The position numbers were made by a program, and so were the translations under genes. The notes under the pieces were generated by a model. The model worked only from the letters and a program-made list of their open reading frames with translations. It was not told the origin of the DNA and searched no databases. 43,425 nucleotides of DNA from Bacteroidales bacterium (GTDB lineage Bacteria; Bacteroidota; Bacteroidia; Bacteroidales; F082), in the NCBI GenBank assembly GCA_017460915.1, contig JAFUAA010000008.1:1-43425 (forward strand). The letters run 5' to 3'. Position 1 is the first letter of the stretch; each line of letters starts with the position of its first letter. Of this stretch, positions 1-43,425 are shown one piece after another.

Positions 1-38
1 CCTCAACTCTCTCGTCCTCCCCTCTCCGTTTGCGGGTG

Positions 39-46
39 CAAAAGTA
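39..46 (-). promoter_or_regulatory. -7 promoter element for a leftward gene beyond the left edge
   Basis: Read on the minus strand this is TACTTTTG, a match to the Bacteroidota -7 consensus TAnnTTTG. A TTG lies 19 bases upstream (66-68), where the -33 element is expected. No gene starts downstream inside the window, so the promoter probably serves a gene lying to the left. Bases 47-185 are AT-rich and otherwise featureless. Confidence 0.5.
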
Positions 47-185
47 CTACCTTTTTCCTTAACCGCAATGACTTTTTACAACTATTTTCGAAAAAATAAC
101 GCAAAACACTGTATGACAACAAGAAAAAATTTCATCACAAAACATAATTCGCGGAAAACATCACCTTAGTTATATAGGTAAAATG

Positions 186-548
186 TCACCAATGGGGCAA
201 AAAAGCATCTTCAATATGGTCAATGAGAGGCTCGCCTTCCTTGAAAATGATGGAAATAATGTCGAAACGCGTGTTGATGTCGAGATTATGCTCGAAAATA
301 TAGGCATTGGCAGCATAGACAAGACGGTTTTGTTTCTGTCGCGTCACGGCTTGGTCGGGCTCGCCGTAATCATCATTCTGACGAGTTTTGACCTCAACAA
401 TAACCAAATCAACGCCATCTTTGGCGATGAGGTCAATCTCTTTGTGACGATTACGCCAATTACGTTCAAGAATTTCGTAGCCTTTATTAATAAGGTATCG
501 GGCCGCCAGCTCCTCACCAAATTTCCCCAAATCGTTATGTCTCGCCAT
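186..548 (-). CDS. YraN/UPF0102 family nuclease-like protein
   Basis: A 120-residue protein of the YraN (UPF0102) family, which has a restriction-endonuclease-like fold. The active-site pattern is visible as E37-x-D39 followed by E52-x-K54 (VEVKTR), and the N-terminal G-x-x-GEELAARYL segment is typical. The length is normal for the family. The cellular role is not well established; a link to DNA processing or recombination is inferred from the fold. It is the last gene of the operon, starting 14 bases after the rimO stop, with the ATG at 548 as the only sensible start. The family call is firm and the function is open. Confidence 0.9.
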   Translation of the reverse strand: MARHNDLGKFGEELAARYLINKGYEILERNWRNRHKEIDLIAKDGVDLVIVEVKTRQNDDYGEPDQAVTRQKQNRLVYAANAYIFEHNLDINTRFDIISIIFKEGEPLIDHIEDAFLPHW

Positions 549-562
549 AGAAGAACTTATTC

Positions 563-1855
563 TTATTCCATGACTTCACCATAGCAGTCAAAATAATCCG
601 CTTGGATGATTTCAACCTGATAAAATTGCCCGATTTCCAGCTCCTTTTCAGCGGAAATCAAGATTTCTTCGTCCACCTCGGGGGAATCGTATTGGGTGCG
701 ACTGATATAATAATCGCCTTCCAAACGGTCAATCAAAACCTTTTCGGTTCTGCCGACTCTTTGTCCGTTGATTTCCAAAGAAATATCCTGCTGGATGGCC
801 ATCAACTTCTCCACACGTTCTTGTTTCACCTCATCGGGAACGTCATCGGGCATTTCGTAGGCTGGCGTTCCTTCCTCAGGCGAGAAAACGAACACACCTG
901 CACGCTCAAAACGCATGTCTTTGATGAACTGACAAAGCTCCTCGAAGTCGTCCTCTGTTTCACCAGGAAAACCAACGATGAAGGTCGTTCGGAAAGCGAT
1001 GTCAGGCACATGTTTGCGCACATTCTCCACAAAACCAATGGTTTGCTCCTTGTCAACACCACGACGCATCGCCTTCAGCAAATGCGTGCTGATGTGCTGC
1101 AATGGCAGATCGATGTAATGGCAGATTTTCGGATTTTCACACATCAAGTCGAGCAACTCGTCGGAGAAACCGAGCGGATAGCCGTAATGCAGGCGGATCC
1201 ACTCGAAGCCGTCGATGTCGGCCAAGGCTTTCACCAATTCTACAATATGGGACTGACCGTCGATATCAATACCGTAATAAGTCAGGTCCTGGGCAATGAG
1301 AATCAGCTCCTTGACGCCTTGCTTGGCTAAATTTTTGGCTTCTTCGAGCAAGACCGGCATCGGAACCGAGACGTGCTTGCCGCGAATGAGCGGGATGGCA
1401 CAGAAAGCGCAACGGCGGTTGCAGCCTTCGGAAATCTTCAGATAGGCATAATGCTTTGGGGTGGAAAGCACGCGATGGCTGCAATACTCAGGCTGAACCT
1501 CATCTTTCAGGATATCCGCGGCAATTAGGTTGACGCTCTCCACGCCATAGAAACCGTCCACCTCGTGGATTTCCTTCTGCAAGTCCTTGCGGAAACGCTG
1601 CGAGAGACACCCCGTCACATACAACTTGCTGATCTTTCCTTGCTTGCGCAACTCGGCATATTCCAAAATCGTGTCCACCGACTCCTCCTGCGCATCGCCG
1701 ATAAAACCACAAGTGTTGATGATGACCACATCCGATTTCCTGTCGGAATCGTGGTGGATGAGGTAACGATGCTGCAACAAAGCCGCCAGATGTTCCGAGT
1801 CGACCTTGTTTTTGGAGCAGCCAAGGGTGACGATATTTAATATAGGTCGGCGCAT
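563..1855 (-). CDS. rimO: Ribosomal protein S12 methylthiotransferase RimO
   Basis: Radical SAM enzyme of 430 residues that adds a methylthio group to an aspartate of ribosomal protein uS12. The N-terminal domain carries the auxiliary-cluster cysteines C13, C49 and C83, and the radical SAM motif CxxxCxxC is C145, C149, C152. A TRAM-like domain forms the last 60-70 residues. The ATG at 1855 shares one base with the ftsY stop (TGATG); a GTG one codon upstream also opens the frame but is less likely. Conserved start sequence (MRRPxxxIVTLGCSKN) and length fit RimO rather than MiaB. Translationally coupled to ftsY and followed closely by yraN. Confidence 0.96.
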   Translation of the reverse strand: MRRPILNIVTLGCSKNKVDSEHLAALLQHRYLIHHDSDRKSDVVIINTCGFIGDAQEESVDTILEYAELRKQGKISKLYVTGCLSQRFRKDLQKEIHEVDGFYGVESVNLIAADILKDEVQPEYCSHRVLSTPKHYAYLKISEGCNRRCAFCAIPLIRGKHVSVPMPVLLEEAKNLAKQGVKELILIAQDLTYYGIDIDGQSHIVELVKALADIDGFEWIRLHYGYPLGFSDELLDLMCENPKICHYIDLPLQHISTHLLKAMRRGVDKEQTIGFVENVRKHVPDIAFRTTFIVGFPGETEDDFEELCQFIKDMRFERAGVFVFSPEEGTPAYEMPDDVPDEVKQERVEKLMAIQQDISLEINGQRVGRTEKVLIDRLEGDYYISRTQYDSPEVDEEILISAEKELEIGQFYQVEIIQADYFDCYGEVME

Positions 1856-2811
1856 CACTCAAACAGCGAATCCACAAACGCCTTCCTGTCGAAAACCTGG
1901 AGATGGTCGATGCCTTCGCCGACGCCGATGTATTTGACCGGGATCTTGAACTGGTCGGAGATGCCGATGACCACACCACCTTTAGCCGTGCCGTCGAGCT
2001 TGGTCAATGCCAATGCATTGACCTCGGTAGCGGCAGTGAACTGCTTGGCCTGCTCGATGGCATTTTGACCCGTAGAGGCATCTAAGACGAGCAGAATCTC
2101 GTGCGGTGCATCGGGGATGACTTTCTGCATCACGGTCTTGATTTTCGTCAGCTCGCGCATCAGGTTCACTTTGTTATGCAAGCGGCCTGCAGTATCGATG
2201 ATGACGACATCAGCATCTTGCGCCACGGCAGATTTCACCGTGTCGAACGCCACCGAAGCGGGGTCGGCACCCTGACCTTGCTGCACGATGGGCACCCCCA
2301 CTCTCTCGGCCCAAATCTGTAGTTGGCTGACGGCAGCGGCACGGAACGTGTCGGAAGCACCCAACACGACCTTCTTGCCTGCCTTCTTGAAGTTATGGGC
2401 CAACTTGCCGATAGTGGTGGTCTTGCCTACTCCATTCACGCCAACGACCATAATCACATAAGGCTTCTTGTCGGAAGGGATGTCGAAAGTGGTGCCATCG
2501 CCCGACTCGTTCTCCTGGAGCAACGCCATGATTTCCTCTTTCAGGATTTGGTTCAACTCGTTGGTTCCCACATACTTGTCGTGAGCGACGCGCTTCTGGA
2601 TACGGTCGATAATCTTCAAGGTGGTTTCCACACCCACGTCGGAGGTGATCAGAATTTCCTCCAGGTTGTCGAGCACTTCGTCGTCGACGGTCGACTTGCC
2701 GACGATGGCTTTGGTGATTTTCGAGAAGACGCTGGTCTTGGTCTTTTCAAGCCCTTTGTCGAGGTCTTCCTTTTGTTCTTTTTTCTTGGTCAGGAATGAG
2801 AATAGGCCCAT
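1855..2811 (-). CDS. ftsY: Signal recognition particle receptor FtsY
   Basis: SRP-type GTPase of 318 residues that receives the SRP-ribosome complex at the inner membrane for co-translational targeting. After a short charged N-terminus (1-40), the helical N domain spans about 41-115 and the G domain follows. Visible motifs are the P-loop GVNGVGKT (124-131), DTFRAAA (154-160), DTAGR (206-210) and a TKLDG motif near the C-terminus. The acidic A domain is very short, as is usual in Bacteroidota. A terminator-like hairpin separates it from the ribosomal gene pair upstream, so its expression may be partly independent of them. Confidence 0.97.
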   Translation of the reverse strand: MGLFSFLTKKKEQKEDLDKGLEKTKTSVFSKITKAIVGKSTVDDEVLDNLEEILITSDVGVETTLKIIDRIQKRVAHDKYVGTNELNQILKEEIMALLQENESGDGTTFDIPSDKKPYVIMVVGVNGVGKTTTIGKLAHNFKKAGKKVVLGASDTFRAAAVSQLQIWAERVGVPIVQQGQGADPASVAFDTVKSAVAQDADVVIIDTAGRLHNKVNLMRELTKIKTVMQKVIPDAPHEILLVLDASTGQNAIEQAKQFTAATEVNALALTKLDGTAKGGVVIGISDQFKIPVKYIGVGEGIDHLQVFDRKAFVDSLFE

Positions 2812-2833
2812 GATTTTCTTTTTTTACAAACAC

Positions 2834-2868
2834 AAAAAGGCTCTCCCATAATGGTTATGGAAAAGCCT
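2834..2868 (-). terminator. Intrinsic terminator between DUF4295 gene and ftsY
   Basis: On the minus strand an AGGCT...AGCCT stem with an inner CCATA/TATGG stem is followed by a run of five T. It lies after the DUF4295 gene and before ftsY, so it could reduce transcription of ftsY, rimO and yraN relative to the ribosomal genes. Confidence 0.7.
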
Positions 2869-2890
2869 GTCTTTCAAACGATAACTTCAA

Positions 2891-3043
2891 TTATCTCTTA
2901 GCAAGGAACTCCTGCACTTTGTCGGCAGGAACGACGGTCTCCTCAAAATAGTAGGCACCCGTCTTCTCAGAACGCTTCATTCTGATGACCTTGCTATAGG
3001 TCTTGTCCAAACTACGAAGTGTAGCAACTGCTTTCTTTGCCAT
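2891..3043 (-). CDS. DUF4295 family small basic protein
   Basis: A 50-residue basic protein beginning MAKKAVATLRS and ending EFLAKR. It matches the DUF4295 family, which is restricted to Bacteroidota and characteristically encoded between rpmG (L33) and ftsY, as here. Its location and composition suggest a ribosome-associated role, but none has been shown to my knowledge. The ATG at 3043 lies 9 bases after the rpmG stop. Too short for many gene callers, but start, length and context agree. Confidence 0.9.
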   Translation of the reverse strand: MAKKAVATLRSLDKTYSKVIRMKRSEKTGAYYFEETVVPADKVQEFLAKR

Positions 3044-3052
3044 AACTCTTAC

Positions 3053-3241
3053 TTATTTAATCTCCTTGTGGAGGGTCATTTTCTTCAAAATCGGGTTATA
3101 CTTCATCAACTCCAGGCGATCGGGAGTGTTTTTCTTGTTCTTCATGGTGTAATACCTTGAAGTGCCAGGCATTCCGCTTGCCTTATGTTCGGTGCATTCG
3201 AGAATGACCTTCACACGTGCGTCTTTCTGTTTCTTTGACAT
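3053..3241 (-). CDS. rpmG: 50S ribosomal protein L33
   Basis: A 62-residue bL33. The segments [12 protein letters not shown] and the C-terminal [25 protein letters not shown] region (positions about 38-62) are diagnostic. It has a single cysteine, so it is the zinc-free form of L33. In many Bacteroidota rpmB (L28) precedes it, but here a promoter stands directly upstream and no rpmB is present. It heads the operon with the DUF4295 gene. Confidence 0.96.
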
Positions 3242-3268
3242 TGCTTATACTCCTTTCAAATTTGGCTG

Positions 3269-3276
3269 CAAAAGTA
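3269..3276 (-). promoter_or_regulatory. Promoter (-7 element) of rpmG operon
   Basis: Minus-strand TACTTTTG matches TAnnTTTG exactly, with a TTG at 3296-3298 placed 19 bases upstream as a -33 element. The leader to the rpmG start is about 20 bases. Confidence 0.75.
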
Positions 3277-3314
3277 CAACTTTTTCAAATACCTGCAACC
3301 GATTTTTCAAAATT

Positions 3315-5015
3315 TTATTCTCCTTGGATAATCTTGTTGACAATTTGCAGAATTTCAGCCTCTTGTGTCAAAGCGGCGTCTTCGATTTCTGCGGCTTCCT
3401 TCAAAATCTCGGCCTTGAAAGTCTCGTCTTTCAACGAAGCAGCGTTGATTTTGACGTTCAAATGGGCACCCATCACGGCCGAACGAACGCACAAAGCACC
3501 CACGCCAGCATCGGAAACGGAGTTGGGATTACCCGTCTCAGCCATGGCGCGAACGACTTCGAAAGCCTTGAAGGCAACCTTCATCGTGCGGAACGGCACC
3601 TGGGTGGCATACTTGGTGGCCTCTTGGATGGCAGAGCTACGGGTAGCCTTCTCTTCGTCGGTCTTCTTTGGCAAGCCAAAAGCATCCATAATCTTATTGA
3701 AGGCGTTGGTGTCTTCATCGACGAGTTCAAGCAGCTCGTCCTTAATGGCTTGACCCTTGACGGCCCAGTCGCTGAACTCTTCCCAACGCTCATCCCAATC
3801 TGGCTTGTGCGACGACAGGTTGGCGACCATCGTAGCCAACGAAGCGCCGAGGGCACCCATGTAGGCCGAGATGGAACCACCGCCTGGAGCCGGACTCTCG
3901 CTGGCAGTCTCGTTGGCGAAGCCCGTGCAGGTCATGTCGACGAGTTTCTTCTGCGAATGGTCCTCGATAAGGTATTCGATGACCTTTTCCTTCGGGTCGA
4001 AAGGCTTGAGGTCATCGAGGCCCATCGACTTGACGGCAATCTTCATGATTTCCTCCTCGCTCACGCCGAGGCTGCGCTGCTGTTTGGCCAAATAATAACG
4101 GCCGGCGTCCATCAACACCTTCTTGGGAATGAGGCCGACAATTTCGCAGCCCGTGACGCGCACGCCACGCGCAGCAGCCTTGGCGCAGACCTCCTCGAAG
4201 CAGACATGCACCGGCGACACGCTGATATTGGTGATGTTCATCGACACTTGGGCGATGCCGTAGTCCTCTATGAACCAGCCGATGGCCTTGGTGGCCTTCA
4301 GCGTTCCGGGAATCATAATCGGTTTGCCGTTCTCGTCCTTCATCGGCTTGCCAGTCACCTTGCCGCCTTCGCGCATCGGGCGACCTTTTTCGCGCACATC
4401 GAAAGCGATAGCGTTGGCGCGACGCGTCGATGTGGTGTTGAGGTTATAGTTGATGGCCACGAGGAAGTCGCGGGCGCCGACTTGCGTTGCACCCGAGTGG
4501 GCCACATGTTCGTTCCACTCGTTGGGGCCGAAGTCGGGCTTCCATTGCTCCGTGCCGAGGCGCGAGGCCAAGGACTCGTATTCTCCCGTACGGCAATAGG
4601 CCAAATTGCGGCGCTCCTTGATGAAGGCAGCCTCTTCGTAGCAGTAGATCGGGATGTTGAGTTCGTCGCCAAGGCGCTTGCCCAGCTTGTGGGCATAGTC
4701 GACCACCTCTTCCATCGTGATGTTGCTCACGGGAATGAGGGGGCACACATCCGTGGCACCTTGGCGCGGGTGGGCGCCGTGGTGCTGGCTCATGTCAATA
4801 AGTTCGGCGGCTTTCTTCACCACGCGGTAGGCGGCTTCGCACACCGGCTCTGGCTCACCCACGAAGGTGATAACGGTGCGGTTGGTAGTCATGCCAGGAT
4901 CCACGTCAAGGAGTTTGACGCCTTCCACTTTCTCGATTTCAGCGGTCACTTGATCGATGATATTCTTGTCGCGGCCTTCGCTGATATTCGGCACGCATTC
5001 GATTAACTGTTTCAT
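3315..5015 (-). CDS. ftcD: Bifunctional glutamate formimidoyltransferase / formimidoyl-THF cyclodeaminase
   Basis: A 566-residue fusion enzyme of histidine degradation. The N-terminal transferase (about 1-325) moves the formimino group from formiminoglutamate to tetrahydrofolate; the C-terminal cyclodeaminase (about 345-566) releases ammonia to give methenyl-THF. The N-terminus ECVPNISEGRD and the HHGAHPR motif (78-84, with H82 aligning with the catalytic histidine of the mammalian enzyme) identify the first domain; GGGSISAYMGALGASLATMV identifies the second. Length equals that of fused FTCD enzymes. hutI lies about 5 kb upstream on the same strand, but hutH and hutU are not in the window. 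Preceded by a structured leader. Confidence 0.96.
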   Translation of the reverse strand: MKQLIECVPNISEGRDKNIIDQVTAEIEKVEGVKLLDVDPGMTTNRTVITFVGEPEPVCEAAYRVVKKAAELIDMSQHHGAHPRQGATDVCPLIPVSNITMEEVVDYAHKLGKRLGDELNIPIYCYEEAAFIKERRNLAYCRTGEYESLASRLGTEQWKPDFGPNEWNEHVAHSGATQVGARDFLVAINYNLNTTSTRRANAIAFDVREKGRPMREGGKVTGKPMKDENGKPIMIPGTLKATKAIGWFIEDYGIAQVSMNITNISVSPVHVCFEEVCAKAAARGVRVTGCEIVGLIPKKVLMDAGRYYLAKQQRSLGVSEEEIMKIAVKSMGLDDLKPFDPKEKVIEYLIEDHSQKKLVDMTCTGFANETASESPAPGGGSISAYMGALGASLATMVANLSSHKPDWDERWEEFSDWAVKGQAIKDELLELVDEDTNAFNKIMDAFGLPKKTDEEKATRSSAIQEATKYATQVPFRTMKVAFKAFEVVRAMAETGNPNSVSDAGVGALCVRSAVMGAHLNVKINAASLKDETFKAEILKEAAEIEDAALTQEAEILQIVNKIIQGE

Positions 5016-5061
5016 TATTTTAGATTTAAATATTTAATATTCAAGATTTTATATTGGCCGC

Positions 5062-5138
5062 TAGCCTATGATTATGGCTTATGGCAGCTTCATGATAAAG
5101 GAAAGGCTCTCCTTTTCTGTTGAAGCAGCCATAGGCTA
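5062..5138 (-). ncRNA. Structured 5' leader of ftcD
   Basis: Between the promoter at 5157 and the ftcD start lies an imperfect long hairpin. Its outer arms are TAGCCTAT (5062-5069) and ATAGGCTA (5131-5138), a perfect match. The next arms are 5083-5092 and 5121-5130 (9 of 10 paired), and a small inner hairpin spans about 5099-5117. No known riboswitch class is recognised. It may be a regulatory leader, but it could also be a palindromic repeat. Confidence 0.45.
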
Positions 5139-5156
5139 TAGTTTTACAAGCGGCTG

Positions 5157-5164
5157 CAAAGGTA
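5157..5164 (-). promoter_or_regulatory. Promoter (-7 element) of ftcD
   Basis: Minus-strand TACCTTTG matches the -7 consensus. It implies an mRNA leader of about 135 bases containing the hairpin described above. Confidence 0.65.
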
Positions 5165-5189
5165 GGGCTTTTTTCGGCACGAAAAGAAA

Positions 5190-6038
5190 TCAATCCAACT
5201 TAAAATTGACGGGAACAAAATAATGCACCTTGACAGCCTTGCCTCTTTGCTTTCCAGGCTTCCATTTCGGCATAGATTCCACCACACGCATGGCTTCTTC
5301 GTCACAACCATATCCGATACCTCTCAACACTTTAACATCCGAAAGGCTGCCATCAGGCTCGACGACGAAACCAACGAACACCCTTCCATAAGCACCCGCC
5401 TTTTTGGCTTCCTCGGGATAATTTACATGATCCGCAATAAACTGCACCAAGGCTTCTTCTCCTCCCGGAAATTCGGGCATCTCTTCGACAATCATGAAAA
5501 TATCTGTCTCAGAATCTCCAATCTCACCCGTTTCAGGAACCATGAGTCCCTCGGTCACCCCTTCTTCAGTCGCCCATTCCTCTTCCTCAATGTCACCAAC
5601 AACTCCCAACGGTTCGTCTTTTTTGCACGAAGATTTCTTTTCTTCCTTCATTGTGGTATCTGGCACAGATGCCAGCACATCGCCTTCGAGCAGATAGGCA
5701 TCGTCGGGGATAGTATCTTTCTGATTGGACATCTCAGTCGTATCAGGAATGTTGGGCTCACTTTCAGGGGACTGCTGAGCAGGAGTGCCATTGTTACACG
5801 AAGTAGCCGCAAACAAGGTTCCGAGCGACATTCCAGCAAAGACCGCCGCCTTGCCCATGCGCTGGCGTTTTTCGAGTTCGCGCTCCAAATAACGCACTTC
5901 GGCCTCGCATTTCGGGCAGGTGCCAAGGCAATCGCTGTGGTAGGTGCATTCCAAAACGACCAATTCAATGTCGTTTTCCGCAGCAATCTGCTTACGGATT
6001 TCCTTCAGGATCTTGCAGGTTTGTTTGCCTTTTGCCAT
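5190..6038 (-). CDS. Cys-rich N-terminal membrane protein with TonB C-terminal domain
   Basis: 282 residues in three parts. Residues 1-60 are a predicted cytosolic domain with a cysteine cluster ECTYHSDCLGTCPKCEAE (C-x5-C-x3-C-x2-C), likely a metal site. Residues about 62-80 are a hydrophobic segment ending in AATSC, which resembles a lipobox. An acidic, low-complexity linker follows, and the last 85 residues are a TonB C-terminal domain (FPGGEEALVQFIADHVNYP, YPEEAKKAGAYGRVFVGFVVEPDGSL, KWKPGKQRGKAVKV). TonB domains transmit energy or contact outer-membrane partners, but the N-terminal Cys domain is not usual for TonB. It is the downstream member of a tandem duplication. The partner receptor is unknown. 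Confidence 0.8.
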   Translation of the reverse strand: MAKGKQTCKILKEIRKQIAAENDIELVVLECTYHSDCLGTCPKCEAEVRYLERELEKRQRMGKAAVFAGMSLGTLFAATSCNNGTPAQQSPESEPNIPDTTEMSNQKDTIPDDAYLLEGDVLASVPDTTMKEEKKSSCKKDEPLGVVGDIEEEEWATEEGVTEGLMVPETGEIGDSETDIFMIVEEMPEFPGGEEALVQFIADHVNYPEEAKKAGAYGRVFVGFVVEPDGSLSDVKVLRGIGYGCDEEAMRVVESMPKWKPGKQRGKAVKVHYFVPVNFKLD

Positions 6039-6066
6039 AGCTGTTTGTTTTTTTGGATTAACACTG

Positions 6067-6075
6067 CAAAAAATA
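6067..6075 (-). promoter_or_regulatory. Probable promoter of the TonB-domain gene
   Basis: Minus-strand TATTTTTTG is one base longer than the TAnnTTTG consensus. The surrounding sequence (a run of T, then TTAA, then TGCAAAA on the plus strand) parallels the promoter of the upstream paralogue, so the promoter appears to have been duplicated with the gene. Confidence 0.45.
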
Positions 6076-6125
6076 GGAATTATTTTGGCAAAACAAAGTT
6101 TGAAGCGATTTTTTTTGCTAGGCGG

Positions 6126-6536
6126 TTATGTCTCAATCTCAGGAACGGTCTCCGTGGAATCTGGCTCTGGCGCCATCACCTCTCCTTCGAGCAAGAACGC
6201 ATCATCGGGGATGAAGTCGTCGGGGGTGGGCATCTCAGTAGAATCGGGGATGTTGGGCACATCGCCTTCGAGTGGCTGGGGAATGATGCGGTCGCATGAA
6301 GTGGCGGTGAGCATCGTGCCCACAGCCATTCCGGCAATGACGGCAACCTTCCCCATGCGCTGGCGTTTTTCGAGTTCGCGCTCCAAATAGCGCACCTCGG
6401 CCTCACATTTCGGGCAGGTGCCGAGGCAATCGCCGTGGTAAGTGCATTCCGAAACGACCAAGTCGATGTCGTTCTCCGCCGCAATCTGTTTGCGGATTTC
6501 CTTCAGGATCTTGCAGGTTTGTTTGCCTTTTGTCAT
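6126..6536 (-). CDS. Cys-rich N-terminal membrane protein, short paralogue without TonB domain
   Basis: 136 residues, closely similar to the first 130 residues of the protein encoded at 5190-6038. It shares KGKQTCKILKEIRKQIAAEN, the CTYHGDCLGTCPKC cluster, the hydrophobic segment ending TATSC, and the acidic linker with IPDDAFLLEGE. It stops where the TonB domain would begin after a further short acidic tail. The ATG at 6536 corresponds to the paralogue's start; another ATG lies two codons upstream (6542). The DNA is also closely similar, so the duplication looks recent. Whether this is a truncated copy or a separate adaptor is not decidable from sequence. Confidence 0.75.
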   Translation of the reverse strand: MTKGKQTCKILKEIRKQIAAENDIDLVVSECTYHGDCLGTCPKCEAEVRYLERELEKRQRMGKVAVIAGMAVGTMLTATSCDRIIPQPLEGDVPNIPDSTEMPTPDDFIPDDAFLLEGEVMAPEPDSTETVPEIET

Positions 6537-6564
6537 GGCCATCTTTTTTTTTGCATTAACGCTG

Positions 6565-6572
6565 CAAAAATA
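6565..6572 (-). promoter_or_regulatory. Promoter (-7 element) of the short Cys-rich paralogue
   Basis: Minus-strand TATTTTTG is an exact consensus match, giving a leader of about 20 bases. It lies between the stop of the radical SAM gene and this gene, so the two may be transcribed separately. Confidence 0.65.
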
Positions 6573-6586
6573 GAAAAATTTTGAAT

Positions 6587-7210
6587 TCACCTTATTATAT
6601 AATTGAATTCGTCAAAATTCACCACGCCTATTGTTTTCAGTTGTTCCATGCTTCGCGAGACATCCTCATCGACATTAAAATCGGGGATGTGGGGCACGCG
6701 CACGGTGATGCGGTTGGGGTCGCCGTGTTGCAAAAGCCATTGCAGGTTACTAAGAGCCACTGCATTGTCCTTTCCCGTATAGACCTTGTAAATCTCTGGG
6801 TTCATGTCCTTGATGTCAACGATGTAGCCATCAAGCACGGCATCGAGAGCCTCCACATTCTCGAATGGCACATTGAGGCTTGTTTCGGCAAGCAACTGCC
6901 ATTGGTTGCCGCACAACTCTCGGAACGACTTGATAAAACTCACTTGCAGCAAAGGCTCGCCGCCGCCAAAAGTGATGCCGCCGTGCGTGGCAAGGAAATA
7001 CAGCTGGTCGATTTTCACTTCCTCGAAAAGCATTTCTGGTGTGTAGGCGCGGCCTTTCTCTGTTTCCCACGAGGCTTTGTTGAGGCAATACTTGCAGCGC
7101 AACGGGCACCCGTTGAACGCCACCAATGTGGTGACGCCCTCGCCGTCCGTTGTCAAGCGGTGGCGGCTGATGCCGAAAATTCTTGCCGCAACCTTCGCTT
7201 CCTTATTCAT
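6587..7210 (-). CDS. Radical SAM protein of the glycyl-radical-activase type
   Basis: 207 residues. The motif CPLRCKYC gives the CxxxCxxC cluster for a 4Fe-4S centre and SAM, followed by GGGEPLLQ, a typical SAM-binding glycine motif. Overall it resembles small activating enzymes of the PflA/NrdG group, but no glycyl radical enzyme is encoded nearby. The ATG at 7210 overlaps the stop of the DUF5723 gene by 8 bases; a GTG at 7216 is an alternative start. The overlap indicates co-transcription with the DUF5723 and lipoprotein genes. Substrate unknown. The neighbouring Cys-rich proteins are a possible but unproven partner. Confidence 0.85.
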   Translation of the reverse strand: MNKEAKVAARIFGISRHRLTTDGEGVTTLVAFNGCPLRCKYCLNKASWETEKGRAYTPEMLFEEVKIDQLYFLATHGGITFGGGEPLLQVSFIKSFRELCGNQWQLLAETSLNVPFENVEALDAVLDGYIVDIKDMNPEIYKVYTGKDNAVALSNLQWLLQHGDPNRITVRVPHIPDFNVDEDVSRSMEQLKTIGVVNFDEFNYIIR

Positions 7211-8609
7211 AAACACGAACTTTACCCTCAGGAGTCAACACGAAAACAACGCCCATTTTCAAATTCATCCAACTGGTATTCAATGGATTAAATAATGCAA
7301 CAACATTCCCTGTGGTAAGATAAATCTGGCAAGTCCTGAAAACCCGCCCACTGATACCCAAGCCGATGTTGTCGAAACTGTGAGGCATCATCGTGTAGGT
7401 CACACAAACATCGAGTTTGTCGTAAAAGTTGCCGTCGTAGGCCAACGTCAATGCAGGGCGGAAAGCACTGCCGAGGAAACGTCCCTGCACCTGCGCGCTA
7501 AAGCGGTTGTGGGCATCGAGGTCGTAATTGCCACGCAGCAAGAGTTGGGTATTCAAAGCGGTATTATATGCCTCCATAGGAGTGAATTCCAACTGGAAAT
7601 ACTTCTGGAGCGTATCAAGGAATTGCTCGCGATACCATTCATCGGAGAAGATACGCTGCAACTGGTCGATATCCAAACCTTCGAAGAGGAAGTTGCCATC
7701 GTCGTAAAACCGGCCTGCATCGTGGACTCGGCCTTGCAAGCCCATGCCGTTCAGCCCCCAATGGATGAAGCCCAAATCCTGGACCGCAGCCACCGCGCTG
7801 AAACGCGCATCGAAACGGTATTCGGCGGCCAAATCGATGCCGAACCCTGGGTTGCGGAACAACTGACCCGCCTTGAAAGGCCCGTCGGTCATCAGTTTGC
7901 CTTCTTCACTGACATAGAGCACTTTAGGCACAGCCATGCGCATGGCGATGTTTTCTTCCAAACGTAATGTGTAGGAGTCGGCATCGGTGAAAAGCTTCGC
8001 GTCAAAACTCTGCGTGTTGACATTGGCAAAACCAAACAACAACTTGACCCGACCACCCACCGACAGTTTTTCGGTTATGTTCCGCTGATATCCGACTGCA
8101 AACTCCTGATAGACCTGCGCATTGACGTCCACATCGACTTTGGCAGGATTGTTCTCGCCCACGAAAGCCGAGTTGCCGTAGCCCAGCAACTGAATCAGAC
8201 CATCGTTATATTGGGCATTCGCCTGGGTTTTCACACCGTAATTAATGGTCAGCATGCCTTGGTTTAGGCGGCGATACAAGGTGAACAAATCCACTTGGGC
8301 ATCCAGCCCAAGGAAATTGCTCTCTTTTAGGCTGTTGGCCAGTTTTCGCAGATTCAAGGTTGTGGGCTGGTTTTGAGCGTTGAAGTCAAAAAGGTTGTCG
8401 TAACGCAAAGTCGTGTTTTGCGCATCCATTCCCAAATTGCCGACGACGAGCGACATCACGCTCTCGTAAGGCAAATCCGCGGCAGGGTTGGCCTTCATCT
8501 GATTGGGGCTCATCCGCATGAAATCGATGGGCGAGGCTTCTTGGGCTCGTGCGTTCAGGCAGACCAAAAACAACGTCGCGACCAAACAAAATTGAAACAG
8601 GTTTTTCAT
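7203..8609 (-). CDS. DUF5723 family outer-membrane beta-barrel protein
   Basis: 468 residues with a signal peptide (1-22, ending ARAQ) and alternating aromatic and hydrophobic strands through the whole length, ending in a barrel-like strand. Segments such as MKANPAADLPYESVMS, NYGVKTQANAQYNDGLI and VGGRVKLLFGFANVNT agree with DUF5723, a Bacteroidota outer-membrane family without an assigned function. It sits 6 bases after a lipoprotein gene, a common pairing for such proteins. A structural or transport role at the outer membrane is inferred. Confidence 0.8.
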   Translation of the reverse strand: MKNLFQFCLVATLFLVCLNARAQEASPIDFMRMSPNQMKANPAADLPYESVMSLVVGNLGMDAQNTTLRYDNLFDFNAQNQPTTLNLRKLANSLKESNFLGLDAQVDLFTLYRRLNQGMLTINYGVKTQANAQYNDGLIQLLGYGNSAFVGENNPAKVDVDVNAQVYQEFAVGYQRNITEKLSVGGRVKLLFGFANVNTQSFDAKLFTDADSYTLRLEENIAMRMAVPKVLYVSEEGKLMTDGPFKAGQLFRNPGFGIDLAAEYRFDARFSAVAAVQDLGFIHWGLNGMGLQGRVHDAGRFYDDGNFLFEGLDIDQLQRIFSDEWYREQFLDTLQKYFQLEFTPMEAYNTALNTQLLLRGNYDLDAHNRFSAQVQGRFLGSAFRPALTLAYDGNFYDKLDVCVTYTMMPHSFDNIGLGISGRVFRTCQIYLTTGNVVALFNPLNTSWMNLKMGVVFVLTPEGKVRVYE

Positions 8610-8615
8610 CTCCAG

Positions 8616-10142
8616 TTATTCTTCAAGTTCCACAATGCCATTATACTTTGCTCGAGCCTTCACAAAAAGGCCCAGTTTTTGGCTGGCATCCAATTTTATG
8701 TCACGATCCTCAGTATCAAGCTCATATTCCATGATGATACGGTCGGAATGCAACACCTTCTCCAAACGTTCCTCGGTCACTTCAATGCTAATCGTCGAAA
8801 CGGTAAGTTGACCGTCAAACGATGCCTGGATCAGCTGGCCTGTGCCAACCAAAGTATCGGTAATCAATTCATGATCAGAATCATACATCAAGAATCGCCC
8901 CTTCAGGTTCAGCGGCAATGTGGAGGAAAAAGTCAGATCAAGAGCCAATCTTTCAATCCAATCGGGCATGTCGAGTTGGGCGAGATCCAAATTGACCGTA
9001 TCGACATAGTTCACTTCGCTGATATTGAATGAGAAAGGAAGCTTCACATCCATCATGACATCCAGGTCACAGGTATCGGCAACGGTGACCATTTCACTCG
9101 TTCTGCTGGAGTTGACGGCAAACACCGACGAAACTAAGATGCGACCGCCACCAGAAGGAATCTTGCCATTGAGGGTTTGGCTATGCACGTCAGAAAAATC
9201 CGGTTGTACGGGCAAATCCGCAACTAACGGCAAAGGATCAAGGAGGGAATACGGTTCGATGCCATCACCCGTCACCAATGCCGAGTCAATTTCCAACTGA
9301 GCCGTCAACTCGAATGTGTTACGCTCACTGATGCGGAAACCCATGTCGTTCACTTCGAGCAGACCCGACATATTGCCTGAAAACAGGCTAAAGACCGTGT
9401 CGAGTCGGTTTCGAGATCGATAATCTTCCACATAACCCTTCATCTCGCTGAAGGCAAGGTCGGTGCCTTGAATCTTCACATCGACAAACAACTCAGGGTC
9501 GGAAGATGGCGAAACAGCGCAATGCAATTCGAAGTTGATGGTCAAGGCATTGGCGGAATCCGACACATAACGGAAACCAGTCAAGTCGAAGCCAAACGAG
9601 TTGTTTTGCGGTTCAAACTCGCGCATAAAATCATGCCCCGACGCATCCTGGATGTTGGGTGTGCTGAGCAGCACCTTTTGCAACACGCCCACGTTCGACG
9701 AGAGGAAGAAATCGAGGCGGCCTAACTTCATGGTGGCTTCAAAGACCTGAATATGGTCGGCCTCAAACACCACTGTATGCCGGAAACCCAAAACCGTATC
9801 CACGAAAGGCACCTGCACTCCACCGAAAGGATTCTCTATGGCAAAGTGTTCCTGTTGGTTCAAATCGTCGAATCTCAAAAGATCGTTACCGCTAATCACG
9901 CCAAAGGTTTCATAATGACAGTGATAAGATAGACTGCCATCATCAGAGCAATGAATCAGGCTGTCGATTTGGAATCGCTCCATCATGTCCATCATCGTGA
10001 ATGACTTGGAACCGACAGGGAGCAACACCTCGCCCTCAGCATTGATGCCATGTACGTTGCCAACATCATAATGATCTTTCTTGCACGAAGTCACCATAAC
10101 GACAACGACAAGAAACGCAATGACAATCTTATTGGTTTTCAT
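8616..10142 (-). CDS. Large lipoprotein of unknown function paired with DUF5723 protein
   Basis: 508 residues. The N-terminus is a lipoprotein signal: a hydrophobic stretch followed by VTSC, with Cys20 as the lipidated residue and KKD after it. The mature part is beta-rich, with repeated stretches of the type LxVDVKIQG, FELTAQLEID, LDLTFSSTLPLNLKGRF. Probably attached to the outer membrane. No enzyme motif is seen. The start lies 3 bases beyond the hutI stop, and the stop 6 bases before the DUF5723 gene, so hutI, this gene, the DUF5723 gene and the radical SAM gene form one close-packed cluster. Confidence 0.7.
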   Translation of the reverse strand: MKTNKIVIAFLVVVVMVTSCKKDHYDVGNVHGINAEGEVLLPVGSKSFTMMDMMERFQIDSLIHCSDDGSLSYHCHYETFGVISGNDLLRFDDLNQQEHFAIENPFGGVQVPFVDTVLGFRHTVVFEADHIQVFEATMKLGRLDFFLSSNVGVLQKVLLSTPNIQDASGHDFMREFEPQNNSFGFDLTGFRYVSDSANALTINFELHCAVSPSSDPELFVDVKIQGTDLAFSEMKGYVEDYRSRNRLDTVFSLFSGNMSGLLEVNDMGFRISERNTFELTAQLEIDSALVTGDGIEPYSLLDPLPLVADLPVQPDFSDVHSQTLNGKIPSGGGRILVSSVFAVNSSRTSEMVTVADTCDLDVMMDVKLPFSFNISEVNYVDTVNLDLAQLDMPDWIERLALDLTFSSTLPLNLKGRFLMYDSDHELITDTLVGTGQLIQASFDGQLTVSTISIEVTEERLEKVLHSDRIIMEYELDTEDRDIKLDASQKLGLFVKARAKYNGIVELEE

Positions 10143-10145
10143 AAA

Positions 10146-11387
10146 TTACACAAATCTCCCATTCAAAATCATCCTGGCCGCCTTGTTGGCGCCATAGTAA
10201 TACGGAATGAACTCCAGTTGCGTCATCGGCTGGGTAATAATGAGATTGGCGATTTTGCCTTTCGTAATGCTGCCCACCTGGTCACTCACGCCCATGGCAT
10301 AGGCCGTGTTGAGCGTGGTGGCGTTCAGCGCCTCCTCGGGCGTAAGGCGATAGCGGATGCATGCCATTGACATAATGAGTTGCATATTGCCCGAAGGCGA
10401 AGTGCCAGGATTGAAGTCGGAAGCCATGGCCACGGGCAAGCCCGCATCAATCATCTTGCGTGCCGGCGAAAGCGGCAAATTCAAGAAAAAGGCGCAACCC
10501 GGCAGGATGGTCGGCATGGTCTCAGTGTCTTTCAGGCATTCAATCTCCGCGTCGCCCATCTGTTCCAGATGGTCGACGGAGATGGCGCCATACTTCACGC
10601 CCACCTGCACGCCACCCGATATGGCCATCTCGTTGGCGTGGATTTTCGGGCGCATGCCGTATTTGATGCCCGCCATGAGGATGCGTTCGGTGTCCTCGAC
10701 GGTGAAGAAACCTTGGTCGCAGAACACGTCGATGAAGTCGGCCAAATCCTCAGCCGCCACCAACGGTATCATCTCGTTAATGACCAAATCCACATAGTCC
10801 TCTTGATGACCGCGATATTCCATAGGAATGCCATGTGCGCCGAGGAAATTCGACTTAATGGTCAAGGGCGAACTCTCCTTCAGCCGGCGGATGACGCGCA
10901 GCAGTTTCAGCTCGCTTTCGGTCGTGAGTCCATAGCCGCTCTTGATTTCGATGGCACCTGTGCCCATGCGCATCACCTCGTCAAGACGTTGCTGGGCCAT
11001 GTCGTAGAGTTCGTCCTCCGAAGTAGCCGCCGTCGCCTTGGCCGAGTTGAGGATGCCTCCTCCCCTTTTGGCGATTTCCTCGTAGCTGAGGCCACGGATC
11101 TTGTCGACGAACTCCATCTCGCGCGAGTTGGCATAGACCAAATGCGTATGTGAGTCGCAGAAAGCGGGCATCACCACGCTGCCTTTCACATCGTAAACAC
11201 GATGGTTCTCAGCGAGATATTTTCGGCAAACCTCAGAGTCCATCGAGCCGTAATCGGCGATTTTCTTTCCTTTAAGGTATAAGAAAGCGTTTTGGATTCT
11301 TCCCGTCGTGGCCATTTCGGCACCACGTTTCAGTAGCCGACCTTCTTCCTCGATGCCGACTAATTCCTTGATGTTGACGATTAACAT
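10146..11387 (-). CDS. hutI: Imidazolonepropionase
   Basis: Amidohydrolase of 413 residues that opens the ring of imidazolone-5-propionate to formiminoglutamate, the substrate of FtcD. The metal-binding motif is DSHTH (H80, H82), followed by GAHGIP, KIHANEM, SVDHLEQM and ASDFNPGT, all characteristic of HutI. The frame is open for 79 further codons upstream, but the promoter at 11408 and similarity to the family place the start at the ATG at 11387 (MLIVNIKEL). Length is normal for HutI. It lies on the same strand as ftcD but is separated from it by unrelated genes. Confidence 0.95.
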   Translation of the reverse strand: MLIVNIKELVGIEEEGRLLKRGAEMATTGRIQNAFLYLKGKKIADYGSMDSEVCRKYLAENHRVYDVKGSVVMPAFCDSHTHLVYANSREMEFVDKIRGLSYEEIAKRGGGILNSAKATAATSEDELYDMAQQRLDEVMRMGTGAIEIKSGYGLTTESELKLLRVIRRLKESSPLTIKSNFLGAHGIPMEYRGHQEDYVDLVINEMIPLVAAEDLADFIDVFCDQGFFTVEDTERILMAGIKYGMRPKIHANEMAISGGVQVGVKYGAISVDHLEQMGDAEIECLKDTETMPTILPGCAFFLNLPLSPARKMIDAGLPVAMASDFNPGTSPSGNMQLIMSMACIRYRLTPEEALNATTLNTAYAMGVSDQVGSITKGKIANLIITQPMTQLEFIPYYYGANKAARMILNGRFV

Positions 11388-11407
11388 ATTTCTTTGAAAA
11401 TTTGCCG

Positions 11408-11415
11408 CAAAGGTA
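11408..11415 (-). promoter_or_regulatory. Promoter (-7 element) of hutI
   Basis: Minus-strand TACCTTTG, the same octamer as at the ftcD promoter. Leader of about 20 bases. It is divergent from the thioredoxin promoter 32 bases away. Confidence 0.65.
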
Positions 11416-11446
11416 AAGAAAAAACGTGCAGTTGCATGATTTTTGC

Positions 11447-11454
11447 TATTTTTG
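11447..11454 (+). promoter_or_regulatory. Promoter (-7 element) of the thioredoxin gene
   Basis: TATTTTTG matches the consensus; the start codon follows 21 bases later. No good -33 element is seen. Confidence 0.6.
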
Positions 11455-11475
11455 CCAACGAAAAATCGAACCATA

Positions 11476-11913
11476 ATGAAAAAAAGCATCATCACTGCAT
11501 TCATCGTTTTGGCCTTGGGCATCACGTCCACCGCACAAGAAAAGAAAGAAGAATCGAAGGTCATACATTTGACATACAAGGAGTTTCTGAAGAAAGTTTG
11601 GGACTTCGAGAAAGCCCCTAACACCTTTAACTACAAAGGCAAGTTGCCCGCCGTCATCGACTTTTACGCCGATTGGTGCGGTCCGTGCCGCCGCGTGGTT
11701 CCCATCATGGAAAAGATGGCCGAGGAGTATGACGGCAAACTTTTGGTCTACAAAATCAATGTGGACCAGGAAAAGGAACTCGCCTCAGCATTCGGTGTCA
11801 GCAGCATCCCGATGGTACTTTTCATTCCGACGGAAGGCCAGCCGATGATGCAAGTTGGAGCGATGCAGGAAGCGGAATACCGAAAAATTATTGTGGAGCA
11901 ACTGATTAAGTGA
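11476..11913 (+). CDS. Exported thioredoxin-like protein
   Basis: 145 residues: a signal peptide (1-21, ending TSTAQ) and one thioredoxin domain with the active site WCGPC at 67-71 in FYADWCGPCRRVVP, and the cis-proline segment SSIPMVLFI. The protein probably acts as a disulfide oxidoreductase in the periplasm. The ATG at 11476 is chosen because it gives a clean signal peptide after a consensus promoter; an in-frame upstream start would lie in the promoter. The stop overlaps the GTG start of the next gene. Confidence 0.9.
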   Translation: MKKSIITAFIVLALGITSTAQEKKEESKVIHLTYKEFLKKVWDFEKAPNTFNYKGKLPAVIDFYADWCGPCRRVVPIMEKMAEEYDGKLLVYKINVDQEKELASAFGVSSIPMVLFIPTEGQPMMQVGAMQEAEYRKIIVEQLIK

Positions 11914-12515
11914 GCCTTTTCTGTACGGCATATTTCCCTTGCATCAGCTACATGGCGCGTTTTCTGTCTGAAAGCGAGCCTTTGATTGAGGTTTACGAGA
12001 CCTACCACAAGCAGACCTACCGCAACCGCTGCCGCGTGATGACAGCCAACGGCGTGCAGAGCCTGAGCGTGCCCGTCGTCAAGGTGAACGGCAACCACAC
12101 GATGACCAAGGACATGATTATCAGTTACAAAGAACCTTGGCAGCAGGTGCACCGTCGCTGCTTGGAGTCGGCTTACAAGGCTTCGCCTTACTTCGACCAT
12201 TATTTCGACACCATCCGACCGCTTTTCGAGACCCGTTTTGAACGCCTCATCGACCTAAACGACGCGGCCTTGTCGACAGTGCTAAAGATGCTGAAAGTCA
12301 AGAAGTATGTTGTGCATACGACGGACTATGTGCACGAGACCGAAAACGATTTGCGTGAGGTTTTCAGTCCGAAGAAGCTAGCCGATGCCAGCCTCTACCC
12401 TGCTTATTATCAGGTTTTCAGCGAAAAGTTCCCTTTCGCGGCGGACCTGAGCGTGTTGGATTTGGTGTTTAATGAAGGGCCGGAGGCAATGGGATATTTA
12501 AAGAAAATACCTTAA
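11910..12515 (+). CDS. WbqC family protein
   Basis: 201 residues matching the WbqC-like family (FPCISYMARFLSES, YETYHKQTYRNRCRVMTANGVQSLSVPV, WQQVHRRCLESAYKASPYFDHYFD). The family is linked to polysaccharide or aminotransferase gene clusters in some bacteria and has no confirmed activity. The GTG start at 11910 overlaps the thioredoxin stop (GTGA). Its 3' end overlaps the convergent hipA-like gene by 18 bases. Confidence 0.85.
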   Translation: MSLFCTAYFPCISYMARFLSESEPLIEVYETYHKQTYRNRCRVMTANGVQSLSVPVVKVNGNHTMTKDMIISYKEPWQQVHRRCLESAYKASPYFDHYFDTIRPLFETRFERLIDLNDAALSTVLKMLKVKKYVVHTTDYVHETENDLREVFSPKKLADASLYPAYYQVFSEKFPFAADLSVLDLVFNEGPEAMGYLKKIP

Positions 12516-13991
12516 GACGAGTTCCTTAATATACCCATCGGGTAAGTTCAACATTCCGATGCGGCTAATTTCATCGTGTTGGGCGGTTTTCTGGCGAATG
12601 ACGAACTTGCGTTCTTTCCCGTCGATTGAAGCAAGAAGATGATAATTGCCTTTGTATTGCTGTTCAATGCGAGCGTTTTCAACCCTATGGCCGTCAGCTT
12701 CAAAACAGTTGTTTTCCGTCTTTGCGTTAGCAAGTCCCAAAAACGCGAGATGCCCATTAAGTGTGGCTTCAACAGCAGAAATCCATTGCTCTTTCACGCC
12801 ATTTCGTTCGGCTATTGCACGGAATTCCAAAATGGCTTTTCCGACCTCGCTGACGATGCTCTCCGCTTTGCGTATGCCGTTTTCAGCAGCCAAATCCATC
12901 GCATCTTCTATCGTAATGCCATCGAACTTCCCGCGAATCATCAGGCAATGCCTTGTTTCGGGAAGGAAGCCGCCCGTGTTGAAGATGTAGGTCAAGTCGT
13001 AGGCTGGCGACAGTCTCCATCGGCCTTGCTCGTCCATGAGGAAAGAGAAGTTCTTGTTGTGGTCGTCGGTGTTGTTGGCCAAAATGTTGAAGACCATCCG
13101 GCGGAAGACTTCTTCACTGTCTCGTTCTGAGAGCCGCATTTTCCGGCAGACCCAAAGCAAACGCTCATAGCTGTCGGCTTCGGGATAAAGTGCCGCTAGG
13201 GTCTGCATGTGGAGTTTCATTCCCCCTTCCCTATCGAAACGCTTGGTTATGAAATGCTTGTCGCCCTCGACATCCATCAGCCAGCAGGGCATCATCTGAA
13301 TCCCTGCCTTTTTTGCCATCTCATAGTACGTCATTTCAAGTTCGGCCGTCGAGCGTTCCTTGATGCCGAACTTTAAGATGCAATGCTCAAAGCCGTTCAA
13401 GTTTCCAACTTGTCCACTGCGGATTTCTCCCGTTTCGCGGTTGATGGCAATGATGGCCTTGGGCTGTCGTCCGCCCGCCGAGGTGCCAACAGACATCAAG
13501 GCTTGCATGGTAAGCGATTGTTCTGGGACAATTCGGACATTCTCGCGTTGGGTATAGATTTGTTCGGCCAAATCAATCAAGGCTTTCAAGTTGATGTCCT
13601 CTTTTGGGTCGAAATTGGATGTCTCGGGAAGGAATTCCAATGCACCCATGGCCCGTTTTCCAAGAAAGGCAAGTTTGTCCAATGGCGTTATCTCGCCAGG
13701 TTTGACACCCTGTTGCAGTCGCCATTGCTCGAAGAGTGCGTTTCCCCAAGCATCGGGCAAAGAGTCGGCCAAGAACGGCGGCAACTTCTGGTATATCTTT
13801 TCCGACGCACCAAAGATAGGGCGAAGGCTTTGTGGCAATTTGATGGAGGCATCCAACGGCGATATGTCAAGTCCAGCCTCAATCCATTCCCGTTTATACT
13901 CGAAATAAGGGAGCCTACGGCGTGGGTCGATGCAAAGCCTCCCGACTTCACGTCCCCACAGCATCACTTTCAGAATTCTTGTAGTCGTCAT
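12498..13991 (-). CDS. HipA-family serine/threonine kinase toxin
   Basis: 497 residues. The N-terminal HipA domain (about 8-115) is followed by the kinase-like HipA_C domain. The glycine-rich loop is SVGTSAGGRQPKA (167-179). The catalytic segment NNTDDHNKN (306-314) contains D309, and AYDLT (330-334) contains D332; these align with the catalytic and metal-binding aspartates of E. coli HipA. There is a C-terminal extension of about 70 residues beyond the usual HipA end. E. coli HipA phosphorylates glutamyl-tRNA synthetase; the target here is not known. It follows the HTH gene by 12 bases, the usual antitoxin-toxin order. Confidence 0.92.
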   Translation of the reverse strand: MTTTRILKVMLWGREVGRLCIDPRRRLPYFEYKREWIEAGLDISPLDASIKLPQSLRPIFGASEKIYQKLPPFLADSLPDAWGNALFEQWRLQQGVKPGEITPLDKLAFLGKRAMGALEFLPETSNFDPKEDINLKALIDLAEQIYTQRENVRIVPEQSLTMQALMSVGTSAGGRQPKAIIAINRETGEIRSGQVGNLNGFEHCILKFGIKERSTAELEMTYYEMAKKAGIQMMPCWLMDVEGDKHFITKRFDREGGMKLHMQTLAALYPEADSYERLLWVCRKMRLSERDSEEVFRRMVFNILANNTDDHNKNFSFLMDEQGRWRLSPAYDLTYIFNTGGFLPETRHCLMIRGKFDGITIEDAMDLAAENGIRKAESIVSEVGKAILEFRAIAERNGVKEQWISAVEATLNGHLAFLGLANAKTENNCFEADGHRVENARIEQQYKGNYHLLASIDGKERKFVIRQKTAQHDEISRIGMLNLPDGYIKELVLRYFL

Positions 13992-14003
13992 GGCTTTTCA
14001 ATT

Positions 14004-14327
14004 TCATTGGCTTGTTTTCGCTGAAGCATGGCGGATGCGTTGCGCTTTTTTGCCGTTTTCCTTCATCAGATAGGGCGACTCAGGCAGTTCGGGCATCAAT
14101 TCGTCAAGGTCGTTGATGCAACCAATAGCTTTCAGAAGCAAAAGGAAGGTGCTGAGCGACATATTGGGTGCCAACCCGTTCTCAAACTTATGGATAGTGT
14201 TGATGGTCAGCCCCGACTGCTCCGCCACTTCTTTTTGGGTCATGCGTGAACGCATACGGTAGTCCTTGAAACGCGCCCCTAGGAGTTGCACCAACTCTGG
14301 TATTGAATACTCGTAATAATCCGTCAT
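14004..14327 (-). CDS. HipB-like HTH antitoxin
   Basis: 107-residue XRE-type DNA-binding protein. The helix-turn-helix covers about 15-70 (LGARFKDYRMRSRMTQKEVA, EQSGLTINTIHKFENG). It precedes the HipA kinase gene and is expected to neutralise the kinase and repress the operon. The basic C-terminal tail (about 85-107) is longer than in E. coli HipB and poorly conserved in appearance. Confidence 0.88.
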   Translation of the reverse strand: MTDYYEYSIPELVQLLGARFKDYRMRSRMTQKEVAEQSGLTINTIHKFENGLAPNMSLSTFLLLLKAIGCINDLDELMPELPESPYLMKENGKKAQRIRHASAKTSQ

Positions 14328-14345
14328 TCCTTCTTCATTTAAATT

Positions 14346-14366
14346 ATCTAATCGGATGATTTAGAT
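14346..14366. promoter_or_regulatory. Candidate HipB operator
   Basis: An inverted repeat ATCTAA-(9)-TTAGAT lies in the hipB leader between the -7 element (14411) and the start codon. Extending the arms gives 9 of 11 matching positions. Position and size fit an autoregulatory operator. Confidence 0.45.
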
Positions 14367-14410
14367 TATATTTTTATAATTAAATTAACTGATAATTGTA
14401 TTTAATGGCG

Positions 14411-14418
14411 CAAAAATA
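14411..14418 (-). promoter_or_regulatory. Promoter (-7 element) of the hipBA pair
   Basis: Minus-strand TATTTTTG. It gives a leader of about 75 bases that contains the inverted repeat. Confidence 0.6.
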
Positions 14419-14458
14419 CTGATTATTTTTGAAAGTCATTTGTTTTTTACGGAAAAAA

Positions 14459-16519
14459 TCACTTCTCAGGATAGGCAATCCTCACATGATATATACTCAT
14501 CAGTTTCTTTTTCAGCACCTTGCGGCAGGTCTCAATGTCGCGCAAAGTAAGGTCGGTGTTGAGGAACTGGCCCGCTTCCATCTGCTTGTTGATGATGCTA
14601 TCAACCAAGTCGCTGATTTTCTTTTCGTCGGGGTCTTTCAGGCTGTGGGAAGCCGCCTCGATGCTGTCGGCCATCATCAGGACGGCCGTCTCGCGCGAGA
14701 AGGGCGCCGGTCCGTGATAGGAGAACGGTGTCGGGTCGATTTCCTCGTCGGGATGCGCTTTTTGCTCGCTGATATAGAAATAATCCGTTCGGCGCGTGCC
14801 GTGGTGGGTGCGGATAAAGTCGATGACACGCTCCGGGACATGGTTCTTGTGCGCCAACTCTATGCCGTCGGTCACGTGCGAGATGATGATCTCGGCACTT
14901 TCCAGATTCGAGAGGTCGTTGTGCGGGCTATAGGCTCCATGTTGGTTCTCAGTGAAATACATCGGATTCTTGATTTTCCCGATGTCATGATACAAGGCAC
15001 CCGTGCGGGCCAGCACCGTGTCGCCACCAATTTCGAAAAGCACTTCCTCGCAAAGGTTGGCCACTTGGATGGAATGTTGGAACGTGCCTGGGGCCGTTGT
15101 GGCCAATTCGCGCAGCAACGGGCTGTTGGTATTGCTCAGTTCCAAGAGCGAAAGCGAGGTGGTGAGGCCAAAAACACGCTCCAAAATGAGGATGATAGGC
15201 TGGGCTAGCATGGTGAACAGGCCGTTCAAGACCAACAGCAGCATCACCTCCCAGTCGATTTCGCTCGTGGTGAGGAAGGTGAAAGCAAGATAGACCAACA
15301 GATAGCCCACAAAAACGAACAATGCCGCCTGAACGAAACGATGGTGCGCTCGGGTGTTAGACATGCCGAACACCGCAATGACCGTAGCTACCAACTGCAT
15401 GAAAACGAATTGGAAAGGATTGGGCACGGCCAGCGAAATCAGCATCACCGCGAAAACCTGGATGGAAAAGGCCAAACGCAGGTTGAAAAAGGCACCCACC
15501 ATGATGGCCAACAGGCACACGGGCATCATGTAAATCAAGCCAGGCGCCAATCTGACCAAGATGTACGAAGGAATGATAATCAGCAACATGATGGTGAGCA
15601 GCAGGACAATGTTGCGCAACTCGGAAAAGGCTTTCCCATGTAACTTATTGCCATACAAACCCATCAGCGTGAAGATGAGCGCAACGAGAAAAATCTGGCT
15701 CAACAACACTCGCAACGACTCGTCGCTCGACATCGAGCGCGAGGTGTATTCGCGCTGCAACGAGTTGAGCACGGCATAGGTACGGGCGTCCACATTCTGC
15801 CCTTCCGAAACGATGAGCTCGTCCTTTTGCACCATGCCGTTGGTCAGCGAGACGGCAGCCTCGGCCTTGTCGATTTCCTGGTTGGTGAGTTCGGCATTGT
15901 AGAACACGTTTTGGCGCAAAGCCCCTTTGAGCAAATCGGAAAGCAGTTTGGCCTCAATGTCGGTTCCAGCATGACCTATTATGGATTCCACAGCCTCGTT
16001 GGCCGTGTTCATGCTATAAAGCTCCCCATAGCGGGCCGAGCGCATCACACGGTTGCGGATGACGCTCACCTCGCTGGTCGGCGAGAGACCTTTGGTAGCG
16101 TTGTCGTAGGCCACAATGCCACGTTCCTGAACAGAGTCGAACACGTTGAAAAGGAAGTCGAGGTTACGGTTGCGGTCAAGATGGCTTTCGACATCCCATC
16201 GTGCATCGAAATTGACAAACAGAAGGTTACGCGAAGCTATCATTTCGTCGTCGTCGAAAATGAAAATCGGCTTCACAGCGTTTCGGGCCGCCTCTCGTTC
16301 GGCACTAAGAGTCTCATAGTCCTTGTAGATCGGGAAATCGAACGGCGCCATCAAACTTTCGTGCTGCCAGGGTTTGGAGAGCTGAAACTCGTATTTGAAT
16401 TTGCCCGTGCGTGGCATCTGCCAGCAGACTAAAACAATCGCGACAAGGAAGACCATCACCTTGCCGATGGTGTAATAACTGTGCCTTATTTTATTGAAAA
16501 AATCTTTTATCTTACTCAT
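14459..16519 (-). CDS. 7TM-HD domain phosphohydrolase (PgpH/YqfF type)
   Basis: 686 residues. A first membrane helix (MVFLVAIVLVCWQM) is followed by a large extracytoplasmic 7TMR-HDED-like domain of about 250 residues, then seven closely spaced membrane helices, then a C-terminal HD domain. The HD residues are visible in FQHSIQVANL, YHDIGKIKNP, HVTDGIELAHKNHVP and RTHHGTRRTDYF. In Listeria PgpH this architecture is a c-di-AMP phosphodiesterase; the same activity is inferred here. The ATG at 16519 (MSKIKDFFNKIRHS) fits homologues best; an ATG nine codons upstream (16546) is possible. Confidence 0.92.
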   Translation of the reverse strand: MSKIKDFFNKIRHSYYTIGKVMVFLVAIVLVCWQMPRTGKFKYEFQLSKPWQHESLMAPFDFPIYKDYETLSAEREAARNAVKPIFIFDDDEMIASRNLLFVNFDARWDVESHLDRNRNLDFLFNVFDSVQERGIVAYDNATKGLSPTSEVSVIRNRVMRSARYGELYSMNTANEAVESIIGHAGTDIEAKLLSDLLKGALRQNVFYNAELTNQEIDKAEAAVSLTNGMVQKDELIVSEGQNVDARTYAVLNSLQREYTSRSMSSDESLRVLLSQIFLVALIFTLMGLYGNKLHGKAFSELRNIVLLLTIMLLIIIPSYILVRLAPGLIYMMPVCLLAIMVGAFFNLRLAFSIQVFAVMLISLAVPNPFQFVFMQLVATVIAVFGMSNTRAHHRFVQAALFVFVGYLLVYLAFTFLTTSEIDWEVMLLLVLNGLFTMLAQPIILILERVFGLTTSLSLLELSNTNSPLLRELATTAPGTFQHSIQVANLCEEVLFEIGGDTVLARTGALYHDIGKIKNPMYFTENQHGAYSPHNDLSNLESAEIIISHVTDGIELAHKNHVPERVIDFIRTHHGTRRTDYFYISEQKAHPDEEIDPTPFSYHGPAPFSRETAVLMMADSIEAASHSLKDPDEKKISDLVDSIINKQMEAGQFLNTDLTLRDIETCRKVLKKKLMSIYHVRIAYPEK

Positions 16520-16662
16520 ATACAATGATTTACAAAAACGCTTCATTGGAAAAAGCGTGTGCTAAATTAAAAAAAAGACCAATTCCTTGAAAAAAATTGA
16601 CGAAAAAAGGCGATTTGCACTGCTTTGTTCGCTAATTTAGCGGCCAGAAAACAGCTATTATT

Positions 16663-17406
16663 ATGACATACGGCATCTGCAACCTATCCGCCATCGCCAT
16701 TCGCAAAGAAGCCCGACACGCCTCTGAGATGGTCAGCCAACTGCTCTACAATGAGACTTATACGGTTTTGGACAGGGACCAGGAATGGGTCTTGATACAG
16801 ACTGAAAACGGCCCTTCGACAGGCTCAGGGACCTTAACTTACGAAGGCTGGATTCAGGCGAAGCAATTCCATGAAATCAGCGAGGAAGATTTTCATGTCT
16901 TAAAGATGAAACAGCCATTCCTTATTAATAAGGCCATCGCCGAAGTCGAAGGCAAGTTCTTCACTTTGAGCACGCCGCTCTATGAACCGCATCCCGACGC
17001 GGTGGAAATGCCAACACAATTCCAACCGAAATTATTGGTTGAAAACGCGAAGAAACTGCTTGGCGCGCCCTATCTTTGGGGTGGTCGCACGGCCTTCGGC
17101 ATTGACTGCTCTGGGCTGACGCAGGTTTGCGTCCGCATGGCCGGTCTCACCCTACCTCGCGATGCCTCGCAGCAGGTGAAATGCGGCGAGTTGGTCTATT
17201 TCCTGCAAGAGACCCAGCCTGGCGACTTGGCCTTTTTCGGTGACGTGGACGGCCATATCACCCACGTGGGCATCGTCATGGGCGACGAGCAAATCATCCA
17301 CGCCTCGGGCGAGGTGCGCATCGACTATCTCGACCAGACGGGCATATTCAATAAGGAACGGAATGAGCATACACATTTGCTGCAGGCCATCAAACGGTTG
17401 AATTGA
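16663..17406 (+). CDS. SH3 and NlpC/P60 cell-wall hydrolase with a repeat-derived insertion
   Basis: 247 residues. An SH3-like domain (about 1-70) precedes an NlpC/P60 domain with catalytic C149 (GIDCSGLTQ), H201 (HITHVGIV) and H213 (IIHASG). It probably cleaves peptide stems of peptidoglycan. There is no clear signal peptide at the annotated start. Residues 50-58 (GPSTGSGTL) are encoded by a dispersed repeat found also near 26.1 kb and lie between two SH3 strands (WVLIQTE and YEGWIQ), where a loop insertion would be tolerated. Upstream TAATTTAG (16632-16639) is a near match to the promoter consensus. Confidence 0.92.
   Translation: MTYGICNLSAIAIRKEARHASEMVSQLLYNETYTVLDRDQEWVLIQTENGPSTGSGTLTYEGWIQAKQFHEISEEDFHVLKMKQPFLINKAIAEVEGKFFTLSTPLYEPHPDAVEMPTQFQPKLLVENAKKLLGAPYLWGGRTAFGIDCSGLTQVCVRMAGLTLPRDASQQVKCGELVYFLQETQPGDLAFFGDVDGHITHVGIVMGDEQIIHASGEVRIDYLDQTGIFNKERNEHTHLLQAIKRLN
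16810..16837 (+). repeat. Dispersed small repeat inserted in frame in the NlpC/P60 gene
   Basis: 28 bases, GGCCCTTCGACAGGCTCAGG plus ACCTTAA-type end, that match 26096-26123 at 26 of 28 positions. It adds nine residues without breaking the frame. Confidence 0.75.
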
Positions 17407-17439
17407 TTGCGAAAAATTTCACAACGGCGTTTTTCGCAA
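17407..17439. terminator. Perfect 10-bp inverted repeat between NlpC/P60 gene and P5C dehydrogenase gene
   Basis: TTGCGAAAAA (17407-17416) and TTTTTCGCAA (17430-17439) with a 13-base loop begin at the base after the NlpC stop. The right arm also covers the -33 region of the next promoter. It may terminate the NlpC transcript, act as an operator for the dehydrogenase gene, or both. A long T-run after the stem is absent. Confidence 0.5.
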
Positions 17440-17449
17440 TGATTTTTAC

Positions 17450-17457
17450 TATATTTG
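17450..17457 (+). promoter_or_regulatory. Promoter (-7 element) of P5C dehydrogenase gene
   Basis: TATATTTG matches the consensus, with a leader of about 40 bases. The upstream inverted repeat overlaps the expected -33 position. Confidence 0.65.
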
Positions 17458-17504
17458 CAACCGCAATTTTTGAATCTTAAATCTTTAAATCTTAAATAAC
17501 AAAA

Positions 17505-19136
17505 ATGAACAACGCACTAATTACATTTGCGAAGCCCGACAACGAGCCGGTAAAGGCTTACCGCCCGGGCAGCCCGGAGCGCATCGAGCTCCAAAAGGAA
17601 CTGGAAAGACAATCGAACGAAGTCGTCGAAATCCCCGCCATCATCAACGGGCAGGAAGTCCGCACGGGCGACATGGGTGAGGTCGTCATGCCTCACGACC
17701 ACAAGCACGTCATTGCCCGCTACCACAAGGTAGGCGAGAAGGAAGTCCGCATGGCCATCGACGCCGCCCAAGCCGCCAAGCACGACTGGGAGAACACACC
17801 TTGGGACGAGCGCGCCGCCATCATGGCACGCATCGGCGAGATGCTGGCCACCAAGTACCGCGCCCGCATCAACGCAGCCACGATGCTCGGCCAGTCGAAG
17901 AACTGCTTCCAAGCCGAAATCGACAGCGCCTGCGAGACTATCGACTTCTTCCGCTACAACAACTACTACGCCAGCAAGCTCTACGCCGAGCAGCCCGCTT
18001 CAGCCAACGACCAACTGAACCGCACCGAATACCGTCCGCTGGAAGGCTTCGTGTTCGCCATCACGCCTTTCAACTTCACCTCCATCGCCTCCAACCTCAA
18101 CATGACCCCCGCCTTGATAGGCAACACCACCATCTGGAAGCCCTCGACGACCGCCCTGCTGTCGAATTACACCGACATGCGCATCTTCATGGAAGCCGGT
18201 CTTCCCGCTGGCGTCGTCAACTTCCTGCCTGGCAAGGGCAGCGTCATCAGCGGCGTGGCCCTGAAGGACAAGAACTTCAACGCCATCCACTTCACCGGCA
18301 GCACCGCCACTTTCAAGAGCCTCTGGAAGACCACTGGCCAGAACCTTGACATGTACAAGGCCTATCCGCGCCTCGTGGGTGAGACCGGCGGCAAGGACTT
18401 CATCTTCGTCCACAACAGCGCCGACCCGCAAGAGGTGGCCGTGGCCATCGTGCGCGGCGCCTTCGAGTACCAAGGCCAAAAGTGCTCGGCCGCCTCGCGT
18501 GCCTACATCCCCGCTTCGATGTGGAACGACGTGAAGAACCGCGTGGGCGACATGATGAGCACCATCAAGATGGGCGACGTGAAAGACTTCACCAACTATG
18601 TGAACGCCGTCATCGACGAGGCCTCGTTCGACAACTGCAAGGGATACATCGATCGCGCCCAAGCTAGCAAGGACGCCGAAATCGTCTTCGGTGGTCACTG
18701 CGACAAAAGCGTGGGCTACTTCGTGGAACCCACCGTCATCCTCGCCAAGGTGCCGAACTACGAGAGCATGGTGGAAGAGATCTTCGGACCCATCATCACC
18801 ATCTATGTCTATGACGACAACAAGTTTGAGGAAATGCTGGACGTGTGCGACCAATCGTCGCCTTACGCCCTCACCGGCGCCTTCTTCGGCAACTGCCTGA
18901 AGGCCCAGAAGATTGCCAACGACAAGCTGCGACACGCAGCCGGCAACTACTACGTGAACGACAAGCCGACGGGAGCCGTGGTCGGCATGCAACCCTTCGG
19001 TGGCGCCCGCGCCAGCGGCACCAACGACAAGGCCGGCGGCCTCTGGAACCTCATCCGCTGGACCAGCCCGCGCGCCATCAAGAACACGTTTGTTCCTGCT
19101 GCCGCTTACGGATATCCGTTCTTGGCTAAGGATTAA
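17505..19136 (+). CDS. L-glutamate gamma-semialdehyde (1-pyrroline-5-carboxylate) dehydrogenase
   Basis: 543-residue NAD(P)-dependent aldehyde dehydrogenase that oxidises glutamate semialdehyde to glutamate in proline or arginine breakdown. The catalytic cysteine is C327 in GQKCSAASR and the general base E293 in GETGGKD. The N-terminal stretch (VEIPAIINGQEVRTGD) and the C-terminal NDKPTGAVVGMQPFGGARASGTNDKAGG motif region are typical of P5C dehydrogenases of the monofunctional eukaryote-like type. Codon use is strongly biased to G/C third positions, suggesting high expression. There is no proline dehydrogenase gene next to it. Confidence 0.95.
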   Translation: MNNALITFAKPDNEPVKAYRPGSPERIELQKELERQSNEVVEIPAIINGQEVRTGDMGEVVMPHDHKHVIARYHKVGEKEVRMAIDAAQAAKHDWENTPWDERAAIMARIGEMLATKYRARINAATMLGQSKNCFQAEIDSACETIDFFRYNNYYASKLYAEQPASANDQLNRTEYRPLEGFVFAITPFNFTSIASNLNMTPALIGNTTIWKPSTTALLSNYTDMRIFMEAGLPAGVVNFLPGKGSVISGVALKDKNFNAIHFTGSTATFKSLWKTTGQNLDMYKAYPRLVGETGGKDFIFVHNSADPQEVAVAIVRGAFEYQGQKCSAASRAYIPASMWNDVKNRVGDMMSTIKMGDVKDFTNYVNAVIDEASFDNCKGYIDRAQASKDAEIVFGGHCDKSVGYFVEPTVILAKVPNYESMVEEIFGPIITIYVYDDNKFEEMLDVCDQSSPYALTGAFFGNCLKAQKIANDKLRHAAGNYYVNDKPTGAVVGMQPFGGARASGTNDKAGGLWNLIRWTSPRAIKNTFVPAAAYGYPFLAKD

Positions 19137-19140
19137 TAAA

Positions 19141-19178
19141 TGTAAATGACGATTAATATTAATCGCAATTTACATTAT
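19141..19178. repeat. Palindromic repeat, copy A
   Basis: A 34-bp palindrome with arms TGTAAAT..CGATTAAT and ATTAATCG..ATTTACA (15 of 17 arm positions pair), followed by TTAT. It begins 4 bases after the dehydrogenase stop. Two related copies follow at 19242 and 20587. Confidence 0.85.
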
Positions 19179-19182
19179 CTTG

Positions 19183-19217
19183 AAAAAATCCGCCGAAAAT
19201 GCTTGGCGGATTTTTTT
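19183..19217 (+). terminator. Terminator of the P5C dehydrogenase gene
   Basis: AAAATCCGCC pairs with GGCGGATTTT, followed by a T-run to 19217. A clear Rho-independent terminator. Confidence 0.85.
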
Positions 19218-19224
19218 GTTTTTG

Positions 19225-19232
19225 TATCTTTG
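19225..19232 (+). promoter_or_regulatory. Promoter (-7 element) of the DUF234 ATPase gene
   Basis: TATCTTTG, exact consensus. The palindrome copy B begins 10 bases downstream, at or just after the expected transcription start. Confidence 0.7.
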
Positions 19233-19241
19233 CGGCGCAAA

Positions 19242-19279
19242 TGTAAATGATGATTTATATAAATAACGATTCATATTAT
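19242..19279. repeat. Palindromic repeat, copy B (leader of ATPase gene)
   Basis: Same 34-38 bp pattern as copies A and C, with less perfect symmetry (12 of 17 arm positions). Its left half differs from copy A at only 2 of 17 positions. It fills the interval between transcription start and the ATG at 19278, so a protein bound here, or the hairpin in the mRNA, could control expression. Confidence 0.75.
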
Positions 19280-20591
19280 GAAATTCTACGACAGGGAAAT
19301 GGAACTGGGACTGCTGTTGCAAAGCGAAAAGCAGACCGAAAGGTCGGCGGTGTTCACCGTGCTGACGGGACGTCGCCGCGTTGGAAAGACCTCGCTGATT
19401 AACAAGGCTTTGGAAGGCAAAAACGTCGCTTACCTTTTCGTCTCGAAAGACAGCGAGGCGGTGCTTTGCCAGAAGTTCCAGCAGACGATTCAAGAGCAGT
19501 TGGGCATCCAAGTCTATGGCCAAATCAGCCGCTTCCGCGACTTGTTTGAGGTGATTATGAAAGAGTCGTTACAGCGGCATTTCACCGTTTTCTTCGACGA
19601 ATTCCAGAACCTCCAAAAGGTGAATCCCGCCATCTTCAGCGAGATACAAGACCTTTGGGACCGCTATCATCGCGAGTCGCACATGCACTTGGTGGCCTCG
19701 GGCAGCATCCAATCGCTGATGAAGCGCATCTTCGAGGACGAGAACGAGCCGCTTTACGGTCGTCCGACCTCGAAATTCACCCTCCTGCCCTTCCGCATCG
19801 AGGTGCTGAAGCAAATCTTCCGCGACCACTGCCCCAACTACAAGAACGAGGACCTGCTCTGCCTCTATATGATTACTGGCGGCGTGGCCAAATACGTCGA
19901 GCTGCTGATGGACGCGCAGTGCTTCACCAAGGAAAAGATGCTCAACTACGTTTGCCGCCCCGACTCCTATTTCCTCACCGAAGGCCGCGACCTGATGTAT
20001 CAAGAGTTTAGCGACGAGGGAAACACCTATTTCTCAGTGCTACAACTGATTGCCAGCGGCATGACCAAACGCAGCGAGATTGACGGCGCGATGCAAAAGG
20101 ATATGGGCGTGTATTTGCAGAACTTGGAGAAGAACTTCATACTCGTGAAGCGTCTCAAGCCCTTGCTGGCCAAGCCCAACAGCAAGGTCTCGGCCTACGA
20201 GATTTCGGACCAGTTCCTGCGCTTTTGGTTCCGTTTCATCTGGCCTTACCAGTCGCTGATTGAGCGCCAGCAACTGGGGGCATTGCGGCAGAATATGGGG
20301 AAGTATTACGAAAAATTCTCGGGTCGCACGCTCGAACAGTATTTCCAAGCCAAGGCGATGGAATCGGGCGAGTTCACGATGGTCGGCAACTGGTGGGACC
20401 GCAAAGGGGAGAACGAAATCGACATGATAGCCCTCAACGAATTCGAGCACAATGGCATCGTGGCCGAAATCAAGCGCAACCCTGAGAAAATCAACCCCAA
20501 GACACTTGAGGAGCGAGTCAAGGCCTTGCCTGCGAACGCCTTCGGGAAGTATGAGCTTTCGCTTCAAGCCTTATCAATCGAAGATATGTAA
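19278..20591 (+). CDS. AAA ATPase with DUF234 / PD-(D/E)XK nuclease-like C-terminus
   Basis: 437 residues. The N-terminal ATPase has Walker A GRRRVGKTS (31-39) and Walker B FFDEFQN (D107, E108), with LVASGS as a sensor-like motif. A winged-helix region follows, and the C-terminal part shows a nuclease-like pattern: E380-x-D382 in GENEIDMIAL and E397-x-K399 in VAEIKRN. This is the DUF234-containing ATPase family, abundant in archaea, Bacteroidota and Thermotogae and without an established function. The gene is framed by three related palindromes. A role in a selfish or defence-like element is possible but unproven. Confidence 0.88.
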   Translation: MKFYDREMELGLLLQSEKQTERSAVFTVLTGRRRVGKTSLINKALEGKNVAYLFVSKDSEAVLCQKFQQTIQEQLGIQVYGQISRFRDLFEVIMKESLQRHFTVFFDEFQNLQKVNPAIFSEIQDLWDRYHRESHMHLVASGSIQSLMKRIFEDENEPLYGRPTSKFTLLPFRIEVLKQIFRDHCPNYKNEDLLCLYMITGGVAKYVELLMDAQCFTKEKMLNYVCRPDSYFLTEGRDLMYQEFSDEGNTYFSVLQLIASGMTKRSEIDGAMQKDMGVYLQNLEKNFILVKRLKPLLAKPNSKVSAYEISDQFLRFWFRFIWPYQSLIERQQLGALRQNMGKYYEKFSGRTLEQYFQAKAMESGEFTMVGNWWDRKGENEIDMIALNEFEHNGIVAEIKRNPEKINPKTLEERVKALPANAFGKYELSLQALSIEDM

Positions 20592-20624
20592 ACTACAATT
20601 AATACTAATTGCAGTTTACATTAT
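20587..20624. repeat. Palindromic repeat, copy C (over the ATPase stop codon)
   Basis: 34-bp palindrome with TGTAAACT.CAATTA and TAATTGCAGTTTACA arms (15 of 17 arm positions), again followed by TTAT. Its first bases include the end of the last sense codon and the TAA stop of the ATPase gene. Confidence 0.85.
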
Positions 20625-20681
20625 ATAAAAGCAATAGAGCAAAAATGTTCGACGGACTCCTATCCAAACCATTTTTATTCC

Positions 20682-20689
20682 TATATTTG
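20682..20689 (+). promoter_or_regulatory. Promoter (-7 element) of fructose-bisphosphate aldolase gene
   Basis: TATATTTG followed by GCAAC, closely like the P5C dehydrogenase promoter. Leader of about 35 bases. Confidence 0.65.
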
Positions 20690-20732
20690 CAACAATTAAA
20701 CGAATAAACAACAAACAACTAAATAACATAAC

Positions 20733-21740
20733 ATGGTAAGCTACAAAGAATTAGGGCTCGTGAACACCCGTAAAATGTTCGCCAAGGCGGTCAGCGGCGG
20801 CTATGCCATCCCGGCCTTCAACTTCAACAATATGGAACAGATGCAGGCCATCATCATGGCAGCGGTCGAGACCCAGTCGCCCGTCATCCTGCAAGTGTCG
20901 AAAGGCGCGCGCAACTACGCCAACCAAACCCTGCTGCGCTACATGGCCCAAGGCGCTGTGGAATACGCCAAGGAACTCGGCTGCGCCCATCCCGAAATCG
21001 TGCTCCACTTGGACCACGGCGACAGCTTTGAACTCTGCAAATCGTGCATTGACATGGGCTTCTCGTCGGTGATGATTGACGGCTCTGCCCTGCCCTACGA
21101 CGAGAACGTGGCCCTCACCCGCAAGGTCGTCGATTACGCCCACCAGTATGACGTGACCGTGGAAGGCGAACTCGGTGTGCTGGCTGGCGTGGAGGACGAA
21201 GTGGCCGCTGAAGAAAGCCACTACACCAAGCCCGAGGAAGTCATCGACTTCGTCACCAAGACCGGCGTGGACAGCTTGGCCATCAGCATCGGCACCTCGC
21301 ATGGCGCCTACAAGTTCACTCCCGAGCAGTGCACCGTCGACCCTGAGACGGGTCGCCTCGTGCCGCCTCCGTTGGCTTTCGACGTGCTGGAGGCCATCGA
21401 GAAGAAGTTGCCCGGCTTCCCGATTGTACTGCACGGCTCGTCGTCGGTGCCGCAGGACGATGTGGACACCATTAATAAATATGGTGGTTCGCTGAAGGCG
21501 GCAGTCGGCATCCCCGAGGAGCAGCTGCGCAAGGCCGCCAAGAGCGCCGTCTGCAAGATCAACATCGACAGCGACAGCCGCTTGGCCATGACCGCCGCCA
21601 TCCGCAAGGCTTTGGCCGAGAAACCTGCCGAATTCGACCCTCGCAAGTACCTCACCCCCGCCCGCGAAAGTATGCAGAAGCTTTACATCCACAAGATTGT
21701 GAATGTTTTGGGCTCGAATGACAAACTTGAGGATGCTTAA
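20733..21740 (+). CDS. fbaA: Class II fructose-1,6-bisphosphate aldolase
   Basis: 335-residue zinc-dependent aldolase that splits fructose 1,6-bisphosphate to dihydroxyacetone phosphate and glyceraldehyde 3-phosphate. Metal and substrate residues are seen in LHLDHGD (D94, H95), GTSHGAYKF and VLHGSSSVP, with VEGELG in between. Length and N-terminus (MVSYKELGLVNTRKMFAKAV) match the Bacteroidota enzyme. Heavy use of G/C-ending codons suggests strong expression. The symbol follows common usage for class II enzymes; fba would be equally valid. Confidence 0.96.
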   Translation: MVSYKELGLVNTRKMFAKAVSGGYAIPAFNFNNMEQMQAIIMAAVETQSPVILQVSKGARNYANQTLLRYMAQGAVEYAKELGCAHPEIVLHLDHGDSFELCKSCIDMGFSSVMIDGSALPYDENVALTRKVVDYAHQYDVTVEGELGVLAGVEDEVAAEESHYTKPEEVIDFVTKTGVDSLAISIGTSHGAYKFTPEQCTVDPETGRLVPPPLAFDVLEAIEKKLPGFPIVLHGSSSVPQDDVDTINKYGGSLKAAVGIPEEQLRKAAKSAVCKINIDSDSRLAMTAAIRKALAEKPAEFDPRKYLTPARESMQKLYIHKIVNVLGSNDKLEDA

Positions 21741-21744
21741 AATC

Positions 21745-22071
21745 ATGGGAAAACTGAAAGATGCTCACGTTTTCAGCCAAGAGAAAGGTTTTATAGCGAA
21801 GTTCTTTGTTGCTTTAGCAATTTATGCTTCCGCTATGTTTACATCGCATCTTTTGGTGTCGCTCATTGAGCAACAACCTGTCAAATGCTGGGAAAGCCTT
21901 TTGGTGTTGCTCATCCTTGCGACTGTTGTTACAGTGGATTACTTCATCGCCAGATTTCTCGCCTATCGCACCAAGATTTTTCCCAAGACTGAAAACCGCG
22001 AAGGCGTGCATGGCGTGAGTTTCATCTTTCTACTGGTGCTTTCTTTCGTGCTGGTGTTCGTCATCATTTAA
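21745..22071 (+). CDS. Small membrane protein of unknown function
   Basis: 108 residues with three predicted membrane segments: FIAKFFVALAIYASAMFTSH, LLVLLILATVVTVDYFIARF and the C-terminal VSFIFLLVLSFVLVFVII. A basic loop (AYRTKIFPKTENREG) lies between the second and third. No family is recognised. The ATG at 21745 is favoured because GAGG precedes it at a usable distance; an ATG at 21733 would overlap the aldolase stop. It starts 4 bases after the aldolase gene and is probably co-transcribed with it. Confidence 0.7.
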   Translation: MGKLKDAHVFSQEKGFIAKFFVALAIYASAMFTSHLLVSLIEQQPVKCWESLLVLLILATVVTVDYFIARFLAYRTKIFPKTENREGVHGVSFIFLLVLSFVLVFVII

Positions 22072-22100
22072 GGAAGCAACATTTTTCGGCCCAAAAGGAA

Positions 22101-22133
22101 AAATGCGTCAAATGGTTTGGCGCATTTTTTTGT
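22101..22133. terminator. Strong bidirectional terminator
   Basis: AAATGCG pairs with CGCATTT, continued by a U-G pair and CAAA/TTTG around a 3-base loop, then seven T on the plus strand; A residues flank the other side. It ends the aldolase/membrane-protein transcript and, read from the other strand, the DUF4143 gene. Confidence 0.85.
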
Positions 22134-22135
22134 TG
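22106..22135 (+). repeat. Direct repeat flanking the DUF4143 ATPase gene, left copy
   Basis: 30 bases identical at 29 positions to 23627-23656; the last 25 are identical. This copy forms most of the terminator above and ends 3 bases before the ATPase gene's stop codon. Confidence 0.85.
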
Positions 22136-22138
22136 TTT

Positions 22139-23416
22139 CTAATCCCTCATGCAGCCAATCGGTACGACGAAAATGCCATCTTGGCGCTGATAGGCATATC
22201 GTCCGATGGCCGTCAGCACCATCTTAAAGGATGGATTGGGCATTTTCGAATTATCGATGGTCGCTGAAAGCGTATTCAGAGTTTCCACGCCCTCCTCAAT
22301 AAGCTTTTCGCCCCCCAATTTCACCTCAATCAATGCGTAATTGCCATTGCGACGGTGCAAAACCGTGTCGCATTCCAACCCCGAGCTGTCACGATAATGA
22401 AACAATCTGCCATCGAGAGCTTCGGCAAACACACGCAAATCACGAACAGCAAGATCTTCAAAAAACAACCCGAAAGAATTCAAATCATTGACGAGGTCAT
22501 TTGGTCCAAGGCCAAGAGATGCCGTACCGATACTTGGGTCGACAAAATGTCGGGTATCTCCAGTCCTGATGGCCGACTTACTACGAATGTTCGGATTCCA
22601 TGCCGGCAAATCCTCAACAACAAACAGTCGCTTTAGCGCCATGATATAGTCGGCAATGGTGTCCTCATCTAAAGACTTGGAGTCATTCGACAACATATCT
22701 GCTTTTATAGTGCCATACGAAACCTGTTGTGAGATATTCCGCGCATAGGAGCGCATCAGGAGTCGTGCACGTTCGGGGCTGCGTCTCACACCATCAACAC
22801 GACGAATATCGAGCTCCGTAATAGCATCAACATAATCAAGAGCCTGGTCAAGAGCCAATTCACCCTCCAAAAACGTGGCTTGCGGCCAACCTCCTCGGCA
22901 GGTGAGATAAGCCATCGTTTGCAGGTCTATTCCATTTGCCTGTGGCTCAAGAGTTTTCCCATCAAACAAATCTCGTAGACTTACACTGCCCGTCGATTCG
23001 CCTGACTCAAACAAACTCATCGGTCTCATTTTTAATCGGGCAAAACGACCCGTTCCGCTATGGGTGGTTTCGTCGGCTTGAGGCAGCACCGAAGAACCTG
23101 TTAGGATGAATTGGGAGAACGTCCCCCGATGGTCAACTTCAGTCCGGGTCGCATCCCACAAAAGCGGGATGGTCTGCCATTCGTCAATGAGTCGAGGCGT
23201 TTCGCCTTGCAATAATGTTTTGGGGCTAACCTCCATCATCTGCCGACTTTGTCTCAACACATCGCCATCGCCGAGGTCAAGCATGCTTTTGGATTGCTGG
23301 CGGGCCGTCGTGGTCTTACCGCACCATTTGGGGCCTTCTATCAGCACCGCACCTTTTCCGGCCAATTTGCGGGAGAGAATTCTGTCTGCAACTCGGGATT
23401 TGTACTCTTTATTCAT
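22139..23416 (-). CDS. AAA ATPase with DUF4143 domain
   Basis: 425 residues. The N-terminal AAA_14-type ATPase has Walker A GPKWCGKTT (28-36), Walker B RLIDEWQ (D78, E79) and the sensor motif LTGSS (106-109). The C-terminal DUF4143 part contains a nuclease-like pattern, with SGLECDTVLHRRNGNYALIEVKLGG showing D-x(n)-E-x-K. The family is widespread and of unknown function. The frame is open a further 7 codons to a TTG, but the promoter places the start at the ATG at 23416. The gene is bracketed by direct repeats and has 23-bp iterated sites upstream, both signs of an inserted unit. Confidence 0.88.
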   Translation of the reverse strand: MNKEYKSRVADRILSRKLAGKGAVLIEGPKWCGKTTTARQQSKSMLDLGDGDVLRQSRQMMEVSPKTLLQGETPRLIDEWQTIPLLWDATRTEVDHRGTFSQFILTGSSVLPQADETTHSGTGRFARLKMRPMSLFESGESTGSVSLRDLFDGKTLEPQANGIDLQTMAYLTCRGGWPQATFLEGELALDQALDYVDAITELDIRRVDGVRRSPERARLLMRSYARNISQQVSYGTIKADMLSNDSKSLDEDTIADYIMALKRLFVVEDLPAWNPNIRSKSAIRTGDTRHFVDPSIGTASLGLGPNDLVNDLNSFGLFFEDLAVRDLRVFAEALDGRLFHYRDSSGLECDTVLHRRNGNYALIEVKLGGEKLIEEGVETLNTLSATIDNSKMPNPSFKMVLTAIGRYAYQRQDGIFVVPIGCMRD

Positions 23417-23445
23417 GATTTTCTTGTTGGATTTCAATTTTGCTG

Positions 23446-23453
23446 CAAAAATA
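23446..23453 (-). promoter_or_regulatory. Promoter (-7 element) of the DUF4143 ATPase gene
   Basis: Minus-strand TATTTTTG. Expected start near 23439, giving a leader of about 23 bases to the ATG at 23416. Confidence 0.65.
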
Positions 23454-23491
23454 CTGATTTTATTTTAATTATAAAACATAATTTCAAATTC

Positions 23492-23549
23492 TCGGTCATT
23501 TGTAACCAATTTATTCGGTCGTTTGTTGTCGATTTGTTCGGTCGTTTGT
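23492..23549. repeat. Three direct repeats with 23-bp period upstream of the DUF4143 ATPase gene
   Basis: TCGGTCATTTGT at 23492, TCGGTCGTTTGT at 23515 and again at 23538. The spacing is exactly 23 bases each time. They start about 40 bases upstream of the -7 element. The rest of this intergenic stretch (23550-23626) is AT-rich with no further feature. Confidence 0.8.
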
Positions 23550-23626
23550 AGAAAATTCCATCTAAAGCAAAAAAGATTCAAATCGAAAAGTAAAACCTCG
23601 TTTCTTTCTTCAAAAAATCAAAAAAA

Positions 23627-23656
23627 CGTCTAATGGTTTGGCGCATTTTTTTGTTG
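23627..23656 (+). repeat. Direct repeat flanking the DUF4143 ATPase gene, right copy
   Basis: Matches 22106-22135 at 29 of 30 positions. Here the upstream stem partner is degraded, so it makes a poor terminator, but its TTTGTTG end is correctly placed to be the -33 element of the promoter at 23675. Confidence 0.85.
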
Positions 23657-23674
23657 CCATTGGGCGAAAAGTTG

Positions 23675-23682
23675 TACCCTTG
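23675..23682 (+). promoter_or_regulatory. Promoter (-7 element) of antitoxin-like gene
   Basis: TACCCTTG is one base from consensus. A TTG at 23654-23656, inside the direct repeat, lies 18 bases upstream. Confidence 0.5.
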
Positions 23683-23709
23683 CCTCGTAAACGCAAAAAC
23701 AGACGAGTC

Positions 23710-23973
23710 ATGAGCGAAGCAACTTTATCCAACCTGCTTGAATATTTATACGAAACACACACACCGAGCAATATGCAATGGTTGGGAGAGCATTTGATTG
23801 AACATGCCAATCCCGCTATTAAGCCATATACTGTGGAGGAACTCAACGCAAGGATTGACCAATCGGAACGTAATCCCGCCGAAGGCAAGGTGTATGATTT
23901 CGACGATGTGATGCAAGAAATCGAGGAAGAATTTGCCCTTGAAGAAAAACTTGAAATGGCTGAGGTAGTATGA
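23710..23973 (+). CDS. Small acidic protein, possible addiction-module antitoxin
   Basis: 87 residues. MSEATLSNLLEYLYETHTPSNMQWLGEHLIEHAN is followed by KPYTVEELNARIDQSERN and an acidic helical tail. The EELNARIDQSE pattern recalls small Bacteroidota antitoxins encoded before RelE/ParE toxins, but I am not certain of the family. No toxin follows: only a 20-codon frame overlaps its stop. The ATG at 23710 is chosen because it follows a promoter; the open frame extends 24 codons upstream into the repeat. Confidence 0.6.
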   Translation: MSEATLSNLLEYLYETHTPSNMQWLGEHLIEHANPAIKPYTVEELNARIDQSERNPAEGKVYDFDDVMQEIEEEFALEEKLEMAEVV

Positions 23974-24032
23974 AGGAAAACTTCTGGGACACCCGCCGCG
24001 AACCGAAAAAACAGGCAGAGCAAGTGAAATGA
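23970..24032 (+). CDS. 20-codon ORF in the toxin position
   Basis: ATG at 23970 overlaps the stop of the antitoxin-like gene (ATGA), and the frame MKENFWDTRREPKKQAEQVK then ends. It could be a short coupled peptide or the remains of a lost toxin gene. The following 70 bases are A-rich and non-coding. Confidence 0.3.
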   Translation: MKENFWDTRREPKKQAEQVK

Positions 24033-24100
24033 CAATATACTAACGCAAAAACAAACACAAAAGACAGACAAAAGAATAACGACATAACATAGCCACATAC

Positions 24101-24312
24101 TGAGCTTTGCGCTCTTGTTCTCTAAATGCAAAGTCTGGAAAACAAGCATTGAACGGGAATAGGTTGCGGAAGGTTCACGTTTCAGCGTGAATTTCCATCA
24201 GCTTATTTGTTCAAAGGCTTTCCAGACGCCCGCATTTAAAGTAAGCATTCTTCAAATTGGAGTTCACGCTTTCTGTTTTCCAAGATGCAAAGCTCAAAAA
24301 TGAGAGATTTGC
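24101..24312 (+). ncRNA. Structured leader of the first small HTH gene
   Basis: A nested set of perfect pairings: TGAGCTTTGC (24101-24110) with GCAAAGCTCA (24287-24296); TAAATGC (24123-24129) with GCATTTA (24232-24238); GTCTGGAAA (24133-24141) with TTTCCAGAC (24219-24227); TTGAAC (24149-24154) with GTTCAA (24209-24214); TTCACG (24174-24179) with CGTGAA (24186-24191). The 24287-24296 arm can instead pair locally as GCAAA..CTC/GAG..TTTGC (24287-24312), which covers the ribosome-binding site next to the ATG at 24313. No clear promoter is seen at its 5' end. Confidence 0.55.
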
Positions 24313-24555
24313 ATGGAAGAAGAGTTTCACATCGGGCATAAAATCAAGGAGCATATCGACAGCCACGGCATCAAGTTGCAATGGCTGGGGCGACAACTGC
24401 ATTGCCTCCGCAACACGCTCTACAACCTCTTTGAGCGCCGGTGGATTGACTCCGACCTGCTGATGCGCCTCTCGCTCGTGCTTGAGCGCGACTTCTTCGC
24501 CGAGTTTTCGGAAGAATACACACGAAAACTGCAATCGAAAGGGAAAAAGGAATGA
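24313..24555 (+). CDS. Small HTH protein, copy 1
   Basis: 80 residues of a small XRE-like helix-turn-helix type common in Bacteroidales: HIGHKIKEHIDSHGIKLQWL, GRQLHCLRNTLYNLFERRWI, DSDLLMRLSLVLERDFFAEF. It resembles the protein encoded at 39014-39262 along its whole length (pattern W[LF]xxxLxxxRxxxYxLxERxxxxSxxLxRxxxLLxxDFF). Target and function are unknown. The GA-rich stretch just before the ATG could be sequestered by the leader hairpin. Confidence 0.8.
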   Translation: MEEEFHIGHKIKEHIDSHGIKLQWLGRQLHCLRNTLYNLFERRWIDSDLLMRLSLVLERDFFAEFSEEYTRKLQSKGKKE

Positions 24556-24608
24556 AACTGCACAAATTTTTAGGCATTTTGCACAGAAACTTCAGCACTT
24601 GGAAAATG

Positions 24609-24616
24609 TATCTTTG
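24609..24616 (+). promoter_or_regulatory. Promoter (-7 element) of the coiled-coil gene
   Basis: TATCTTTG, exact consensus, about 88 bases before the ATG at 24704. No convincing -33 element. Confidence 0.5.
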
Positions 24617-24703
24617 CTGTTGGAGTAACTATATTTGCAAGCGGAAAGAAGATGCCGATTCGCTTGAAAGGAGGTAGGCGTATTGTCAAAGTAATTCAAG
24701 GTT

Positions 24704-25015
24704 ATGAGTGACAAAATGGTTGATATGGTCGTAAAAGGTATTCCACCTGAAGAATTAGTGAAACGCTTGGAATCGGAGCAACAGGAAATTATGAAACGGA
24801 AAAGGTGGTTAGAGGAACATACCATAACAATGGACACAAACATTGGTAATTCTATACAAAGTGAAGATGCAGAAAATGACCTCTACCAGTTCCTTCAAAC
24901 ACTAAAATCAGCCCTTGAAGACCTAATTGACATGTATTCGGCAGTTGTGAGCAAATATGCTAAACTAAAAGACAAGGTCAACGAGACTTTAAGTGTTTTG
25001 CATAACGATGAATAA
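24704..25015 (+). CDS. Coiled-coil protein of unknown function
   Basis: 103 residues, rich in charged residues and Leu, with predicted helical stretches (LVKRLESEQQEIMKRKRWLE and LYQFLQTLKSALEDLIDMYS) and no signal peptide. No family is recognised. A GAGG/GGTTATG context precedes the start. It is the first of three small genes with A/T-rich codon use unlike the neighbouring metabolic genes. Confidence 0.65.
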   Translation: MSDKMVDMVVKGIPPEELVKRLESEQQEIMKRKRWLEEHTITMDTNIGNSIQSEDAENDLYQFLQTLKSALEDLIDMYSAVVSKYAKLKDKVNETLSVLHNDE

Positions 25016-25101
25016 CAACCCAATAATAAACCTATGATTCTTCCATAATAGAGTGGACACAACGAATGCAACACTAAACATCAACATTAAACACAAGGAA
25101 T

Positions 25102-25497
25102 ATGGGACTTTTTAAAACAACAAACGAAACACATTATCATGTTTCAGAGAAAGCAGCCATTCAGCAAAGGTTGGCTGCAAGACAAAACAGGAAAGCCGCT
25201 GAAGCACAAGCTGAAGCAGCGAGGCTCGCTTCAAGTGGCGAGTATGCACTAGCTGATGCTCAAATAGAAGCCGCTAAACAGCAAAGGAAAGCAGAGGAAA
25301 ATGTAGCCAAAGAACATAGGAAGGAGTATGATGCTCAACTCAAGCACGAAAAAGAAATGAGATTAATGGACGAGTCTCCAGAGGCTTATAAAGCCTATTT
25401 GGCAGAAGAAAGCAAGAAAAACGAGTTCAACAGGAAGTTGATAAAGGTTGGTATTATAGTTCTAATAGTATGGTTTATCCTTGCTGCTATATTTTGA
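25102..25497 (+). CDS. Tail-anchored Ala/Glu/Lys-rich protein
   Basis: 131 residues. It starts MGLFKTTNETHYHVSEKAAI, continues with a long Ala/Gln/Lys/Glu helical region (about 20-105) and ends with one membrane helix, LIKVGIIVLIVWFILAAIF, at the extreme C-terminus. This predicts a cytosolic coiled coil fixed to the membrane by its tail. An AAGGAAT sequence precedes the ATG. No family is recognised. Confidence 0.7.
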   Translation: MGLFKTTNETHYHVSEKAAIQQRLAARQNRKAAEAQAEAARLASSGEYALADAQIEAAKQQRKAEENVAKEHRKEYDAQLKHEKEMRLMDESPEAYKAYLAEESKKNEFNRKLIKVGIIVLIVWFILAAIF

Positions 25498-25557
25498 TGT
25501 AATAATTGTGTTGTTGCATTAATGATAGCTGGTGTTATCTAAGCAAAAACAATTCCA

Positions 25558-25992
25558 ATGGGATTCTTTAGAAACTTGTTCGATGAGTTTGGCACCAAGA
25601 CGGGCAGTGCCATTGGAAATGCATTGTTTCCAAATTCGACCGACTATGTTAGGCTTGGCGACTTGAATGGCAACACGGTACAAAATGCCCGAGAAATTGC
25701 AGCGGCGCAAAGCGAAGCAGAACAAGAGCGAATTGAGGCTCAATTGGTGGCCGACAAGATGCGGACGGTGCTATGCCTGCAGTTCGACATGAACGACATG
25801 GACCACAACCTGAACGTGTTGACTCAGTTGGCTGCCATTATGGATTCCCTGCCCTCGTGGTTCAATAGGTCGGACGAGGAAAAACGGGTTTACAAAACAG
25901 CCAAGTCGAAAATGAAGGCAGGGTTGAGGATTTGTAAAACGAAAGATCCGAATAATCTGGCATTGAATTACTTTGAGGAGAAATATGATTGA
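25558..25992 (+). CDS. Small protein of unknown function with Gly-rich N-terminus
   Basis: 144 residues. The N-terminus MGFFRNLFDEFGTKTGSAIG is followed by NALFPNSTDYVRLG, an Ala/Glu helix (REIAAAQSEAEQERIEAQ) and a C-terminal helical region. The MGFF start and G-x-K-x-G-S-x-I-G pattern resemble other small Bacteroidota proteins of unknown role. No signal peptide or membrane segment. It starts 60 bases after the preceding gene. Confidence 0.65.
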   Translation: MGFFRNLFDEFGTKTGSAIGNALFPNSTDYVRLGDLNGNTVQNAREIAAAQSEAEQERIEAQLVADKMRTVLCLQFDMNDMDHNLNVLTQLAAIMDSLPSWFNRSDEEKRVYKTAKSKMKAGLRICKTKDPNNLALNYFEEKYD

Positions 25993-26048
25993 TTACGAGT
26001 TAGTGACGGTTTCTGACAAAAAGTAGTTTTTTCCTACCAAAACGAAAT

Positions 26049-26084
26049 AGTATCGCAAAAAGCACTATTTTTGCGATACTTTTG
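26049..26084 (+). promoter_or_regulatory. Perfect hairpin overlapping two -7 elements upstream of purB
   Basis: AGTATCGCAAAAA (26049-26061) and TTTTTGCGATACT (26068-26080) form a perfect 13-bp stem with a 6-base loop, followed by T-rich sequence, as in a terminator. Two -7 consensus matches overlap it: TATTTTTG (26066-26073) and TACTTTTG (26077-26084). The same bases may end the upstream transcript and start the purB transcript. Confidence 0.6.
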
Positions 26085-26092
26085 TTTTTAAT

Positions 26093-26166
26093 GTCGGCCC
26101 TTCGACAAGCTCAGGTACCTTAAATAGCCAAAAAGCAAAAGCCGTTGAGCCTATCGAAACGCCGAC
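26093..26166. repeat. Inverted pair of the dispersed small repeat (REPIN-like)
   Basis: The left arm begins GTCGGC..TTCGA at 26093. The right arm ends TCGAA..GCCGAC at 26166. 17 of 22 arm positions are complementary, with about 30 bases between them. Bases 26096-26123 match the copy inside the NlpC/P60 gene at 26 of 28 positions. It lies in the purB leader. Confidence 0.7.
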
Positions 26167-26204
26167 TAACAATTAAACGATTAAACAATAAACAATTCAA
26201 CAAT

Positions 26205-27551
26205 ATGAACCTCAATCCCTTAACCGCCATATCGCCCGTCGACGGGCGTTACCGTTCCAAGACCGTAGAATTGGACGACTTTTTCAGTGAATTTGCCCTC
26301 ATCCGCTATCGCGTGATGGTCGAAGTGGAGTATTACATCGCCTTGTGCGAACTGCCTTTGCCGCAACTCGAGAAGTTCAACGGCGACTACGACGACCTGC
26401 GTGCCATCTACGAGGAATTCCAAATCGAGGACGCGCTGGAAATCAAGGAAATCGAAAAAGAGACCAACCACGACGTGAAGGCCGTGGAATACTTCCTGAA
26501 ACGCCGTTTCGACGAGCTGGAACTCACCGAGTTCAAGGAGTTCCTGCATTTCGGCCTCACCTCGCAGGACATCAACAACACCGCCGTGCCGCTCTCGATG
26601 ATGGAGGCGCACAAGTTGGTGGTGAAACCTGCTTTGGAAGACCTCATCGAGAAGCTGAAAACGATGGCCGAGGAATGGCGCGACATCCCGATGCTGGCCA
26701 AGACCCACGGTCAGCCAGCCAGCCCGACACACCTCGGCAAGGAGATTTACGTCTTCGTGGAGCGCCTCAACGACCAGATGAAGATGCTCAACGCCGTGCC
26801 CTTCACTGCCAAGTTCGGCGGCGCCACGGGCAACATGAACGCCCACAAGGTGGCCTACCCCGACATCGACTGGCCCGCCTTTGCCAAGAAGTTTGTTGAG
26901 AAAAGCCTGAAACTCAAGCGGCAACAAACCACTACGCAAATCGAGCACTACGACTACATGGCCGCCTACTTCGATGCCCTGCGCCGCGTCAACACCATCC
27001 TGATTGACCTCTCACGCGACATTTGGCTCTATGTGTCGATGGAATACTTCAAGCAGAAAATCAAGGTGGGCGAAGTCGGCTCGTCAGCGATGCCCCACAA
27101 GGTGAACCCCATCGACTTCGAGAACGCCGAAGGCAACCTCGGCATGGCCAACGCCGTGCTGACTTTCCTCAGCACCAAGCTGCCTATCAGCCGTTTGCAG
27201 CGCGACCTCACCGACTCCACCGTCACGCGCAACATCGGCGTGCCCATCGCCCACACCCTAATTGCGCTCAAGTCTCTGATGAAGGGTCTGGACAAACTGC
27301 TGCTCAACGAAGATAAGATTCGCCAAGACCTGCAACAGAACTACGCCGTGGTGGCCGAAGCCATCCAAACCATCTTGCGTCGCGAGCAGATTGAAGGTGC
27401 CTACGAGCTGCTGAAAGGCCTCACCCGCACCAACAAGCACATCGACAAGGCCGCCATTGACGAGTTCATCAAAGGCCTGCCTGTGAGCGCGGAAATCAAA
27501 GCGGAGCTGGCAGCAATTACACCAGAGAATTACACGGGATACAATTATTAA
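26205..27551 (+). CDS. purB: Adenylosuccinate lyase
   Basis: 448-residue member of the fumarase/aspartase superfamily that removes fumarate from SAICAR and adenylosuccinate in purine synthesis. The N-terminus LTAISPVDGRYRSKT, TSQDINNTAVP, KTHGQPASPT and the signature GSSAMPHKVNP are all present. The ATG at 26205 starts at the conserved N-terminus; the frame is open 20 codons further into the repeat but those codons have no family support. The next gene starts 32 bases downstream. Confidence 0.96.
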   Translation: MNLNPLTAISPVDGRYRSKTVELDDFFSEFALIRYRVMVEVEYYIALCELPLPQLEKFNGDYDDLRAIYEEFQIEDALEIKEIEKETNHDVKAVEYFLKRRFDELELTEFKEFLHFGLTSQDINNTAVPLSMMEAHKLVVKPALEDLIEKLKTMAEEWRDIPMLAKTHGQPASPTHLGKEIYVFVERLNDQMKMLNAVPFTAKFGGATGNMNAHKVAYPDIDWPAFAKKFVEKSLKLKRQQTTTQIEHYDYMAAYFDALRRVNTILIDLSRDIWLYVSMEYFKQKIKVGEVGSSAMPHKVNPIDFENAEGNLGMANAVLTFLSTKLPISRLQRDLTDSTVTRNIGVPIAHTLIALKSLMKGLDKLLLNEDKIRQDLQQNYAVVAEAIQTILRREQIEGAYELLKGLTRTNKHIDKAAIDEFIKGLPVSAEIKAELAAITPENYTGYNY

Positions 27552-27583
27552 GGGAAATCCGCGTTTGTCAGAAAACAAAGCCT

Positions 27584-29416
27584 ATGGCCCAGCAAAAGCC
27601 TTTCTCCCGCGTCCTCACCTACGTCAAGCCCTACTGGGGTTCAGTGGTGCTGAATCTGGTCTTCAACCTGATTGCCATTTTTTTCTCGCTGTTCTCCTTT
27701 GCGCTGGTCGGACCGTTCCTCAACTTGCTCTTCAAGGAAGGTGCTGTGGAAGCCGTCGCCAAGCCCGAGTTCAAGCTCACCTCTGACTATCTGATGAGCT
27801 ACCTCAATTATTTCATGAGCAACCTCATTATCGAAGGTGGGAAACACTACGCACTGATTTTCATTTGTTTGTTGCTTCTTGCGGCCTTCTTTTTCCGCAA
27901 TCTGGGTCGGTTCTTCGCTTGCTATTTCATGGCCAATGTGCGCGTGGGTGCCGTCCACGACCTGCGCCACGATGTCTACAAAAAAATCCTCATCCTGCCC
28001 CTCTCCTTTTACCACAGCCGGCAGAAGGGCGACACGCTTTCGCGCATCACCACCGATGTGCAGGAGGTTGAGGTCTCCATCCTCAACTACCTCGAAATGC
28101 TCATCAAGGACCCGTTGACCATCTTTTTCTATTTCGCCTTCATGGTGACATTAAGCCCCAAACTGACACTTTTCGTGCTGATTGTCTTGCCATTAGCAGG
28201 ACTGCTTATCGGCAAGGTCGGCAAGATGCTGAAAAAAGAGTCGAAGGAAGGCCAAAGCAAATTGGGAGGCATCATTTCCACTGTAGAAGAGACCATTTCG
28301 GGATTGCGTATCATAAAGGCTTTCAACGCGATACGCTACTCCAGCGAGAAATTTGAAGAGCAGAACGCTGACTTCACCAAGGTGCTGCGCGGCATCCACC
28401 GCAAGCGCGACATGAGTTCTCCGATGAGCGAGTTCCTCTCTTCGGTGGTGGTCATCATCGTGCTGTGGTTTGGCGGCACTCTCATCTTGGGTGGTAGCAG
28501 CCACATCACAGCGGCCAATTTCATCAGCTATATCATCGTCTTTTCACAGATTATCTCCCCTGCCAAGTCGTTCTCGCAAGGCTATTACAATGTACAGAAA
28601 GGCATCGCATCGGCGGAACGCATTTTCGAAATCCTCGATGCTGAAGAGGTGATTACAGAGAAAGAGAACGCATTGGAAATCAAAGATTTCAAAGATGATA
28701 TCGAATACAAAGACGTTCGTTTCAGCTATGGCAACGACGACGTGTTGAAAGGCATCGACTTGAAGATTCCGAAAGGAAGATTCGTCGCCCTCGTCGGCGA
28801 AAGCGGCGGCGGCAAATCGACCATGGCCGACCTGCTACCGCGCTTCTATGAAGTCGGCAGCGGGAGCGTCCAAATCGACGGTCACGACATCCGTGACTAC
28901 AAGATTAGCGACTTGCGCGGCCTGATGGGCGTGGTGTCGCAAGAGACCATCCTCTTCAACGACACCGTATTTAATAATATCGCCTTCGGCATGGAGAACG
29001 TCTCGAAAGAGGAAGTCATCGAGGCAGCCAAAATCGCCAATGCACATGAGTTCATCATGGAGCTGGAACACGGCTACGACACCCACATCGGCGACCGTGG
29101 CATGAACCTCAGCGGCGGTCAGCGCCAGCGCCTGAGCATCGCCCGCGCCGTGCTGAAAAACCCACCCATTCTCATCTTGGACGAAGCCACTTCATCTCTG
29201 GACACCGAAAGCGAACGCTTGGTGCAAGATGCCCTCACCAAAGTGATGAGCCAGCGCACCTCCATCGTCATCGCCCACCGCCTGTCCACCATCCAGCACG
29301 CCGACGAAATCGTGGTGCTCCAAAAAGGCCAAATCATCGAGCGAGGTCGCCACGAGGAGTTGATTGCCCTCGGCGGAGTTTACAAGAAACTCACGGATTT
29401 ACAGGCGATTTCATAG
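27584..29416 (+). CDS. ABC exporter (MsbA-like half transporter)
   Basis: 610 residues: an N-terminal six-helix transmembrane domain (about 1-330) and a C-terminal nucleotide-binding domain. Motifs are Walker A GESGGGKST (405-413), signature LSGGQRQR, Walker B ILILDEATSSLD and the H-loop in IVIAHRLST. It works as a homodimer or heterodimer exporting lipids, glycans or drugs. Similarity to MsbA suggests lipid export, but the substrate is not proven by sequence. Likely co-transcribed with purB and the exonuclease gene. Confidence 0.92.
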   Translation: MAQQKPFSRVLTYVKPYWGSVVLNLVFNLIAIFFSLFSFALVGPFLNLLFKEGAVEAVAKPEFKLTSDYLMSYLNYFMSNLIIEGGKHYALIFICLLLLAAFFFRNLGRFFACYFMANVRVGAVHDLRHDVYKKILILPLSFYHSRQKGDTLSRITTDVQEVEVSILNYLEMLIKDPLTIFFYFAFMVTLSPKLTLFVLIVLPLAGLLIGKVGKMLKKESKEGQSKLGGIISTVEETISGLRIIKAFNAIRYSSEKFEEQNADFTKVLRGIHRKRDMSSPMSEFLSSVVVIIVLWFGGTLILGGSSHITAANFISYIIVFSQIISPAKSFSQGYYNVQKGIASAERIFEILDAEEVITEKENALEIKDFKDDIEYKDVRFSYGNDDVLKGIDLKIPKGRFVALVGESGGGKSTMADLLPRFYEVGSGSVQIDGHDIRDYKISDLRGLMGVVSQETILFNDTVFNNIAFGMENVSKEEVIEAAKIANAHEFIMELEHGYDTHIGDRGMNLSGGQRQRLSIARAVLKNPPILILDEATSSLDTESERLVQDALTKVMSQRTSIVIAHRLSTIQHADEIVVLQKGQIIERGRHEELIALGGVYKKLTDLQAIS

Positions 29417-29424
29417 CATTAGTC

Positions 29425-29919
29425 GTGAACAACTTCGCCGCCATCGATTTCGAGACCGCCAACAACGAGCGCACCAGCGTGTGCAGCGTTGGCGTGGTGA
29501 TTGTTCGCGAAGGCGAATTTGTGGATTCGTTCTACTCGCTCATCCAGCCCGAACCGAACTATTACTTTTATTGGAACACGATGGTCCACGGCATCACCAA
29601 GGCCGACACCGAGGACGCGCCCGTCTTCCCCTACGTTTGGGAGAAAATCGCGCCGCGGATTGAAGGTCTGCCCTTGGTGGCGCACAACAGTCCCTTCGAC
29701 GAAGGCTGCCTCAAGGCAGTGATGCGCTGCTACCAAATGGATTACCCCGACTATCAGTTTTATTGCACCTGCCGTGCCTCGCGGAAACACTTTGGAAAAC
29801 TACTGCCTAACCACCAACTGCACACTGTGGCCGAAGCTTGCGGTTTCCAGTTGGTCAACCACCACCACGCTCTGGCCGATGCCGAGGCATGCGCGTGGAT
29901 TGCACGGGAGATTTTGTAA
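29425..29919 (+). CDS. DnaQ-like 3'-5' exonuclease
   Basis: 164 residues forming one DEDDh exonuclease domain. Exo I is DFET (8-11), Exo II lies in LVAHNSPFDEGCL, and Exo III is HHHALADAEAC with the catalytic His and Asp. It starts with GTG at 29425, 9 bases after the ABC gene. It lacks other polymerase III epsilon features, so a stand-alone role in repair or RNA/DNA trimming is as likely as proofreading. Confidence 0.9.
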   Translation: MNNFAAIDFETANNERTSVCSVGVVIVREGEFVDSFYSLIQPEPNYYFYWNTMVHGITKADTEDAPVFPYVWEKIAPRIEGLPLVAHNSPFDEGCLKAVMRCYQMDYPDYQFYCTCRASRKHFGKLLPNHQLHTVAEACGFQLVNHHHALADAEACAWIAREIL

Positions 29920-29924
29920 TTTTG
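29917..29924 (+). promoter_or_regulatory. Promoter (-7 element) of the UvrA-like gene
   Basis: TAATTTTG followed by GCAGC, overlapping the exonuclease stop codon. The start codon is 19 bases downstream. Confidence 0.5.
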
Positions 29925-29942
29925 CAGCTTCAATCCTGAATC

Positions 29943-32201
29943 ATGCAAAACCACGATTCCATCCTCATAAAAGGTGCCACCGAGAACAACCTCAAGAACC
30001 TGAGCCTCAGCATTCCCAAACGACTAATCACTGTGGTGACTGGTGTTTCGGGCTCTGGAAAATCCTCTTTGGTTTTAGACACGATTGCAGCCAAGTCGCG
30101 ACGCGAACTGAACGACACGTTTCCGTCGTTCACACAACAATATTTGCCCAAATACGGCCGTCCGCACGTGGAAGCCATCGAGAACCTGCCCATTGCCATC
30201 GTCATCGAGCAGCGCAAGCCGACCTCAAACTCACGCTCGACGGTAGGCACCTACACCGACATTTATGCCCTGCTGCGACTGCTGTTTTCGCGCATCGGCC
30301 AGCCTTTCGTGGGCTATTCCGACGCATTCTCGTTCAACCACCCTTCGGGCAGTTGTCCGCGCTGCGCCGGTTTGGGCGAAATCCGCGAGTTGGACATCCA
30401 CAAGTTGGTCGACTTCGACAAGTCGCTCAACGACGAGGACACCATCCACTACATCGCCTTCGGCAAGGGCGGCTGGCGCTGGATTCGCTATGCCCACAGC
30501 GGCCTGTTCGACCTCGACAAGAAAATCAAGGACTACTCGCCCGAAGAACTCGACTTGTTCCTCAACTCGCCACAAATCAAGCTGAAGAACCCGCCGTCGA
30601 ACTGGCCAAAAAGCGCTAAGTACGAAGGACTTATCCCGCGCATGTACCGTAGCATCATCAACTCGGAGGAAGGCCTGCTCCACGCCGCCGTGCTCAACCC
30701 GATGCTGACGATGGGCACCTGTCCCGACTGCAGAGGCACACGCCTCAACGAGAAAATCCGCTCCTGCAAAATCAACGGGCTGAACATCGCCGAGGTGACC
30801 GCCATGAGCATCAGCGACTGCAAAACGTGGATGGAGAACATCGACAATCCGCTGGCCGAGGACATCCAGCACGCCACCATCGAGCGGCTGACGGCCTTGG
30901 AGGAAATCGGCCTCGGCTACCTCACCCTTGACCGCGCCATCGGGACGCTCTCGGGCGGCGAGGCGCAACGCTGCAAAATCGCGAAATACAACAACTCGTC
31001 ACTTTCCGACGTAATGTACATCCTCGACGAACCCAGCGTGGGACTGCACAACCACGACATTTTGCTCATGCAGAAATCCGTGCAAAAACTGAAAAACCAC
31101 GGCAACACGGTCATCCTCGTGGAGCACCACAAAGACATGATCAAAATCGCCGACCACATCATTGACATGGGTCCCGGCGCGGGCATGAATGGCGGCGAAA
31201 TCGTTTTCGAAGGGGGTTACGAAGAACTGCTTCACAGCCAGACGCTTACGGGAAAATCGCTCAGCGCGACAAATTCCATCAAGGAGCAGGTTCGCACACC
31301 GCAGTCGTTTTTTCATCTGGAAAACGCCACCTTGCACAATATCAACCACTTGACCACTGATTTACCCTTAGGTGTAATGTGTGGAATTGCGGGCGTGGCT
31401 GGTTCGGGCAAGAGCTCGCTGATGGAATGTTTCCGCAACGCCTATCCTCGCCCCGAGGAAATCGTCTACATCAGCCAAAAGAACATCGGCATCAGCCTGC
31501 GCTCCACCCCTGCCACCTACCTCGAAGTGGCCGACGACATCCGGAAACTTTTTGCCAAAGCGAACAAAACCAAAGCCGACTTGTTCTCCTTCAACGGCAA
31601 GGGCAGTTGTCCCGTTTGCCAAGGCAAAGGCGTGATTGTGAACGACATGGCCTTTATGGACAGCATCGAGACCGTGTGCGAGGCATGCGGTGGACTGCGC
31701 TACAGCAACGAGGTACTATTTTATAAGGTACAGGGCATGAACATCGCGGAGGTGATGGACCTAACCGCCAACAAAGCCTCCGAGTTGTTTGCGGGCACCG
31801 TCATTGCCAATAAATTAGAGCCTTTGCGCAAAGTCGGGTTGGGCTATCTCCATCTGAACCAGTCGCTTTCGACACTTTCGGGCGGCGAGTTGCAGCGCAT
31901 CAAGTTGGCCTCCTATCTCCGCGACACGGGCAGAATCTTCATCATGGACGAGCCTAGCGACGGCCTCCACCTCAACGACATCAAGCGCATCCTCAACCTG
32001 TTCGAGAGCATGGTTGAGGCGGGCAACACCATCTTCCTCATCGAGCACAACTTGGAAATGTTGAAGTCTTGCGACTACCTCATTGAGCTTGGCCCCGGCG
32101 GAGGCAACAAAGGCGGACAAATCATCTTCAGCGGCACGCCCAAAGAGATGATGCAATGTCCCTATTCGGTCACTGCTCCCTATTTCCACACCGAGAACTG
32201 A
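29943..32201 (+). CDS. Short UvrA paralogue (ABC-type ATPase)
   Basis: 752 residues, clearly shorter than the about 940 of housekeeping UvrA. Two ABC halves are present: GVSGSGKSS (34-42) with LSGGEAQR, and GVAGSGKSS (484-492) with LSGGELQR. Zinc modules CPRCAG/CPDCRG and CPVCQG/CEACGG are retained. The UvrB-binding and insertion domain after the first Walker A appears much reduced, because YLPKYGRPHVEAI and IEQRKPTSNSRST follow closely. Such paralogues occur next to drug-resistance or repair genes; canonical excision repair is not assured. Confidence 0.9.
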   Translation: MQNHDSILIKGATENNLKNLSLSIPKRLITVVTGVSGSGKSSLVLDTIAAKSRRELNDTFPSFTQQYLPKYGRPHVEAIENLPIAIVIEQRKPTSNSRSTVGTYTDIYALLRLLFSRIGQPFVGYSDAFSFNHPSGSCPRCAGLGEIRELDIHKLVDFDKSLNDEDTIHYIAFGKGGWRWIRYAHSGLFDLDKKIKDYSPEELDLFLNSPQIKLKNPPSNWPKSAKYEGLIPRMYRSIINSEEGLLHAAVLNPMLTMGTCPDCRGTRLNEKIRSCKINGLNIAEVTAMSISDCKTWMENIDNPLAEDIQHATIERLTALEEIGLGYLTLDRAIGTLSGGEAQRCKIAKYNNSSLSDVMYILDEPSVGLHNHDILLMQKSVQKLKNHGNTVILVEHHKDMIKIADHIIDMGPGAGMNGGEIVFEGGYEELLHSQTLTGKSLSATNSIKEQVRTPQSFFHLENATLHNINHLTTDLPLGVMCGIAGVAGSGKSSLMECFRNAYPRPEEIVYISQKNIGISLRSTPATYLEVADDIRKLFAKANKTKADLFSFNGKGSCPVCQGKGVIVNDMAFMDSIETVCEACGGLRYSNEVLFYKVQGMNIAEVMDLTANKASELFAGTVIANKLEPLRKVGLGYLHLNQSLSTLSGGELQRIKLASYLRDTGRIFIMDEPSDGLHLNDIKRILNLFESMVEAGNTIFLIEHNLEMLKSCDYLIELGPGGGNKGGQIIFSGTPKEMMQCPYSVTAPYFHTEN

Positions 32202-32264
32202 TTATTTTTACCCAATCGGCAAATTTTCTTCACAAAACGGCAGTTGCGTTTCGGGAAAAAACGC

Positions 32265-32272
32265 TATTTTTG
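32265..32272 (+). promoter_or_regulatory. Promoter (-7 element) of the secreted protein pair
   Basis: TATTTTTG with TTG at 32244-32246 spaced 18 bases upstream, a good -33/-7 pair. Leader of about 35 bases. Confidence 0.7.
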
Positions 32273-32309
32273 CAGGTTTCAACTTATTAAAACCTAAAAC
32301 TCAACCATA

Positions 32310-32792
32310 ATGAAAAGTTCAATCAAACGCGGATTGCTGCTGATAGCCATATGTTTAGGAATGTTGATTCCCTTGGCGGCGCAATCCACCCAAGTCGTAG
32401 TGATGATGAACGACGGCTCGGAACAAACTTTCGCCATGTCTGAAGCGGACCGAATGTATTTTGAAGACAACGAGACGCTCGTCATCGAAATGCTGGCCAT
32501 CAAGAACGTGGTCAGAATCAACCTCGACGACATCCGCAAAATCATCTGCCACGAGATGGAAGGGACTGCCGAAAACGAAAGCCAAGTCGGCATTTCCCCC
32601 AATCCAGTGCATGACGTGCTGCTCATCCGCAACCTTTCGGGAAAGCAAACCGTCAGCATTTACGCCATTGACGGTCGCCTGATGAAGACCTTCGAAGCCA
32701 ACGGCGACCAAGCCATTGACATCGCCGAATTGCCCGTGGGGCTTTACCTCGTCAAGACCCAATCGTCAACCCATAAAATAATCAAGTTATGA
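32310..32792 (+). CDS. Secreted protein with type IX secretion sorting domain
   Basis: 160 residues. Signal peptide 1-25 (ending LAAQS), a short unassigned domain (MNDGSEQTFAMSEADRMYFE, LVIEMLAIKNVVRINLDDIRKI) and a C-terminal T9SS type A sorting domain (ISPNPVHDVLLI, VSIYAIDGRLMKTF, IAELPVGLYLVKT, ending IIKL). Proteins with this tail are exported through PorU/SprA machinery and attached to the cell surface, so the organism should possess T9SS. The stop overlaps the start of the next gene by ATGA. Confidence 0.88.
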   Translation: MKSSIKRGLLLIAICLGMLIPLAAQSTQVVVMMNDGSEQTFAMSEADRMYFEDNETLVIEMLAIKNVVRINLDDIRKIICHEMEGTAENESQVGISPNPVHDVLLIRNLSGKQTVSIYAIDGRLMKTFEANGDQAIDIAELPVGLYLVKTQSSTHKIIKL

Positions 32793-35212
32793 AAAAACGA
32801 CTGATTATCACGGTCTTTCTGCTGGCTTGCATAGGTCTCAGCGCACAGAATTACCATGTCAACCTGCATCATTCGGGTTCGATTATCTACGACAGCGACG
32901 TGAATGCCATCAATGAAATCCGTTTCATTGGCAATCAGCCTGCCATGATGCTCATCAATAGTGCATACGGCGACACCAACTTCAACATCACGCAGTTTGA
33001 CAGCATCACCTTTATAAAAGAGGAACTGCCACCAGCGGGCGACACGGTTTACATCACGTATGACGGCAATTCTGTCACGGTGACCAATCCCTTCTCCAAC
33101 GACGGCGTTTCGGTGAGTCAAAGCGGCGCCAACGTCACGGTGAATTCCACTAAGGCCAATGTTCCATACGTCCTTTCGGGCAACTCTAACGACGGTTCCT
33201 TGACTCTGAGCAGCAATTCATCCTTCACACTGATTCTGAACAATTTGTCATTGACTAGCGGCAGTACGGCAGCCCTCAATTTGGCCTCGACCGTAGCCGC
33301 CAACATGATTTTGCGCGGCACTTCGATGATTGCGGACGGCACCAACGGCACCCAAAACGCTGCCTTATACGCCGCCGGCAACCTCAACATCAGCGGCAAC
33401 ACACTGCGTGTCACGGGCAACGCCAAACACGGCATCAGTGTGGAAGGCACCCTGACCGTCAACTCGGGCGAAATCGACATCCTCGACACCGACAGCGACG
33501 GCATTCACGGCAGCAACAACCTGCTTTGGAACGGCGGCACGCTCAATATCGTTTCGGTCGGTTCCGACGGACTCGACTTTTCGGGAACCGTCACCATTGG
33601 CAACGGTAACCTTAGCATCAACACCACCTCGACAACAGCAAGATGCATCAAGGTCACTGACGTTTTCACCATGACTGGCGGGGCCCTTAACCTTAACGTC
33701 ATTGGTGGAGATAGCAAAGGCATCAAGGGCGACTCGGAGGTTATCTTGAACGGTGGCATCATCGAGTTACAAGTGGCTGGCGAAGGCTCCAATGGCATCT
33801 CAAGCGACACCGATGTCACCATCAGCGGTGCCAACGTCACTATCGTTTCCTCTGCTTTAGACGGCAAGTGCATCAAGAGCGACGGCACCTTCCACATGAG
33901 CGGCGGCAGCATTGACCTCAACCACTCAGGCAACACCTCAAAAGGCATCGCCGCTAACGGCGACATCACCATCAGCAACGGCACCATCGTCATCAACTCG
34001 AGCGGTAGCACCGTTGTGACGAACTACGACCCGTCATACTGCACCGCCATCCGAAGCGACGGCAACATCACCATCAGTGGCGGCGACATCACCATCACGC
34101 TACCGACCTCCAACCAAGGCGGTAGGGGCATCAAGTCGACTGGCACCATGACGATTAGCGGCGACAACACCATCAATATCGAAACCCATGGCGACGGTGC
34201 CACCTACACCTCCTCGTCGGGCAACGACACTTATTCCAGTTCCTGCCTTCGCAGCGAGGGCAACATGCAGATATTGAGCGGAAACATCACGCTCAGCAGC
34301 ACTGGTAAAGGCGGTAAGGGCATTAAAGTGGGCACCAAGACAGGCAACACCTACACTGGCACTTACACTCAAGGCAACTCAGATGGCGCCGGTCCTACCC
34401 TCACCATCTCCACGACTGGAGCGCAGGTGGGTGGCGGCGGCGGTGGGTGGCCTCCTGGGCCTGGCGGCGGCTCATCGAATAGAGCATCGGCAAAGGGCAT
34501 CAAAGTGGGCGGCTTGGCTACAATCAACGGAGGTACCACCACAGTGACCACAACGAGCAATGGAGCCGAAGGATTGGAGTCAAAAACCCAAATCCTCATC
34601 AACGGTGGACAGCACTATTTCCATTGCTATGACGACTGCATCAACTCGTCGGGCACCATCACCTTTGAAGGCGGTATGACGGTGTGCTTCAGCAACGGCA
34701 ACGATGCCGTCGACTCAAATGATGGAACGGCGGGTGCCATTACCATTGGCAACGGCGTTGCCTTCGCCTACACCAACAGAGGCAACCCGGAAGAAGGCTT
34801 TGACTGCGACAACAACAACTACATCCGCATCACTGGCACCGGTATCGGCATCAGCGCGGGCGGCTCACAAGGCGGCGGCTGGCCTGGCGGCGGTGGTGGT
34901 GGAGGCACCATCACCAACCCGGCGCAAGGCTACAAATTCTACACCAGCAGCTATACCTTCCAACCCGGACGATACTACACGTTGTCGAACACCAGCAGCT
35001 CAGGCGGCACCAACATGGTGACGTTCAGCTTCGAAAGTAGCGTCAGCAGCACCCTCGCCCTCATCACGGCGACGGGCATGGTAAGCGGCGACACCTATTA
35101 TGTGAAGTACGGCACGCAAGCGCCCACCAACCCGACAACGGAATTCCACGGGCTTTACCTCGGCGGGACCTCATCGGCCTCGACGCAAGCCTTCAGCTTT
35201 ACGGCACAATAA
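32789..35212 (+). CDS. Surface beta-helix protein of the Cthe_2159-like carbohydrate-binding type
   Basis: 807 residues with a signal peptide (1-20, LSAQN). The first 95 residues resemble the non-sorting part of the preceding protein (SDVNAINEIRFIGN, FDSITFIKEE). The body is a repeated pattern, about 30 residues per turn, of the form GIxSDGxITISGGxITI, seen at least ten times, which is a parallel beta-helix. Two glycine-rich loops, GGGGGGWPPGPGGGSS and GGSQGGGWPGGGGGGGT, interrupt it. The Cthe_2159 family binds acidic polysaccharides such as polygalacturonate. There is no T9SS tail; the neighbour supplies one. Confidence 0.8.
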   Translation: MKKRLIITVFLLACIGLSAQNYHVNLHHSGSIIYDSDVNAINEIRFIGNQPAMMLINSAYGDTNFNITQFDSITFIKEELPPAGDTVYITYDGNSVTVTNPFSNDGVSVSQSGANVTVNSTKANVPYVLSGNSNDGSLTLSSNSSFTLILNNLSLTSGSTAALNLASTVAANMILRGTSMIADGTNGTQNAALYAAGNLNISGNTLRVTGNAKHGISVEGTLTVNSGEIDILDTDSDGIHGSNNLLWNGGTLNIVSVGSDGLDFSGTVTIGNGNLSINTTSTTARCIKVTDVFTMTGGALNLNVIGGDSKGIKGDSEVILNGGIIELQVAGEGSNGISSDTDVTISGANVTIVSSALDGKCIKSDGTFHMSGGSIDLNHSGNTSKGIAANGDITISNGTIVINSSGSTVVTNYDPSYCTAIRSDGNITISGGDITITLPTSNQGGRGIKSTGTMTISGDNTINIETHGDGATYTSSSGNDTYSSSCLRSEGNMQILSGNITLSSTGKGGKGIKVGTKTGNTYTGTYTQGNSDGAGPTLTISTTGAQVGGGGGGWPPGPGGGSSNRASAKGIKVGGLATINGGTTTVTTTSNGAEGLESKTQILINGGQHYFHCYDDCINSSGTITFEGGMTVCFSNGNDAVDSNDGTAGAITIGNGVAFAYTNRGNPEEGFDCDNNNYIRITGTGIGISAGGSQGGGWPGGGGGGGTITNPAQGYKFYTSSYTFQPGRYYTLSNTSSSGGTNMVTFSFESSVSSTLALITATGMVSGDTYYVKYGTQAPTNPTTEFHGLYLGGTSSASTQAFSFTAQ

Positions 35213-35248
35213 CAGGACGAAATGCTGATTATCCATTGAACACACGTT

Positions 35249-35271
35249 GGGCTGCCATAGAATGACAGCCC
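35249..35271 (+). other. Short hairpin after the beta-helix gene
   Basis: GGGCTG and CAGCCC with an inner CAT/ATG pairing. No T-run follows, so it is at best a weak terminator. Confidence 0.3.
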
Positions 35272-35287
35272 TACAAAACATAATACG

Positions 35288-35908
35288 ATGGTACAACAAC
35301 AATTAGCATACTATATTGAACGCGAAATCCTTCCCCGATACGACCATTTCGATGCCGCCCACCAACGCAGCCACGCCGACGAGGTCATTGAGCGCAGTTT
35401 GGCCTTGGCCGAGCATTACGAGGTGAATATGAATATGGTGTATGCCACCGCCGCTTACCACGACACAGGGCTTTGCGAAGGTCGCGACACACATCATCTC
35501 GTCTCGGGGCGCATCATCCGCGAAGACAAAAGACTAAGGGAATGGTTTGATGAAACGCAAATCGAGACGATGGCGCAAGCCGCCGAAGACCATCGTGCCT
35601 CATCGGGACACGAGCCGCGTTCGATTTACGGCAAAATCGTGGCCGAAGCCGACCGACTCATTACGCCCGAAAAAGTCATCCGGCGCACCGTGCAATTCGG
35701 ACTCGACCACTATCCCGAGCTTGACAAGGAAGGACAATACAGTCGCTTCCGTCAACACCTATTAGAGAAATATTCCGACACGGGCTACCTGCGACTTTGG
35801 CTGCCCGAGTCGGACAACGCGCCGCGACTGGAACAACTGCGCACAATCATCCGTGACGAGAAAACTCTGAGGGCCTCTTTTGAAACCGTTTTTACGGCAT
35901 TGCCCTAA
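35288..35908 (+). CDS. HD domain phosphohydrolase
   Basis: 206 residues of one HD domain. Metal ligands are visible as H29 (RSHADEV), H58-D59 (AYHDTGLCEG) and later His and Asp in AEDHRASSG and EADRLI. Substrate not predictable; related proteins act on nucleotides. No promoter or terminator is clear around it; it begins about 75 bases after the beta-helix gene. Confidence 0.88.
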   Translation: MVQQQLAYYIEREILPRYDHFDAAHQRSHADEVIERSLALAEHYEVNMNMVYATAAYHDTGLCEGRDTHHLVSGRIIREDKRLREWFDETQIETMAQAAEDHRASSGHEPRSIYGKIVAEADRLITPEKVIRRTVQFGLDHYPELDKEGQYSRFRQHLLEKYSDTGYLRLWLPESDNAPRLEQLRTIIRDEKTLRASFETVFTALP

Positions 35909-36026
35909 CGGACAAGAAATCAAGAGAGATCCATTTCAGAATCCAACAAAGATCTCATATTTAGATTTTTACAAGATTTTTGAATTGATTTTTGAAAGAT
36001 TTCTTGCGAAGCAATCCGAAACCCAC

Positions 36027-36034
36027 TATTTTTG
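36027..36034 (+). promoter_or_regulatory. Promoter (-7 element) of the Fur-family gene
   Basis: TATTTTTG with TTG at 36004-36006, spaced 20 bases. The start codon begins only 7 bases after the element, so the mRNA may be leaderless or nearly so. Confidence 0.65.
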
Positions 36035-36041
36035 CATTGCA

Positions 36042-36464
36042 ATGAACGAAGAACAACTTATCGCATTATTCGAACAGCACGACATCAAGCCGACGGCCAA
36101 CCGCATCATTGTGGCCAAGGCCTTGTCCGAAGAGTGCCGGCCCCTATCGATGAGCGAACTCGAAGACCGCATCGGCAGCATCGACAAGTCGGGCATCTTC
36201 CGCACGCTGACGCTCTTCAAGGAACATCATCTTGTCCATGTGCTGGAGGACAGCGAAGGCACCCGCTACGAGCTCTGCCACAGCGGCAATCATGCCGAGG
36301 ACAACGACATGCACGTGCATTTCCATTGCGAGCATTGCGGCCTGACCCTCTGCCTCGAAGACATTCCCATTCCCGACATCTGCCTGCCCGACGGCTACCA
36401 AGCACGAAGTGCCAATTTCATCCTTAACGGCATTTGTCCACATTGCCAAAAACATGGAGAATGA
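36042..36464 (+). CDS. Fur-family metal-responsive regulator
   Basis: 140 residues. An N-terminal winged helix (about 8-80; ALFEQHDIKPTANRIIVAKAL, DKSGIFRTLTLF) is followed by a metal-binding and dimer domain with HVHFHCEHCGLTLCLED, and a C-terminal CPHC. The two CxxC pairs form the structural zinc site. The ligand set does not tell Fur, Zur or PerR apart. The frame is open 54 codons upstream but the promoter fixes the ATG at 36042. The target metal is unknown. Confidence 0.9.
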   Translation: MNEEQLIALFEQHDIKPTANRIIVAKALSEECRPLSMSELEDRIGSIDKSGIFRTLTLFKEHHLVHVLEDSEGTRYELCHSGNHAEDNDMHVHFHCEHCGLTLCLEDIPIPDICLPDGYQARSANFILNGICPHCQKHGE

Positions 36465-36514
36465 ACTACGGGCGTTATTTTTTGGCACAATGTGCATCGC
36501 ATTAAGATTATTTG

Positions 36515-36522
36515 TATTTTTG
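36515..36522 (+). promoter_or_regulatory. Promoter (-7 element) of the secreted protein gene
   Basis: TATTTTTG followed by CC, 24 bases before the ATG at 36546. Confidence 0.6.
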
Positions 36523-36545
36523 CCACCTATTAAAACCTATCAAGA

Positions 36546-37406
36546 ATGAGAAAAGCACTTTTTACTCTTTTGATTCTCTGCACGGCTGCCATGACCATGG
36601 CACAAGAGGAAACGGAATTCAAGATGATTGTGGGCGACACCATCGTGTGGAAGCCTTTTTCCGACTGCAACATGCTCGGCTACAACATCTCAGGCCCTAA
36701 GGTCATCAGTTTCAAGCCTGTGCATTTCGGAGAAAAGATCGAAATCATCGCCAAGCAAGTCGGCAACAGCAGCATCATCGCCACTTGCAATGACAACGAC
36801 ACGAAAGCAGTGGCCGTCATTACCGTCAAAGAGCCATACGCCGAAGCCGTTGTCGCTGAAAAACCGATGAAACCTGCCACACAATCTTTCACGGGCAAAT
36901 ACAGTTTCAATCCACCTGCCGACCATTACTTTGTCACCATCCTCAACACCGAAAACAACGTGAAAGACACTTACGTCAAGGTGGGCGACAACGAAGCCTA
37001 CAACGACGGGCAAGGCATCGACCGCTTCTGGAACCTCAAGACGGGCAAGAACTGGTACTACCGTCCTGATGCCCAAGGTTGGACCGACGACGTCGACTGG
37101 GAGTTTGAACCTCTTGGCGAGAGTTTTGCCCCGCTCAACAGTTTCGCCAACGAGGTGAACAAAGACGACCTCTCGCAGTATTACGTCGGCATGGAAAAAG
37201 TGCTCGACATCGACTGCTGGCACTTCTTCGTCGACTTCGAAGACGGCACCGTCATACAATACTGGGTCGATCCTGCCAATGGCTGCACCCTGAAACGCCA
37301 AGTCAACACGGAGGCGCCAAGAGTGGTCACCGTCTACGACCTCAAGTACACGAGGTTGTATTTTGGCCCCAGTTTCAAGAAAGGGCTGCATGACACCACA
37401 AGATAG
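36546..37406 (+). CDS. Secreted protein of unknown function
   Basis: 286 residues with signal peptide 1-19 (ending TMAQ). Residues about 25-95 look like a beta-sandwich module (GDTIVWKPFSDCNMLGYNIS, FKPVHFGEKIEIIAKQVGNSSIIATCND) similar to secretion-pilus or Ig-like modules. The second half (WNLKTGKNWYYRPDAQGWTD, WHFFVDFEDGTVIQYWVDPA) is aromatic-rich. No family is recognised. Probably periplasmic or exported. Confidence 0.75.
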   Translation: MRKALFTLLILCTAAMTMAQEETEFKMIVGDTIVWKPFSDCNMLGYNISGPKVISFKPVHFGEKIEIIAKQVGNSSIIATCNDNDTKAVAVITVKEPYAEAVVAEKPMKPATQSFTGKYSFNPPADHYFVTILNTENNVKDTYVKVGDNEAYNDGQGIDRFWNLKTGKNWYYRPDAQGWTDDVDWEFEPLGESFAPLNSFANEVNKDDLSQYYVGMEKVLDIDCWHFFVDFEDGTVIQYWVDPANGCTLKRQVNTEAPRVVTVYDLKYTRLYFGPSFKKGLHDTTR

Positions 37407-37449
37407 CAACAGTTAAACAAATAAAAAATCAACGATTAAACATACGTCA

Positions 37450-38565
37450 ATGGAAAACATCGAATTAAAGAAAACCCCTTTCAATCAAATCCATCACGAT
37501 TTGGGCGCCAAGATGGCTGAGTTTGCCGGTTACGACATGCCGATCCAATACACCGGCCTCGTCGAAGAACACAACAACGTCCGCAACAACGTCGGCGTTT
37601 TCGACGTGTCGCACATGGGTGAGTTCCGCGCCAAAGGGCCCTTGGCCAAGCAGTTCATGCAATATTGCACCGTCAACGACGTGGCCGCGCTGAGCGACGG
37701 CAAGGTGCAATATACCTGCCTGCCCAACGGCAAAGGCGGCATCGTTGACGACATGCTCGTCTATCGCATCGCCGACGACCATTATTTCATGGTGCCCAAC
37801 GCTGCCAACATCGACAAGGACTGGGCTTGGATGAGCCAGATTGCCGAGAAGTACGGCATGACGCTCGGCGAGGACTTCAAGAACGAGAGCGAAGAATGGG
37901 CACAGCTGGCCGTGCAAGGCCCCAACGCCCTGAAAGCCATGCAGAAACTCACCAAGGCCAACGTGGTCGACATGGAATACTACACCTTCCAAATCATCAA
38001 CTTCGCCGCTGTGGACGGCGTCATCTTTTCGACGACGGGCTACACGGGCGCTGGCGGCTGTGAAATATACATCCCCGTCGCCCGCGCCAAGGAAGTGTGG
38101 GACGCAGTGTTTGAGGCCGGCAAGGAATTCGGCATCATGCCCGCAGGCCTCGGCTGCCGCGACACCCTCCGCCTCGAAAAAGGCTTCTGCCTCTACGGTC
38201 ACGAAATCGACGACACCATCAGCCCCATCGAGGCAGGTTTGGGCTGGATCACCAAATTCGTGGACGGCAACGACTTCCTCAACCGCGAAATCTTCGCCGC
38301 TCAGAAAGCCAATGGCGTGAGCCAGAAGATCGTCGGCTTCGAGATGATCGACCGTGGCATTCCGCGCAACGGCTACGAAGTGTGCGACGCCGAAGGCAAC
38401 TGCATCGGCATGGTGCGCTCGGGCAGCCCCTCACCCTCGACGGGCAAGAACATCGGCACCGCCCTGGTGAAGAAAGCCTTCAGCAAGAAGGACACCGAAA
38501 TCTTCATCAAGATCCGCAACAAGCTCGTCAAGGCCGTTGTGGTGAAGATGCCGTTCCTGGCGTAA
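37450..38565 (+). CDS. gcvT: Aminomethyltransferase, glycine cleavage T protein
   Basis: 371-residue folate enzyme that takes the methylene group from the aminomethyl-lipoyl H protein onto tetrahydrofolate. Conserved stretches: FNQIHHDLGAKMAEFAGYDM, FDVSHMGEFR, YTCLPNGKGGIVDDMLVYRI, STTGYTGAGGCEIY and GLGCRDTLRLEKGFCLYGHEI. Length is normal. gcvH and gcvP are not in the window. It provides one-carbon units, as does the FtcD/HutI branch at the left. Confidence 0.96.
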   Translation: MENIELKKTPFNQIHHDLGAKMAEFAGYDMPIQYTGLVEEHNNVRNNVGVFDVSHMGEFRAKGPLAKQFMQYCTVNDVAALSDGKVQYTCLPNGKGGIVDDMLVYRIADDHYFMVPNAANIDKDWAWMSQIAEKYGMTLGEDFKNESEEWAQLAVQGPNALKAMQKLTKANVVDMEYYTFQIINFAAVDGVIFSTTGYTGAGGCEIYIPVARAKEVWDAVFEAGKEFGIMPAGLGCRDTLRLEKGFCLYGHEIDDTISPIEAGLGWITKFVDGNDFLNREIFAAQKANGVSQKIVGFEMIDRGIPRNGYEVCDAEGNCIGMVRSGSPSPSTGKNIGTALVKKAFSKKDTEIFIKIRNKLVKAVVVKMPFLA

Positions 38566-38590
38566 GGCATATAGCTTTGAGTATTTACAG

Positions 38591-38619
38591 AAAGTCGCCC
38601 CTTTTGGAGCGACTTTTTT
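38591..38619 (+). terminator. Terminator of gcvT
   Basis: AAAGTCGC pairs with GCGACTTT, followed by T residues to 38619. Confidence 0.85.
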
Positions 38620-38651
38620 GTTGCAACTACTTTTCAAACCCAAAAACATCG

Positions 38652-38659
38652 TAACTTTG
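38652..38659 (+). promoter_or_regulatory. Promoter (-7 element) of the second HTH leader transcript
   Basis: TAACTTTG followed by GCAGC, with TTTC at the expected -33 distance. The nearest start codon is about 350 bases downstream, so the transcript has a very long leader. Confidence 0.6.
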
Positions 38660-39013
38660 CAGCGTCAACCCACCGAAGCCCCTTGACGGGACAGTGGGTG
38701 GGTGACTGACATATTGAGAAGACGTTAGACTGACGTTTTATCTGCGGCTTGTTCGAATCTCGCAAATTCATCCGCCACACGATAAGGCAATGGCTGACGT
38801 CCATGGCATCGATGACACCTTATTTATATATTGTGTCATCGTAAGCGTGGGCTTCGGTATTGCTTATCTTTGGCGGAGAGGCAATGCGAGAGCCTGAACA
38901 AGCGGGATAAGCAAGGACAGGATTCCCGCGATTTTTCTTTATGTTCCAACCAGACTTGACAACAAACACGGCATCGGGGAGTCTGCCGTACAAGAAAAGC
39001 GGGCGACTTAGCC
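38660..39013 (+). ncRNA. Long structured leader with attenuator-like stems, second HTH gene
   Basis: No gene in this stretch. ACCGAAGCCC (38672-38681) pairs perfectly with GGGCTTCGGT (38849-38858). Inside lie CGATGACAC (38810-38818) with GTGTCATCG (38833-38841). Next, TTGCTTATC (38860-38868) pairs with GATAAGCAA (38906-38914). GCGGGA (38902-38907) with TCCCGC (38924-38929) plus a T-rich tail (to 38940) looks like a terminator. The last two stems share bases and exclude each other. A further hairpin ACGGCA/TGCCGT (38969-38990) precedes the ATG. A second -7 match, TATCTTTG, lies at 38865. Confidence 0.55.
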
Positions 39014-39262
39014 ATGAACGAAATCCATTTCGGCAAGATGATTCATGCAGAATTGCGCAGACAGCGCTACAGCGTGGCGTGGTTTGCTAAGGAAATGGGC
39101 ATCGACCGCAGCAACATGTACAAACTGCTTGAACGGCAACATCTGAATTCGGAATTCATCTTGCGGGCTGGCAAACTCCTCAACCATGACTTTTTCGGCG
39201 ATGCATCGAAAGTTTTCCTTGAAAAAACGGATAGCTGTCTGATGACCACAGAGGATTTGTAG
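39014..39262 (+). CDS. Small HTH protein, copy 2
   Basis: 82 residues: EIHFGKMIHAELRRQRYSVA, WFAKEMGIDRSNMYKLLERQ and HLNSEFILRAGKLLNHDFF form an XRE-like helix-turn-helix, followed by a short tail. It is a paralogue of the protein at 24313-24555. A DNA-binding role is inferred. The start is the first ATG after the long leader. Two 22-bp tandem repeats begin at its stop codon. Confidence 0.82.
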   Translation: MNEIHFGKMIHAELRRQRYSVAWFAKEMGIDRSNMYKLLERQHLNSEFILRAGKLLNHDFFGDASKVFLEKTDSCLMTTEDL

Positions 39263-39300
39263 TAAAACCAACGACTAATTGCAGTAAAAATAACGACAAT
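39257..39300 (+). repeat. Two tandem 22-bp repeats after the second HTH gene
   Basis: TTGTAGTAAAACCAACGAC (39257) and TTGCAGTAAAAATAACGAC (39279) repeat with a 22-base period and 17 of 22 identical bases. They lie between the HTH gene and the next promoter region and could be binding sites. A 12-base piece, ACTAATTGCAGT, is also found in palindrome copy C. Confidence 0.6.
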
Positions 39301-39386
39301 TAAAAACCAAAACATCGTCAGATTAGTAGTTTCTTTGCATGTTCAAAACATATTACAATAAACTGTATTAAAAAATCAAATGTAAA

Positions 39387-40130
39387 ATGAAAAAACTATG
39401 TACTTTACTTATGGTGACAGCCATGATGTTTGTTGGCAGCCAATTGTCAGCACAAACGAATGTTTACCTGAATTTGAGCGGCGTTGTTCCTACAGGTGAT
39501 TTTGCCGAAGGCGATGAAAACGAATGGGGATTGATGACTGAAGACAATGAAGGAGGTGCAGGACTTGGTTTCAATGCTGGCCTCAAATTCAACATTGCCA
39601 CGGGTGTGAATGGTTTGAGAGCCATGATTACAATGGACGCTATTTACAATGGCCTTAACTCAGATTTGCAAGATGCTTTTGAAGATGCCATAGACAGTGG
39701 TGAAGACAACTTTAAGGATTACTCTCTTACGAAGCCTCGTTACGTCAATATCCCTGTAATGGCAGGCGTAAACTACACCTATGAATTCAACAACAAGTTT
39801 GGCCTTTTCGCTGAAGGTGGATTAGGCCCAGATTTGCACATCGTAACTAAATCTGAAGAATACAGAGAAAATGCTAGTGCCAAAACAACCTCAACAATTG
39901 AATATAAGCCGCAATTGTCTTTGGCATACCAGTTGGGTGCAGGTGTCGAAATCAACAAACGTTTCATTATGGGATTAAGTTTCTATAACCTTGGTAGCGC
40001 CAAAGTGAAAGGAGAAGAGTCATACAAGGTAAAATACACAAATGGAGGAAGTGCCTCCAACTCCGCAAAGTTTTCACTCAAACGCATTACGCCAACAATG
40101 ATTATGTTGCGCGTTGGCTTTAAACTCTAA
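39387..40130 (+). CDS. PorT-like outer-membrane beta-barrel protein
   Basis: 247 residues. Signal peptide 1-22 (ending LSAQT), then a small barrel of about eight strands (FNAGLKFNIATGVNGLRAMI, FGLFAEGGLGPDLHIV, SLAYQLGAGVEINKRFIMGL), ending in a strand with terminal FKL (MLRVGFKL), typical of outer-membrane proteins. It is of the general outer-membrane barrel type common in Bacteroidota. The promoter is not certain; TTTCTTTG at 39330 is one base off consensus. Confidence 0.82.
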   Translation: MKKLCTLLMVTAMMFVGSQLSAQTNVYLNLSGVVPTGDFAEGDENEWGLMTEDNEGGAGLGFNAGLKFNIATGVNGLRAMITMDAIYNGLNSDLQDAFEDAIDSGEDNFKDYSLTKPRYVNIPVMAGVNYTYEFNNKFGLFAEGGLGPDLHIVTKSEEYRENASAKTTSTIEYKPQLSLAYQLGAGVEINKRFIMGLSFYNLGSAKVKGEESYKVKYTNGGSASNSAKFSLKRITPTMIMLRVGFKL

Positions 40131-40162
40131 GCATTAAGTTTGTAACAAGATAATAATTGAAG

Positions 40163-40192
40163 AAAGGCCGCATACCTTTTTGCGGCCTTTTT
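40163..40192 (+). terminator. Terminator after the barrel gene
   Basis: AAAGGCCGCA pairs with TGCGGCCTTT, then T residues. The next ATG is only 18 bases beyond, and no promoter is visible between them. Confidence 0.85.
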
Positions 40193-40209
40193 AATAAAAC
40201 AAATCAAAG

Positions 40210-40299
40210 ATGAACAGATCATACAAATCAATTTCCGTCATAACCATCTGCATGACAGTGGCACTATGCACAACAAGTTGCCTGAAGGACAACGAGTAA
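40210..40299 (+). CDS. Lipoprotein signal peptide fragment before an in-frame stop
   Basis: 29 codons, MNRSYKSISVITICMTVALC followed by TTSC and LKDNE, then TAA. This is a complete lipoprotein signal with its lipobox cysteine and a few more residues. The frame continues directly into the VWA protein, so it looks like the severed 5' end of that gene. A secreted lipopeptide cannot be excluded. Confidence 0.6.
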   Translation: MNRSYKSISVITICMTVALCTTSCLKDNE

Positions 40300-40302
40300 A
40301 CC

Positions 40303-41370
40303 TTGGCTCTGCCAACTCCTATTTCCATTAATGGCATTCCCAGCGACTACTCAGCCACCGAAAACCCCTACATCCCAAACACCAACGCCATCATCCCCAA
40401 CTACCAGTTTGAGGAAGAGGAAATCGAAGAAGATTTTCTTGTCTATCGCCTTGACATGACTGGCATCATGAATCCATACACCCACGAATGGCTCGACCTT
40501 TACGGAACTGGCCTTGCCGAACAAAACGTTTGGCTCTCGCTCGACGGCAATCCCAAAGGGCTTCTCGTCAAAAACCATTCGGAAGACGGCACCATTTCAC
40601 GAAAGTTCGACCTTGTTTTCCTTGTGGACAACTCAGGCAGCATGAATGAAGAATCGGATGCCCTGACGCGCGATATCATCAGTTGGGCCAACAACCTGAC
40701 CAATTCTGGAATTGATATCCAATTTGGATGCGTGGGATACTCTGAATACGGCTATGTAAATGGAGGTATCGACTTCAGCAACCAGACAGGGCTTAACACC
40801 TTTTTGAACTATGGTTCGGGAACATCAAGGACGCAGCATTTTGGCGGTATCAATGCCGAGACATTGGAGTATTATGCCGAGCGATATGGAGATGTCGATG
40901 GTGAATGCGGCATGATGGCACTTCGTTTCGCCAATGACTACTTTTCTTTCCGCAATGGAGCCAACAGGATTTACGTCAACTTCACCGACGAACCCAACCA
41001 ACCCGATCATGTAAGCGGTTGGTCGGTGGAATACCTTAATCCAGCCAATGGCAACTGGACACCACAGCAAGGCACGGTCCACACCGTGTTTAGCGGCTCT
41101 CCCAATTTCACCAACCAAACAGGTTATGCAGAGAAACCCTGGCTCATGTCGGAATACACGGGAGGCACTGTGCTTTATGCCAGTTCCAACTTCTCAGGCG
41201 TTTCGCTCAACACTCTTCCTGTGACGGGTGCCATGCAACACTCCTACTCGATTTACTTCGTCGTACCCGAAACGATGAAAGACGGACAATATCATAGTTT
41301 GAAAGTAACCGTTCTTTCCCAAGACCAATCAGTGAGGGCCGAAAGGAACTTCTCTATCAGATTTGAATGA
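40303..41370 (+). CDS. VWA-domain protein, 5' end cut off by an in-frame stop
   Basis: 355 codons from a TTG at 40303, in the same frame as the lipoprotein signal at 40210. Only a TAA at 40297-40299 separates them. A VWA domain with the MIDAS motif DNSGSMNEES lies in FDLVFLVDNSGSM, followed by GCVGYSEYGY and VNFTDEPNQPD. The region before it (LPTPISINGIPSDYSATENP) fits a mature lipoprotein N-terminus, not a new start. Either the gene is a pseudogene, the stop is read through, or the TTG restarts translation and yields a cytosolic product. The stop overlaps the OmpA gene by ATGA. Confidence 0.75.
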   Translation: MALPTPISINGIPSDYSATENPYIPNTNAIIPNYQFEEEEIEEDFLVYRLDMTGIMNPYTHEWLDLYGTGLAEQNVWLSLDGNPKGLLVKNHSEDGTISRKFDLVFLVDNSGSMNEESDALTRDIISWANNLTNSGIDIQFGCVGYSEYGYVNGGIDFSNQTGLNTFLNYGSGTSRTQHFGGINAETLEYYAERYGDVDGECGMMALRFANDYFSFRNGANRIYVNFTDEPNQPDHVSGWSVEYLNPANGNWTPQQGTVHTVFSGSPNFTNQTGYAEKPWLMSEYTGGTVLYASSNFSGVSLNTLPVTGAMQHSYSIYFVVPETMKDGQYHSLKVTVLSQDQSVRAERNFSIRFE

Positions 41371-42596
41371 CAATGAAAAGAAGACTTCCATCATTGACCC
41401 TCGCGCTGCTGTTGCTCATGCCTGCCGTGAACGCAGTCGCCCAACGTTTCATCGATAAGAACGAAATCGGCTTCCGCTATTGCTGGAATCATGCCGACCT
41501 TAACTATTCACACAAGATGTTCGACATCTACACCCATAAGGACTACTGGCAGAATGGTTTCGGCTTTTTTATCACCCATCGTGTCAGCGATAATTTCGCG
41601 ATTCGCCCTGAAATCGATTTCATCGGTCGCGGAGCCAACCTGAAATTCGAGGTTATCTCCTATATAATGGATGCCAAATATGTGGATTTGCGCCTGCCGC
41701 TGATGGTTTCCTTCGCGCCCAATGCCGCCGTCAATCCCTACTTGTTTGTCGCGCCCGAACTTGGTATTGTTCGTGAAGGCGAAATCACATTCAAATCAGA
41801 TCAAACAGGTAAACTTACAACCGACCTCGCCGAAGGCAACATTAGCCCATTCGATGTTGGTGTGTATGGCGGATTGGGGGTTGAGATTCCCATCAGCATC
41901 GACAATTTCCGTTTCTTGGTTGCAGCTGAAGCTGGCTACAACTTAGGATTGCTCAACACATTTTCTGAAGATGAACTCGATGGCGATGCCATTGTACTGA
42001 ATCCATCGGCTTATACTTTCACGCCTGAAGGTTCACGCAACAATCGCGGTATAGAAGTAGCTATGACCATAACCCTACCTTTGACTAACTTCAGTTTGAT
42101 TCCCAAGCCCAAACCACGTCCTAAAGTTGTGGAACGCATCATAGAGCCAGAACCAGAGCCTGAAGTTGAGGTCTTTGAATACGAAATCAAGGACTGCTAC
42201 TCATTTGAAGAAATGTATGCCTTTGTGAAATCTGGATTCGACGTCAGCGACAAGCGCATCTGCGTGTTTGACATGAAGTTCCAATTCGGTTCTGCAAAAC
42301 TGCTCCGTTCCTCGGAAAAGTATCTTGACAATGTGGTTGGGATGATGAAAGCCTACCCAAGGATGCGCATCACCATCAATGGACATACCGACAACATCGG
42401 CTCTGAAGAGACAAACCAAACGCTTTCAGAAAAAAGAGCCCAATCCGTATTTGATTATTTAGTCAGGCATGGGATTGACGCCAATCGTATGTCATGCCAT
42501 GGCTACGGCCTGCGCTATCCCATCGACACTAACGCCACCGAAGCCAGACGCGCCAAAAACCGTCGCGTCGAGATTGAAGTGACGAGAATAAGATAA
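41367..42596 (+). CDS. OmpA-family protein with N-terminal beta-barrel
   Basis: 409 residues. Signal peptide 1-25 (ending AVAQR), an outer-membrane barrel (about 30-245), a Pro/Glu hinge (PKPKPRPKVVERIIEPEPEP) and a C-terminal OmpA peptidoglycan-binding domain (DMKFQFGSAKLLRSSEKYLD, NGHTDNIGSEETNQTLSEKR, RAKNRRVEIEV). It would tether the outer membrane to the cell wall. The start overlaps the VWA gene stop; an ATG two codons on (41373) is an alternative. Operon with the VWA gene and possibly the following lipoprotein. Confidence 0.92.
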   Translation: MTMKRRLPSLTLALLLLMPAVNAVAQRFIDKNEIGFRYCWNHADLNYSHKMFDIYTHKDYWQNGFGFFITHRVSDNFAIRPEIDFIGRGANLKFEVISYIMDAKYVDLRLPLMVSFAPNAAVNPYLFVAPELGIVREGEITFKSDQTGKLTTDLAEGNISPFDVGVYGGLGVEIPISIDNFRFLVAAEAGYNLGLLNTFSEDELDGDAIVLNPSAYTFTPEGSRNNRGIEVAMTITLPLTNFSLIPKPKPRPKVVERIIEPEPEPEVEVFEYEIKDCYSFEEMYAFVKSGFDVSDKRICVFDMKFQFGSAKLLRSSEKYLDNVVGMMKAYPRMRITINGHTDNIGSEETNQTLSEKRAQSVFDYLVRHGIDANRMSCHGYGLRYPIDTNATEARRAKNRRVEIEVTRIR

Positions 42597-42632
42597 ACAA
42601 GAAACCAATCCTAAGCATTTAAATTCAATATC

Positions 42633-43298
42633 ATGAAGAAATCAAGACTTTTCATTTGCATCATGCTCGGCGCATTGTGCTTTACCATATTGAGTTGCAA
42701 CAAGCATGATGACGATGATTGGGGCGGCAATAGTGGTGGAAACATCTGGAACCCCACGGTCGTCGATGGGAGACTTCCGGGATTGTTCTCCGTTAGCTCA
42801 GACCAGCAAGTCCAATTCTCTCAAGGCAACTTGCAATACCAAGCATCCACCAACACTTGGCGTTTTGCCGAACATCAATGGGATTATGTAGGAAGTCAAA
42901 AATCCGTCTACGTTGAAGGTGATGAGGGAACAGGGTTCTATATTGAAAAAATTGGAGGCACCGTTATCAACAGCGACAATAGCGAAATTTCCCCAACCTA
43001 TAACGGTTGGATAGACCTTTTCGGATGGGGTACCAGCGGCTGGAACAACGGAAACACTTACAACCGTCCATGGGATTCCGACAATAGCGATGGTAGCTTG
43101 TATGGCCCTTCAGGCCGATTCAACCTTACTGACGACTATGCAAATGCCGAATGGGGGCATAATGCCATTAGCAATGGAGGAAACCGAGAAGATTATTGTA
43201 GGACCCTTACAAAAGAAGAATGGGAATACCTTCTCGAATCCCGTACCACATCTTCAGGCATCCGTTTTGCCAAGGCGAAAGTAAATGGGTATTGTTAA
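42633..43298 (+). CDS. Lipoprotein, 3' end truncated by an IS element
   Basis: 221 codons remain. A lipoprotein signal ends in ILSC (Cys22) followed by an Asp-rich stretch. The mature part carries GLFSVSSDQQVQFSQGNLQY, NTWRFAEHQWDYVG and WIDLFGWGTSGWNNG, a domain I recall from multi-copy Bacteroidota surface lipoproteins. In those, the FAKAxVNG segment is followed by more sequence. Here it stops after AKVNGYC exactly where the IS-like left end begins (about 43288), so the last two residues and the stop are IS-derived. Confidence 0.75.
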   Translation: MKKSRLFICIMLGALCFTILSCNKHDDDDWGGNSGGNIWNPTVVDGRLPGLFSVSSDQQVQFSQGNLQYQASTNTWRFAEHQWDYVGSQKSVYVEGDEGTGFYIEKIGGTVINSDNSEISPTYNGWIDLFGWGTSGWNNGNTYNRPWDSDNSDGSLYGPSGRFNLTDDYANAEWGHNAISNGGNREDYCRTLTKEEWEYLLESRTTSSGIRFAKAKVNGYC

Positions 43299-43319
43299 TC
43301 TAATATAGGAAATAATATG

Positions 43320-43327
43320 TATCTTTG
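43320..43327 (+). promoter_or_regulatory. Promoter (-7 element) of the transposase gene
   Basis: TATCTTTG followed by GCGGC, 27 bases before the transposase ATG. Confidence 0.6.
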
Positions 43328-43353
43328 CGGCTTGAACCAATATTGTAAATACC

Positions 43354-43425
43354 ATGGATTGTCCAAAGTGCAAAAGTGCCCGCTACACGAAGAACGGTGT
43401 GGTTGGCGGAAGGCAAAGATACAAG
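43354..43425 (+). CDS. IS1-family transposase (partial, N-terminus)
   Basis: 24 codons in the window, MDCPKCKSARYTKNGVVGGR then QRYK. The CPKC-x(n)-KNG-x(n)-GRQRYK pattern is the zinc-finger start of InsA-like IS1-family transposases, in which a second CxxC follows shortly. The gene continues beyond the right edge. Confidence 0.85.
   Translation, partial: MDCPKCKSARYTKNGVVGGRQRYK

Follow-up and report, generated by a model that had tools for sequence, protein, structure and literature searches.

A single gene of the 43,425-nt stretch of DNA analyzed here (positions 1 to 43,425 of Bacteroidales contig JAFUAA010000008.1, hereafter the window) is preceded by two overlapping dyads, together termed B, that lie between its promoter and its start codon. 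The gene encodes a predicted ATPase-winged helix-nuclease protein, and from its sequence context we read B as probably a self-recognized, autoregulatory operator, with gene and operator forming a gene-sized cassette that in some clades has extra sites, A and C.

Palindromes and protein of the window

The first-pass annotation had described three palindromes marking an ATPase/nuclease gene and none of its neighbors. They are real and form one repeat family at a single locus of the genome, and the restriction to this gene holds in the window and in the loci scanned. Palindrome A (34 bp at 19141-19174, with TTAT to 19178) is located between the stop codon of an aldehyde dehydrogenase gene (17505-19136; Pfam Aldedh, 2.7e-100) and a terminator-like hairpin with 12-bp perfect arms and a T run (19183-19216). 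Palindrome B (19242-19279, with a 34-bp part at 19242-19275) reaches the ATG at 19278 and follows the sequence TATCTTTG at 19225-19232, which we take to be a Bacteroidota-type -7 box. Palindrome C (34 bp at 20587-20620, with TTAT to 20624) spans the ATPase stop codon at 20589-20591, so that the placement given earlier, with A before the promoter, B between promoter and ATG and C across the stop codon, was correct. The downstream neighbor is a class II fructose-bisphosphate aldolase gene (20733-21740; Pfam F_bP_aldolase, 4.2e-98). All of these features are on the forward strand, and both neighboring genes are outside the unit. A second ATPase gene (22139-23437, reverse strand; AAA_14 and DUF4143, PADLOC PDC-S01 7.8e-59) was observed 1.5 kb past the unit.

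In a repeat search, the three sites were recovered as 41-nt copies, B and C being 80% and 83% identical to A, and A and C shared 72% identity across 76 nt. The arms were recounted from the sequence and pair at 15 of 17 positions in both A and C, as claimed, and at 12 of 17 in B. A degenerate 38-bp pattern built from all three copies (up to three mismatches) matched the 2.98-Mb genome at A, B and C only, and its backwards control gave no match in the same genome. A looser search for TGTAAA-N(18-28)-TTTACA returned seven places, namely A, C and five unlike them. Three 36-bp palindromes of the form TGTAAA..TTTACA-CC/GG-TGTAAA..TTTACA were also seen (G000:C12:4934-4969, G000:C78:15350-15385 and G000:C78:32157-32192). 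The sites are better described as overlapping dyads, TAAAY-N4-RTTWA, at 16-bp pitch than as palindromes; B consists of two such dyads, each with a 5-bp half-site and a free spacer of 4 nt.

The gene (19278-20591, forward strand) encodes 437 amino acids, assigned with Pfam, PADLOC, a structure model and Foldseek to an ATPase (residues ~1-230), a winged helix (~236-312) and a PD-(D/E)XK-like DUF234 region (345-437), the domain limits being set by eye. Pfam ATPase_2 (PF01637) matched at 3.4e-15 and 56.9 bits (cut-off 33.2) and DUF234 (PF03008) at 2.3e-11 and 44.4 bits (cut-off 22.5). Two PADLOC PDC-S27 profiles matched, the best at 1.2e-41 over residues 2-412 and hence most of the protein. NCBIfam gave nothing at E 1. 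The AlphaFold2 model, based on 38 aligned sequences, has a mean pLDDT of 93.9 and predicts a winged helix with helices at 245-259, 265-272 and 277-285 and strands at 290-293 and 306-309. Its C-terminal alpha/beta region carries the conserved residues E353 and D382 (invariant) and E397 and K399 (in at least 90% of the 38 sequences), presumably the active-site motif of a PD-(D/E)XK nuclease as found in PDC-S27 or ATPase_2-DUF234 proteins. At E 0.01, no sequence in the PDB matched. The nearest solved folds in Foldseek were archaeal, 2qen (P. abyssi, paby2304) and 2fna (SSO1545), with a TM of 0.53 by model length; their chains have 350 and 352 residues, whereas the 437-residue model includes the C-terminal nuclease-like region. 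Further matches were to ORC/Cdc6 and CED-4/Apaf-1, ATPases that also carry winged helices. Binding of repeats close to the gene that encodes the protein is a further trait of Orc1/Cdc6 initiators; the dyads of the window family differ in being located in the promoter leader and in varying by clade. In viral contigs, one relative was found.

Conservation and grammar of the dyads

In order to follow the sites among orthologs, 36 loci (L034-L068 and L070, identity above 66%) were scanned whole with the core TAAAY-N4-RTTWATATWAAY-N4-RTTWAYAT, allowing up to three mismatches. L043 is truncated, leaving 35 loci with upstream DNA, and in all 35 the B core starts 33-35 nt before the ATG. An exact -7 box, TANNTTTG, precedes B at -52 to -56 in 31 of the 35. 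The dyads between promoter and start are thus kept throughout. The only other positions of the core in these loci are A and C, together with extensions of C. An A-type copy occurs at about -136 in eight of the 36 loci and a C-type copy (with extensions) in ten, all of them in the clade nearest the window gene; most orthologs have B alone, and terminal repeats in every copy, as in a transposon, are not what is seen. Equivalence of the three palindromes is not supported. The suggestion of a tightly regulated unit has support for B, which is in all 35 orthologs and in versions of their own before many bacterial and archaeal paralogs; A and C are a separate matter.

Among 173 family genomes, a 33-bp core pattern (up to one mismatch) was found in 14, its backwards control giving one match. 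The near relatives of the window are rumen and gut metagenome-assembled genomes titled Bacteroidales, Bacteroidia and similar. Judged by position, 11 of the 14 genomes have A, B and C, B and C (G012), or C alone at a contig end (G125); G021 and G114 have B alone, and in G145 one locus has B and a second locus has a solo site. The expectation that the pattern occurs only beside the ATPase gene is borne out at 30 of 30 loci listed and in all 14 genomes, with the solo site in G145 (contig C13), which lacks an ATPase, as the exception.

For the wider family a dyad score was used, designed after the first upstream regions had been viewed, in which two dyads, comprising four 5-bp half-sites with spacer 3-5 and pitch 14-17, are sought within 85 nt before the ATG, with a maximum agreement of 20 and a threshold of 18. 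B of the window scores 19 of 20 (p=0.005, 200 shuffles). Among the 73 members with at least 28% identity, 57 reached the threshold (orthologs 27/35, other bacterial 24/26, archaeal 6/12), counts that are not independent events since members are related by descent, as against one of 17 remote ATPases and four of 169 unrelated control genes in the same loci. Several orthologs taken singly have p>0.05 against their own shuffles (e.g. L006, p=0.31). Members fetched later reached 18 less often (33/90 archaeal, 10/29 Bacteroidota; 27/78 and 9/28 after removal of those already scored, 85 nt). Many of these misses are seemingly due to start codons annotated too far upstream, in many archaeal members, and the windows were therefore re-anchored on a conserved F and set to 110 nt. 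With this anchoring, and with members scored earlier taken in, the threshold is reached above 300 bits by 51 of 62 bacterial and 33 of 47 archaeal members (84/109), at 200-300 bits by 4 of 10 bacterial and 16 of 42 archaeal members, below 200 bits by 5 of 34, and by 8 of the 169 control genes. Below the threshold are 25 of 109 members above 300 bits, including the strong members L180 and L296 with no dyads in the re-anchored window, and 32 of 52 at 200-300 bits. Based on the pattern searches, backwards controls, shuffles and control genes, a chance origin of the dyads was rejected.

The same grammar, in the same place and with another half-site, is seen in most paralogs of 40-54% identity and in many homologs from Archaea. 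In Bacteroidota these are TAAAT (the window clade), TTAAY, GTAAC, GTAAT, GTATT, GAACT and GAAAT, and in Archaea ATACT, ATTGT, ATTCA, ATCCA, ATTAT and others; four types occur in genome G018 and three in G000. The grammar is thus general in the family and the half-site sequence private to the clade. At L248, L258, L265 and similar archaeal loci, a symmetrical leader of two unlike dyads reaching the first codons was seen by eye; such leaders escape a score that demands equal half-sites.

Cassette boundaries and locus states

Flanks were aligned for 21 pairs of similar genes. Several pairs in unrelated surroundings have little in common beyond promoter, operator and gene: L058/L059 (97.5% identity, -67 to +34), L060/L068 (89%, -95 to +2), L052/L054 (92%, -96 to +1, with a further 69% over 283 nt downstream), L056/L064 (91%, -83 to 0) and L047/L053 (87%, -79 to +121). 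Different loci with tight boundaries, as looked for in a transposon, were found in several of the 21 pairs and in two more. Short or weaker extra matches exist outside the shared cassettes in some pairs, and other pairs have long common flanks or ends inside the gene, so that tight boundaries are not universal. In four pairs the break falls on a palindrome: the shared DNA of L035/L039 and L036/L041 begins at the left edge of A (L035/L039 having 3 kb downstream also in common), and that of L031/L032 and L031/L101 ends at the right edge of C. L031, L032 and L101 are members of the GTAAT clade, whose proteins are 42-43% identical to the window protein and whose genes have an A-promoter-B-gene-C layout of their own. 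A member's own motif was found downstream in 7 of 89 members as against 0.9 expected from other members' motifs, by strict matching that misses near-clade copies such as L034; two of the seven (L051 and L247) are single dyads with one mismatch and may be chance. The shared units hold one gene and no transposase was seen in them, nor was any target duplication or circle seen at the loci compared. The upstream flank of L058 was not found in the genomes of L059, L061 and L062, which thus offer no empty site. At L068, an imperfect direct repeat of ~36 bp was noticed by eye on both sides of the cassette.

One locus was found in three states. It is empty in G021, where the dehydrogenase is followed by a gene Y (84% identical to the solo locus on its Y side), and in G016, where Y was recognized by its leader sequence; the 33-bp core search found no palindrome at either junction. 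It is occupied in G130 (L155, the same sequence as L039), in the order dehydrogenase-A-ATPase-C-Y. G145 has no ATPase there and one palindrome before Y, with TTATTTTGA and a terminator-like hairpin behind the palindrome. To the right of this solo site, 3 kb are colinear with the C side of L035, L036, L037 and L039 (75-76%), and to the left it matches the A side of L038 (82.8% over 501 bp), after which A follows. A relative without the gene and with one palindrome left, which the first-pass annotation had suggested looking for, thus exists at a matching junction, and recombination of A with C, as direct repeats, could account for it. The evidence does not establish a clean insertion in G021: in G124 the flank resumes about 16 nt after the stop codon, but the left side of the G021 site is rearranged, with imperfect direct repeats beside it. 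Among the aldehyde dehydrogenase loci, 26 of 30 listed have no ATPase match in the fetched stretch, and in G003 (L162) the aldolase is located directly behind the dehydrogenase, with no ATPase.

A sister ATPase family shows a comparable arrangement. Its gene at G000:C22:140740 (473 aa; ATPase_2 on the 318 residues tested) is part of a unit at G000:C22:140197-141832 (L111, L333; also L334 and L335), in which direct repeats of ~98 bp flank the gene, two 35-bp palindromes making up each repeat. This palindrome occurs in 14 of 99 genus genomes and its backwards control in none. Beside the glycosyl hydrolase family 2 gene V that neighbors the locus, 7 of 30 V loci listed are occupied (G000, G007, G018, G125, G126, G127 and G130, with G125 at a contig end) and 19 are empty, a W-like gene (28-52% identical) lying within 51-108 bp so that an insert would not fit. 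Two (G012 and G022) have one repeat pair only; both their flanks are colinear, and 5.5 kb contain no ATPase. Two lack a W-like neighbor. Like the window gene, the sister family combines ATPase_2, flanking palindromic repeats, three locus states and, by eye, a QIDLI...CEIK nuclease-like motif. Unlike it, the sister genes have no tandem leader dyads (L093 and L022 score 14), and their paired repeats are richer in G+C. Of 16 remote ATPase loci tested, L111, L022, L110, L114, L023 and L109 have long repeats in both flanks, and L107 a weak inverted match between them. The ATPases of L110, L114 and L023 are of 472-483 aa, with ~48, 94 and 52 bp common to both flanks.

Recognition of the dyads and role of the gene

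Half-sites and proteins covary, and the operator therefore belongs to the ATPase gene. In 70 non-redundant members picked for having dyads, half-site similarity correlated with identity of the recognition-helix segment (rho 0.35), the whole winged helix (0.32), the nuclease segment (0.35) and the ATPase (0.23). The partial rho was 0.20 (p 0.002, 500 permutations) for the recognition segment given ATPase and nuclease, 0.20 (p 0.002) for the nuclease segment given winged helix and ATPase, and 0.04 (p 0.17) for the ATPase given winged helix and nuclease. The statistic does not single out the winged helix, as the nuclease segment does equally well. The reader of the dyads is likely the protein's own winged helix, judging from the predicted domains, and a partner protein could bind them instead of the ATPase.

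Control by a dedicated repressor is a common arrangement, and that the ATPase itself binds is our inference; the dyads might then be operators of separate regulators encoded elsewhere, one for each half-site type. We consider this quite unlikely, since the cassettes have a single gene in common, the half-sites track the ATPase clade across hosts and domains, and the site occurs at one locus in the genome. For the last reason the motif is also not the site of a general regulator, and the regulon of a general factor was rejected. An origin as RNA hairpins, in leaders or terminators, appears more improbable still. A and C could fold, with 2.38 of 4 spacer positions complementary in A (8 related loci) and 1.56 in C (9 loci). 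In B, however, the spacers vary freely and 0.89 of 4 positions are complementary as against 0.96 expected (35 loci), and the conserved parts therefore look like DNA contacts of a dimer and not like an RNA stem. In the window, no Rfam family matches at gathering score, and a separate terminator-like hairpin (19183-19216) is present; hairpins like it were seen by eye behind the dehydrogenase in several genomes that lack the ATPase. With neither a known family nor pairing of its variable part, B was rejected as a structured RNA leader.

A stronger competitor, though one that we hold to be doubtful, is that a mobile single-gene element has A and C as its working ends, which the protein would bind and its nuclease cut so that the A-C unit is excised or inserted; B would be this site put to a second use as operator. 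Similar genes in unrelated surroundings that share mainly promoter, operator and gene, breaks at the edges of A or C in four pairs, the same layout in the GTAAT clade, the excess of own motifs downstream and the solo palindrome at a matching junction all speak for it. Against this, A and C are missing from most orthologs, and cassettes whose only site is B are also found at different loci. A gene flanked by two similar direct repeats can be lost without an enzyme, the solo site in G145 is a single case in the PDC-S27-type family, no target duplication or circle was seen, the G021 site is rearranged on the left, and the downstream matches of L051 and L247 may be chance. The earlier idea of A and C as ends of a mobile unit thus gains from the breaks and the solo palindrome, but A and C occur in one ortholog clade and are not general. 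As borders, A and C may either be used by the protein or merely recombine.

In the autoregulatory reading that we prefer, a single-gene PDC-S27/DUF234-type protein would read its own DNA mark. Dimers, putatively of this protein, would bind the two dyads of B, set 15-16 bp or about 1.5 helical turns apart, and B would cover the predicted transcription start and the 5' leader, presumably keeping the gene repressed until the protein is titrated or changed in state. With half-sites particular to each clade, paralogs in one cell need not cross-talk. A and C would be extra copies of the B-type site at the two ends of the gene in some clades. Gene and operator appear to move between loci as a gene-sized cassette, by whatever cause, and recombination between flanking copies could drop the gene and leave one site.

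The gene probably has a role in defense, because of its PDC-S27 match. PDC-S27 is a PADLOC phage-defense candidate in which, as in the window protein, an ATPase is fused to a PD-(D/E)XK nuclease (PMC12988326). Archaeal genomes contain 3503 PDC-S27 systems and bacterial genomes 4562; most PDC systems still await validation, and the available part of the description states none for S27 (PMC12988326). That part mentions no operator, palindromes or cassette boundaries such as those of the window gene, and the open-licence full texts searched (including PMC12988326 and PMC13356809) yielded no such operators or flanking palindromes and no tested function for PDC-S27. This is weak evidence of novelty, since open-licence full texts alone were covered. 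Downstream of the L068 cassette, an AAA_5 gene that looks McrB-like adjoins it. As a speculation that we rate as improbable, bacterial and archaeal genes of this kind might be self-addressed selfish or defense cassettes, their private dyad code serving as both operator and border without a transposase, and the empty, occupied and border-only loci being stages of one cycle.

A private operator for each clade provides an immediate, testable DNA ligand for each protein of a large and little-studied family, and the pairs of recognition segment and half-site are material for a specificity code. The three locus states give a handle on the gain and loss of single-gene units. Private operators would also explain how many paralogs, such as the 30 profile matches in one archaeal genome, coexist without cross-talk.
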